Shown here one piece after another: positions 1 through 43,808 of a stretch of 43,808 nucleotides of DNA; position 1 is the first letter of the stretch, and every line of letters begins with the position of its first letter. The notes beneath the pieces were generated by a model that did not search any database, was not told the origin of the DNA, and saw nothing but the letters and a program-made list of their open reading frames with translations. The position numbers and the translations under genes are program-made. Location: contig CANDKY010000022.1 in NCBI GenBank assembly GCA_947385425.1, forward strand, positions 1 to 43,808. The letters are read 5' to 3'. This DNA is from an uncultured Lachnospiraceae bacterium. Its GTDB lineage: Bacteria; Bacillota; Clostridia; Lachnospirales; Lachnospiraceae.

Positions 1-72
1 ATGATAGCATATTTATTTACGCGGGTAAACCCGGAAAATCATGCGTTTACCGTGACAGCCCAGGATATAAAC

Positions 73-101
73 TTGACGAAAGGCAAAAGCAATGCTAAAC
101 T
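73..101 (+). promoter_or_regulatory. sigma-A promoter candidate for trpS
   Basis: TTGACG at 73-78 and TAAACT at 96-101 are separated by 17 bases, a near-consensus sigma-A promoter. Transcription would start near 108, leaving a leader of about 135 bases before trpS. I looked for a T-box (the usual AGGGTGGNACCGCG motif) in positions 1-244 and did not see one. A 73-codon open frame across this leader resembles no family I know and is probably not a gene. Confidence 0.5.
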
Positions 102-244
102 TAATCTGATATATTTGGGTAAACGACATATATTTTTGTTTCCGGTTGCGGACAAAGCCATATACGGGATCGTGCGCTTTTGCCGCAAAACCGGGTGCAG
201 GGGCATTTTAGGGAGTGCTTGATGATGAATGGGAGGGACATGGT

Positions 245-1249
245 ATGATAGATGGTAAGAAAGTACTTTTCAGCGGAATGCAGGCGACAGGGAATCTGAC
301 TTTGGGGAATTATCTGGGGGCGCTCAAGAATTGGGTGAATTTAAGCGATGAGTATGAATGCTTTTATTCAGTGGTCGATATGCATTCCATTACTGTAAGG
401 CAGGATCCTTCGGAATTGAGGCAGCGTGCGCGAAAGCTCCTGACCTTGTATATTGCGGCAGGGCTGGATCCGAAGAAGAACTGTATTTATTACCAGTCCC
501 ATGTATCCGGCCACGCGGAACTGGCATGGATATTGAACTGTTTTACCTACATGGGGGAGCTGAACCGTATGACCCAGTTTAAGGACAAGGCGGCAAAGCA
601 TGCGGATAACATCAACGCCGGGCTTTTCACTTATCCGGTGCTGATGGCGTCCGATATTCTGCTCTATCAGTCGGATGTAGTCCCTGTAGGGAAGGATCAG
701 TTGCAGCATCTGGAAATCACAAGGGATATTGCCCAGCGGTTTAATGCGATATACGGGGATATATTTACAATTCCCGAACCTTTCATGGGAAAGGCGGGGG
801 CGAATATCAAAAGCCTGCAGGATCCGTCAAAGAAGATGTCCAAATCCGATGAAAATACAAATGCCAGTATTTATCTCATGGACGATCCGGATACGGTGAT
901 CCGCAAGTTTAAAAGGGCGGTTACGGATTCGGAGGCACAGGTGAGGTATTGCGAGGAGCAGCCGGGTATCCGGAACCTGATTGAAATTTACTGTGCATGC
1001 ACCGGAAAAACACCGGAGGAAACGGAAAAGGAATTTGACGGAAAGGGTTACGGGGATTTCAAACTGGCGGTCGGGGAATCCGTGGCGGATATATTGAAAC
1101 CTCTGCAGGCACGCTTTGAAGAACTGAGCCGGGATAAGGCATATATCGACAACGTGATTAAGGAAAACGCGGATAAGGCAAATTATTATGCGATGAAAAC
1201 GCTGCGGAAAGTGCAGAAGAAGATCGGGTTCCCGGAGAGGATAAGATAA
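245..1249 (+). CDS. trpS: tryptophanyl-tRNA synthetase
   Basis: Cytoplasmic class Ic aminoacyl-tRNA synthetase that charges tRNA-Trp with tryptophan using ATP. The protein is 334 aa, the usual bacterial length. The HIGH-type signature is TLGNYLG (residues 19-25) in the N-terminal Rossmann fold, and the KMSKS loop is perfect (KKMSKSDEN, around residues 196-204). I chose the ATG at 245 because GGGAGGG lies 7 bases upstream and because family proteins begin just before the KKVLFSGMQATG segment; an in-frame GTG at 215 would add ten unlikely residues. A sigma-A promoter lies about 140 bases upstream. The next gene starts 71 bases downstream on the same strand. No riboswitch is visible. Identification is secure. 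Confidence 0.97.
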   Translation: MIDGKKVLFSGMQATGNLTLGNYLGALKNWVNLSDEYECFYSVVDMHSITVRQDPSELRQRARKLLTLYIAAGLDPKKNCIYYQSHVSGHAELAWILNCFTYMGELNRMTQFKDKAAKHADNINAGLFTYPVLMASDILLYQSDVVPVGKDQLQHLEITRDIAQRFNAIYGDIFTIPEPFMGKAGANIKSLQDPSKKMSKSDENTNASIYLMDDPDTVIRKFKRAVTDSEAQVRYCEEQPGIRNLIEIYCACTGKTPEETEKEFDGKGYGDFKLAVGESVADILKPLQARFEELSRDKAYIDNVIKENADKANYYAMKTLRKVQKKIGFPERIR

Positions 1250-1320
1250 TTGCCTGGCGGGACGGCCTGCCGGGGAAGCCGGCCCAAAGGCGGATATAAA
1301 GGCAGGAATATGGATGCTTT

Positions 1321-2061
1321 ATGGTGGATGAGAAAAGGTTTGATGCTGCGAAAGATAAAATTATAGGTATGGAACGTGAACGGCCGGGGATAGGGACTTT
1401 GCAGGAGAAAACGGTTCATGCGGTGATGAAGAATTATTACGCGCCGGACGAATCCATGCACGAAGTCCCTATCGGCGGCTATGTGGCGGACATTTATACA
1501 GGAGAGCGGATTATCGAAATCCAAAACGGGAATTTTTATAAAATACGAGGGAAACTGGATGCCTTTCTGACAGAATATCCGGTGACAGTGGTTTATCCCA
1601 TCCCCCATAAGAAATGGCTGATATGGATTGATGAAGAGAGCGGGGAACTTACTTCCCGAAGGAAAAGCCCGCTGACCGGAAGCGCTTATCTTGCCTTTGC
1701 GGAGCTGTACCGGATTAAAAATTATCTTTTGAATGAAAAGCTGTGCTTCCGCTTTCCGCTGCTCGATGTGGAAGAATACAGGCTGTTAAACGGATGGAGC
1801 AGGGACAGGAAAAGAGGTTCCAGCCGCTATGACAGGATTCCGCTGTCATTGTATGATGAGGTGGTCATTGAACGGCGGGAAGACTACCTGCAGTTCCTCC
1901 CCGACGGCATCCCTGAAAGGTTTACATCCGCAGATCTGGCCAAAACGGCAAAGATACCGGCACGGACAGCCGGTCTTGTGCTGAACATCCTGTCCTATCT
2001 GGATGTGACAGGGCGCATCGGCAAAAAAGGACGTACCTATTTATATGAAGTGAAGATCTGA
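1321..2061 (+). CDS. conserved clostridial protein, PD-(D/E)xK-like fold plus C-terminal winged helix (putative)
   Basis: A 246-aa soluble protein of a type I recall as a conserved hypothetical in Clostridia. Residues 23-80 read GIGTLQEK, then HEVPIGGYVADIY, then RIIEIQNGNF: D57 followed by E66-x-Q68. That is the spacing of a variant PD-(D/E)xK nuclease core with Gln replacing the final Lys. A beta strand, VTVVYPIP, follows at about 88-95. The last 50 residues (SADLAKTAKIPARTAGL, then LSYLDVTGRI) look like a winged helix-turn-helix. That suggests DNA contact, but no function is known to me. The nuclease reading is inference from motif spacing; it could be an inactive relative. It sits between trpS and miaB, same strand, with a gap on each side. 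Confidence 0.75.
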   Translation: MVDEKRFDAAKDKIIGMERERPGIGTLQEKTVHAVMKNYYAPDESMHEVPIGGYVADIYTGERIIEIQNGNFYKIRGKLDAFLTEYPVTVVYPIPHKKWLIWIDEESGELTSRRKSPLTGSAYLAFAELYRIKNYLLNEKLCFRFPLLDVEEYRLLNGWSRDRKRGSSRYDRIPLSLYDEVVIERREDYLQFLPDGIPERFTSADLAKTAKIPARTAGLVLNILSYLDVTGRIGKKGRTYLYEVKI

Positions 2062-2255
2062 CAGGGCAGCGCACAAAGGGCTATCGGAAGGATTAAAACA
2101 CGGCCCTGCATATGGCTTTGAAGTGCATTTCCGCGCTATGCGCTTCACGATTTACCGTGGGGCGTTTTGCTTTCATTTTTTACCGGCTTACGAAGCCTTA
2201 GAATAAAACCGGGAAAAGGCAGGATATTTTTCTTTCAAAAATTGGTTATTTCGTG

Positions 2256-2261
2256 TATAAT
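2256..2261 (+). promoter_or_regulatory. -10 element of a probable miaB promoter
   Basis: A perfect TATAAT lies 44 bases before the miaB start. The -35 position 17 bases upstream (TTTCAA) matches the consensus poorly. The preceding 2062-2230 stretch holds a partial inverted repeat (TGAAGTGC against GCGCTTCA near 2120-2150) but no convincing terminator. Confidence 0.45.
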
Positions 2262-2305
2262 ATATTTCGTTATGGATTTTTACAAAGAAAGGGATTTAAC
2301 CGTTT

Positions 2306-3757
2306 ATGAATGATGAATATAGATTAAGAATGGAAGCGCAGGATTTAACAAAGGAACCGCCGACGGACGAACCGGACAGGCAATATTACTTTATGAAGAA
2401 ATGCCGGGGGATCGTGAAAAAGAAATCCGAAGAATTGGGGCGCCCGCTGACGTGCAGCCTGACGTCCTTCGGCTGTCAGATGAACGCCCGCGACAGCGAA
2501 AAGCTGGCAGGCATCTTAAAACAATCCGGCTATGTTCTGACGGAGGATGAAAATGCGGACTTTGTCATTTATAATACCTGTACTGTACGGGACAATGCAA
2601 ACCAACGGGTATACGGCAGGCTCGGCGTCCTGAACGGGCTGAAGAAAAAGAATCCCCATATGAAAATCGCCCTGTGCGGCTGTATGATGCAGGAAGGGGC
2701 TGTCATTGATAAGATAAGGAAAAGCTACCGTTTTGTGGATTTGATTTTCGGGACGCATAATATATTCAAATTCCCGGAGCTCTTGTGTACCATGTTTGAA
2801 TCGGATAGTATGATCATCGACATATGGGAAGACACAAACCAGATCGTGGAAGATTTGCCTGTTGAACGGAAGTACTTATTCAAGTCCGGCATAAATATAA
2901 TGTTCGGCTGCAATAATTTTTGCAGTTATTGCATTGTCCCTTATGTTCGGGGAAGGGAGAGGAGCCGCAGCCCGAAAGATATTATCCGGGAAGCGGAGCG
3001 CCTGGCAAAAGACGGCGTGGTGGAAGTGATGCTCCTTGGGCAGAATGTAAATTCCTATGGCAGGAATCTGGAGGAATCTGTCAGTTTTGCGGAATTGCTG
3101 CGCGAAGTGGAAAAAATTGACGGCCTGGAACGCATCCGTTTTATGACTTCCCATCCGAAAGATTTATCTGACGGTTTAATAGAGGTGATGAAGGAGTCGA
3201 AAAAAATATGCCGGCATCTGCACCTGCCGCTGCAGTCCGGATCCACCCGGATCCTGCAGGCCATGAACCGCCGTTATACGAAGGAACAGTATGTGGATCT
3301 GGCGTTGAAAATACGGCGGGAAATACCTGATATGGCCATTACGACAGACATTATCGTCGGCTTCCCGGGGGAGACCATGGCGGATGTGGAAGAAACCATA
3401 GATGTAGTGCGCCAGGTAAAATTTGAAAATGCTTTTACTTTCCTTTATTCAAAGCGCACCGGGACACCTGCCGCGGCGATGGAAAACCAGGTGCCGGAAG
3501 AAACTGCAAAAGAAGGGTTCGCCAGGCTGCTGAGAGTTGTCCAGGATACCGCCAGGGAACGGGCGGCATTGCTGCAGGGGCAGGTTTTGCCCGCGCTGGC
3601 GGAAGAAGTGAACGGGCAGGATGACTCCCTGCTGACAGGGCGGCTTTCCAATAATACCATCGTCCATTTTCCGGGAGACCGCTCGCTGATCGGCAGGATT
3701 GTGGACGTTAGGCTGGAGGAATGCCATGGTTTTTATTATACAGGGCACACAGTATAA
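2306..3757 (+). CDS. miaB: tRNA ms2i6A37 methylthiotransferase MiaB
   Basis: Radical-SAM methylthiotransferase that converts i6A37 to ms2i6A37 in tRNAs reading UNN codons. The 483-aa protein has the three family parts in order. The N-terminal UPF0004 domain carries cluster cysteines C57 (TSFGCQMN), C92 (YNTCTVRDNA) and C126 (ALCGCM). The radical-SAM core has the CxxxCxxC motif C202-C206-C209 (GCNNFCSYC). A C-terminal TRAM domain starts near residue 415. The long N-terminal extension before residue 48 is common in clostridial MiaB. The start codon follows a purine-rich AGAAAGGGA site. In many Firmicutes mutS follows; here the next feature is a palindromic repeat. Confidence 0.97.
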   Translation: MNDEYRLRMEAQDLTKEPPTDEPDRQYYFMKKCRGIVKKKSEELGRPLTCSLTSFGCQMNARDSEKLAGILKQSGYVLTEDENADFVIYNTCTVRDNANQRVYGRLGVLNGLKKKNPHMKIALCGCMMQEGAVIDKIRKSYRFVDLIFGTHNIFKFPELLCTMFESDSMIIDIWEDTNQIVEDLPVERKYLFKSGINIMFGCNNFCSYCIVPYVRGRERSRSPKDIIREAERLAKDGVVEVMLLGQNVNSYGRNLEESVSFAELLREVEKIDGLERIRFMTSHPKDLSDGLIEVMKESKKICRHLHLPLQSGSTRILQAMNRRYTKEQYVDLALKIRREIPDMAITTDIIVGFPGETMADVEETIDVVRQVKFENAFTFLYSKRTGTPAAAMENQVPEETAKEGFARLLRVVQDTARERAALLQGQVLPALAEEVNGQDDSLLTGRLSNNTIVHFPGDRSLIGRIVDVRLEECHGFYYTGHTV

Positions 3758-3767
3758 AGGGACGGGC

Positions 3768-3970
3768 TAAGGAACTGTCCTGAAATAACTTACCATATTC
3801 CTTGTCTTTTTCTCCGCCAGCACCACACAAAAATCAGTTACATAGCCCTAAGGAATCCACCATTCTGATACCCCCTTAGGGCAAAGCCCGCTATGCGCCT
3901 GATTTTTGTGTGGCACTGACAAAGAAAAATCCTGCGGACTATCGGTAAGTTATTTCGGGACAGTTCCTAA
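3768..3970. repeat. palindromic intergenic element, about 200 bp, family member 1
   Basis: Outer arms at 3770-3794 and 3944-3968 are inverted copies with the shared end ACTGTCCNGAAATAACTTA and one mismatch in that part. Inside them are further inverted segments (ACACAAAAATCAG against CTGATTTTTGTGT, and CCCTAAGG against CCTTAGGG), so the whole element can fold into one long branched hairpin. It contains no open frame. The same outer end is found at 30512-30578, and a diverged copy of the internal part at 21356-21450. This is typical of a non-autonomous miniature element (MITE- or REP-like). It follows the miaB stop codon and could also act as a transcription stop. Confidence 0.75.
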
Positions 3971-3997
3971 AGTGGGCAAAAGAAGGGGGCGTATGAA

Positions 3998-4396
3998 ATG
4001 TTTCTGAACAGTCTGCGCGGGGAACAGAAATCACTTTTTATTGAGCTTGCAATCAAAGCGGCCGAAGCTGGCGGGAGTGTGACGTTTGAACAGAAGTATA
4101 TGCTTAAATGCTTTGCTGTTGAAATGAACATCACTCCGATATATAAAACAGATCGGGATACGGATGATATTATAGACAGCCTGATGGCAGTATCTTCGGA
4201 GAAGGAGTTAAGAATTATTTTGTTTGAGATTCTTGGCATAATTGTTTCGGATACCGGTTTGGGCGGCAAAGAAAAAATGTTCGCGGAGCATTTTGCCGGG
4301 CGCTGCAAGATTGATCCGGGCCTGGTTGATAAAATGGCGGGTTTGCTGACGGATTATGCGGATGTTTACCAGGATATAACGTCTTTGGATTTATAG
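3998..4396 (+). CDS. TerB-like small helical protein
   Basis: A 132-aa, probably all-helical soluble protein. The opening (FLNSLRGEQKSLFIELAIKAA, then GGSVTFEQKYMLKCFAVEM) and the later acidic, regularly spaced helices resemble TerB-like/DjlA-type helical domains, in which a leucine-rich helix is followed by an acidic turn. I cannot see a complete family signature, so this is a fold-level guess. The ATG at 3998 follows AAGGGGGCG at about 8 bases. It lies just after a palindromic repeat and converges on the minus-strand ATPase at 4459-5688. Function unknown. Confidence 0.75.
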   Translation: MFLNSLRGEQKSLFIELAIKAAEAGGSVTFEQKYMLKCFAVEMNITPIYKTDRDTDDIIDSLMAVSSEKELRIILFEILGIIVSDTGLGGKEKMFAEHFAGRCKIDPGLVDKMAGLLTDYADVYQDITSLDL

Positions 4397-4458
4397 GATG
4401 CGTTTCCATTTAGGCACGCATCCCTTTTGTACAGCATCATTTCCCGCAGGTTTGCGGC

Positions 4459-5688
4459 TCAGGACAACAGCCAGTCAATCAAATACAGTGATTTAATCCC
4501 GTCATAAGAATTGATGTAGTTTCTGTCCATGGATAATACAATTTTTTCGTAGTTGTCAGGTATCATGCGCAGCGGCCTGAGTTCCCGCTCGCGGGTTTCC
4601 GGCTGCTGCATGGTTTCTGTTACCTGGATGTATAGCTTATCGTTAGGCTTTTCTGCTACAAAGTCGATCTCTGCGGCTCCGAATTTCCCGATATACACCC
4701 GGTAATCACGGCGGATAAGTTCCAGAAAAACAATGTTTTCCATAATATGTCCCCGATCCGCGTCACGGTAACCAAGGAGCATATTGCGGAAACCCATATC
4801 GATAATGTAGTTTTTACCCAGTGTTTTCAGCAGTTGCTTTCCTTTCACATCGTATCTGCCCACCGGGTAAAAGATGAATGCGCTGCGCAGCATGGAGATA
4901 TATTTATCTATGGTTTTACCGGCGATATTTTTCCCTTTCCCCTTCGGAAGGTCCCCTTCGCCGGATAGGACATTGCCGATATTGTTAGGGGAAGTGATAC
5001 TGCCGATATTGGAGCAGAGAAACAGAATCACTTTTTGCAGCGTTCCCTGATCGGCCTGGCTATTATGCTGAAGGATATCACGCAATATTACCGTGGAATA
5101 AATGCCTTCCAGTGCCTGGTTGCTTCTGGCCTCGTTAAACTGGTATTCCCTCAGAATTGGCATGCCGCCGAACTGAAGATATTTCTGGAATTTTTCCTCC
5201 ACAGAGACGGAAGGGGCAAATTCGTAAAAAGTCAGAAATTCTTTAAAAGACAGCGGTAACATGCGGATTTCCACATATCTGCCGGAAAGGAGCGTGGAAA
5301 ATTCCGTTGAGAGTAAATAGGCATTGGATCCTGTAATATAAATATCTACGTCGAAATCGAGACGGAAAGACTCGATGGCTTTTTCCCAGTGTTCCACTGC
5401 CTGGAGTTCATCAAAAATCAAATAGGCCTTTCCGTTTTCCGGGATGCGCTCACTGACATAGTCATAGAAGGCAAGGTAATCGGAGAGATCACGGTAACGC
5501 AGGGACTCCAGGTTCATATGAATAATATTGGAATCGGCTGTCCCGCTGCCAGACAGGTATCGATGGAACAGATCCAATAGGGATGATTTCCCGCATCTGC
5601 GGATGCCGGTAACAATTTTTACAAGATCCACATCCCTGTTTTGGATGAGCTGGTTTAAATATTCGGGACGGTTTATAAGTTCAGCCAT
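4459..5688 (-). CDS. AAA_14/DUF4143 family ATPase
   Basis: A 409-aa member of the large, mostly uncharacterised family of AAA_14 ATPases with a C-terminal DUF4143 domain. The Walker A is GIRRCGKSS (residues 28-36) and the Walker B is YLIFDELQ (89-96). A sensor-like YITGSNAYLLS follows at about 115-125. The C-terminal half (about 200-370) has the conserved NIGNVLSG and KTIDKYISMLRSAFIF segments and ends in a nuclease-like fold (VYIGKFGAAEIDFVAEK). Such genes are common, mobile and patchy in Clostridia, often single; roles in defence or toxin-antitoxin action have been suggested but not shown. The start is preceded by AGGAGG. It has its own promoter and a palindrome upstream. Confidence 0.9.
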   Translation of the reverse strand: MAELINRPEYLNQLIQNRDVDLVKIVTGIRRCGKSSLLDLFHRYLSGSGTADSNIIHMNLESLRYRDLSDYLAFYDYVSERIPENGKAYLIFDELQAVEHWEKAIESFRLDFDVDIYITGSNAYLLSTEFSTLLSGRYVEIRMLPLSFKEFLTFYEFAPSVSVEEKFQKYLQFGGMPILREYQFNEARSNQALEGIYSTVILRDILQHNSQADQGTLQKVILFLCSNIGSITSPNNIGNVLSGEGDLPKGKGKNIAGKTIDKYISMLRSAFIFYPVGRYDVKGKQLLKTLGKNYIIDMGFRNMLLGYRDADRGHIMENIVFLELIRRDYRVYIGKFGAAEIDFVAEKPNDKLYIQVTETMQQPETRERELRPLRMIPDNYEKIVLSMDRNYINSYDGIKSLYLIDWLLS

Positions 5689-5776
5689 AGTATACCTCCT
5701 GGATGCCTTTGAAATTTGCAGGTTATTCTGTATATTTAACTGGTTGCAGTATAATTTATCAAGTCCCCTGGCTCTT

Positions 5777-5804
5777 ATTATACCTTAAAAACTTAAAAAA
5801 TCAA
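5777..5804 (-). promoter_or_regulatory. promoter of the AAA_14 ATPase gene
   Basis: Read on the minus strand, TTGATT (5804-5799) and a perfect TATAAT (5782-5777) are 16 bases apart, about 90 bases upstream of the start codon. The -35 box lies next to the palindrome at 5808-5829. Confidence 0.6.
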
Positions 5805-5807
5805 TAA

Positions 5808-5829
5808 TTTCAGACTTACAAGTCTGAAA
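5808..5829. promoter_or_regulatory. 22-bp perfect palindrome, operator candidate
   Basis: TTTCAGACTT at 5808-5817 and AAGTCTGAAA at 5820-5829 are exact inverted copies around a 2-base centre. It sits three bases upstream of the -35 box of the minus-strand ATPase promoter, a normal place for an operator or activator site. It could instead be a short cruciform; there is no T-run next to it to make it a terminator. Confidence 0.5.
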
Positions 5830-6196
5830 CTTTCTAAATTATTGTATTTTCCGACATATAAGTACAAAAAATATAAATCAATCTGGCGTTTTGGAAGGTT
5901 ACAGCACATTATAGGAGGAATGTCAAGCCTTTTTTCGAATAAGTATGTATGTTATGATTAACAGAAAGCAATGGTAAGGCTTTGTGTTGCCGCTATGCGG
6001 CATTATGTCATTTTGTGTGGTTCATCACAGAAGTTGGTGAACCTCTTCTTTTATACACAGGGGCGCACAGCACACAGAGGAAGTTACTGTTTGCGCAGCG
6101 TGCGTCCAAAGCGTCCCCTATCGATTGCACACGGGCGAATATCAGGGATGCAGACACCAAAAGGCGGAAAAATAAACGGGAAAGGGTAAGGGCAAT
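5830..6196. other. intergenic stretch without a supported gene
   Basis: Between the ATPase palindrome and the TPR gene. Open frames of 63-78 codons on both strands (about 5970-6220) lack ribosome sites and family resemblance. A TATGAT box near 5950 could serve the TPR gene but has no good -35 partner. GGCGCAC and GTGCGTC (near 6062 and 6103) form a weak inverted repeat. The base composition shifts from AT-rich (5760-5960) to balanced, suggesting an old junction. Confidence 0.4.
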
Positions 6197-7075
6197 ATGG
6201 GACAATCGGTTAATATAGAAAAATTTTTTGCACAGTTAGATGAATATTTTCAGAAAAATGAATTGGATAAAGTGGAGCCGTATCTTCTGGCATCCTTGGA
6301 CGAGGCGAAGGAAAAGGAAGACTATGCTGCCTATATATCCATCGGGAATGAAATGATCGGTTTTTACAGGAGTGTATCCCGGCATAAAAAGGCTTCCGAT
6401 ATTGCGGAAGATGTGCTGCTGCTAATGGAAGAACTGCAGTTGGGTGGCAGCGAGCATTTTGCGACGACGCTGTTAAACGCGGCTACCGCTTACCGGGCGG
6501 CAGGCGACGTTTCGCAGGCTTATAGCTACTATTGCCAGGCGACGGCGATTTATGAAAGGAAACTGCCCGAGGGGGATTACCGCTTTGCCGGGTTATATAA
6601 TAATATGAGCATCCTTCTGGAACAGATGGATGAAAATGAGAAAGCGGTTGAAATGGCTCAAAAAGCCCTGACGATTATCAGGAAGCTGTCGGAAAGCGAA
6701 GCGGAGCAGGCTACTACACTGACGAATCTGGCGCTTCTGTATTTCAAGCTGGACCGTTCCGAAGAGGCATCCGCGGCATTGCAGGAAGCGCTGGGACTCT
6801 TTGAAGGGATTGGAGGCAATGGTGAGACAGACGCCCATTACAGCGCTGCCCTGGCAGGCGTGGGGGAAGCTTATTACAGGATGGGGGATTACAAAAAGGC
6901 CCTGGCTTCTTATGAAAAGGCCCTGGCAGAGGTGAAGAAGCATTTCGGGGAGAACCAGAGCTATGCGGTGCTGTGCGAAAATTGCGCGGCTGTGTGTGAC
7001 TGCCTGAAAGAAGAAGGGAAAGCGCAGGATTACCGGAAAAAGGCGAAGGAAATTTATGATCGTGAAAAGCAATGA
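6197..7075 (+). CDS. tetratricopeptide repeat protein
   Basis: A 292-aa soluble protein made almost entirely of TPR units, helical hairpins used for protein-protein contact. Repeats are visible from about residue 80: TLLNAATAYRAAGDVSQAYSY, ...LYNNMSILLEQMDENEKAVEM, ...TLTNLALLYFKLDRSEEASAA, and ...ALAGVGEAYYRMGDYKKALAS. The last has the classic A-x-Y-x(2)-G-D-Y-x-K-A pattern. No signal peptide or membrane segment. It lies 16 bases before the DUF4037 gene, an arrangement that implies co-transcription and a shared process. The partner and role are unknown. Confidence 0.9.
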   Translation: MGQSVNIEKFFAQLDEYFQKNELDKVEPYLLASLDEAKEKEDYAAYISIGNEMIGFYRSVSRHKKASDIAEDVLLLMEELQLGGSEHFATTLLNAATAYRAAGDVSQAYSYYCQATAIYERKLPEGDYRFAGLYNNMSILLEQMDENEKAVEMAQKALTIIRKLSESEAEQATTLTNLALLYFKLDRSEEASAALQEALGLFEGIGGNGETDAHYSAALAGVGEAYYRMGDYKKALASYEKALAEVKKHFGENQSYAVLCENCAAVCDCLKEEGKAQDYRKKAKEIYDREKQ

Positions 7076-7091
7076 AAGGACAGGTGCCAGG

Positions 7092-8072
7092 ATGAAGGGA
7101 TTGGAGTTGGCGCGGCGTTATTATGAAACATACGGCAAAAAAATGTTGGAGGAAAAATTTCCGGAGCTTAAGGGACGCGTTGCTGCCGGGCTGGCAGGCC
7201 AGGGGTCGGAATGCCTGGGGTTCGACGACGGGATATCGGCAGACCATGATTACGGGCCGTCTTTCTGCCTGTGGCTGACAGAAGAAGATTACCGGGAATA
7301 TGGCCAGGCATTGCAGAGGGAATATGACAGCCTTCCGGCCGTGTTTGAAGGCGTGGGGGCAAGGAAAGTCAGTGCCCATGGAGGCGGGCGGGTAGGGGTA
7401 TTGTGCATTCCGGACTTTTATTACGGGCTGACGGGTTTTACGCGGGCGCCTGAAAAGAACCGGGAGTGGATGCGGATACCGGAAACGGCGCTCTGCACGG
7501 CGACCAACGGGAAAGTGTTTGCGGATCCCCTTGGGGAATTTACCCGGATACGGGAAGGGTTCCTTGCCTATTACCCGGAGGATGTGCGGATTAAAAAGAT
7601 TGCGGCAAGAGCCGCGGCCATGGCGCAGTCGGGGCAGTATAATTACGCCCGGGCAATGAAAAGGGGGGAACAGGTTGCGGCTATGCTGTCCCTGGCGGAG
7701 TTTACGAAAAGTACGGTTTCCATGGTATATTTGTTAAACCGGAAATATATGCCTTTTTACAAATGGATGCACCGGGGGATGAGGGATCTGCCTTTGCTGT
7801 CGGAAATCGGGGATATATTAAACCTGCTGGCACAGGCGGGAGTGCAGTCGGAAGCATGGAAGGATGCGGGGCCGGAAGATTATCTCTATACATTGAATAC
7901 AAATGACCAGTGTGTGATTATTATAGAAGCGGTATGCAATATTATTTTGCAGGAACTGGAAATACAGGGGCTGACGGAAGGGGAGGATAATTTTCTGGAA
8001 AACCATGCGCAGAAAATAATGGAGAAAATCCAGGATCCGGCGATCCGTTCCATGCAAATTTTAGAAGGTTAG
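7092..8072 (+). CDS. DUF4037 nucleotidyltransferase-like protein
   Basis: A 326-aa protein of the DUF4037 family, a branch of the nucleotidyltransferase superfamily. The N-terminal part carries a GS...DhD pattern: GQGSECLGFDD, then SADHDYGPSF (about residues 38-58), with the paired aspartates that would bind metal. A C-terminal helical region (about 190-320) follows. I use the ATG at 7092 because the family begins with ...LELARRYYE and an AGG site lies upstream; an in-frame ATG at 7056 would overlap the TPR gene. TPR plus DUF4037 pairs recur in Lachnospiraceae as I recall. Substrate unknown. Confidence 0.88.
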   Translation: MKGLELARRYYETYGKKMLEEKFPELKGRVAAGLAGQGSECLGFDDGISADHDYGPSFCLWLTEEDYREYGQALQREYDSLPAVFEGVGARKVSAHGGGRVGVLCIPDFYYGLTGFTRAPEKNREWMRIPETALCTATNGKVFADPLGEFTRIREGFLAYYPEDVRIKKIAARAAAMAQSGQYNYARAMKRGEQVAAMLSLAEFTKSTVSMVYLLNRKYMPFYKWMHRGMRDLPLLSEIGDILNLLAQAGVQSEAWKDAGPEDYLYTLNTNDQCVIIIEAVCNIILQELEIQGLTEGEDNFLENHAQKIMEKIQDPAIRSMQILEG

Positions 8073-8074
8073 TA

Positions 8075-8103
8075 TTGCAAACTTATGTTCGATATGATAT
8101 AAT
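8075..8103 (+). promoter_or_regulatory. promoter of the NusG-II / Gx-transporter operon
   Basis: TTGCAA (8075-8080) and a perfect TATAAT (8098-8103) with a 17-base spacer, three bases after the DUF4037 stop codon. It starts the next transcription unit. Confidence 0.75.
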
Positions 8104-8126
8104 ACAATATATAAGGAGCTGATGGT

Positions 8127-8495
8127 GTGAAGAAAAATGATTTATATCTGGCGGCGGGAATACTGGCGGCAGCATTTTTCCTATTGGCGGTACAAAGATT
8201 TGTGCCGGCATCATCAGGGCAGCAGGTTACGGTTACGCAGGACGGGGAAATTGCAGGGAGCTACCTTCTGGCAGAGGATAAGGAATTGGTTTTTACCGAT
8301 GCGGACGGCGGCAGGAATGTACTGGTGATCCGGGGCGGGGAAGCTTATATGAAGGAAGCCGACTGCCCGGACGGGCTGTGCATGAGGCAGAAAGCGGTGT
8401 CCCGGAAAGGGGAAAGCATTATCTGCCTTCCGCACCGGCTTGTAGTGGAAGTGACGGCAGGGGAAAGTGCCGGGACGGATGCTGTGGCATATTAG
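8127..8495 (+). CDS. NusG domain II-containing exported protein
   Basis: A 122-aa protein with one N-terminal membrane anchor or signal (residues 6-24, LYLAAGILAAAFFLLAVQRF) followed by a NusG domain II beta-barrel. The family signature is clear: EADCPDGLCMRQ, then GESIICLPHRLVVEV (about residues 78-108). The two conserved Cys of DCPDGLC plus the one in CLP are typical. It probably acts outside the membrane; the role is unknown, but it usually neighbours the Gx transporter. GTG start at 8127, 8 bases after AAGGAG. A good promoter lies just upstream. The stop codon is inside a tandem repeat that continues to the next gene. Confidence 0.9.
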   Translation: MKKNDLYLAAGILAAAFFLLAVQRFVPASSGQQVTVTQDGEIAGSYLLAEDKELVFTDADGGRNVLVIRGGEAYMKEADCPDGLCMRQKAVSRKGESIICLPHRLVVEVTAGESAGTDAVAY

Positions 8496-8590
8496 AATGT
8501 GTCTGCAGGGTACGGATGCTGTGGCATGTAGAGCGCGTCTGCAGGAAAGTGCTGAGGCGGATGCTGCGGTACGTAGAGCATGTCTGCAAA
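8477..8590 (+). repeat. three imperfect tandem units of 37-45 bp
   Basis: Units beginning GGATGCTG at 8477, 8514 and 8559 each continue with a GTAGAG- or TTAGAA-like segment and then TGTCTGCA or CGTCTGCA. The first unit codes for the last residues of the NusG-II protein; the rest fills the gap to the Gx-transporter ribosome site. An apparent N-terminal extension of the next gene through this stretch is a translation of the repeat, not real protein. Confidence 0.65.
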
Positions 8591-8616
8591 TTGGGGCACA
8601 GCCGGCGGAGGATATT

Positions 8617-9123
8617 ATGCAGCAGGAAAACAGGAGAAAAACGGCATATATGGGGGTTCTGCTTTCTTTTGCGCTGATTTTGTCTTATGTGGAATCTTTG
8701 ATCCCGTTTTTCTTCGGAGTACCGGGGATGAAGCTGGGGCTGGCGAATCTGGCGGTTGTCATTACCCTGTATTGGTATGGCTGGAGGGAAGCCTTTGCAC
8801 TAAATGTTATGCGTGTCCTGCTGGCAGGTTTCCTGTTCGGCAATTTATTTATGGTGATGTACAGCCTGGCAGGGGCGGTGTGCAGCTTCTTTATGATGTG
8901 CATTTTGAAGAAAACGGGGAGATTCGGTATAATGGGAGTGAGTATATCCGGCGGGGTCTTCCATAATGCAGGCCAGATCGCGACAGCGGTGTTTGTTACA
9001 AAAACGGCGGGGGTGTTTTATTATCTTCCGGCGCTTATGATTGCGGGTGTGGCGGCAGGAGGGCTGATCGGGGTAATTGCGGCACAAGTAATGAGATATA
9101 CGCAAAAGCATAACATAAATTAG
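8617..9123 (+). CDS. Gx transporter family protein (heptaprenyl diphosphate synthase component I-like)
   Basis: A 168-aa integral membrane protein of the Hpre_diP_synt_I / Gx transporter family, with about five hydrophobic segments. The conserved opening GVLLSFALILSYVESLIPF, then PGMKLGLANLAVVI, is present, as is GGVFHNAGQ (about residues 110-118). The family name comes from a proposed partner in isoprenoid synthesis, but a substrate-binding membrane (ECF-like) role is equally possible. I use the ATG at 8617, five bases after GGAGG; the frame is open back to 8467 only because of the tandem repeat. It is probably transcribed with the NusG-II gene. Confidence 0.88.
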   Translation: MQQENRRKTAYMGVLLSFALILSYVESLIPFFFGVPGMKLGLANLAVVITLYWYGWREAFALNVMRVLLAGFLFGNLFMVMYSLAGAVCSFFMMCILKKTGRFGIMGVSISGGVFHNAGQIATAVFVTKTAGVFYYLPALMIAGVAAGGLIGVIAAQVMRYTQKHNIN

Positions 9124-9220
9124 GTTTTACAGTCCCCAAAAAAGCTTAAGTTAATGACATGGACTCCCGGGAGATACCATTTGCGGGAGATGAAAAGCAG
9201 TTAAAGGAGCAGGGTATGCC

Positions 9221-9850
9221 ATGATTGCATATATAAAGGGAGAAATCGTGGATATTGCGGAAGATAATCTTGTATTGGAGGCAAACCGGATCGGATATAA
9301 TATAAGGATTTCCGCAGGAACGGCGGGAAGGCTTCCGCCCGTCGGGGAAGAGGTAAAAATATATACTTATACATATGTCAGGGAGGATGCTTTTGCGCTG
9401 TACGGTTTCCTGACAAAGGACGACCTGGATATATTTAAGAAGCTGATTACGGTCAACGGAATCGGCCCGAAGGGAGGGCTGGCGATACTTTCGGTAATGA
9501 CGGCTGACGACCTTCGTTTTGCGGTTTTGGCCGGGGATGCCAAAGCAATCGCCAGGGCGCCGGGAGTCGGCGCGAAGACCGCGGAGAGGGTTATTCTGGA
9601 TCTGAGGGACAAGGTATCGCTGGAGGACAGCCTCATAAACCGCGAGGCAGCAGTGGCAGCGGGCGGCGGTAAGGTTTTGGCAGGCACCGTGAATGATGCG
9701 TCGGCAGCGGCACGGCAGGAAGCGGTTGAAGCGCTGGCAGCGCTGGGATATTCCGCAGCAGAGGCGTTAAAGGCGGTAAAACAGGTAGCAATTTCCGAAG
9801 ACATGGATGCGGAAGATATTTTAAAGCAGGCATTGAAAAAAATGATTTAA
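9221..9850 (+). CDS. ruvA: Holliday junction DNA helicase subunit RuvA
   Basis: RuvA tetramer binds the Holliday junction and directs RuvB in branch migration. The 209-aa protein has all three domains. The N-terminal OB fold has [12 protein letters not shown] and GIGYN-type GYNIRIS. The double helix-hairpin-helix has [16 protein letters not shown] and [22 protein letters not shown] (about residues 70-130). The C-terminal helical domain that touches RuvB is at 155-209 ([21 protein letters not shown]). RBS AAAGGAGC is about 10 bases upstream. ruvB follows after 52 bases. ruvC is not in the window, as usual in Firmicutes. Confidence 0.97.
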
Positions 9851-9902
9851 GAAATCCCCATGTCCGCATGTTTTCGTTGTCAAGGAGGATATGGAGCGCA
9901 AA

Positions 9903-10901
9903 ATGGCAAAGAGAATGATAGAGACAAACCTTACGGAAGAGGATGTCAAAATAGAGGGGTCGCTGCGTCCCCAATGTCTTGCGGATTATATCGGCCAGAC
10001 GAAAGTGAAAGAAAACCTGAAAATATATATCGAGGCGGCAAAGCAAAGGAAGGACGCCCTGGATCATGTCCTTTTTTACGGGCCGCCGGGATTGGGCAAA
10101 ACGACCCTGGCGGGGATCATAGCGGCTGAAATGGGTGTCAATATGAAAGTGACGAGCGGGCCTGCCATAGAAAAACCAGGGGAAATGGCTGCAATTTTGA
10201 ACAATCTGCAGCCAGGCGACTTGTTATTTGTAGATGAGATCCACCGGCTGAACAGGCAGGTTGAGGAAGTCCTGTACCCGGCAATGGAAGATTACTGCAT
10301 TGACATTATGATTGGGAAAGGGCCGACGGCGCGTTCCATCCGTCTGGAGCTGCCGCAGTTTACGCTGGTAGGCGCCACCACCAGGGCAGGGCTGCTGACG
10401 GCGCCGTTGCGTGACCGGTTCGGAGTGATCCACCACCTGGAATTTTATTCGGTGGAGGAATTGAGGCTGATTATCCAGCATTCGGCCCGGGTGCTGCATG
10501 TGGCGATAGAAGAGACGGGGGCGGAGGAGCTAGCCAGAAGGAGCAGGGGGACGCCGCGCCTGGCTAACCGGATGCTAAAGCGTGTGAGGGATTTTGCACA
10601 GATAAAATACGACGGCATTATCACGGAAGAAGTGGCGCGCACCGCGTTGGATCTGATGGAAGTGGACCGCATGGGGCTGGATCATATCGACAGGAATATC
10701 CTGCTGATGATTATCGATAAATTCAAAGGCGGGCCGGTGGGGCTGGATACATTGGCAGCGGCTATCGGCGAGGATGCGGGGACTTTGGAAGATGTTTATG
10801 AACCGTTTCTGTTAAAGAACGGGTTCCTGAACCGCACGCCGAAAGGACGGGTCGCAACAGATTTGGCGTATCAGCATTTAGGGCTTGAAATTCCTTCCTG
10901 A
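9903..10901 (+). CDS. ruvB: Holliday junction branch-migration ATPase RuvB
   Basis: Hexameric AAA+ motor that pumps DNA through the RuvA-bound junction. Walker A GPPGLGKT at about residues 60-67, Walker [12 protein letters not shown] near 110-120, sensor 1 LVGATTRAG, and arginine-finger region LRDRFG. The winged-helix domain is at the C-terminus ([24 protein letters not shown]). The start is uncertain. The ATG at 9891 is only 2 bases after AAGGAGG. The ATG at 9903 has GGAG 6 bases upstream and is preferred; 332 aa results. The downstream zapA promoter overlaps its last codons. Confidence 0.97.
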
Positions 10902-10913
10902 TATCTATATAAT
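10885..10913 (+). promoter_or_regulatory. zapA promoter overlapping the ruvB end
   Basis: TTGAAA (10885-10890) and perfect TATAAT (10908-10913) with a 17-base spacer. The -35 box is inside the last codons of ruvB, giving zapA a leader of roughly 50 bases. Confidence 0.7.
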
Positions 10914-10970
10914 AGTTAGTAATTGTGTGTAGTGCAGAGTGGTTTTCGCGGAAAATTTTTCAGGAGATAA

Positions 10971-11462
10971 ATGCGTGACAAAATTACAACAGAGGATTGT
11001 CCGCGCAGGAAGGGACGTGAAGGTGGAATGTCAACAAAAACGGATACGGAAGTTATCATCGGAGGCAAAGTATTTACCTTAAGTGGATATGAAAGCGAAG
11101 AATATTTGCAGAAAGTTGCGTCTTATATTAATAACAAGATGGCAGAATACGGCAGAGTTGACAGTTTCAGGAGACAGCCCCTGGATACGCAGAGTGTTTT
11201 GCTGCAGCTCAATATAGCGGACGATTACTTTAAGGCAAAGAAGCAGATTGGCCTGTTGGAAGAAGAGATACAGGGCAAGGAAAAGGAATTGTATGATCTG
11301 AAGCATGAATTGATTGCTTCACAGATTAAGCTGGAGAATACGGAGAAGAATATGAAAGAGCTTCAGGAGCAGTTCAATGATAATGCAAAGAAGCTTGTCC
11401 GCGCGGAAACAGAGCTGAAAGACTTAAAGGAACACCATACGACAAAAGGAAATGGAAAATAA
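10971..11462 (+). CDS. zapA: cell division protein ZapA
   Basis: ZapA binds and bundles FtsZ filaments at midcell. The N-terminal ZapA fold is clear from residue 20 on (DTEVIIGGKVFTLSGYESEE, then QKVASYINNKM). A coiled coil fills residues 85-155 (LLEEEIQGKEKELYDLKHEL and following), longer than in E. coli ZapA, as in other Clostridia. Two starts are possible. The ATG at 10971 has AGGAG four bases upstream. The ATG at 11028 fits the family N-terminus better but has only a weak AAGGTGG site. I keep 10971 with doubt; the first 19 residues would then be a non-conserved tail. Its own promoter and terminator make it a single-gene unit. Confidence 0.88.
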   Translation: MRDKITTEDCPRRKGREGGMSTKTDTEVIIGGKVFTLSGYESEEYLQKVASYINNKMAEYGRVDSFRRQPLDTQSVLLQLNIADDYFKAKKQIGLLEEEIQGKEKELYDLKHELIASQIKLENTEKNMKELQEQFNDNAKKLVRAETELKDLKEHHTTKGNGK

Positions 11463-11470
11463 TCGAAAAC

Positions 11471-11500
11471 GGCTGTCTTACGGAAGGCAGCTTTTTATTT
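11471..11500 (+). terminator. rho-independent terminator after zapA
   Basis: GCTGTCTT (11472-11479) pairs with AAGGCAGC (11484-11491) around a 4-base loop, one G-U pair, followed directly by TTTTTATTT. It lies between the zapA stop and the U32 gene, whose ribosome site follows at once, so some read-through into U32 is likely. Confidence 0.75.
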
Positions 11501-11510
11501 GAGGGAAATT

Positions 11511-13847
11511 ATGAGGAAAGTGGAATTACTGGCACCGGCCGGAAACTATGAAGCCTTTTTGGGCGCGGTGCACGGCGGGGCGGATGCCGTATATATGGGC
11601 GGGACAAAATTTGGCGCCAGGGCCTATGCGGATAATTTTACAGAGGAAGAAATGTGCCGGGCAATCCGGTATGCCCATATTTACGGCAGAAAAGTATACC
11701 TGACTCTGAATACGTTGGTGAAAACAAAAGAATTCCCTGAAATTTATGATTATCTATCTCCATTTTACCGTGCAGGTTTAGACGGGGTGATTATTCAGGA
11801 TTTTGGGGTGTTCCATGCGGTGAGGAGATGGTTTCCGGATCTGGCGCTCCATGCAAGTACCCAGATGTCCATTACCGGGACAGAGGGGGCGCAGTTCCTG
11901 AAGGGGCTCGGCGCACAGCGCATTGTCCCGGCCAGGGAGCTTTCCCTCAAGGAAATCCGTAAGATGAAGGAAGCCGTTGACATAGAAATAGAGACTTTTA
12001 TTCACGGGGCTGTCTGTTACTGTTATTCCGGCCAGTGCCTGTTCAGCAGCATGATAGGAGGAAGGAGCGGGAACAGGGGGAGATGCGCCCAGCCCTGCCG
12101 CCTTCCCTATCAGATTGGAGGCAGCGGGAAAAAAGTTTACCCGCTGAGCCTTAAGGATATGTGCACCATAGAGATTCTGCCGGAACTGATAGAGGCCGGG
12201 ATTGATTCCCTGAAAATCGAGGGCAGGATGAAAAGCCCGGAATATGCGGCGGGTGTGACGGCTCTTTACCGGAAATATATTGACCGTTATTATCGGAATC
12301 CGGAGGAGGAATACCGGGTGTCCGGACAGGATATGGAAGAACTGCGCGCTTTGTATATCAGGAGCGGTATAAGCGAGGGGTATTACCATCAGCATAACGG
12401 ACAGGGGATGATTACTCTTGACAGCCCTTCTTATGCGGGAAGGGACGAAAACCTTGCCTGCCGTATCCGGAAGGAATATCTGGAAGGGGATTTCCGTCTG
12501 CCTGCGGCGGCAAAAGCAGTGCTGAGAAAGGGAAGCCCGGCAATGCTTCAGCTCAAATCCAGCCGTATGTGCAAAGGGGCTGAGGCAATGGATGAAGGGA
12601 GGACGGCGGAAAAGACAGCGGAAGTTACGGTAACGGGGGAACCGGTACAGGCAGCGCGGAAATGTCCGCTGACTATGGATGCGGTCAGGAAACAGTTGGC
12701 AAAAAGCGGGAACAGCGTATTCCGGGTGGAACAGATAGAAACGGAAATGGATGAGGATATATTCCTTCCGGTAAAAGCATTGAATGATTTAAGGCGCACG
12801 GCCTGTGAAAAGCTGGAAGAATGTATTGCGGGCGGACGGACGGAACGCCTGTGCGCCCGGGAGACTTCTGAAGGCCAGCGCAGCCCGGCGGCAGAAGGAA
12901 ACACTGTATGGCCGGAGACGGCAGGACGGAACGACATATGCGCGGACACGGCAGAAGAGGGCAGCCGAGCCGGGGCCGATACCTGCCGTGCTTATCCGAA
13001 CAGAAAGCATGGTATGCATATGCATGTTTCCGCCCAGACAAAGGAACAGGGAATGGCTGCGGCCAGAAAGAAAGCGGAGCGGCTTTACCTGGACTCCGGC
13101 CTGTGCGGCGACAGCAGGTGGCTTGCGGAGCTGAAAAGGGAATGCGGGGAGACAACGGAGCTTTATCTGGCCATGCCTTATATCCTCCGGACACGGGATG
13201 GGGAATTTTTAAAAGAAATGGAAAGATTGCTTCGGGGCAGTTTTTTTGACGGTGTGCTGGTGCGCAATGCGGAAGAATTGCACTGGGTGGTGAAAACGTT
13301 TGGAAAATCATGGGAGAAACGGGTGGTAACGGATGCCGGCCTGTATATCTGGAATCCGGAAGCATCGGCCCTGTTCGGAGAATACGGTTCCGAACATTAT
13401 CTGCCCTATGAACTGAATGCCCGCGAGGTACAGGATTTGATAAGGGAATCACCGCCTGTGGAATGGGCGGCGGCAGTTTACGGCAGGATCCCGATGATGG
13501 TGACGGCCAACTGCGTTGTGAAAACAGAAGGGGGATGCAGGCCCTGGCAGGATGGCGGGCGGACAGCCTTTACCGGGCTGACAGACCGTTACCGGAAGGT
13601 TTTCCCGGTGTATACCGATTGTACGCATTGCTATAATGTTATATACAATTCCCTGCCTTTGTCCCTGCATCAGAAGCTCGGGGAAATGGAAAATATGGGA
13701 ATCCGCGCATTCCGTTTGGATTTCACAGACGAAACGGGCCATGACGCGGAAAAGATATGCCGTTTCTTTGCGGAGTGCATGGAGGGCAGTAAGGGACAGC
13801 CGCCCTGTGAATATACAAACGGGCACTGGAAACGGGGCGTGGAATAA
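11511..13847 (+). CDS. U32 family protein with DUF3656 region (RlhA/TrhP-like)
   Basis: A 778-aa U32 family protein, annotated historically as a collagenase-like peptidase. Characterised relatives (RlhA, TrhP) hydroxylate a cytidine in 23S rRNA or uridine 34 in tRNA, so RNA hydroxylation is the more likely role. Visible family blocks: ELLAPAGNYEAFLGAV at the N-terminus, the HASTQMSI and ARELSLKEI segments, then cysteine-rich CYCYSGQC and NRGRCAQPCR (about 165-200), and IKIEGRMKSPEY-like KIEGRMKSPEYAA. The C-terminal part matches the DUF3656-containing long form. A linker at about 440-510 is low complexity and rich in Arg, Gly and Ala. I start at the ATG at 11511; an upstream in-frame TTG at 11499 is less likely. 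Confidence 0.92.
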   Translation: MRKVELLAPAGNYEAFLGAVHGGADAVYMGGTKFGARAYADNFTEEEMCRAIRYAHIYGRKVYLTLNTLVKTKEFPEIYDYLSPFYRAGLDGVIIQDFGVFHAVRRWFPDLALHASTQMSITGTEGAQFLKGLGAQRIVPARELSLKEIRKMKEAVDIEIETFIHGAVCYCYSGQCLFSSMIGGRSGNRGRCAQPCRLPYQIGGSGKKVYPLSLKDMCTIEILPELIEAGIDSLKIEGRMKSPEYAAGVTALYRKYIDRYYRNPEEEYRVSGQDMEELRALYIRSGISEGYYHQHNGQGMITLDSPSYAGRDENLACRIRKEYLEGDFRLPAAAKAVLRKGSPAMLQLKSSRMCKGAEAMDEGRTAEKTAEVTVTGEPVQAARKCPLTMDAVRKQLAKSGNSVFRVEQIETEMDEDIFLPVKALNDLRRTACEKLEECIAGGRTERLCARETSEGQRSPAAEGNTVWPETAGRNDICADTAEEGSRAGADTCRAYPNRKHGMHMHVSAQTKEQGMAAARKKAERLYLDSGLCGDSRWLAELKRECGETTELYLAMPYILRTRDGEFLKEMERLLRGSFFDGVLVRNAEELHWVVKTFGKSWEKRVVTDAGLYIWNPEASALFGEYGSEHYLPYELNAREVQDLIRESPPVEWAAAVYGRIPMMVTANCVVKTEGGCRPWQDGGRTAFTGLTDRYRKVFPVYTDCTHCYNVIYNSLPLSLHQKLGEMENMGIRAFRLDFTDETGHDAEKICRFFAECMEGSKGQPPCEYTNGHWKRGVE

Positions 13848-14011
13848 CCGCCGGGAAAGGGATGCGGCAGAAGCAAAAACGATAAAGAACCAAAAGTATC
13901 CGGAAGGCAGGATTCCGGACAGGATACCGGCGGGACGGAACCGGATGGAAAGCAAAAACTATGGGCAGGACGGAAAACGCAGTTGATGCAGGGACGGAAA
14001 CAGGGTGAAAG

Positions 14012-15490
14012 ATGGAATTATATATTACGGAATTATCAAAATATGTCATTAATCTTCTGATGGCGTTTTATGCATATGAATCCTTTGCGGTATTCCGCTA
14101 CCGGGAGGAAAGCCGCAGGAATGGGATCTATACAAGGCAGAACATGCTGATGCTGTCTATCCATTTCTCCTGTTTTATGGTCATTTGTTTTGAAACAGGG
14201 GATATAAGCTATCTGTTTTTTTATGCATTCCAGCAGATGGTACTGTTTGCCACGGCAGTGCTTTTCCATATGGTTTATCCGCGGGCAAACCGGCTGATCA
14301 TCAATAACATGTGTATGCTTCTGAGCATCGGTTTTGTTATACTGACCAGGCTTTCTTACGAGAAAGCGGTGAAGCAGTTTGTGATTGTGTCGGTTTCTAT
14401 TGCCATGGCGATTATCATTCCGTTCTTTGTGCATAAACTGAAATTTTTAAAATTTCTGACATGGATATATGCGGCGGCAGGGATAGCGGCGCTTTCGGTA
14501 GTCCTTTTTCTGGGCAGGGCCACCTATGGATCAAAGATTTCCTATTCCATCAAGGGTGTGACTTTCCAGCCGTCAGAGTTTGTCAAAATTATTTTTGTCT
14601 TTTTTCTTGCCGGCGCTTTGTATGAATCCGCTTCTTTTTTTCAGGTGGCGGTGACCGCGGCAGTGGCGGGGATCCATGTGGTGATACTGGTGGTTTCCAA
14701 AGATTTGGGCAGTGCCTTGATTTTTTTCACTGTTTATGTGTTGATGGTGTTTGTGGCCACGGGAAACCGCCTTTATCTGCTGGCCGGCGCCGGCGGAGGG
14801 GCCGTGGCGGCATTCCTGGCTTATAAACTGTTTTCACATGTGCAGGTACGGGTACAGGCATGGCGGGATCCGTGGAGTAAGATTGACAGCGGAGGTTATC
14901 AGATTACCCAGTCTTTATTCGCTATCAGCAGCGGCGGGTGGTTTGGGCTTGGCCTGTTTGAAGGCACGCCGCAGTCCATACCTTTTGTGGAAGCGGATTT
15001 TATTTTTTCCGCCATTGCGGAGGAGTTGGGAATTATTTTTGCTATGTGCCTGATTCTTGTATGCATTAGCTGTTTTGTAATGTTTATGGATATTTCCCTG
15101 AAACTGAATGACCGTTTTTATCAGCTTATTGCATTCGGCCTGGGTGTAACCTATATTTTCCAGGTGTTCCTTACTATAGGAGGAGGCACCAAGTTCATTC
15201 CGCTGACCGGCGTTACGCTTCCATTGGTCAGTTACGGGGGCAGTTCCGTAATGACAACGCTTATCATGTTTGCCGTTGTGGAAGGGTTATGTATGGTAAG
15301 GGCGGATGAAGAGCAGGAAAGCAGGGGAAAGGGTACGGAAAGGAAGAGGCCGGAAGGAAAAGGCGGAATGGGGAGTGCAAAGAATGCGGATGACGTGGAA
15401 GAAGAGCAGGATGGAAGAAAAGGAAAACGCAGAAACAGCGAAACGGCAGGGGAAAAAAGAAAAGGCAGGAAAGACAGGGAGAACGGATAA
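14012..15490 (+). CDS. SEDS family peptidoglycan polymerase (FtsW/RodA/SpoVE)
   Basis: Membrane glycosyltransferase of the SEDS family that polymerises lipid II. The 492-aa protein has about 12 membrane segments; the first three (residues 10-110) precede the usual SEDS core, a layout I associate with actinobacterial and clostridial RodA-like proteins. Core motifs are present: GVTFQPSEFVKI, VSKDLGSALIFF, then RVQAWRDPWSK followed by GYQITQSLFAISSGGW, and the end motif LPLVSYGGSSV. The last 75 residues are a highly charged Lys/Arg/Glu tail in the cytoplasm. Its final 107 bases overlap the PBP gene in another frame. A dedicated PBP follows, so the two form a polymerase-transpeptidase pair; division, elongation or sporulation use cannot be told. 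Confidence 0.93.
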   Translation: MELYITELSKYVINLLMAFYAYESFAVFRYREESRRNGIYTRQNMLMLSIHFSCFMVICFETGDISYLFFYAFQQMVLFATAVLFHMVYPRANRLIINNMCMLLSIGFVILTRLSYEKAVKQFVIVSVSIAMAIIIPFFVHKLKFLKFLTWIYAAAGIAALSVVLFLGRATYGSKISYSIKGVTFQPSEFVKIIFVFFLAGALYESASFFQVAVTAAVAGIHVVILVVSKDLGSALIFFTVYVLMVFVATGNRLYLLAGAGGGAVAAFLAYKLFSHVQVRVQAWRDPWSKIDSGGYQITQSLFAISSGGWFGLGLFEGTPQSIPFVEADFIFSAIAEELGIIFAMCLILVCISCFVMFMDISLKLNDRFYQLIAFGLGVTYIFQVFLTIGGGTKFIPLTGVTLPLVSYGGSSVMTTLIMFAVVEGLCMVRADEEQESRGKGTERKRPEGKGGMGSAKNADDVEEEQDGRKGKRRNSETAGEKRKGRKDRENG

Positions 15491-17120
15491 GGAAGATAGA
15501 ACAGGGAAAACGGATAAAGCAGATAGGACAGGGGAAAAGGGCTGGGCAGATAAAACCGGGAAATCGGATAGAGCAGATAAAACGTGGAAAACAGATAAAA
15601 CCGGGAAAACGGATAAAGCAGATAAAACAGGGAAAACAGGCAAGGCAGATAAAACAGATAAGCCGGATTCCACGCGGGAGAAAAGATTGGATCCGGGCCG
15701 CAATAATAAGAACGGCATCGGTGCCCCTGTTATGGCAGTGACCTATCTGTTTGTGGCGGTTTTTCTCGGGATGATGTTTTTTGTCTGCCGGTACGCAGTG
15801 GTTAACAGGCAGGATCTGCTGAATAACAGCTACAATGGAAGGCAGCAGCTCCTGTCGTCGAAGAACAGAAGGGGGACTATTTATGCCAGAAACGGGGAAG
15901 TGCTGGCAAAGTCGGATACCGGTGAAAACGGAAAAGAAACACGGGAATATCCGTATGGAAATATGTTTGCCCATGCGGTAGGCTATGCCACGCACGGAAG
16001 GGCCGGTGTGGAGGCGCTGGGGAATTATTACCTGCTTCAGTCCAACGCCCCTTTGTCGGAAAAGGTGTCGATGGATGCAGCCGGGGCAAAATACATTGCG
16101 GACAGCGTATATACCACTCTGGATGTGAAACTGCAGGAAACCGCCAGCAAAGCCATGGGCGTTTACCGGGGGGCGATCCTTGTCTCGGAAGTTTCGACCG
16201 GAAAGGTGCTGGCCATGGTTTCCAAGCCTGATTTTGATCCGAATAAAATAGAGGATATATGGGACAGCCTGGTGGCGGATAATGAGAGCGGTACTTTATT
16301 AAACAGGACGACGCAGGGGATGTACCCGCCCGGTTCTACTTTCAAGATTGTCACGGCGCTGGAGTATATCAGGGAAAACCCGGAAAACTACCGGGATTAC
16401 CGTTTTCAATGCAGTGGAAGTTATTCTGACGGGACAGACCGGATTAACTGTTATCACGGGCAGAGCCATGGGGATGAAGATTTTGCCAGGGCTTTTGCAA
16501 AATCCTGCAACGCGGCTTTTGCCGATATAGGCGTGGGGCTGGATAAAAGGAAGTTCGAAGACACGTTGGAAGGGCTGTTATTTAACAGGGAACTGCCTGT
16601 CAATATTGTTTACAGCAAAAGCCATATTGAGGTAAAGCCGGAGTCTTCCAATGCGGAAATGATGCAGATTGCGATCGGCCAGGGGACTACGGGGATGTCC
16701 CCGCTCCATCTGAATATGATTACCAACGCGATTGCCAATGGCGGCCAGGTAATGAAGCCTTATCTGATTGACCGTGTGGAAAACAGTATCGGGACGGTGA
16801 TAAAGCAGTTTACGGCATCTGCTGCCGGTGATCTCATGACGCCGGAAGAGGCGGAGGCGTTAAAGGAGATAATGCGGGGCGTGGTGGAAGAGGGGACGGC
16901 AAGCAGGCTGAAAGGATTGTCTTATACGGCAGCGGGAAAAACCGGTTCCGCAGAGTACAGTAATGTGAAAGAAGAATCCCATGCGTGGTTTACGGGATTT
17001 GCGCCGGCCAGCGAGCCGGAGATCAGCGTTACGATCATTATTGAAGGGGCCGGTTCCGGAGGGGAATTTGCCGTGCCGATTGCGAAGCGTATTTTTGACG
17101 CGTATTTTGGGGTGTCCTGA
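15384..17120 (+). CDS. class B penicillin-binding protein, transpeptidase
   Basis: D,D-transpeptidase that crosslinks glycan made by the SEDS partner encoded just upstream. From the ATG at 15384 it is 578 aa. Residues 1-113 are a very basic Lys/Thr/Asp/Gly-rich cytoplasmic tail, one membrane anchor follows (about 114-135), then a short N-terminal pedestal. The transpeptidase domain has STFK (active Ser about 318), SCN (about 374-376) and KTGSAE (about 519-524). There are no PASTA domains. The start is uncertain: 15384 has GGGGAG at 8 bases, the best site, while ATGs at 15306 and 15411 are in frame. The gene overlaps the SEDS gene, implying coupled translation. The last residues are hydrophilic, as in PbpA-type proteins. 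Confidence 0.93.
   Translation: MRMTWKKSRMEEKENAETAKRQGKKEKAGKTGRTDKEDRTGKTDKADRTGEKGWADKTGKSDRADKTWKTDKTGKTDKADKTGKTGKADKTDKPDSTREKRLDPGRNNKNGIGAPVMAVTYLFVAVFLGMMFFVCRYAVVNRQDLLNNSYNGRQQLLSSKNRRGTIYARNGEVLAKSDTGENGKETREYPYGNMFAHAVGYATHGRAGVEALGNYYLLQSNAPLSEKVSMDAAGAKYIADSVYTTLDVKLQETASKAMGVYRGAILVSEVSTGKVLAMVSKPDFDPNKIEDIWDSLVADNESGTLLNRTTQGMYPPGSTFKIVTALEYIRENPENYRDYRFQCSGSYSDGTDRINCYHGQSHGDEDFARAFAKSCNAAFADIGVGLDKRKFEDTLEGLLFNRELPVNIVYSKSHIEVKPESSNAEMMQIAIGQGTTGMSPLHLNMITNAIANGGQVMKPYLIDRVENSIGTVIKQFTASAAGDLMTPEEAEALKEIMRGVVEEGTASRLKGLSYTAAGKTGSAEYSNVKEESHAWFTGFAPASEPEISVTIIIEGAGSGGEFAVPIAKRIFDAYFGVS
15490..15665 (+). repeat. short tandem repeat coding for the PBP basic tail
   Basis: Degenerate units of mostly 9 and 15 bases such as GATAAAACAGGGAAAAC and GGATAAAGCAGATAAAAC. 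They translate as KTDKADKTGKT-like repeats. Units are still similar at the DNA level, so length change by slippage is likely among strains. Confidence 0.65.
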
Positions 17121-17250
17121 TAAATTTGTTACAGTTTACTCCCCGCCCTATCTGATTTTTTTGCATTGTTTTGAAGGATGGTTTTACTTAACAGTAGACT
17201 CGCAAGCTCAGGGGAAATCAGTTATTGTCCCAAAAACAGGAAGAATTCTA

Positions 17251-17278
17251 TTGGAATTACCGGAAAGTGTGTTATAAT
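17251..17278 (+). promoter_or_regulatory. promoter of the 17425-18995 gene pair
   Basis: TTGGAA (17251-17256) and a perfect TATAAT (17273-17278), 16-base spacer. Transcription would begin near 17286 and pass through the hairpin-repeat fragment at 17316-17338 before the first gene. Confidence 0.6.
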
Positions 17279-17285
17279 AAGGAAG

Positions 17286-17338
17286 CAGTGTGAGAAAAAC
17301 AGCTCTTCATCTGTTGGAAAGCATTTTTCAAACACGCT
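17286..17338. repeat. hairpin-type repeat, copy with one decayed arm
   Basis: Positions 17316-17338 are an exact 23-base inverted match to 19837-19859 (key part CATTTTTCAAACACGCT). Upstream, AGTGTGAGAAAAACAGC at 17287-17303 is a damaged version of the opposite arm. Together they form an imperfect hairpin in the leader of the next gene. Confidence 0.6.
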
Positions 17339-17424
17339 CTAAGGGACTGTGAAGAACACAGCCTGGAAGTTTCTAAAGGTTTGGAAGGATACCTGGAAAA
17401 CGGGCATTCTTTCAGGGGGTTGGT

Positions 17425-17742
17425 ATGAAATTTTACAGGAATCTCTATGTTGGAGAAAGTATTAAAAAACCTAATAAAGTGAAGTGGAGGCTGCGCCATA
17501 ACGCAGGGCAGTTCCAGGTATATGTGATAGCCCTTGCAGAGGGGGATGATCAGCTTGAAATATATCACTGCGCTTTCCTGCAGCAGGGATATTATAAAAA
17601 AAACCCGCCGTATATCATAGGGATAGCCGGCGGATATGCGGAAGCGGTGGATCTGGTAGTGGAGATAACGGAAGCAGCCCTGAAAGAAACGGGCAGAGCG
17701 GACTTAAAGAGATATTTGTTCCCGGAAATGAGTAAGAGGTAA
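17425..17742 (+). CDS. conserved hypothetical small protein
   Basis: A 105-aa soluble protein of a kind I recall being widespread in Lachnospiraceae but without an assigned function. The central core QVYVIALAEGDDQLEIYHC (about residues 32-50) and PPYIIGIAGGYAEAVDLV (about 61-78) look like a small alpha/beta fold. The end RYLFPEM is also conserved as I remember it. The ATG at 17425 follows AGGGGG. The next gene starts 2 bases after its stop, so the two are one operon and probably related in role. Confidence 0.8.
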   Translation: MKFYRNLYVGESIKKPNKVKWRLRHNAGQFQVYVIALAEGDDQLEIYHCAFLQQGYYKKNPPYIIGIAGGYAEAVDLVVEITEAALKETGRADLKRYLFPEMSKR

Positions 17743-17744
17743 AT

Positions 17745-18995
17745 ATGCTGCACATATTATTATTGATTTTGAAAATAATAGGGATGCTTCTGGCGGTTTT
17801 GCTTGGCACCGTATTGTTTGTGCTGCTCTGTATCCTGTTGGTTCCCATACGTTACCGCGTAGAAGCGGAAGGGAAACTGGGAAAGGAGAACCCGGTACGT
17901 GTGGGGATTAAAGTCAGTTGGCTGCTGCATCTGATAGATGTGGCGGTTGCCTATCCCGGAGCGGCATTTCTGAAAGTGAGGGTACTTTGTTTTACGGTAT
18001 TTGATTCTTCCAGGAAGAAGGAGCGCAAAGGGCGCGGAAAGACACGAAAAAAGGATGCGGCAGAAAGCGGTGCCGATCAGGCGGCGGAAAGCGGCAGGAC
18101 GGAAAAAGCCCCGCAAACCGGTTCAAAACAGCCGGGGGAGGATATGCCCGAAGGCACGGAAGGAGATACTTCCGGGAAGGACGGAACAGGGGAAGAGGAA
18201 AGCCCGGGCCGGGTTTCCGTGAAGGCGGAGGGAAAAAGCAAAGATGCATCCATGGAAACAGAGGCCGGGGAAGATTCCGGTGTTTCTGCAAAAGAGGAGG
18301 ATGCCGGGGAAGAATGCAGTGTTTCCGTAAAAAGAAAGGATGTCGGGGAAGAGGATGCCGACATAAAGAGCGGGCATACGGATAAAGAGGGCAGTCCGGA
18401 CGAAAAGGCAGGGAGTGATCCGAAGGAATCCGGCGGGGACGAAACTTCTGGCGAAAAAGAGGTATTGGATGGGGAAGATGCGGACATAGCAGAAGAAAAG
18501 AAGGGCCTTTGGGGTAAAATAAAGGCGTTTTTCCTGATTTTGAAACAGATTTTTGAAAAAATTGCCGGGGCATTGAAAAATATTGAGTACACAATCAGGC
18601 AGATATGTGATAAAATAAAAAAGATTTTAAGAAATATCCAATATTATACAGAAGTGTTAAAAAGTGAGACGTTCCGCCGGGTATGGGGAGTTTCCAAAAA
18701 GCAGCTTCTGCGTATATTCCGGATGCTGCGTCCGCAGGTATGCAGGATAAATCTGCTGGCAGGGACAGGCGATCCGGCAGGGGCGGGACAGATTCTTGCC
18801 ATATATGGGATTCTGTATCCACTGATTGGAAACAATGTTGTGATAGAAGCCGATTTTGACAATAAAGTGATAGAGGGCGATTTGTTTATCAAAGGCAGGG
18901 TGAGGATGCTGGTATTTTTCATCGCGGCCGCCAGGCTGCTGGTGGATAAGAATATATGGCGTTTGCTGAAAATGTTAAAAAATCCAGGGGTTTAG
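17745..18995 (+). CDS. DUF2953 domain-containing membrane protein
   Basis: A 416-aa protein with one N-terminal membrane segment (residues 3-32, ending VLLCILLVPIRYRVEAEG, the hallmark of DUF2953 proteins) and a C-terminal DUF2953 region. In that region about residues 320-345 read VCRINLLAGTGDPAGAGQ and GILYPLIGNNVVIEADF. Between them (about 85-235) is an acidic low-complexity stretch with repeated AGEE, GEED and KEG words, far longer than in most relatives. In many Clostridia a DUF2953 gene directly precedes gerW/ytfJ, as here, which suggests a sporulation link. A stem (18984-19019) overlaps its stop codon. Confidence 0.88.
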   Translation: MLHILLLILKIIGMLLAVLLGTVLFVLLCILLVPIRYRVEAEGKLGKENPVRVGIKVSWLLHLIDVAVAYPGAAFLKVRVLCFTVFDSSRKKERKGRGKTRKKDAAESGADQAAESGRTEKAPQTGSKQPGEDMPEGTEGDTSGKDGTGEEESPGRVSVKAEGKSKDASMETEAGEDSGVSAKEEDAGEECSVSVKRKDVGEEDADIKSGHTDKEGSPDEKAGSDPKESGGDETSGEKEVLDGEDADIAEEKKGLWGKIKAFFLILKQIFEKIAGALKNIEYTIRQICDKIKKILRNIQYYTEVLKSETFRRVWGVSKKQLLRIFRMLRPQVCRINLLAGTGDPAGAGQILAIYGILYPLIGNNVVIEADFDNKVIEGDLFIKGRVRMLVFFIAAARLLVDKNIWRLLKMLKNPGV

Positions 18996-19019
18996 GCAAA
19001 TGGCATGACCAACCCCTGG
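18984..19019 (+). other. stem-loop at the DUF2953 end
   Basis: CCAGGGGTT (18984-18992) and AACCCCTGG (19011-19019) are perfect inverted copies around an 18-base loop that includes the DUF2953 stop codon. No T-run follows, so it may be an RNA-stability or partial-attenuation structure before gerW. Confidence 0.4.
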
Positions 19020-19067
19020 CTGCGGTGCAGGGGATAAATATGAAATAAAAAAAGGAGGATATTGTAA

Positions 19068-19466
19068 ATGGCAGAAAATAATTTTTCAGGCGTAATAGAG
19101 TCTTTGATGAGGGGAATGAACGGTGTGCTTTCTACCAAAACGGTGGTCGGGGAAGCGACACAGGTGGGCGATACGATTATCCTGCCGTTAGTGGATGTAA
19201 GTTTCGGCGTAGGCGCCGGTGCAAATGCGGCTGACAAGAAAAGCGGGGGTGCCGGAGGCTTCAGCGGGAAGATGACTCCCAGTGCCGTCCTGGTAATTAA
19301 AGACGGTTCGACCAAATTGGTGAATATCAAAAACCAGGATACGATGACAAAGATCCTTGATTTGATCCCTGAGCTGGTAGATAAGTTCACAAAATCAGAA
19401 GAAAAAGAAGAAATGCCGGATGATAAAACTGTAGTGGATCTTGCTTTTCCTGAAGAAAAGGAGTAA
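19068..19466 (+). CDS. gerW: GerW family sporulation protein (YtfJ)
   Basis: GerW (YtfJ) is a spore protein needed for normal germination in Bacillus subtilis. The 132-aa sequence has the full signature: LMRGMNGVLSTKTVVGEATQ, then DTIILPLVDVSFGVGAG, a Gly-rich loop (residues 58-67), and MTPSAVLVIKDGSTKLVNI. The short acidic C-terminus is as usual. RBS AAAGGAGG is well placed. It marks the organism as a spore former, or a descendant of one. It lies 72 bases downstream of the DUF2953 gene. Confidence 0.95.
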   Translation: MAENNFSGVIESLMRGMNGVLSTKTVVGEATQVGDTIILPLVDVSFGVGAGANAADKKSGGAGGFSGKMTPSAVLVIKDGSTKLVNIKNQDTMTKILDLIPELVDKFTKSEEKEEMPDDKTVVDLAFPEEKE

Positions 19467-19534
19467 AAAAGAGGTATTTATTACAGACTAACTGCATAAA
19501 ATAGAAAAAAGAAGTGTAAGTGGAGACGGGTTGC

Positions 19535-19675
19535 ATGAAAAAAATGATTGGTTTTATAGCTTTTTGGATTGCGGTAGGCATGCTGCTTATGCTTTTTTTT
19601 ACCAGCAAGCTTATTGGATTGGTTATTTGCGCTTTGTTATTGCTGATTGGATATAATTTTTATTATTGCGGCTAG
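19535..19675 (+). CDS. 46-aa small membrane protein
   Basis: ATG at 19535, TAG at 19673-19675. The product starts MKKMIGFIAFWIAVGMLLML and ends LLLLIGYNFYYCG, with two hydrophobic helices separated by a short polar turn (FTSKLIG). A TGGAGA site lies upstream. I recall similar tiny membrane proteins beside gerW in Lachnospiraceae, but cannot verify that here. Its stop codon touches the left arm of an inverted repeat. No function is known. Confidence 0.7.
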   Translation: MKKMIGFIAFWIAVGMLLMLFFTSKLIGLVICALLLLIGYNFYYCG

Positions 19676-19834
19676 TGCTCCATCCGGTCAGAAATTAGAT
19701 TTCCGCCTTGCGCTGATACAAATATCAAGCACTTTGTATACGAGGATTAAAAAAACGGTGTACTAGAAATTTTAACGCGGCAATGGTGCGGAACAGGCAG
19801 AGCGGAAATTTAATTTCTGACCGGATGGAGTACT
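19674..19834. repeat. 161-bp inverted-repeat element (MITE-like)
   Basis: Left arm 19674-19706 and right arm 19802-19834 are inverted copies matching at 31 of 33 positions (shared part TCCGGTCAGAAATTA). About 95 bases lie between, with no open frame. Size and structure fit a miniature non-autonomous element. The arms begin AGTGC and end GTACT, and the flanks CT and AA show no clear target duplication. Confidence 0.7.
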
Positions 19835-19837
19835 AAA

Positions 19838-19892
19838 GCGTGTTTGAAAAATGCTTTCCGACAAGATGGCGGAAATGATTTTTCAAACACGC
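19838..19892. repeat. hairpin repeat, intact copy
   Basis: GCGTGTTTGAAAAAT... (19838-19860) and ...ATTTTTCAAACACGC (19870-19892) pair at 21 of 23 positions around a 9-base loop. The left arm is the same sequence as 17316-17338 inverted. Loss of similarity at its edges and lack of a T-run argue for a dispersed repeat, though it may also end transcription. Confidence 0.6.
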
Positions 19893-19960
19893 CCAGTGTC
19901 CTGTAAAGTCTAAAATTTTCTATTATTTAAAAGCCGCAGACGCGGACGAGGAGCATGGGA

Positions 19961-21067
19961 ATGAAAAAAATGGGTAATGAGATCACGGGAAAAGACAGGA
20001 TTCAAAAAGAACTGGCGGCAAACGGCAGAAAAAGGATGCAGAGGGAGATTGCAGGAATTACAGGGACTATAGAGAGGAAAGAGGCCGATAGAGGAAAGAA
20101 GCCGGCCGGAAAGAAGGAAGCGGAAAGCGGGAAAGCACTGCAGATGGCCGGAGTGCCGGAAAGGCAGAAAGATTGCGGCGGAGAGGAAGAAGCGGCGGAT
20201 GAAAATGCGGAGGCTTCGGACAAGCTGATGGCTGCCGCCAATGATGCCGCCGATACCAATGGTGTCAATAATACAAATGGCATTAATGATACAAATGGTA
20301 TCAATGATACAAACGATTTCAATGATACAAACGATTTCAATGATACAAATAATATCAATGATACAAATGGAGTTATTGAAGAGATGCAGGGAAATGCCCG
20401 GGCGGAAATGCGCAAACAGGCTTTTTGCGGCAATGGCTGCGGCAAATCCGGAAAAATAGCAGCAGGGAAGCAGGCGGGCGCGGAACCGGGACTGAAAATA
20501 GCGTTAAGCTGCGAAAAGGATATTGCGAAGACGGAAGGGCATAGAGGGAAGTCATTTGCTGAGGCTGTTTTAAAAGAAGGGCAGCCGCCGCTGTCAGAGG
20601 AAGATATCCGTATGGAATCGCTCCGGAAAGAAATAGCCCAAATGCAGGCCGAACTGGAAAAGGAACGGAACCAGTTTGCGGAATATGTAAAAGCGAAAGA
20701 ATACAGCATAGAAATGGATCAGAAACGTCTGGAACAGGAAAACCGTTTTTTTGATCAGAAAATGCAGATTCTTCAGGGCGGGTTTGAGCAGTTGGAAGCG
20801 GACAGGCGTGCTTTCCAGAAAGAACGGGACAAGTTCAATGCCTGCAAAGAAGTATATTCCGAGACGCAGGATATGTTTAAACGTTATGAGACGACGGAAA
20901 TGTTATTCAGGGGTGTCAACAGTTTCCTTGCCCTCAAAAAGAGGTACAAGGATCTGATTAAGATGTTCCATCCCGATAATGTTGCGGGGGATCAGGAAAT
21001 GGTGCAGTTGATTAACCGGGAATATGAGGAATTGAAAAAGGCTTATGAAGTTGGGATGCAGGCATAA
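19961..21067 (+). CDS. coiled-coil protein with C-terminal J-like domain
   Basis: A 368-aa soluble protein. Residues 1-95 are charged and rich in Lys, Gly and Ala. Residues about 98-137 are a simple repeat of the NDTNGI type. A coiled coil fills about 205-310 (MESLRKEIAQMQAELEKERN and following). The C-terminal 50 residues read LKKRYKDLIKMFHPDNVAGD followed by INREYEELKKAYE. That is a J-like helix II and III pair with the HPD tripeptide that stimulates DnaK. Clostridial J-domain-at-the-end proteins are common. I place the start at 19961 because GAGGAG is 7 bases before it but only 1 base before the ATG at 19955. Confidence 0.85.
   Translation: MKKMGNEITGKDRIQKELAANGRKRMQREIAGITGTIERKEADRGKKPAGKKEAESGKALQMAGVPERQKDCGGEEEAADENAEASDKLMAAANDAADTNGVNNTNGINDTNGINDTNDFNDTNDFNDTNNINDTNGVIEEMQGNARAEMRKQAFCGNGCGKSGKIAAGKQAGAEPGLKIALSCEKDIAKTEGHRGKSFAEAVLKEGQPPLSEEDIRMESLRKEIAQMQAELEKERNQFAEYVKAKEYSIEMDQKRLEQENRFFDQKMQILQGGFEQLEADRRAFQKERDKFNACKEVYSETQDMFKRYETTEMLFRGVNSFLALKKRYKDLIKMFHPDNVAGDQEMVQLINREYEELKKAYEVGMQA
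20252..20370 (+). repeat. 18-bp tandem repeat inside the J-like protein gene
   Basis: About six and a half units of the form AATGATACAAATGGTATC, in frame, coding for NDTNGI or NDTNDF. Neighbouring units are identical or nearly so (the TTTCAATGATACAAACGA unit occurs twice), which points to recent slippage. The asparagine-rich composition differs from the rest of the gene. Confidence 0.85.
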
Positions 21068-21165
21068 CCGCCTGCTTCTCCTTGCCTGTAAATCTGCCGG
21101 GCACCGTTTTTTATTCCTTTATCTTCCTGAAAAGTATATCTGCTCAAAATCAGTTTATAAATGTA

Positions 21166-21195
21166 TTGTGTGTGATAGGCAAATTATTCTATAAT
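21166..21195 (+). promoter_or_regulatory. promoter of the candidate small RNA
   Basis: TTGTGT (21166-21171), 18 bases, then a perfect TATAAT (21190-21195). No coding region follows within the next 350 bases, but a strong terminator does. Confidence 0.5.
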
Positions 21196-21201
21196 ACAGC
21201 A

Positions 21202-21309
21202 TCAGGGACAGGGCAGAGGAAGCAGTGCTGTGACCTGATATATTCCCTTTAGTATGGGGTCATTTAATCGGGCAGACGATGCATTAAAGTGGCGGTCTGC
21301 CCTTTTGTT
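21202..21309 (+). ncRNA. candidate structured small RNA, about 108 nt
   Basis: The stretch between a TATAAT box and an intrinsic terminator has no open frame with a ribosome site but folds well. ATCAGG and ACAG (21201-21211) pair with CTGT and CCTGAT (21228-21239) as a hairpin with a small internal loop. TGACC (21231-21235) can alternatively pair with GGTCA (21258-21262). The 3' end is the terminator stem at 21270-21302. GGGCAGA also occurs at 21211-21217 and could compete for the terminator's right arm. I compared it by eye with 6S, SRP and tmRNA and saw no match. Confidence 0.45.
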
Positions 21310-21310
21310 A
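21270..21310 (+). terminator. rho-independent terminator
   Basis: GGGCAGAC (21270-21277) and GTCTGCCC (21295-21302) are perfect inverted copies around 17 bases, followed by TTTTGTTATT. It ends the candidate small RNA. Confidence 0.7.
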
Positions 21311-21355
21311 TTGCAGCGGGTTTTCTGCTGTGCAGAGGTCAATAAAGGACTCTGT

Positions 21356-21450
21356 AAAAATCAGTTACATAGCCCACTATGCGCCTGATTTTTAAGCAAC
21401 ACTCCCGAAGAAAAATCCAGCGCACTATTCAGCAGTTATTTATTTACAAA
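21356..21450. repeat. diverged copy of the palindromic element, internal part
   Basis: AAAAATCAGTTACATAGCCC, then CTATGCGCCTGATTTTT, matches the inside of the element at 3768-3970. Weaker similarity continues downstream (AAGAAAAATCC, then AGTTATTT). The outer ends ACTGTCC are missing, so this looks like an old or partial copy. It lies between the small RNA terminator and the JAB-like gene. Confidence 0.6.
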
Positions 21451-21477
21451 TTCCTAAAAAGGGAATATCTCGCACTC

Positions 21478-21504
21478 TTGACAAAAACAGATATGTTTTA
21501 TTAG
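21478..21504 (+). promoter_or_regulatory. promoter candidate for the JAB-like gene
   Basis: A perfect TTGACA (21478-21483) with TATTAG (21499-21504) 15 bases downstream, a short spacer. It lies about 50 bases before the start codon. Confidence 0.4.
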
Positions 21505-21552
21505 CATGAAATTATTCGGGAAATTGGATAAGAAAAGGAGACAAAGCAGTTC

Positions 21553-22182
21553 ATGGGAGATACAAAACGAGAGATTGAAGCAGAGTGCTTTTTACTACAG
21601 GCGGAAGATGAAGGACAAAGATATGGCAGAAACAAGGATACAGTAATAAACCATACATATATTAACAGTGGTAGTTACCGAAGAAAATTTGATTTTATTT
21701 CCGATTCGTCTGAGTTGAACCGTCTCATATTTCAACTGTCAAAAAGGATGCTGGAACATAGGTCGGGAACAAAGTTTGAAGATATGTATTGGATTGATGC
21801 GGCGCATTGGACAGTGATAGCAGAGGAAACCGAGAGCTGTTCCGAAGAGCAGATTGTATATTCAAACAGCATACGTTCCAAAATCTCAAAGTATGATAAT
21901 CTGATCACGCTGCATTCCCATCCGAATAGTTACCCGCCCAGTATCAATGATTTGAATTCTAATTTTATCAATCACTATGGTCTTGGCATTGTAGTCTGCC
22001 ATGATGGAAAAATATTTAAATATGCTTCAAATCAGGAAATACGGGAAGACTACTACAAGATGGTTGTTGAAAAATATCTGAAAAAAAGATATAATGATTA
22101 TGAAGCACAGATAGAGGCTCTTATAGAATTAGTCACGAAATTCGATATTATGGTAAAGGAGGTAACAGAGGATGGTATGTGA
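21553..22182 (+). CDS. JAB/MPN-like putative metalloprotease or structural protein
   Basis: A 209-aa soluble protein with a recognisable JAMM-like core: LITLHSHPNSYPPSINDL, giving H121, H123, S130 and D133. The usual spacing (HxHPx6Sx2D) is one residue shorter here, a variant I associate with phage-related and toxin-type JAB proteins. That association is from memory. The following IVVCHDGKIFKY is the expected beta strand pair. Catalytic activity is not assured. AAGGAG lies 12 bases upstream. The gene is AT-rich compared with both neighbours, so it was probably acquired. It overlaps the next small gene by 11 bases. Confidence 0.8.
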   Translation: MGDTKREIEAECFLLQAEDEGQRYGRNKDTVINHTYINSGSYRRKFDFISDSSELNRLIFQLSKRMLEHRSGTKFEDMYWIDAAHWTVIAEETESCSEEQIVYSNSIRSKISKYDNLITLHSHPNSYPPSINDLNSNFINHYGLGIVVCHDGKIFKYASNQEIREDYYKMVVEKYLKKRYNDYEAQIEALIELVTKFDIMVKEVTEDGM

Positions 22183-22336
22183 AAACGATATTCTGGAGAT
22201 TCCTGAAGAATATAAAAAAATGTCTGAAGAAGAATTAGATAAGGAAATAGAAAAGCTTTACGAAAACATGAAAGGCCAAAATAGAGGCGAAGTAAGAGAA
22301 AAGGTTGCAAAACTGCCCGTGAAAATTTTCTTTTAA
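22172..22336 (+). CDS. 54-aa acidic helical protein overlapping the JAB-like gene
   Basis: ATG at 22172 is 9 bases after a perfect AAAGGAGG that lies inside the JAB-like gene. The product starts MVCENDILEIPEEYKKMSEE and is rich in Glu and Lys, probably one or two helices, with no membrane segment. The overlap and strong ribosome site argue for a translated, coupled partner. A regulatory or immunity role is possible but not shown. The stop at 22334-22336 is followed by 50 bases and then a hairpin. Confidence 0.7.
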   Translation: MVCENDILEIPEEYKKMSEEELDKEIEKLYENMKGQNRGEVREKVAKLPVKIFF

Positions 22337-22389
22337 GGATCGCTACCCCGGTATGCAACAAAGGCTTTTGTTTTCCAGGAAATTAAAAA

Positions 22390-22438
22390 GTAAAATAAGG
22401 TAAAAACAATTCGGAAGACTGTTTTTACCTTATTTTAC
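22390..22438 (-). terminator. terminator of rpmB (minus strand), 19-bp perfect stem
   Basis: Arms 22390-22408 and 22420-22438 are perfect inverted copies (GTAAAATAAGGTAAAAACA) with an 11-base loop. Read on the minus strand the stem is followed by TTTTTAATTT, a usable U-run. On the plus strand the stem is followed by an A-run, so it mainly serves rpmB, but it also separates the JAB-like unit from it. Confidence 0.75.
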
Positions 22439-22535
22439 AAAAAAATAATAACACCCTAACTGCAGGATTAATCCGTTTTACAATTCTTTTCACAGGATAT
22501 AAAAGAATCTCGGGATGGAGAACCCGCCTGAAAGC

Positions 22536-22721
22536 TTAAGCCCTCTCTACTTTGCCGGATCTCAGACACCTTGTACACACATGCAGTCTCTTAGCGCCGC
22601 CATTCACTTTGCATTTCACATTTTTCACATTTGAGTGCCAAATTCTGTTTGTTTTTCTATTGGAATGGCTTACATTATTGCCAAAATGAACACCCTTGCC
22701 ACAAATATCACACTTTGCCAT
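22536..22721 (-). CDS. rpmB: 50S ribosomal protein L28
   Basis: L28 of the large ribosomal subunit, 61 aa. It has the bacterial motif MAKCDICGKGVHFGNNVSHS and the C-terminal CTRCLRSGKV. Four cysteines in two CxxC pairs (C4, C7 and the CTRC pair) make this the zinc-binding form. It is a single-gene unit with its own promoter and terminator, convergent on the JAB-like gene and divergent from asp23. A GAGGAGG site precedes the start at an unusually long 13 bases. Confidence 0.97.
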   Translation of the reverse strand: MAKCDICGKGVHFGNNVSHSNRKTNRIWHSNVKNVKCKVNGGAKRLHVCTRCLRSGKVERA

Positions 22722-22765
22722 CGCTGCTTTTGCACCTCCTCGAATTTTATACTCATAACGTTTAC

Positions 22766-22794
22766 ATCATAACAGAAAATGCCATATAATGCAA
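22766..22794 (-). promoter_or_regulatory. rpmB promoter
   Basis: On the minus strand TTGCAT (22794-22789) and TATGAT (22771-22766) are 17 bases apart, about 45 bases before the start codon. Confidence 0.65.
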
Positions 22795-22857
22795 GTAAAA
22801 TTTTAGTTTTGGAAATGAAATTGCTGGTAAAATCTTTCAGTATTTCTATTATATTTC

Positions 22858-22886
22858 TTGTTTCTTTTGATAAGAGCGGTTATAAT
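22858..22886 (+). promoter_or_regulatory. promoter of the Asp23-DAK2 operon
   Basis: TTGTTT (22858-22863) and perfect TATAAT (22881-22886) with a 17-base spacer, ending about 40 bases upstream of the Asp23-family gene. Confidence 0.65.
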
Positions 22887-22927
22887 ATCCTATATATGTT
22901 GGATAGAATAAATCAAGGAGGTAGGAT

Positions 22928-23287
22928 ATGAAAGCATCTTCTATGGATACCCATATGGGAAATATAGCGATAGATACCGAAGTGATTGCACAGTATGCCG
23001 GGGCGGTTGCAATGGAATGTTTCGGGATCGTCGGGATGGCCGGGGTAAATGTGAAAGACGGGCTGGTGAAGCTGCTTAAAATGGACTCTATGACCAGAGG
23101 GATCCGGGTAGCTTTGGCAGGGCAGAAGCTGACACTGGATTTTCATGTGATTATTGCATACGGTGTGAGCATACTTGCGGTGTCGGACAATCTGATCAGT
23201 AACGTAAAATATAAGGTGGAAGAATTTACAGGAATTGAAATTGAGAAAATCAACATCTTTGTGGAAGGTGTGAGAGTGATTGATTAA
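22928..23287 (+). CDS. Asp23/Gls24 family envelope stress protein
   Basis: A 119-aa Asp23-family protein, cytoplasmic and probably membrane-associated in envelope stress. The signature is at the N-terminus (GNIAIDTEVIAQYAGAVAME, then CFGIVGMAG) and the C-terminus (VEEFTGIEIEKINIFVEGVR). AAGGAGG is 5-6 bases before the ATG. In Firmicutes this short form nearly always precedes a DAK2-domain gene, as here. The ribosome site of that next gene overlaps this gene's stop. Confidence 0.93.
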   Translation: MKASSMDTHMGNIAIDTEVIAQYAGAVAMECFGIVGMAGVNVKDGLVKLLKMDSMTRGIRVALAGQKLTLDFHVIIAYGVSILAVSDNLISNVKYKVEEFTGIEIEKINIFVEGVRVID

Positions 23288-23300
23288 GGAGGATTTTGTT

Positions 23301-24980
23301 GTGGCTAATACAATTGACGCCAGGATGTTTGCCGGAATGTTCCTGGCAGGTGCAAAAAATTTGGAAGCAAAGAAAGAATGGATCAATGAACTGAATGTGT
23401 TTCCCGTTCCTGACGGCGATACCGGTACAAATATGACATTGACCATAATGTCGGCGGCAAAAGAAGTATCAGCGTTGGAGAATCCTGATATGGCTTCTCT
23501 TTGTAAGGCAATATCTTCCGGTTCTTTAAGGGGGGCGCGGGGAAATTCCGGTGTTATCCTGTCCCAGCTTTTTAGAGGTTTCACCAAAGTGGTCAGGGAT
23601 TACGAGGAAATTAATGTCGGGATTCTTGCGGATGCTTTCGATAAGGCGGTGGAGACTGCTTATAAGGCGGTCATGAAACCGAAAGAGGGTACAATCCTGA
23701 CAGTGGCAAAGGGAGGCGCCAGGATGGCGAGGGAACTTGCCGATCAGGGCGAAGAGGATCTTGGCGTTTTTATCCGTGAAGTGATCAGGCATGCGGATGA
23801 GGTTCTGGCAAAAACACCTGAGATGCTTCCGGTTTTAAAGCAGGCAGGCGTGGTGGATTCCGGCGGACAGGGCCTGATGCAGGTGCTGAAGGGGGCTTAT
23901 GACGCTTTCTGCGGTAAGGAAGTGGATTTCACCATCGAGGAGACGCAGACAGCGGCCGTGAGCAGTGCGCAGATGAAGACGGAGGTACAGGCCGATATTA
24001 AATTCGGTTATTGTACGGAATTCATTATAATGTTAAACCGTAACTTCAATATTAAACAGGAAATGGATTTTAAGGCTTATCTGGAGTCTATCGGCGATTC
24101 TATCGTGGTAGTTGCGGATGAAGACGTGGTCAAGGTACATGTACATACCAATGACCCCGGGCTGGCGATCCAGAAGGCTCTGAAATACGGCGCGCTTTCC
24201 AACATGAAGATTGATAATATGAGGCTGGAGCATCAGGAAAAGCTGTTTAAAATGTCAGAGAAGCAAAAGGGGAAGGCGGCAGTACGTGAGGAAACGGCGC
24301 CAGTTAAAGAAGCGCCGAAAAAGGAAGTCGGTTTTATCGCTGTCTCGGCCGGAGACGGGATCAATGATATTTTTAAAGGGCTGGGCGTGGATTATATTAT
24401 TGAAGGCGGGCAGACGATGAATCCCAGCACGGCGGATATGCTGGATGCCATTGATAAAGTCAATGCGGACACGGTTTATATCCTGCCGAATAATAAAAAT
24501 ATTATTCTGGCTGCGGATCAGGCGGCCCATATGGTGGAAAATAAGAAGATTGTGGTAATCCCGACAAAGACGGTCCCGCAGGGTATTACGGCGGTTATAA
24601 ATTATGTGCCGGATCTGAGCGTGAAGGAAAATACCGACACTATGATGGAGGAAATCAAAGCGGTAAGTACCGGGCAGGTAACTTATGCTGTACGCGATAC
24701 GATTATTGACGATAAGGAGATTAAGCAGGGCGATTATATGGGCATCGGCGACACCGGTATTTTGTCCAACGGGACGGATATGGTGGAGGTTACGATGCGG
24801 ATGGTGGAGGAACTGATGGCCGGCGAAAAGGAACTGATCAGCATTTATTACGGCGCTGAGGTTTCGGAGGAAACGGCGGAAGCTTTGAACGGTATGGTCG
24901 CGGAAAAGTATCCTGAGTGTGACGTGGAACTGCAGTATGGGGGACAGCCCATATACTACTACATTATTTCCGCCGAATAG
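23301..24980 (+). CDS. DAK2 domain-containing protein (FakA-like kinase)
   Basis: A 559-aa protein of the DAK2/DegV type. The N-terminal DAK2 domain has the ATP-metal loop FPVPDGDTGTNM (about residues 34-45) and SLRGARGNSGVILSQ (about 74-88), and the C-terminal half has the EDD/DegV-related domain. Staphylococcal FakA phosphorylates fatty acids bound to FakB. I infer a similar kinase role, but no FakB is in the window. The start is a GTG, 8 bases after AAGGAGG. It is co-transcribed with the Asp23-family gene. The hairpin array that follows its stop may end the transcript. Confidence 0.93.
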   Translation: MANTIDARMFAGMFLAGAKNLEAKKEWINELNVFPVPDGDTGTNMTLTIMSAAKEVSALENPDMASLCKAISSGSLRGARGNSGVILSQLFRGFTKVVRDYEEINVGILADAFDKAVETAYKAVMKPKEGTILTVAKGGARMARELADQGEEDLGVFIREVIRHADEVLAKTPEMLPVLKQAGVVDSGGQGLMQVLKGAYDAFCGKEVDFTIEETQTAAVSSAQMKTEVQADIKFGYCTEFIIMLNRNFNIKQEMDFKAYLESIGDSIVVVADEDVVKVHVHTNDPGLAIQKALKYGALSNMKIDNMRLEHQEKLFKMSEKQKGKAAVREETAPVKEAPKKEVGFIAVSAGDGINDIFKGLGVDYIIEGGQTMNPSTADMLDAIDKVNADTVYILPNNKNIILAADQAAHMVENKKIVVIPTKTVPQGITAVINYVPDLSVKENTDTMMEEIKAVSTGQVTYAVRDTIIDDKEIKQGDYMGIGDTGILSNGTDMVEVTMRMVEELMAGEKELISIYYGAEVSEETAEALNGMVAEKYPECDVELQYGGQPIYYYIISAE

Positions 24981-24986
24981 CAAAAC

Positions 24987-25249
24987 ATTAAGAAACTCTA
25001 AGGCTGTAAAAGACACAGCCTAAGAGTTTCTTAATGTTTAGAAGAACGCCAAAAGAGGCGTTCTTCCGCAATGCGCATTAAGAAACCCTAAGGCTGTAAA
25101 AGACACAGCCTAAGAGTTTCTTAATGTTTAGAAGAACGCCAAAAGAGGCGTTCTTCCGCAATGCGCATTAAGAAACCCTAAGGCTGTAAAAGACACAGTC
25201 TAAGAGTTTCTAAATGTTTAAGAAGGACGCCGGGAAATGGGCGTTCTTT
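24987..25249. repeat. three tandem 90-bp units, each with two hairpins
   Basis: Units start at 24987, 25077 and 25167. Each has a long hairpin (ATTAAGAAACTCTAAGGCTGT against its inverted copy, 7-base loop; units 2 and 3 have CCC for CTC in the left arm) and then a short one (GAAGAACGCC against GGCGTTCTTC). The third unit is altered after TAAGAGTTTC and its second hairpin is GACGCC-rich, running into the recG leader. There is no long T-run. The exact 90-base period and near identity of units 1 and 2 mean recent tandem duplication of an ordinary intergenic stop region. Confidence 0.9.
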
Positions 25250-25296
25250 GTGTGTGCCGCCTTTGGGGGCGGAAGCGGGGAGGCAGGTGGGTTTGG

Positions 25297-27351
25297 ATGG
25301 ATGGTAGTGCGAAGATAACAGAGATTAAAGGGGTGGGGGAGAAGACGGCGAAGCTTTTTGGGAAACTGGATGTCCAAACGGTCGGGGAATTGCTGCATAC
25401 TTATCCGAGGGATTATGAGGAGTTTAAGGAGCCGGTTGCCATCGCGGATTGTGCCGCGGGTGAGCTTTGTTCGGTGCGGGCTTGTCTGGTGGGGAATATT
25501 GCGGTGAAAAAGGTGCGTAACCTGACGGTTTTGAATTTTGTTATCAGGGATGCGGGCGGGCAGATTTTTATGACTTATTTTAATATGCCTTATGTGAGGA
25601 ACCTGTTAAAAAGGGGGCTGTTTTATATTTTCCGCGGCGTGGTACAGTCAAAAAACGGTAAGCTTGCCATGGAGCAGGCGAAGATTTACAGGCCGGAGGA
25701 GTATTTCAAACTGACGGGGATATTGCAGCCCAGGTATTCCCTTACGGCCGGCCTGACAAACCATATGGTGGCAAAGGCGGTGCGGCAGGCTTTGTCTCTG
25801 TGTGAATTCCCGCGGGATTACCTTCCGGAGTGGATAAGGGTGGAACAGGGATTGGAGGATTACCGGAAGGCGGTAGAGGAGATTCATTTTCCGCCGGATT
25901 ATGAAAGTATGCTGAAGGCCCGCAGGCGCCTGGCATTTGATGAATTTTTCCTGTTTATCCTTATGCTGCGGAAATGCCGGGAGAATAATGATGTGCTGGA
26001 AAACCGGTATCCGATGGAGGACGATGCGCAGGTGCGGAAGCTGGCAGAGGCGCTCCCTTATAAACTTACAGAGGCGCAAAGGAAAGTCTGGCAGGAAATC
26101 AGAGGGGATTTGCAGGGGGGATTTGCAATGAACCGGCTGATCCAGGGGGATGTTGGATCCGGCAAGACGATTCTCGCTTTTCTGGCCTTGCTATTGTGTG
26201 TATCCAACGGTTATCAGGGGGCTATGATGGCGCCGACCGAGGTGTTGGCGGCACAGCATTATGAGTCTATGACAGAACTGACGGAAAAGTATGGGCTGCC
26301 ATTCCGTCCGGCGCTGCTGACCGGTTCCATGACGGCGAAGGAGAAAAGGCGGGTGTATGAAGCCATTCAGTGCGGGACGGTAAATGTTGTGATTGGCACC
26401 CATGCGCTGATCCAGGAGAGGGTGGAGTATCGGGATCTGGCGCTTGTGGTTACGGATGAACAGCACCGTTTCGGTGTGCGGCAGAGGGAAAGCCTTGCCG
26501 GGAAGGGGGAGGATGTACATGTGATGGTTATGAGCGCGACGCCGATCCCAAGGACTCTGGCGATTATTTTGTATGGGGATCTGGATATCTCGATAGTGGA
26601 TGAGCTTCCCGCGGACAGGCTTCCCATTAAAAACTGTGTGGTGGGGACGGAATATCGGGAGAAAGCTTACCGCTTTCTGGCCAAAGAAGTTGCGGCAGGA
26701 CGGCAGGTTTATGTCATTTGCCCTATGGTGGAAGAGGGGGAGCTGGAAGGGGTGGAGAATGTCACTTCTTATACGGAAAAGCTTAAGAGCATCCTGCCGC
26801 CTGAAATTCGGGTCGCCTGCCTGCACGGGAAGATGCGTCCCGCGGATAAAAACCGGATTATGGAGGAATATGCCGCACATATGATTGATGTGCTTGTATC
26901 CACTACGGTGATAGAGGTCGGGATTAATGTCCCCAATGCAACGGTGATGATGATAGAAAATGCGGAACGTTTCGGGCTGGCGCAGCTCCACCAGCTTCGC
27001 GGAAGGGTCGGCAGGGGGGGACATCAGTCTTACTGTATTTTTATCAACGGTTCCGGCAAACCGCAGGCTTTTGAACGGCTGGATATCCTGAACCGTTCCA
27101 ATGACGGTTTTTTTATTGCCGGGGAAGATTTGAAGCTGCGCGGGCCGGGGGATTTATTCGGCATAAGGCAGAGCGGGCTGATGGATTTTAAGATCGGGGA
27201 TGTGTATCAGGACGCCGGGCTGTTAAAGGAGGCGGAAGGCTGTGCGGAACGGCTGCTGGCAAAAGACAGGAAATTGGCCAGGCCGGAACATGGGGCGCTT
27301 CGGGCTTATGTGGGACAGGTTTTGGGTGAGACGGATTTCAGGACGATTTAA
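25297..27351 (+). CDS. recG: ATP-dependent DNA helicase RecG
   Basis: Superfamily 2 helicase that remodels stalled replication forks. The 684-aa protein has the N-terminal wedge (OB) domain, with KGVGEKTAKLFGKL and YPRDYEEF near the start. The helicase motifs follow: I, GDVGSGKT (about 284-291); II, DEQHRFG (about 386-392); III, SATPIPRT; IV-VI, STTVIEVGINVPNAT and QLHQLRGRVGRGG. The C-terminal RecG block GDLFGIRQSG is present. I start at the ATG at 25297, in line with family length; the open frame runs upstream into the hairpin repeats and is not coding there. The ribosome site (AGGTGGG) is mediocre. Confidence 0.96.
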   Translation: MDGSAKITEIKGVGEKTAKLFGKLDVQTVGELLHTYPRDYEEFKEPVAIADCAAGELCSVRACLVGNIAVKKVRNLTVLNFVIRDAGGQIFMTYFNMPYVRNLLKRGLFYIFRGVVQSKNGKLAMEQAKIYRPEEYFKLTGILQPRYSLTAGLTNHMVAKAVRQALSLCEFPRDYLPEWIRVEQGLEDYRKAVEEIHFPPDYESMLKARRRLAFDEFFLFILMLRKCRENNDVLENRYPMEDDAQVRKLAEALPYKLTEAQRKVWQEIRGDLQGGFAMNRLIQGDVGSGKTILAFLALLLCVSNGYQGAMMAPTEVLAAQHYESMTELTEKYGLPFRPALLTGSMTAKEKRRVYEAIQCGTVNVVIGTHALIQERVEYRDLALVVTDEQHRFGVRQRESLAGKGEDVHVMVMSATPIPRTLAIILYGDLDISIVDELPADRLPIKNCVVGTEYREKAYRFLAKEVAAGRQVYVICPMVEEGELEGVENVTSYTEKLKSILPPEIRVACLHGKMRPADKNRIMEEYAAHMIDVLVSTTVIEVGINVPNATVMMIENAERFGLAQLHQLRGRVGRGGHQSYCIFINGSGKPQAFERLDILNRSNDGFFIAGEDLKLRGPGDLFGIRQSGLMDFKIGDVYQDAGLLKEAEGCAERLLAKDRKLARPEHGALRAYVGQVLGETDFRTI

Positions 27352-27395
27352 GGCATTTCTGGATTTTTTGGGCGGGCTGTGCCCAAGGGATGACA

Positions 27396-27432
27396 AAACC
27401 CGCAGCCGTTATACTCTGCGGGTTTGTTAATT
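27396..27432 (+). terminator. terminator after recG
   Basis: AAACCCGCAG (27396-27405) and CTGCGGGTTT (27416-27425) are perfect inverted copies with a 10-base loop, followed by GTTAATTT. It separates recG from the oppositely directed small genes. Confidence 0.6.
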
Positions 27433-27488
27433 TATATATCTTTCTCGTCCTCTGTTTTTACTCCTGTTTTCCTGCATACCGGCTTACC

Positions 27489-27635
27489 TTAGAAAGCCCT
27501 GGGGGATACATTCAACAGTGCGTAAGAGTTCCTTTTCAGCATTTCCGCCGCTTCCTCTTCGTTACCTACGCGGTTTAAAACAACCAGGTTCTTAACAAAA
27601 TATTTTTCTACCATATTCATCATATAATTTTTCAT
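27489..27635 (-). CDS. 48-aa small protein, paralogue B
   Basis: Minus-strand ATG at 27635, TAA at 27491-27489. The product starts MKNYMMNMVEKYFVKNLVVL, continues with an acidic EEEAAEMLKRNSYALL helix and ends NVSPRAF. It is 41 of 48 identical to paralogue A (27931-28077), and the differences include synonymous changes, a sign of protein-level constraint. AAAGGTG precedes the start. No membrane segment or leader peptide cleavage site is evident, so it is probably cytoplasmic and helical. I do not recognise the family. It lies downstream of the TetR gene and paralogue A in the same direction. Confidence 0.75.
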   Translation of the reverse strand: MKNYMMNMVEKYFVKNLVVLNRVGNEEEAAEMLKRNSYALLNVSPRAF

Positions 27636-27660
27636 TTCTCAACACACCTTTCTTTTTTAT

Positions 27661-27746
27661 TCCAGCATTTTCATTGCTATTCCAGCTTTTTCACTTCTAT
27701 TCCAGCTTTTTCATTTCTATATCCAGTCCAGCATTTTTATTTCTAT
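27661..27746. repeat. four 20-bp tandem units upstream of paralogue B
   Basis: Units reading TCCAGCTTTTTCATTTCTAT on the plus strand start at 27661, 27681, 27701 and 27727 (periods 20, 20 and 26), with one to three changes each. On the minus strand they lie just ahead of the ribosome site of the 48-aa gene. They may be regulatory or simple slippage products. Confidence 0.7.
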
Positions 27747-27775
27747 ATTTTACTACCTGCATTGTGCAGTTTTTT

Positions 27776-27816
27776 GTTTGGCTGTCGTCTGCTGTCTGAA
27801 TACTACAGCCAAATTT
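27776..27816. other. stem-loop between the two 48-aa genes
   Basis: TTTGGCTGT (27777-27785) and ACAGCCAAA (27805-27813) are inverted copies. It lies in the otherwise uninformative AT-rich gap 27747-27930. On the minus strand it could attenuate transcription between the two small genes. Confidence 0.35.
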
Positions 27817-27930
27817 GCTTTATTCCATATTCAATTTCCCATATTCAGTTTTTTATTTTATTTTTTAATTCTCAGTTCCCGTGTCCGCCGGGCTTTTTCT
27901 GCTTCCTGTTCTGAGTTTCAGCGTTCCCCT

Positions 27931-28077
27931 CTAGAAAAATCTGGGGGATACATTCAGGAGTGCATAGGAGTTTCTTTTCAGCATTTCCGCTGCTTCCTCT
28001 TCCTTCCCTACATGATTGAAAACAACCAGGTTATTCGCAAAATATTTTTCTACCATAGACATCATATAATTTTTCAT
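27931..28077 (-). CDS. 48-aa small protein, paralogue A
   Basis: Minus-strand ATG at 28077, TAG at 27933-27931. Starts MKNYMMSMVEKYFANNLVVF, ends LLNVSPRFF. AAAGGTGG is 6 bases before the start, a good site. It differs from paralogue B at seven positions (7, 14, 15, 20, 22, 25 and 47), most of them conservative. Outside the two coding frames the flanks are not similar, so only the gene has been kept. It follows the TetR gene by 225 bases on the same strand. Role unknown; a signalling, immunity or regulatory small protein are all open. Confidence 0.78.
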   Translation of the reverse strand: MKNYMMSMVEKYFANNLVVFNHVGKEEEAAEMLKRNSYALLNVSPRFF

Positions 28078-28302
28078 GTTCCGCCACCTTTCTTCCTTTT
28101 GGATTTGCCCGAACAGCTTTGGCGCCGCGGGCTTGCTGTGTTTTGTTTACAATATGCATCATACTCCGCCTTTATAGCCGCCGCCAGATATTTTGTTGAT
28201 ATCTTTTAAGGCAATATTGATATATTTGGAAAAAAGCGGGGCATACGTTGCGGCGGAAAAGGAACCTGCTGGATTTACCGTTATTTTTTGCAGTTCTGTA
28301 TA
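28078..28302 (-). other. gap after the TetR gene with possible coding remnant
   Basis: No complete gene. Read on the minus strand, the TetR frame stays open past its TAA for about 47 codons (ending KDINKISGGGYKGGV), and a second frame overlapping it reads KYLAAAIKAEYDAYCKQ. Together they look like one helical protein broken by a frameshift, or chance. A start codon is missing. I make no gene call. Confidence 0.3.
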
Positions 28303-28893
28303 TTAGATGCTTTTCCTTTCCTCCGGCAGAATATCCGTATATTTCAGGACAGCGGCCGAGATATTGTAAATAAGCTTGGATATTTCAGCCGGCGTTTCCT
28401 CCATCGGGCCGGCCAGCCAATTTTGTATGACACTGATGCTGCCGGCCACAAGGTAGTTGAAAACATAGTCGGACATTTTATTCTCCGTCCCGGCGGCTTT
28501 CATGTTTTCCTTAAAAAAATCCACTGTATCACCCAGCATCTTTTTTGTAAAACTGCCGTCAATGCTGTTATCTGTCAGCAGCCGGTATATTTCGCTGTTT
28601 TTTTGTACATCGGTGAGAAGCCGGTTCAGGGCTTTTTCCCCATGGTTAATGCCGGCCGTTTCCATTTCACGCATACATTGCGTGCCCTTTAACAGGGTTT
28701 CTTCTTCGATTTCCTGCAAAATATCCTGGACATTCCCGTAATGCTTGTAAAACGTGGAGCGGTTTAATTCGGCTTCACTGCAAAGTTCGCTTACCGTAAT
28801 TTGGTAAATCGGTTTTTTCTGCAGGAGGGCAATCAGGCTGTTTTTTAATAACAGCCTGGTCAGGCGTGTACGTTGGTTGTCTTTTTTTTCCAT
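28303..28893 (-). CDS. TetR/AcrR family transcriptional regulator
   Basis: A 196-aa one-component repressor. The N-terminal helix-turn-helix is ITVSELCSEAELNRSTFYKHY (about residues 31-51), the classic TetR recognition helix pattern; the C-terminal helices form the ligand and dimer domain (TetR_C_33-like, WLAG...AEISKLIY). I start at the ATG at 28893 because GAGGTG precedes it; an upstream ATG would add 27 residues with no TetR similarity. It diverges from the condensation-fold gene at 29118 and an inverted repeat lies between them, so it most likely represses that gene and itself. The two 48-aa genes lie downstream. Confidence 0.9.
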   Translation of the reverse strand: MEKKDNQRTRLTRLLLKNSLIALLQKKPIYQITVSELCSEAELNRSTFYKHYGNVQDILQEIEEETLLKGTQCMREMETAGINHGEKALNRLLTDVQKNSEIYRLLTDNSIDGSFTKKMLGDTVDFFKENMKAAGTENKMSDYVFNYLVAGSISVIQNWLAGPMEETPAEISKLIYNISAAVLKYTDILPEERKSI

Positions 28894-28979
28894 ATAGGCA
28901 CCTCTTTCCGGACAAATTTGCCATCTGGTTCTTTTTTGCGGCAAATTACCCCTTATTTGTTGGTCTGGCATCATATCAA

Positions 28980-29006
28980 TGTAGATTGACTGTTGATAAA
29001 TCTACA
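28980..29006. promoter_or_regulatory. TetR operator candidate
   Basis: TGTAGATT (28980-28987) and AATCTACA (28999-29006) are perfect inverted half sites, 11 bases apart. The right half starts one base after the -35 box of the plus-strand promoter. An ATCAA / TTGAT pair (28976-28980 and 28993-28997) overlaps it. Confidence 0.6.
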
Positions 29007-29021
29007 CATTGTTGTTATTAT
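28993..29021 (+). promoter_or_regulatory. promoter of the condensation-fold gene
   Basis: TTGATA (28993-28998), 17 bases, TATTAT (29016-29021), about 96 bases before the start codon. It is overlapped by the TetR operator candidate. Confidence 0.6.
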
Positions 29022-29117
29022 AACAGCATAATATAAAAAATACGTTTTGTCAAAGAAAAAAGGCAAAGCAGGCTGCGTTGACAGTTTGATAGTTTCCATG
29101 TACAAAAGGAGGGCAAT

Positions 29118-30407
29118 ATGAAAATTCAGACAGAAGCAGGGGATCAGACACAATATCTGGCACATGAGTTTAACGACAATACTATCCGGTTCATTATTAA
29201 ATATTCCGGTTTGGCAAACGCGCAGATTCTGCAGCGGGCAGCGGAAATATTAGTCCGGCGTATTGACATTCTGCATAGTTCCTTCCATGTAGGTATTTCC
29301 GGCACCAAATGGGTGGTAAATGAGGATTATCCAACAGAAGGGCTGACCATTATACGCAATATTTCTGGCGATGTGGTAAAAGCGGCCAAAGAAGCCGCGC
29401 TGCATGCCATTGATTATTCCGGCAGGGTGCAGATCCGCTGTTACCTCTTTTCCAATGAATCGGAAAGCGCTTTGGTTTTTCTGGCCGGGCATATGTGTAC
29501 GGACGGACGGGACGCCATATATCTGCTGGAAAAACTGATTGAGATTTATCGGAATCTGGACAATGGAGGTACAGGGGAAAATGTAGCGCTGAAAAACGGG
29601 AGCCGTTCCATTGAGCAGTGTTACAGTGAAGATCCAAAGATGCTTTCCCCGGATTTGCAAAAATTGTTAAAATCCGAAAAAGAAAAACAGATAAAAAGTA
29701 TCTATTCTTTCCGCACAGAGGGAAAGGGGCGGCCCTGTTTTATAGAATGTATGATCCCGAAAGAGGACATTGCACGGTGCAGGAAGCTGGCGGATGGATG
29801 TACCGTAAACGATGTTGTTCTTGCGGCATACTGCAGGGCATATGTCTGTCAGATGGGTTTGGAAAGCGATACCCCTGTTGCTATTGCAACGATGATGGAT
29901 TTGAGGAAATATATTCCCGATGGGGATTCCGATGGTGTAGCTAATTTTTCCGGGCCTGTCAGTATCTGCCTGCCGGATGGTATCGGCGAAAGCTTCAGCC
30001 ATACCTTAAATAAGATCGCAGGGCAGACAGCCGTTGTAAAAGATGATAAAAAAGCCGGCCTGGATGCGGTCCTTGCCGTTAAGAAAGCTTTCGGAATGCT
30101 CCCTTTCCCACTGATAGTCCGTCTTGGGAAAAAAATGTACGGCGAAATGCCGATCGGCATGACAAACATCGGAAACATAACGCGTGACAAGCTGACGCTG
30201 GGGAATTGCCCTGCCGATGATTTTCTCTTTGCAGGCCCTCTGAAAAAGAAACCCGCCCTGCAGTTGTCTGTGAACGGCCTGGACGGAGATGTCCGGTTAT
30301 GCATAATTTCCGAATGTACCGCCCAGGATCAAATCCAACTGGAAGAGCTTCTGCAAAGGCTTGTTTTTCAAATCAAATGGCAGTCCGCGGGCAAGCCGTT
30401 AATTTAA
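29118..30407 (+). CDS. condensation/acyltransferase-fold protein
   Basis: A 429-aa protein of the CoA-dependent acyltransferase (condensation, wax-ester synthase, Atf) superfamily. The active-site motif HxxxDG is at residues 125-130 (GHMCTDGRD), and TNIGNI near residue 352 fits the second conserved loop. The N-terminal segment (residues 36-60, QILQRAAEILVRRIDILHSSF) is the usual opening of such domains. There is no partner carrier or adenylation domain nearby, so it is more likely a free acyl or alcohol acyltransferase than an NRPS part. The ATG at 29118 follows AGGAGG. Control by the divergent TetR is inferred. Substrate unknown. Confidence 0.8.
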   Translation: MKIQTEAGDQTQYLAHEFNDNTIRFIIKYSGLANAQILQRAAEILVRRIDILHSSFHVGISGTKWVVNEDYPTEGLTIIRNISGDVVKAAKEAALHAIDYSGRVQIRCYLFSNESESALVFLAGHMCTDGRDAIYLLEKLIEIYRNLDNGGTGENVALKNGSRSIEQCYSEDPKMLSPDLQKLLKSEKEKQIKSIYSFRTEGKGRPCFIECMIPKEDIARCRKLADGCTVNDVVLAAYCRAYVCQMGLESDTPVAIATMMDLRKYIPDGDSDGVANFSGPVSICLPDGIGESFSHTLNKIAGQTAVVKDDKKAGLDAVLAVKKAFGMLPFPLIVRLGKKMYGEMPIGMTNIGNITRDKLTLGNCPADDFLFAGPLKKKPALQLSVNGLDGDVRLCIISECTAQDQIQLEELLQRLVFQIKWQSAGKPLI

Positions 30408-30511
30408 GTTTTCCGGAGCCGTAAACAACGGTATAGCCCTCCAAACTTCACATTGCATACAATACTGATCTATGCTATACTTTACATTGTTAGGACTACA
30501 GGGAATGTCAA

Positions 30512-30578
30512 ACTGTCCGGAAATAACTTATGGCAATGGCTTGCCACAAGTTCTTGCCATAAGTTATTTCCGGACAGT
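30512..30578. repeat. palindromic element, short copy (family member 2)
   Basis: Perfect 25-base inverted arms at 30512-30536 and 30554-30578 with a 17-base loop. The outer end ACTGTCCNGAAATAACTTA is shared with 3768-3970, but the interior is missing. It lies between the condensation-fold gene and thrC. The stem is far longer than a normal terminator and has no T-run. Confidence 0.8.
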
Positions 30579-30658
30579 CACCAGGAAAACCTAATTCGTC
30601 CTGACACAGTTTCTGGCAGAATAAAAAAAGTAAAAATTCAGATATGTGAGGTAAGGCA

Positions 30659-32149
30659 ATGGAAGTTTTATATAACAGTACGAGAGATAATGATATTCAT
30701 GTCCGGGCTTCGGAAGCGATACTGAAAGGGCTTTCGGAGGACGGCGGCCTGTTTGTGCCGGACCATATCCCGGCGCTGGATAAAAGCCTGGCGGAGCTGT
30801 CCGCGATGAATTATCAGGAAGTGGCTTATGAGGTTATGAAGCTGTACCTGACGGATTTCACGCCGGAGGAACTGAAAGGATGCATCGCAAAAGCATATGA
30901 TGAAAAATTTGACACGGAAGTGATAGCCCCGCTTGTCTGTGCGGGCGGAGCGTATTATCTGGAGTTGTTCCACGGCGCAACGATTGCCTTTAAGGATATG
31001 GCGCTGTCGCTTTTGCCGCATTTGATGACGGTATCCGCCCAAAAAAATAAGGTAAAGAATGAAATCGTGATACTGACGGCGACTTCGGGGGATACGGGCA
31101 AGGCGGCCCTCGCCGGGTTTGCAGGTGTGGAGGGCACAAAGATTATTGTATTTTACCCGAAGGACGGTGTCAGCCCGATACAGGAGAGACAGATGATAAC
31201 CCAGAAAGGGGAAAATACATATGTGGTAGGTATCCATGGCAATTTCGATGATGCGCAGACCGGGGTGAAGAAAATTTTTGCCGATAAAGGGCTGGCGGAG
31301 AAGATGGATCGGCAGGGGTTCCAGTTTTCATCGGCAAATTCCATTAATATCGGGCGTCTGGTGCCCCAGATTGTATATTATGTATATGCTTATGGCAGGC
31401 TTATGGCGGAAGGGAAGATAGCGGAAGGGGATAAGATCCATGTGGTTGTCCCTACGGGGAACTTCGGCAATATCCTCGCGGCATATTATGCGAAAAATAT
31501 GGGACTGCCCGTCGGTAAGCTTATCTGCGCCTCCAATGAGAATAAGGTGCTTTATGATTTCTTCCGTACCAGTGTCTATGACAGGAACCGGGAATTTGTG
31601 CTGACCAGTTCGCCGTCCATGGATATTTTGATTTCCAGCAACCTGGAGCGGCTCATTTACCGGATCGCCGGAAACGATGCCGGGAAGAACGCGGAATTGA
31701 TGAAAGCGTTAGCCGGTGAAGGGAAGTACAGGATTACGGAAGAAATGCGAAAAGAACTGGGTGATTTTTACGGCAATTATGCGTCCGGGCAGGAAACTTC
31801 GGAGATGATCCGGGCGCTTTATGAAAATACCGGGTATGTACTGGATACCCATACGGCGGTGGCGGCTTGTGTTTACCGCAAATATACGGAGGAGACGGGC
31901 GATCGGACGCCCACAGTGATAGCTTCTACGGCCAGTCCGTTTAAGTTTACGCGGAGCGTAATGAACGCTATCGATGAAAAGTACGATAAAATGTCAGATT
32001 TTGAACTGGTGGACGAATTATCCTCCATTGCAAATGTGGCAGTCCCGGCAGCGATTGAGGAAATCCGTACCGCTCCTGTGCTGCATGACCATGTATGCGG
32101 AAAAGAGGAAATGCAGAAGGCTGTGGAAGAGTTCCTGGGGCTTAAGTAG
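30659..32149 (+). CDS. thrC: threonine synthase
   Basis: PLP enzyme that converts O-phosphohomoserine to threonine, the last step of the pathway. The 496-aa protein is the long form. It opens with the N-terminal EVLYNSTRDND and SEDGGLFVPDHIP. The PLP lysine is K112 (GATIAFKDMALS), and ILTATSGDTGKAAL and VPTGNFGNILAAYYA are the phosphate-binding loops. RBS GAGGTAAGG precedes the ATG. No other thr gene lies in the window. A palindromic repeat lies 80 bases upstream. Confidence 0.96.
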   Translation: MEVLYNSTRDNDIHVRASEAILKGLSEDGGLFVPDHIPALDKSLAELSAMNYQEVAYEVMKLYLTDFTPEELKGCIAKAYDEKFDTEVIAPLVCAGGAYYLELFHGATIAFKDMALSLLPHLMTVSAQKNKVKNEIVILTATSGDTGKAALAGFAGVEGTKIIVFYPKDGVSPIQERQMITQKGENTYVVGIHGNFDDAQTGVKKIFADKGLAEKMDRQGFQFSSANSINIGRLVPQIVYYVYAYGRLMAEGKIAEGDKIHVVVPTGNFGNILAAYYAKNMGLPVGKLICASNENKVLYDFFRTSVYDRNREFVLTSSPSMDILISSNLERLIYRIAGNDAGKNAELMKALAGEGKYRITEEMRKELGDFYGNYASGQETSEMIRALYENTGYVLDTHTAVAACVYRKYTEETGDRTPTVIASTASPFKFTRSVMNAIDEKYDKMSDFELVDELSSIANVAVPAAIEEIRTAPVLHDHVCGKEEMQKAVEEFLGLK

Positions 32150-32157
32150 GTGAAGGT

Positions 32158-32499
32158 ATGGGCGGTGCAGGTATTTTTGAACTGCTGATTATCAGCGGCG
32201 GATTTTATCTTATTTATGCGGCGGTTGTTTTGAAAACCAGAGGGGAGATCATCAAAGGGGTTATGGTTTCCAGAGATGTAAACGTGGATAATATACGGGA
32301 TAAGGAGGGCTTTATCCGGTATATGTTCCCGCGTGTGCTTCTTATGGGGATTTTTACGGTGGCAATGGGCGGGATCCATGTGCTGATCCCTTATATGCAT
32401 TGGCCGGCCTGGATTTCCATAGCGGCCGTGTCGGGCTACCTGGTATTGCTGATGATATTTTCGGCGGTCGCCGTTAAGGCCGGGAAAAAATTTATTTGA
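32158..32499 (+). CDS. small membrane protein of unknown function
   Basis: A 113-aa protein with three hydrophobic segments: residues 5-25, 58-78 and 85-107. A charged loop, GEIIKGVMVSRDVNVDNIRDK, separates the first two. It starts 8 bases after thrC, so it is probably co-transcribed. The ribosome site GTGAAGG is acceptable. I do not recognise a family. Confidence 0.75.
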   Translation: MGGAGIFELLIISGGFYLIYAAVVLKTRGEIIKGVMVSRDVNVDNIRDKEGFIRYMFPRVLLMGIFTVAMGGIHVLIPYMHWPAWISIAAVSGYLVLLMIFSAVAVKAGKKFI

Positions 32500-32536
32500 T
32501 GTGGATTTTCCGGCAGCGGGACGGGATGAAAGGTAA

Positions 32537-35500
32537 ATGGGACGGGTAAATATATGTAAGTTTGCGGCATTTGGCATTCTTTTGCTGTGCTGCGGTTTTG
32601 TAGCGGCCGGATGCGGGAATGGCAGCGATAGCAAGAGCAGCCGTACGGTTCCTGACGGCATATCGGCTGGCGGGGAGACAGGCTGTATCATCAATGGTTT
32701 GACGGTGAATTACATGGAAAATCCCATGGGCATCGAGGGCAACCCGGTATTTGGCTGGAAAATGGAGGATACTGCCAAAGGGCAGCGCCAGACGGCATAC
32801 CGGATTGTTGTGGGATCGTCCCTGCAGGCTCTGGAGGATAAGGATTACCTGTGGGATTCCGGAAGGGTGGAATCCGATATTTCTGTGGCGATCCCTTACG
32901 GGGGCGGCAGGCTCCGGCCGGAAAGCAGATACTATTGGAAAGTGTACGTGTGGGAGAAAGACGGGAAAATAGCGGAGTCTGGCGGTGAAGCCTGGTTTGA
33001 GACAGGGCTTTCGCAGGAGGGATGGAACGGGGCGGAATGGATCTGCCTCGGTGACGACGGAGTGACAGGGAGCCGGGAAGCAAAGGACGCTGCCGGGGAT
33101 ACCTCCTATAGGATTTCCTATGATATCCGGCTGAGCGCGGCTTATGCCGGCTTTATATGGGGGGCCGATGCCGGGCGGTACGGCGAATATTTCCGGTGGG
33201 CATTGGACACTACGGAAGAAAATATATTCCTTGTGATGTCACATATGGCCTATGAGACGGTATTGGAGGAAAAAAGCATTTCCCTGCAATCCTTTTTCCC
33301 GGACAGGGATGATTTCTGCGCCCGCCCGCATCATGTGCGGCTTAATGTGGACGGGAAGCAGGTGGATACTTATGTGGATGATATTCTTGTCTCACAGTAT
33401 GAAAACGCCGCGGCGAAAGAAATCGGCTCCATCGGTTTCTGGGTAGACAGAGGGGCGCAGTATGCCGGCTTTGGCAATATTTATGCAGAGGATTTTGACG
33501 GAAAGGTGTTGTATGAAGAGTCCTTTGCGGAAACTCCCCAGGAAGCCGGCAACTCGGCATTTTTCCCATATTATCTGAACATCCGTGACGGGTGGGCAAA
33601 GGTGGATTCCGGCTGGGTGATGACAGGCGGCGCGGAAAAACCGGCGCCTATGCTGCGGAAATCTTTTGATGCAAAAGAAGGGGCCGGGATCGATGAGGTG
33701 AGGCTTTATGCATCGGCCCTGGGGATATATCGTCTTTTTATCAACGGAGAGGAAATCAGCGGGGAATATTTTTCGCCCGGGCAGTCATTGTATGATACGG
33801 AAGTTTATTACAGAACCTATGATGTGACGGAATATGTGCGGGAGGGGGAAAATGTAATCGGCGCCGTTCTCGGGCATGGGCGGTATGACAGGGCAAAGTC
33901 GGATTGGGGGGACGAACTTGCTTTTTGCGCAAAACTGGCCATTGTTTATGAAGACGGCAGTACACAGGAGATTGTAACGGACGGTTCCTGGGAAAGCTGC
34001 GGGGACGGGCCTATCCGTAATGACGATTTATTTTCGGGGGAATACTATGATGCGGATTATGCGCAGGAAGGATGGGCGGAGCCTGGTTTTGCCGCCGCGG
34101 GATGGCAGAGTGCGTCTCTGTATACAGGGGTAAACGCGGATGCGGTAAAGAGGGCGGCTATGTCGGAACCGGTAAAATGCGTGGAAGAAATTCCCCCGGT
34201 TTCGGTTTCCGAGCCTTTGCCGGGTGTTTATGTCTATGATTTCGGACAGAATTTCAATGGTGTATGCAGGATTACGGTGGAAGGCAGGAAAGGGCAGGCT
34301 GTCACTTTGCGGTTTGCGGAAACCCTGAATAAGGGCAATATGTCCTGTATGGATGACGAGGAAGGGACTGTCTGGACACAGAATCTGTATACGGCCGACA
34401 ATATCGATTATTACATTCTGCGCGGAGAGGGGAGGGAAACTTATACGCCGTCTTTCGTCTGCAGAGGGTTCCGGTATGTGCAGGTGACGGGGGTGGAGGA
34501 GGCCATTCCGCCAGAGGACATATGTGGACTGGTGCTTTCCTCGGACAATAAAAGAACCGGGTGGTTTGAATGTTCCGATGAACGGGTGAACCGGCTGTAT
34601 GACAGTATCTGCTGGTCACAGATCAGCAATTTCGTTGACATTCCCATGGACTGCCCGCAAAGGGACGAACGGCTCGGGTGGATGGGTGACGCGCAGGTAT
34701 TTGCCAAAACAGCTTCCTACAATGCGGATATTTACAATTTTATGCGCAAAACAATAGATGCCCTGCGGGAAAGGCAGCATGAGAACGGCGCATATCCCGA
34801 GATTGCTTTTGGCGAAAGCCAGGAGGACGGCAGGAACGGGTGGAGCGATGCGGGCGTTATTCTTGTATGGGAAATGTATCAGCAGTATGGGGATATCGGG
34901 ATTGTGGAAGAGAATTTTGATGCAATGTGCCGGTACATGGACTATCTGGTGGAAACTAGCGACGGCTATATACGCCACGGCGAATGGTACAGTGACCACA
35001 ATGCGTTTTCCGGTTCCGATGCGGATTTATGCAATACGGCCCAATGCGCCTACGCGGCTTCCCTGCTGGCAAAGATGGCAGAGGCGGCGGGGGAGGAGGA
35101 AGCGGCGGAAAAGTATGCGGCCGTTTACGAAAATTACAGGAAAGCGTGGCAGGAAAAGTATATCCGGGAGGACGGTTCGGTTGGGAACTGGAGCCAGACG
35201 GAGTATGTGCTTGGGCTGGCATTCGGGCTGTACCCGGAAGAGTTAAGGCAGAAAGGGGCCGAGTATCTGTTAATGTCCGTGGACGCGGGAAATTACCATC
35301 CCATGACGGGCTATATTACAACGGGCTTCCTGCTTCCTGTGCTGTGCGAATACGGTTACGCGGAGGCGGCTTATAAGCTGCTGCTGCAGACCGGGTATCC
35401 GTCATGGCTGGACATGCTCTCCCACGGCGGGACGACGATCTTCGAGGGGTGGAGTACTTACTATACGGAAGAGGACGGGCTTGACAAAGTGAACGGTTCC

Positions 35501-35818
35501 TTGAACCATTATGCGCTTGGCTCTGTCGGCGCCTGGATGTATTCCGATATGCTTGGGATACGCCGGGATGAAAATAATCCGGGGTTTAAGCATTTTTATC
35601 TGGAACCCAGGACGGGGGGCGGGCTCAGTTATGCAAAAGGGCGTTATGAGAGTGTATATGGCACGATTTTAAGCGAATGGAGGATAGAGGGGGACGAGAC
35701 AGTGTTCCATTTTGTAATCCCGGCCAATACTACGGCAACGGTTTTCCTGCCGGGGTGGGAGGAAGAAGCGGAACTGAAGGCGGGGGAATATGAATACCGG
35801 GTTTTTGCGGGGAATTGA
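32537..35818 (+). CDS. alpha-L-rhamnosidase-like lipoprotein, GH78
   Basis: A 1093-aa surface lipoprotein that removes L-rhamnose from plant or bacterial glycans. The signal peptide ends in the lipobox FVAAGC (Cys26). The N-terminal module (about 45-160, NGLTVNYMENPMGIEGNPVF) is the Fn3-like rhamnosidase region. A lectin-like fold inserted at about 175-340 (YAGFIWGADAGRYGEYF and following) precedes Bac_rhamnosid_N, whose GVYVYDFGQNF (about 564-574) is typical. The (alpha/alpha)6 barrel has MDCPQRDERLGWMGDAQ (about 705-720), where the acid-base glutamate lies, plus the aromatic WSDAGVILVWEMYQQYG. The C-terminal beta domain is complete. Substrate inferred, not shown. Confidence 0.93.
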   Translation: MGRVNICKFAAFGILLLCCGFVAAGCGNGSDSKSSRTVPDGISAGGETGCIINGLTVNYMENPMGIEGNPVFGWKMEDTAKGQRQTAYRIVVGSSLQALEDKDYLWDSGRVESDISVAIPYGGGRLRPESRYYWKVYVWEKDGKIAESGGEAWFETGLSQEGWNGAEWICLGDDGVTGSREAKDAAGDTSYRISYDIRLSAAYAGFIWGADAGRYGEYFRWALDTTEENIFLVMSHMAYETVLEEKSISLQSFFPDRDDFCARPHHVRLNVDGKQVDTYVDDILVSQYENAAAKEIGSIGFWVDRGAQYAGFGNIYAEDFDGKVLYEESFAETPQEAGNSAFFPYYLNIRDGWAKVDSGWVMTGGAEKPAPMLRKSFDAKEGAGIDEVRLYASALGIYRLFINGEEISGEYFSPGQSLYDTEVYYRTYDVTEYVREGENVIGAVLGHGRYDRAKSDWGDELAFCAKLAIVYEDGSTQEIVTDGSWESCGDGPIRNDDLFSGEYYDADYAQEGWAEPGFAAAGWQSASLYTGVNADAVKRAAMSEPVKCVEEIPPVSVSEPLPGVYVYDFGQNFNGVCRITVEGRKGQAVTLRFAETLNKGNMSCMDDEEGTVWTQNLYTADNIDYYILRGEGRETYTPSFVCRGFRYVQVTGVEEAIPPEDICGLVLSSDNKRTGWFECSDERVNRLYDSICWSQISNFVDIPMDCPQRDERLGWMGDAQVFAKTASYNADIYNFMRKTIDALRERQHENGAYPEIAFGESQEDGRNGWSDAGVILVWEMYQQYGDIGIVEENFDAMCRYMDYLVETSDGYIRHGEWYSDHNAFSGSDADLCNTAQCAYAASLLAKMAEAAGEEEAAEKYAAVYENYRKAWQEKYIREDGSVGNWSQTEYVLGLAFGLYPEELRQKGAEYLLMSVDAGNYHPMTGYITTGFLLPVLCEYGYAEAAYKLLLQTGYPSWLDMLSHGGTTIFEGWSTYYTEEDGLDKVNGSLNHYALGSVGAWMYSDMLGIRRDENNPGFKHFYLEPRTGGGLSYAKGRYESVYGTILSEWRIEGDETVFHFVIPANTTATVFLPGWEEEAELKAGEYEYRVFAGN

Positions 35819-35886
35819 GCCGGAGGTTTGCGGGACGGGATGCGAATCCGAAAAGGTATGTTTGGAGGAGGATGCGGGGGTATAAA

Positions 35887-37233
35887 ATGCAAAAAATATA
35901 TATTAGAAACAATGGACCAGTAAAGAATTTTGAGATGGAGGTTGAGAAATTCAATCTATTAATTGGAGAGCAGGCAACAGGAAAAAGTACTATTGCCAAA
36001 AGTGTTTATTATTTTAAAACTATTAAAACCCAAATTATTGATTATCTGACCCAAGTGTATGATTCCAATTCCTATAACAGTGTACCGCAGGAGAAAGTAT
36101 GGTTTGATAAAGCTATTAAATCTGAACTGAAAAATATTTTTATTAAGTTGTTTGGATATAGCTGGGATTTAAATCCTGAATTCTATATGAAATATGATTA
36201 TGCCGAAGACGTCTGGATACAGGTACAATTAAAAAGAGGGGATAAAAACAAGCAATATATAAGCGTAACCTATTCGCCGGAGTTGTTGAATTCAATTAAA
36301 AGGCTTCAACTGGAAATACGGGAGATGTATCATAGCAACGAGGGGGTAATTAAAACCAGTCTTTTGCTTACAAATGAAGAAAGAAAAAGAAATCATGAAA
36401 CAATAGCCTGTAAAGTTAATGCGATTTTTTTTGATAATAAGGAAACTTATTATATTCCCGCGGGGAGAAGCCTCCTGACAGTAATGTCAAATAACCGTGC
36501 GATAATGAATAATGCAGGTAATCTGGATCTGATAACGGAAATGTTTATGATGCTGATTGATAATGTCCGCAATAGTTTTGGGAATGGCGTGCGGAAAGCA
36601 CATCTTTTTTATCCTGTAGAAAAGAGACAGTTTGATATTAAAAACATTGCGGATTTTATTATAAACATTGAAAAAGGAGAGTATTTTTACAATGGAGGGA
36701 GAGAATTTCTAAAAATAGCAGAAGATACAGAACACCCGGTCGCAATTAATTTTGCATCATCAGGGCAACAGGAAATTTTGTGGCTTTTGAATTTTATGTA
36801 TGTTTTAATGTTGCGGGAAGAAGATGCATTTCTGATCATTGAAGAACCGGAAGCGCATATTTATCCTTTGCTTCAGAAAAAAGTAATGGAGTTTATTGCT
36901 TTTTTTACCAATATGCAGGATAGCGGTGTTTTTATCACAACACATAGCCCTTATATTCTTACCGTTGCAAATAATTTATATTATGCAGGTGTATTAGCAG
37001 AAAGTGGGCAGGCTAAAGAAGTTTATAAAGTTTTGAATAAAAGTTATATAATAAAAAAAGGAGAACTTTCAGCGTATAAGCTGCTTGCAAATAATGTATC
37101 TGAAGAACGTCATTATATTAAATTGTTGGATGAAGAGGAAAAGGAAATAGAATCAGGTTTAATTGATGATGTGTCGATGCAGGTAAATGAGTTATATACG
37201 GCATTGTATGGTATTGAACTGGATAAAGAGTAG
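35887..37233 (+). CDS. OLD/RecF-like AAA ATPase (AAA_15/AAA_21 type)
   Basis: A 448-aa ABC-fold ATPase of the OLD/RecF group. Walker A GEQATGKST (about residues 27-35), signature-like ASSGQQEIL (about 288-296), Walker B AFLIIEEPEAH (about 313-323) and the H-loop ITTHSPYIL (about 350-358). No Toprim domain follows, so it is the single-ATPase form. It pairs with the nuclease-like gene 10 bases downstream. The start is the ATG at 35887, after GGGGG; an ATG at 35872 lies too near GGAGGAGG. The gene is strongly AT-rich compared with the GH78 gene before it and was probably acquired. Many such ATPases belong to phage-defence systems. Confidence 0.85.
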   Translation: MQKIYIRNNGPVKNFEMEVEKFNLLIGEQATGKSTIAKSVYYFKTIKTQIIDYLTQVYDSNSYNSVPQEKVWFDKAIKSELKNIFIKLFGYSWDLNPEFYMKYDYAEDVWIQVQLKRGDKNKQYISVTYSPELLNSIKRLQLEIREMYHSNEGVIKTSLLLTNEERKRNHETIACKVNAIFFDNKETYYIPAGRSLLTVMSNNRAIMNNAGNLDLITEMFMMLIDNVRNSFGNGVRKAHLFYPVEKRQFDIKNIADFIINIEKGEYFYNGGREFLKIAEDTEHPVAINFASSGQQEILWLLNFMYVLMLREEDAFLIIEEPEAHIYPLLQKKVMEFIAFFTNMQDSGVFITTHSPYILTVANNLYYAGVLAESGQAKEVYKVLNKSYIIKKGELSAYKLLANNVSEERHYIKLLDEEEKEIESGLIDDVSMQVNELYTALYGIELDKE

Positions 37234-37243
37234 GAATTAAAAT

Positions 37244-37900
37244 ATGGCAAAAAACAAAGGGCAGAGGGAACCATTTATTACTAACTGGGTAGAGGGGCAA
37301 AAGTGTGTGATTGATGATACACAGCATCAGAGTAAAGCATTAGTGCCTATACAGATTGATGCAGGGAATTCAGTTGAAATTGTGCAGGTAGATGGCGGCT
37401 TAATTACAGGATTACCTGAAGGCGAGGTTATATGTGACAATCTGGTATATACAATAAAAGATAACAGTATGGGATTGAATATCACATGGATTATAGAACT
37501 GAAAGGGACGAAAAATCCTAAAGAAGCAAAACATTCCATAAAGCAGATTATAAGCAGTATACAATATTTTCAAGACCAAGCGGCATATCCACAAGCACTC
37601 AAATATGTTGATAACAGGGATTATGTATTTGCCGCCATTGCGGGAGCGCCTGATAAAACACTTCCAATAATGAATAATGCTGATATAAAAGTGCTTTGTC
37701 AAAAGTTGATGACGATTAGCGTTAAAAGAAAATGTGTGAAAGATATGTTTATGCTTTTTTGCTATATAAGACCTAATATTCAATGTAAAAAAGTAGAAAT
37801 AAGGGGAAGCAAACCACCATATAATATTTATTGCTATAAAAACCGGGATGGGTACATACCGTATCCTTCCATGCTGATGCGGTTATTGGAAGGGAGATAA
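37244..37900 (+). CDS. putative PD-(D/E)xK-fold partner of the ATPase
   Basis: A 218-aa soluble protein that I do not recognise as a named family. Residues 61-90 read EVICDNLVYTIKDNSMGLNI followed by TWIIELKGTK: D65, then E85-x-K87 at the end of a beta strand, then a helix with H97 and Q107. This is the arrangement of a PD-(D/E)xK nuclease core. The rest is mixed, with two cysteines near the centre and a Tyr-rich end. It follows the ATPase after 10 bases and shares its AT-rich composition, so the two are one unit. Nuclease activity is inference. Confidence 0.75.
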   Translation: MAKNKGQREPFITNWVEGQKCVIDDTQHQSKALVPIQIDAGNSVEIVQVDGGLITGLPEGEVICDNLVYTIKDNSMGLNITWIIELKGTKNPKEAKHSIKQIISSIQYFQDQAAYPQALKYVDNRDYVFAAIAGAPDKTLPIMNNADIKVLCQKLMTISVKRKCVKDMFMLFCYIRPNIQCKKVEIRGSKPPYNIYCYKNRDGYIPYPSMLMRLLEGR

Positions 37901-37938
37901 AAATATAAAAAGCCTGTTGGGTTTACGCAGGAGGAAGT

Positions 37939-38215
37939 GAAAATCTTTCCACCTGTGCGGTTGGCGCCCTGTCCCCTCCCGGTGGCCTCTGGCTGCGCTG
38001 GAGAAGGAAAATCCAACTGCAAAAATGAGATATTTCTAACGGTTTTTCCGGATAGATTTGCTGCCAGGCGGTGACTCTGCCAAAAACGGCAGCAAATCTA
38101 TCCAGAAAAGCCGTAAGAAATCTCATCATTTTTTTGAATGGATTTTCCTTCTCCAGCGCAGCCAGAGGCCACCGGGAGGGGACAGGGCGCCAACCGCACA
38201 GGTGGAAAGATTTTC
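37939..38215. repeat. 277-bp near-perfect palindrome
   Basis: Arms 37939-38065 and 38088-38215 are inverted copies of about 127 bases with few mismatches, around a 22-base loop (38066-38087). The mismatches are clustered around 38014-38030 and 38116-38132 (a few inserted bases) and a few singles near 38037-38049. No open frame fits it. It separates the ATPase/nuclease pair from pepP. Such a structure would form a very stable hairpin in RNA or a cruciform in DNA. Possibly a decayed MITE; the flanks show no obvious target duplication. Confidence 0.85.
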
Positions 38216-38321
38216 AATCTGACTGTGCTGATAACAGAAAATACGTAACCGGAAAAATTTGAATGGCAGTGGCATATTCAAATATGAGAAAGTTGGAACT
38301 GGACTGGAATAGGAGAAGAAA

Positions 38322-40154
38322 ATGAATAACAAGATTCAGGAGAGGCTGGCGTCACTGCGCCATGCGATGGAAAAAGAGGGAATTGACTATTACATGATTC
38401 CCACTTCAGATTATCACAATTCAGAATATGTGAACGATTATTTTAAGGCAAGGGAATATTTTTCCGGTTTTACGGGTTCGAACGGGACACTGGTAGTCGG
38501 CAGGGAGATGGCAGGGCTGTGGACGGACGGACGATACTTTATCCAGGCGGAAAAAGAACTGGAAGGGACCGGGATTACCCTGTTCCGTATGCAGGAAGAA
38601 GGGGTGCCGGAAATTCCCGACTTTTTGCATGAAAATATGAAAAACGGGCAGATTTTAGGCTTTGACGGGCGGACGGTAAGCTGCCTGGAAGGCCGCAAAT
38701 TGGAAGAAAAGCTCGGAATATCAAAGGACGGAGCACGGAAAAGCGGTATCACCATACGTTATGATTTGGATCTGGCCGGACGGATCTGGGAAGGAAGGCC
38801 CGGGATGCCCAGCCATCCGGTTTGGTTACTGCCGGAAGAAATAAGCGGCAGAAGCACTTTGGAGAAATTAAAAGAAGTGAGGGAAAAAATCGCGGAAGCA
38901 GGGGCGGAATATCTGCTTTTGAGCAAGCTGGATGATTTGATGTGGCTGCTGAATATCCGCGGAAATGACATAGAGTGCAATCCGGTGGCATTATCTTACG
39001 GTTTTATAACGCCCCGGGAAATGTACTTTTTCATACAACCGTCTGAAGTAACAAAGGAACTGGAGGAATACGCGGCCGCGAACCGGATTACCTTAAAATC
39101 TTATGATGAAATTATGGATTTTCTTGCGCAGTTCGATTACGCATCCGGCGGCGGGACGGGAAAAGCGCTGCTGGACGAAGGGAATATCAATTATGCCCTG
39201 TATAAAACCCTGTCCGGCCGGACGGAATGCGTCGGGGGGGATAACCCTACGGAACGTCTCAAAGCAATCAAAAACGGGACGGAACTGGCGAAAATGGAAG
39301 AGGTTTACCGGAAAGACAGCGCGGCAGTGGTGAAATTTATCTATTGGCTGAAGCACACGATCGGAAAGCGGGAGATTACGGAAGTGACGGCTGCGGAATA
39401 TCTGGATAACCTGCGGCGGGAACTGGACGGTTTTGTAGAGCTTTCTTTTCCGACCATAAGCGCTTATAAGGAAAATGCGGCGATGATGCATTATGAAGCA
39501 TCGGCCGGGAACTGCAAGGTACTGGCCCCGGAAGGATTATACCTTGTGGACTCCGGCGGCCAATATATGGGCGGGACCACAGATGTGACAAGGACAGTAG
39601 TGCTGGGTGAAATCAGCGATGAGATAAAAATGCACTTTACTTTAACGGTTGTGGGGATGCTGCAGCTTACCGATGCAAAATTCCTGTCCGGTTGTACCGG
39701 AAGGAACCTGGATATCCTGGCCAGGCAGCCGCTTTGGAATGTAGGGATTGACTATAAATGCGGCACCGGGCATGGAATCGGTTATATCCTTAATGTCCAT
39801 GAGGGACCGCAGAATATCCGCTGGCGGATCCCGCCTGAAAAGAAGGAAGCCGTCCTGGAAGAGGGGATGATTGTCTCTAACGAACCGGGGGTATACCGGG
39901 AAGGAAGCCATGGTATCCGCATAGAGAATATCCTGGCAGTCCGAAGCGGGGAGAAAAACGGCGACGGCCAATTCCTGTATTTTGATACGCTGACTTACGT
40001 TCCCATTGACAGGGAGGCTATCGATATAAAATATATGCAGCCGGCGGATATAGAAAAGCTGAACCGCTATCATGCGGCGGTTTATGAAAAGACGGCGGAA
40101 TATCTTACAAAAGAGGAACGGGAATGGCTGGCGGAGGTGACTGCGCCTTTATAA
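38322..40154 (+). CDS. aminopeptidase P family (M24B) Xaa-Pro peptidase
   Basis: Metallo-aminopeptidase that removes N-terminal residues before proline. The 610-aa protein has the three-domain long form: two creatinase-like N-terminal domains (GFTGSNGTLVVG, then GLWTDGRYFIQA, and LLSKLDDLMWLLNIRGNDI) and the pita-bread catalytic domain. Metal ligands are visible: D in LVDSGGQYMGGTTDVTRT (both Asp), H in GTGHGIGYILNVHEGPQ, E in VSNEPGVYRE and E in IRIENIL. AGGAGAAGAAA precedes the ATG. It is a single-gene unit between the large palindrome and rplU. Confidence 0.95.
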   Translation: MNNKIQERLASLRHAMEKEGIDYYMIPTSDYHNSEYVNDYFKAREYFSGFTGSNGTLVVGREMAGLWTDGRYFIQAEKELEGTGITLFRMQEEGVPEIPDFLHENMKNGQILGFDGRTVSCLEGRKLEEKLGISKDGARKSGITIRYDLDLAGRIWEGRPGMPSHPVWLLPEEISGRSTLEKLKEVREKIAEAGAEYLLLSKLDDLMWLLNIRGNDIECNPVALSYGFITPREMYFFIQPSEVTKELEEYAAANRITLKSYDEIMDFLAQFDYASGGGTGKALLDEGNINYALYKTLSGRTECVGGDNPTERLKAIKNGTELAKMEEVYRKDSAAVVKFIYWLKHTIGKREITEVTAAEYLDNLRRELDGFVELSFPTISAYKENAAMMHYEASAGNCKVLAPEGLYLVDSGGQYMGGTTDVTRTVVLGEISDEIKMHFTLTVVGMLQLTDAKFLSGCTGRNLDILARQPLWNVGIDYKCGTGHGIGYILNVHEGPQNIRWRIPPEKKEAVLEEGMIVSNEPGVYREGSHGIRIENILAVRSGEKNGDGQFLYFDTLTYVPIDREAIDIKYMQPADIEKLNRYHAAVYEKTAEYLTKEEREWLAEVTAPL

Positions 40155-40196
40155 AAGCCGGGAAATGATAAGTGGAAAATTAATATTCAAAAAACC

Positions 40197-40225
40197 TTGA
40201 CACGTCCTCCCCAAAATGTTAAAGT
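40197..40225 (+). promoter_or_regulatory. promoter of the rplU operon
   Basis: TTGACA (40197-40202) and TAAAGT (40220-40225) with a 17-base spacer. It drives rplU-prp-rpmA through a roughly 100-base leader. Confidence 0.65.
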
Positions 40226-40231
40226 GTAGGA

Positions 40232-40325
40232 GTATGCCGCACAGGCAGGCTTAAGTGTATCTGTACAGGCAGATGCCGCCGACCCTGGCGAGTAGACAAA
40301 CCAATAAAGTTTGTGATAGGAGGTG
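40232..40325 (+). promoter_or_regulatory. probable L21 ribosomal protein leader
   Basis: The leader of about 95 bases has GCCGCACAGGCAGGC, a repeated ACAGGCAG (40240 and 40264) and GCCGCCGACCCTGGCGAG before the ribosome site. Firmicute rplU leaders of this size are known to be autogenous control structures (Rfam L21_leader), and this one looks like that class by position and composition. I could not check the covariance fold. Confidence 0.45.
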
Positions 40326-40329
40326 CAAT

Positions 40330-40635
40330 ATGTACGCAATTATTGCCACAGGTGGAAAACAGTATAAAGTTTCTGAAGGTGATGTCATTAAGGTGGAAAA
40401 GCTGGATGCAGAGCCGGGAACTGCTGTAACATTTGATCAGGTTGTCGCGATCAGTGACAATGGGCTTAAGGTTGCCGGTGATGTAGCTGGTTCAACGGTG
40501 TCCGCTACCGTAATGGAGCAGGGCAGGGGTAAGAAAATTATCGTATATAAGTATAAGAGGAAAACCGGATACCATAAGAAACAAGGCCACAGACAAGCAT
40601 ACACACAGGTTAAAATTGACAAAATAAATGCATAA
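40330..40635 (+). CDS. rplU: 50S ribosomal protein L21
   Basis: L21 of the large subunit, 101 aa. Family sequence from the ATG at 40330: [20 protein letters not shown] and ending [14 protein letters not shown]. The [14 protein letters not shown] block is diagnostic. AGGAGG is 6 bases upstream, which decides this start over an upstream in-frame codon at 40255. It is first in a three-gene operon with prp and rpmA. Confidence 0.97.
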
Positions 40636-40677
40636 TAAGCATTGGATGAATATTTTAGCGGTTTGGTAGTGCTGGAT

Positions 40678-41007
40678 ATGACAACAGTTATTATTAGGAA
40701 AACAGTAGATGGATCCTATCAGGGTTTTACCTGCATGGGACATTCCGGATATGCCGGGAAAGGCAGTGATATCGTATGTGCTTCCGTGTCGGTACTGGTT
40801 ATTAATGCGGTCAATTCGCTTGAGAAGCTGGCCGGTCAGAAAATGGAAGTGTCGGCAAATGATGATACAGGTTTTATCCATTGTCGTTTTTCGGCTCCGT
40901 TATCTTATGAAGGGAAACTTTTTATGGATTCCATGATACTGGGACTGTCAGAGATTGCAAAGCAATACGGCAGGAAATACTTGACACTTAACTACGAGGA
41001 GGTGTAA
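40678..41007 (+). CDS. prp: ribosomal-processing cysteine protease Prp
   Basis: Prp cuts the N-terminal extension of ribosomal protein L27 in Firmicutes, Fusobacteria and relatives. The 109-aa protein has the catalytic histidine in [15 protein letters not shown] (about residues 19-33) and the cysteine in [10 protein letters not shown]. It lies between rplU and rpmA, the canonical place. The start is the ATG at 40678; a TTG at 40642 would extend it without family support, and the ribosome site is weak, so some translation coupling to rplU is likely. L27 downstream carries the matching target site. Confidence 0.95.
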
Positions 41008-41011
41008 AACC

Positions 41012-41296
41012 ATGTTAAATATGAACCTTCAATTTTTCGCCCACAAAAAAGGGGTTGGTTCCACAAAGAACGGCAGGGATTCCGAATCCAAAAGGCTTGG
41101 TGCGAAGAGGGCTGACGGACAATTCGTAAAAGCAGGAAACATTTTGTACAGACAGCGCGGGACTAAGATCCATCCCGGTGTCAACGTTGGAAGAGGCGGA
41201 GATGATACTTTATTCGCATTAGTGGACGGTGTACTTAGATTTGAAAGAAAAGGAAGAGATAAAAAACAAGCTTCCGTATATCCTGTCGAGAAATAG
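41012..41296 (+). CDS. rpmA: 50S ribosomal protein L27 with cleavable N-terminus
   Basis: L27 of the large subunit, near the peptidyl-transfer centre, 94 aa. The first nine residues, MLNMNLQFF, match the Prp-recognised leader and end before AHKKGVGS, the mature start. Its typical [20 protein letters not shown] is present. AGGAGGTG is 8-9 bases before the ATG. It ends the rplU operon at the terminator that follows. Confidence 0.97.
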
Positions 41297-41309
41297 TACG
41301 AACGAATCG

Positions 41310-41345
41310 GGCTTCAAACATACTACGTGTTTGAAGCCTTTTTTG
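41310..41345 (+). terminator. rho-independent terminator after rpmA
   Basis: GGCTTCAAACA (41310-41320) and TGTTTGAAGCC (41328-41338) pair perfectly around a 7-base loop, then TTTTTTG. It separates the rplU operon from obgE, whose start is only about 15 bases later. Confidence 0.85.
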
Positions 41346-41360
41346 CCTGAGGTGAATGAT

Positions 41361-42650
41361 ATGTTTGCAGACAGAGCCAAAATATATGTTAAGAGCGGAA
41401 AGGGCGGCGACGGGCATGTTTCCTTCCGCCGTGAGAAATACGTACCTGCCGGCGGCCCGGACGGCGGTGACGGCGGGAATGGCGGCAGCGTCATATTTGA
41501 AGTGGATGAGGGGCTGAATACCCTTACCGATTTCCGGCATATACGCAAATATTGCGCCGGTAACGGGGAAAACGGGAATAAGAAGAACTGCAGAGGGAAA
41601 AACGGAGAAGATATTGTCCTGAAAGTGCCGCAGGGGACGGTAATCAAAGAAGCGGAGAGCGGGAAAGTAATTACCGATATGTCCGGGGATAACCGGCGCA
41701 CTGTCCTGCTGAAAGGCGGCAGGGGCGGCAACGGGAACCAGCACTATGCGACCAGCACCATGCAGGCGCCCAAATATGCCCAGCCCGGACAGGAAGCGAA
41801 AGAAATGGAACTTTTGCTGGAGCTAAAGGTAATTGCCGACGTAGGGCTCGTTGGTTTTCCGAATGTCGGGAAATCGACATTTCTCGCCAGGGTGACAAAT
41901 GCCAGGCCGAAGATTGCCAATTATCATTTCACAACATTGAATCCGAACCTGGGTGTTGTGGATTTGGAGGATGCCGGCGGTTTTGTCATAGCGGATATTC
42001 CCGGACTCATTGAGGGTGCTTCCGAAGGCATCGGCCTGGGGCATGAATTCCTGTGCCATATAGAGCGGACTAAAATAATTATCCATATCGTGGATGCCGC
42101 TTCTGTCGAAGGGAGGGATCCGGTAGCGGACATATATGCCATCCAGAAAGAATTAGAGGCTTATAATCCCGGGATTGCCGCACGCCCGCAAGTAATTGCC
42201 GCCAATAAAATGGACATGTTCCCCGATTCGGAAAAGGAATCGGAGACGATACGGCGTATCCGGGACGAGTTCGGGCCGAAAGGGATATCCGTCTATCCGA
42301 TTTCCGCAGTCAGCGGCCAGGGAGTGCGGGAATTACTGTATGCGGTTAGTAACCTTCTGGCAGGGATGGATGAAAAAACAATCATTTTTGCCCAGGAATA
42401 TTTTCCGGAATTTAAAGAGAGGGAAGAGGCGTTCACGGTTACTTATGACGCAGAAGAAAACGAATATATCGTGGAAGGCCCCCGCATTGAAAAAATGCTG
42501 GGCTATACCAATCTGGAATCTGAAAAGGGATTCACCTTTTTCCAGAAATTTTTAAAAGAAAACGGGATTTTGGAGAAACTGGAGGAACTCGGCATTCAGG
42601 AGGGAGACACAGTACGCATGTACGGGCTTTCTTTTGATTACTATAAATAG
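41361..42650 (+). CDS. obgE: Obg family GTPase
   Basis: Essential ribosome-assembly GTPase. The 429-aa protein has the glycine-rich Obg fold (residues 1-158: MFADRAKIYVKSGKGGDGHV and repeated GGxGG runs), the G domain with G1 GFPNVGKST (about 163-171), G3 DIPGLIEG and G4 NKMD. A C-terminal OCT domain covers about 350-429. I use the ATG at 41361; the frame upstream is an extension across the terminator. It is the usual neighbour of rpmA. The start has GAGGTG at 6-7 bases. Confidence 0.97.
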   Translation: MFADRAKIYVKSGKGGDGHVSFRREKYVPAGGPDGGDGGNGGSVIFEVDEGLNTLTDFRHIRKYCAGNGENGNKKNCRGKNGEDIVLKVPQGTVIKEAESGKVITDMSGDNRRTVLLKGGRGGNGNQHYATSTMQAPKYAQPGQEAKEMELLLELKVIADVGLVGFPNVGKSTFLARVTNARPKIANYHFTTLNPNLGVVDLEDAGGFVIADIPGLIEGASEGIGLGHEFLCHIERTKIIIHIVDAASVEGRDPVADIYAIQKELEAYNPGIAARPQVIAANKMDMFPDSEKESETIRRIRDEFGPKGISVYPISAVSGQGVRELLYAVSNLLAGMDEKTIIFAQEYFPEFKEREEAFTVTYDAEENEYIVEGPRIEKMLGYTNLESEKGFTFFQKFLKENGILEKLEELGIQEGDTVRMYGLSFDYYK

Positions 42651-42695
42651 TGGACGGTATCGATGTAAAGAAATCCCGGAAAGGAAGAGTGAGTT

Positions 42696-42983
42696 ATGAC
42701 AAGCAAACAGAGAAGTTACCTGAAAAGCCTCGCCAGCAATCTGGAACCGATATTCCATATCGGCAAATCCAGCCTGACCCCGGAAGTTACGCAAGCCGTT
42801 TCCGAAGCCTTTAATACGCGGGAATTAGTCAAAGTGGCAGTGCTGAAAAACTGTATTGACGATCCGCATATGCTCGCGGAAGCGCTGGCAGGAAGGACAC
42901 GTTCCCAGGTCGTACAGGTCATCGGGAAAAAAATCGTTTTATATAAAGAAAACAAGGATCATAAAAAAATCATCCTCCCCTGA
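42696..42983 (+). CDS. yhbY: YhbY family RNA-binding protein (CRM domain)
   Basis: A 95-aa CRM-domain protein that binds RNA in ribosome assembly. The signature LTSKQRSYLKSLASNLEPIF is close to the start (as MTSKQRSYLKSLASNLEPI), followed by GKSSLTPEVTQAV and ELVKVAVLKNC. The C-terminal QVVQVIGKKIVLYKEN completes the domain. It lies 45 bases after obgE, the expected order, and before nadD. RBS GGAAAGGAAGAG is present. Confidence 0.95.
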   Translation: MTSKQRSYLKSLASNLEPIFHIGKSSLTPEVTQAVSEAFNTRELVKVAVLKNCIDDPHMLAEALAGRTRSQVVQVIGKKIVLYKENKDHKKIILP

Positions 42984-43029
42984 AAACAGGGCAGTATTGG
43001 ATAAATATAGATAAATATCGTATAGAGAA

Positions 43030-43731
43030 ATGGAAAAAAATAAGAAAGAAACAGACCAAAAAACAGTTAACCAAAAGAATATTGCCGGCGGCAAAGAAGC
43101 AGGCAATACAGGAATCAATAAGAAGAAAAAGACCGGAATCATGGGCGGAACCTTCAATCCCATCCATATAGGGCATTTACTGCTTGCAGAGAGTGCCAGG
43201 GACAGTTTCGGGCTGGACGAAATCCTGTTTATCCCCAGCGGGCGTTCCTACATGAAACGAGAAGCAGAAGTCCTGGACAGACGTATACGCTTTGAAATGA
43301 CAAAGCTTGCCATAGAAGACAATCCCGCCTTTTCCATATCAGACATTGAAATAAAACGGAGCGGAAATACGTACACCTGCGATACCCTTTTACTGTTAAA
43401 GGAGCAGCAGCCGGAGACGGAGTTTTATTTCATCGTCGGCGCGGATAACCTTTTTTCTATAGAGGCCTGGCGGAAGCCGGAATATATTTTCCGTACCTGT
43501 ACCGTCCTTGCCGCCGTGCGGGATGACAAGGACAACGACAAACTGGCGGAACAGATTTCCTGCCTGGAGGAAAAATTCGGAGCCCATATCTTCCAGATCA
43601 CTTTCAAAGAAATTGATATTTCCTCCACGGATATCCGCATGCGCCTGGCGGGAGGACAATCCATCCGGTACATGGTCCCGGATAAAGTAATATCTTACAT
43701 CAAGAAACATCATCTATATGCGGAAATATAA
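43030..43731 (+). CDS. nadD: nicotinate-nucleotide adenylyltransferase
   Basis: NadD adenylylates nicotinate mononucleotide in NAD synthesis. The nucleotidyltransferase motif GGTFNPIHIGHLLLAE starts at about residue 39, with the HxGH histidines, and the ISSTDIRMRLAGGQSIRYMV segment is near the C-terminus. The first 34 residues are a Lys/Asn-rich extension not seen in most NadD proteins. No good ribosome site precedes the ATG at 43030, so the real start might be near 43130. Order obgE-yhbY-nadD is the standard clostridial one. Confidence 0.94.
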   Translation: MEKNKKETDQKTVNQKNIAGGKEAGNTGINKKKKTGIMGGTFNPIHIGHLLLAESARDSFGLDEILFIPSGRSYMKREAEVLDRRIRFEMTKLAIEDNPAFSISDIEIKRSGNTYTCDTLLLLKEQQPETEFYFIVGADNLFSIEAWRKPEYIFRTCTVLAAVRDDKDNDKLAEQISCLEEKFGAHIFQITFKEIDISSTDIRMRLAGGQSIRYMVPDKVISYIKKHHLYAEI

Positions 43732-43746
43732 ACAGCATCTTCAAAA

Positions 43747-43798
43747 AAAAGCACCCAAAGGAATCACTGACCATGCTTTTGGGGCAGTTATTCCTTTG
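43747..43798. other. competing stem-loops after nadD
   Basis: AAAAGCA (43747-43753) can pair with TGCTTTT (43774-43780), and CAAAGGAAT (43756-43764) with ATTCCTTTG (43790-43798). An A-run upstream would give a U-run on the minus strand, so this may be a terminator of a minus-strand gene beyond the window. The window ends here. Confidence 0.25.
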
Positions 43799-43808
43799 CC
43801 AGGGCGGC

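Follow-up and report, generated by a model that had tools for sequence, protein, structure and literature searches.

A two-gene ATPase and putative nuclease locus in a Lachnospiraceae genome, probably a divergent WonAB-like pair

Described pairs of an ABC ATPase and a nuclease

WonAB, from the WASA-1 prophage of V. cholerae, is a two-gene operon that encodes an ABC ATPase and a PD-(D/E)xK-variant nuclease. WonA and WonB carry the accessions AWB73975.1 and AWB73976.1 (PMC12137116). According to the accessible text of its description, the system acts by abortive infection and needs both genes, the ATPase residues K34, R182, E300 and H333, and K71 of WonB. When overproduced, WonB is toxic, arrests growth and inhibits translation, and it leaves genomic DNA undegraded (PMC12137116). 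The same text presents WonAB as close kin of the 'OLD-ABC ATPase + Novel REase' operon and as similar to PD-T4-4, and its authors propose that a larger family, still uncharacterised, exists. The operon type, which comes from the survey by Krishnan et al., is given there for 0.96% of bacterial genomes, a figure that includes all detected WonAB homologues (PMC12137116). These homologues occur in various, mainly Gram-negative bacteria, as stated in the accessible text of two sources (PMC12137116, PMC12409358).

PD-T4-4 itself is tabulated in the accessible part of one article with PF13175 (AAA_15) and a PD(D/E)XK domain (PMC10952713), and that of another, which places it on an ICE-like element, includes it in the defence systems identified by selection (PMC9519451). 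PADLOC also holds a candidate called PDC-M29, where 'PDC' stands for 'phage defence candidate' in the part of the source available (PMC11514479). In the literature found, no paper names PDC-M29, and nothing joins PD-T4-4, phage defence and Lachnospiraceae. The gene pair reported here had been called undescribed in a preliminary description made from the DNA alone. That term is too strong, since the layout is known as WonAB, 'OLD-ABC ATPase + Novel REase', PD-T4-4 and PDC-M29.

The gene pair and its genomic setting

The window, that is, the whole stretch of 43,808 nucleotides analysed from an uncultured Lachnospiraceae bacterium, carries the pair on its forward strand. Gene A (35887..37233) encodes an OLD-type ABC ATPase of 448 aa, assigned from Pfam and PADLOC matches and from residues kept in 19 of 19 relatives, and gene B (37244..37900) encodes a PD-(D/E)xK-like putative nuclease effector of 218 aa, assigned from its residues, a profile and a weak PDC-M29B match. 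The earlier observation of an ATPase and a nuclease-like partner is confirmed as real, and both open reading frames were found with the 10-base gap first reported. The ATG at 35887 is common to all six close pairs. It is adjoined by a leader on the same strand with a possible ribosome-binding site (35865..35886), where DNA similarity to the other pairs ends, as judged from blastn limits and flank comparison.

The base composition of the two genes is foreign to their surroundings, as had also been remarked for thrC, GH78 and pepP. GC content is 33.0% in A and 36.4% in B, against 53.2% in GH78 and 49.8% in both thrC and pepP, and GC3 is 30–32% in the pair and 56–62% in six other genes for which it was computed. 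Together, A and B have 34.0% GC compared with 47.3% for the window, and they fall among the lowest 0.04% of all its 2014-base stretches. The other five close pairs likewise have 31–37% GC inside fetched stretches of 38–51%. Comparisons of the window genes with their relatives gave dN/dS of 0.05–0.14 in the eight cases that yielded a ratio, four of which are rough because dS is near 2; two comparisons of A were saturated. Between two of the other close pairs (L002 and L003), the ratio is 0.04 for A and 0.08 for B. Judged from these ratios, both genes are under purifying selection.

Two other features of the window were observed. Directly 3′ of B, at 37938–38216, lies a nearly perfect palindrome of about 280 bp, with arms of 91 nt (95% complementary) and 37 nt (89% complementary). 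It is an interspersed repeat with 83 matches in its own genome, both strands counted. Several contigs carry nearly complete copies with identities of up to 94%, and the element resembles a MITE-type or palindromic repeat. A second AT-rich islet, at 21553–22182, holds a 209-aa ORF with the stretch HSHPNSYPPS...D, which we take to resemble a JAB/MPN metalloprotease motif; Pfam gives only a weak CAT match.

Close relatives of B are few. A search of genome_contigs gave two loci (L002, L003) among 30 pattern matches. In genome sets of known rank, B was found in 1 of 61 relative genomes, which is the window itself, in none of the 15 other genomes of the genus, in 4 of 397 family genomes with the window's own included, and in 1 of 398 phylum genomes, which once more is its own. 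No close relatives of B were seen in plasmids, phages or viral contigs, nor in scans of viral contigs with A2, the B of L043 and A3. In 249 phylum genomes, PDC-M29B as query gave two weak matches, neither of them the window pair, and the window-type profile (A1) gave three weak matches besides the window (L013–L015).

At all five other close loci (L002, L003, L007, L008 and L009), A and B stand in the same order; the five B proteins are 87, 83, 71, 67 and 59% identical to that of the window, and the five A proteins 92, 92, 73, 79 and 72%. The gene neighbourhoods of the six pairs differ, with gene kinds mostly read by eye. For instance, the window pair lies beside GH78 and pepP, that of L002 beside a 338-aa ORF without a Pfam match and a zinc-finger-like gene, that of L003 beside CapA-like and GntR-like genes, and that of L008 beside glycosyltransferase-like and thioesterase-like genes, while a LysM-like protein is encoded upstream of the L009 pair. 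No clear defence island was seen among these neighbours as read by eye, yet the gene next to the L007 pair on its upstream side matches PDDEXK_9 above the Pfam cut-off. Proteins of this kind (PF08011) are abundant in some of the genomes, with 41 matches in the window's own (G000), 37 in G150 and none in 14 control genomes.

The limits of the shared DNA were compared by blastn, with the window pair and 1.5 kb of flanking sequence at either end as query. One match was obtained in each of the five other loci. Its start lies no more than 10 bases upstream of the start codon of A, and its end falls in the range from 24 bases short of the B stop codon to 16 bases past it. In the 100-base flanks, a leader is common to L002 and L003 (0 of 200 shuffles scored as high), and L002 and L009 match downstream of the pair (3 of 200 shuffles); the other 28 of 30 comparisons were unremarkable, with 19 or more of 200 shuffles. 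Synonymous differences between the window and the other close pairs amount to 40–77%, and the boundary of the pair is suggestive, not proven, because neutral divergence could hide flanking homology.

The chromosomal site was compared in six relatives of the genus, which were fetched out of 15 other genomes that matched pepP. All six lack GH78, A and B, and their thrC and pepP genes lie close together. In one of them (G009, L096), 445 bp separate thrC and pepP, with a short ORF seen by eye but no ORF that reaches 120 codons, so that the stretch with the GH78 gene, the pair and the palindromic repeat (32500..38321, unstranded) is missing there. The other five have a gene of 455 to 481 aa between thrC and pepP, citrate-synthase-like by eye, and some of them have further ORFs there. 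A single fixed chromosomal place for the pair, a prospect raised in the preliminary description, is excluded: the close pairs are scattered and lie in different places. The pair is apparently a horizontally moved two-gene cassette with a scattered distribution.

Conserved residues and distant relatives

The ATPase motifs are readily seen in A, with names given by analogy: a Walker A sequence GEQATGKS (K33), YIPAGRS (R194), a signature-like SSGQQE (291–296), a Walker B sequence LIIEEPE (E319/E320) and an H-loop TTHSPY (H353), followed by 95 aa beyond that histidine. K33, R194, S291, S292, G293, Q295, E319, E320 and H353 are identical in 19 of 19 aligned relatives. A matches Pfam AAA_15 at 2.1e-21 (residues 2–357) and AAA_21 at 1.1e-15, in addition to weak SMC_N and RecF matches. 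Its original placement in the OLD/RecF group is borne out by the Pfam matches and the conserved residues. Among PADLOC models, AriA comes first (1.3e-24, residues 1–358) and scores higher than PD-T4-4_A, which is matched nearly over its full length (9.5e-18, residues 3–434), and PDC-M29A follows at 1.3e-17; the 25 matches listed of 97 are all to ATPase models or ATPase-domain stretches. A profile search of PDB sequences gave no match of A at 0.001.

By the published residue numbers, K33, R194, E320 and H353 are the equivalents of K34, R182, E300 and H333 of WonA. The spacing of 33 between E320 and H353 equals that of E300–H333 in WonA. It is found in 10 of 19 family members, one member being missed by the pattern; the match is weak support, because the spacing varies from 32 to 39 across the family.

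The pattern D...ExK followed by a helix glutamine is usual in PD-(D/E)xK enzymes. In B, the D65 and E85-x-K87 first pointed out are indeed present, and D50, D65, E85, L86, K87, G88 and Q101 are identical in 19 of 19 aligned members, with G51 in 18; the nuclease-like pattern is preserved in distant relatives. Database matches of B are weak, the best being 0.077 in Pfam, 0.014 in PADLOC (PDC-M29B) and 0.075 in NCBIfam. PHROGs gave no match, and no Pfam family, the PD-(D/E)xK superfamily included, passed its curated cut-off for the window B. PDC-M29B, a model without a curated cut-off, is weakly matched by all six window-type B proteins (best 0.0057), and PDDEXK_9 by 4 of 17 members (best 0.0093). 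Toprim, DUF4435 and HNH, which had been thought absent from the partner, gave no match to B at E ≤ 1.

Distant relatives of the ATPase were also found. Some match was present in 17 of 61 genomes, and full-length homologues, 34–35% identical, occur in 3 of 15 other genomes of the genus, each with a 177-aa partner directly downstream. An ATPase with a partner of 140–212 aa was also found in a gut phage record (L043), in G115, G150 and G210 (L048–L050), on two Bacteroidales plasmids (L051, L052) and on four IMG/VR viral contigs (L053–L056). One of these genomes, G150, carries two family members, one of the window type on C107 (L007) and one of the short-B type on C9 (L049). On one IMG/VR contig (L053, 5001–6708), the pair lies between ORFs that by eye are phage portal-like and scaffold/coat-like. 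On a Bacteroides finegoldii plasmid (L051, 2212–3916), a PDC-M29-like pair lies amid glycosyltransferase and O-antigen ligase genes, and its ATPase matches PDC-M29A at 5.3e-53. Three plasmid records matched by the window A have an identical partner in common; PADLOC identifies one of them, E. albertii H1, as PD-T4-4 (A 7.8e-261, B 6.1e-108), and the E. albertii ATPase is 23% identical to the window A. In the window's own genome (G000:C64; L042, 2769–5040), a DUF262-like ORF, so read by eye, has a gene for a 368-aa ATPase immediately downstream, and the two may be another defence pair.

The family was aligned as 19 pairs, namely six of the window type and 13 others, which are distant partners of homologous ATPases; three of the 13 (L039–L041) are near-identical, and PD-T4-4_B was left out. 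The B start codons in L053 and L055 were picked by hand, and some comparisons ran the L055 B from three codons upstream of its ATG. A profile of the 13 other partners places the six window-type B proteins at ranks 1 to 6 (E 4.4e-6 to 2.8e-4) in a set with 942 decoy ORFs and six reversed sequences. The decoys were ORFs of the fetched loci, some of them repeated where loci overlap. The best decoy (E 0.18) has PF08011 PDDEXK_9 over its cut-off at the ORF end and aligned on the same D/ELK/Q. The reverse profile, built from the six window-type proteins, performed weakly: the best true relative (E 0.036) came behind L013 (2.2e-5) and L014 (0.0026), which sat among the decoys although they were earlier matches of A1. 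The L013 match starts at profile position 86, without D50, D65 and E85, and the protein, to our reading, is presumably a peptidase; it is for these reasons taken as a chance match. L014 is likewise regarded as chance.

When the six window-type proteins were compared with four others by HHalign, E was 6.8e-4, yet the probability reached only 27%. Distances in A and B are correlated (r 0.94 for 19 pairs and 0.82 when thinned to 13), and 0 of 9999 permutations were as high in each case. A strict regular expression fits 10 of 19 members and 0 of 942 decoys. A loose D..[DE]xK..Q pattern is present in 36 of 299 decoys of 140–250 aa, so the motif proves nothing by itself.

Structure prediction for B was of low confidence. 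AlphaFold2 gave mean pLDDT values of 39.2 (3 rows) and 39.4 (7 rows), and both models are poor; strands appear in them next to D65 and at E85, with Q101 on a helix, which at such confidence is not evidence. With the second model as query, Foldseek reported 855 matches at E ≤ 10 and none at E ≤ 0.001, and the 50 listed of these 855 include, by title, no PD-(D/E)xK chain. Profile searches of PDB sequences gave chance-like matches only, with a best E of 0.0034 (fatty acid synthase dehydratase), and 0.062 in another run. The predicted models do not confirm a PD-(D/E)xK fold.

Possible mode of action and comparison with known systems

The pair is probably a divergent Lachnospiraceae variant of the WonAB-like abortive-infection kind, in which A would control the PD-(D/E)xK nuclease B. 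It is regarded as divergent because the window B is 15–24% identical to the B proteins of other groups in the alignment of 19 pairs and has an extra conserved C-terminal part (about residues 145–218), without counterpart in the distant partners as aligned. We infer a defence function mainly from WonAB. By this analogy, A likely senses infection and controls B, and B likely cuts nucleic acid and stops growth. In such a scheme, A would dimerise through its ATP sites and would hold or stabilise B, probably on the C-terminal extension of A. An infection signal would alter the state of the ATPase, by which B would be freed or activated and could cut nucleic acid, be it DNA, tRNA or rRNA, with D65/E85/K87. 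Growth of the infected cell would then stop, as in abortive infection. It is conceivable, though rather doubtful, that the Lachnospiraceae pairs are a subtype of their own, with a new specificity for substrate or trigger conferred by the conserved C-terminal part of B and with a moving unit that consists of just the two ORFs and lacks a shared promoter, terminator or mobility gene; such a unit would consequently rely on transcription where it lands.

PD-(D/E)xK enzymes are mostly DNases, which counts for direct restriction of the PD-T4-4 kind, where B would cut invading phage DNA and the cell would survive. The nearly full-length match of A to PD-T4-4_A and the tabulated AAA_15 and PD-(D/E)xK domains of that system (PMC10952713) point the same way. 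Restriction is nevertheless unlikely, as neither a methylase nor any other gene for self-marking belongs to the unit, the window B has no PD-T4-4_B match at E ≤ 1, a search in which HMMER filters drop most weak matches, and genomic DNA is not degraded on overproduction of WonB, from the best-studied relative, according to the accessible text (PMC12137116). An addiction pair similar to a toxin-antitoxin, with B as toxic nuclease, A as its neutraliser and no special anti-phage role, would suit a compact, mobile, two-gene unit and the toxicity of WonB alone (PMC12137116). This appears improbable, since A is a complete ABC ATPase, the catalytic residues of which are kept under apparent purifying selection, and the accessible WonAB text begins to argue against an addiction reading (PMC12137116). 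A chromosomal repair or maintenance pair (RecF/SbcC-like) without a defence role is very improbable even though A belongs to the RecF/OLD group, given a close B in so few family genomes and none of the others of the genus, and a genomic place that is not conserved, and a housekeeping role of this kind is rejected on the scattered distribution and foreign composition.

If the pair is a WonAB-like variant, a recently recognised kind of abortive infection, with an ATPase sensor and a nuclease, would gain a Lachnospiraceae branch, the partner gene of which is matched weakly by the PADLOC 2023 models. The signature DG...D...ELKG...Q, from nineteen aligned pairs, is usable to find more members, and the natural pairs lend themselves to experiments on the signal sensed by the ATPase and on the target of the nuclease.

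Among the systems compared, PARIS is rejected, for A has AriA as its top match but B has no AriB match at E ≤ 1. Gabija, Septu, AbiL and OLD class 1 are defined by partners with a Toprim domain, a UvrD helicase, HNH or AbiLii, and are rejected because B matches none of these partners. The locus resembles PD-T4-4 in that an AAA_15 ATPase, matching PD-T4-4_A almost over its full length, adjoins a PD-(D/E)xK-like protein. Formal membership is rejected on the lack of a PD-T4-4_B match at E ≤ 1, and that model is also absent from the families listed for the six window-type B proteins at E ≤ 10. PDC-M29, the PADLOC candidate, is matched by A and only weakly by B, and B exceeds the 164-position PDC-M29B model in length; the pair may belong to it. 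The 'OLD-ABC ATPase + Novel REase' operon has the same layout, as compared here by its description; its reference pair is from Anaerovibrio (SHI83489.1, SHI83462.1; PMC12137116). Unlike WonAB, the window pair has a spacing of 161 between K33 and R194, against 148 in WonA by published residue numbers, and a B of 218 aa with a conserved C-terminal part, likened to WonB by description and residue numbers alone. Like WonAB, it is a two-gene unit on an apparently mobile element, with an OLD-type ABC ATPase that has the Walker A lysine, the arginine, the Walker B glutamate and the histidine, and with a partner that has a PD-(D/E)xK active-site pattern.
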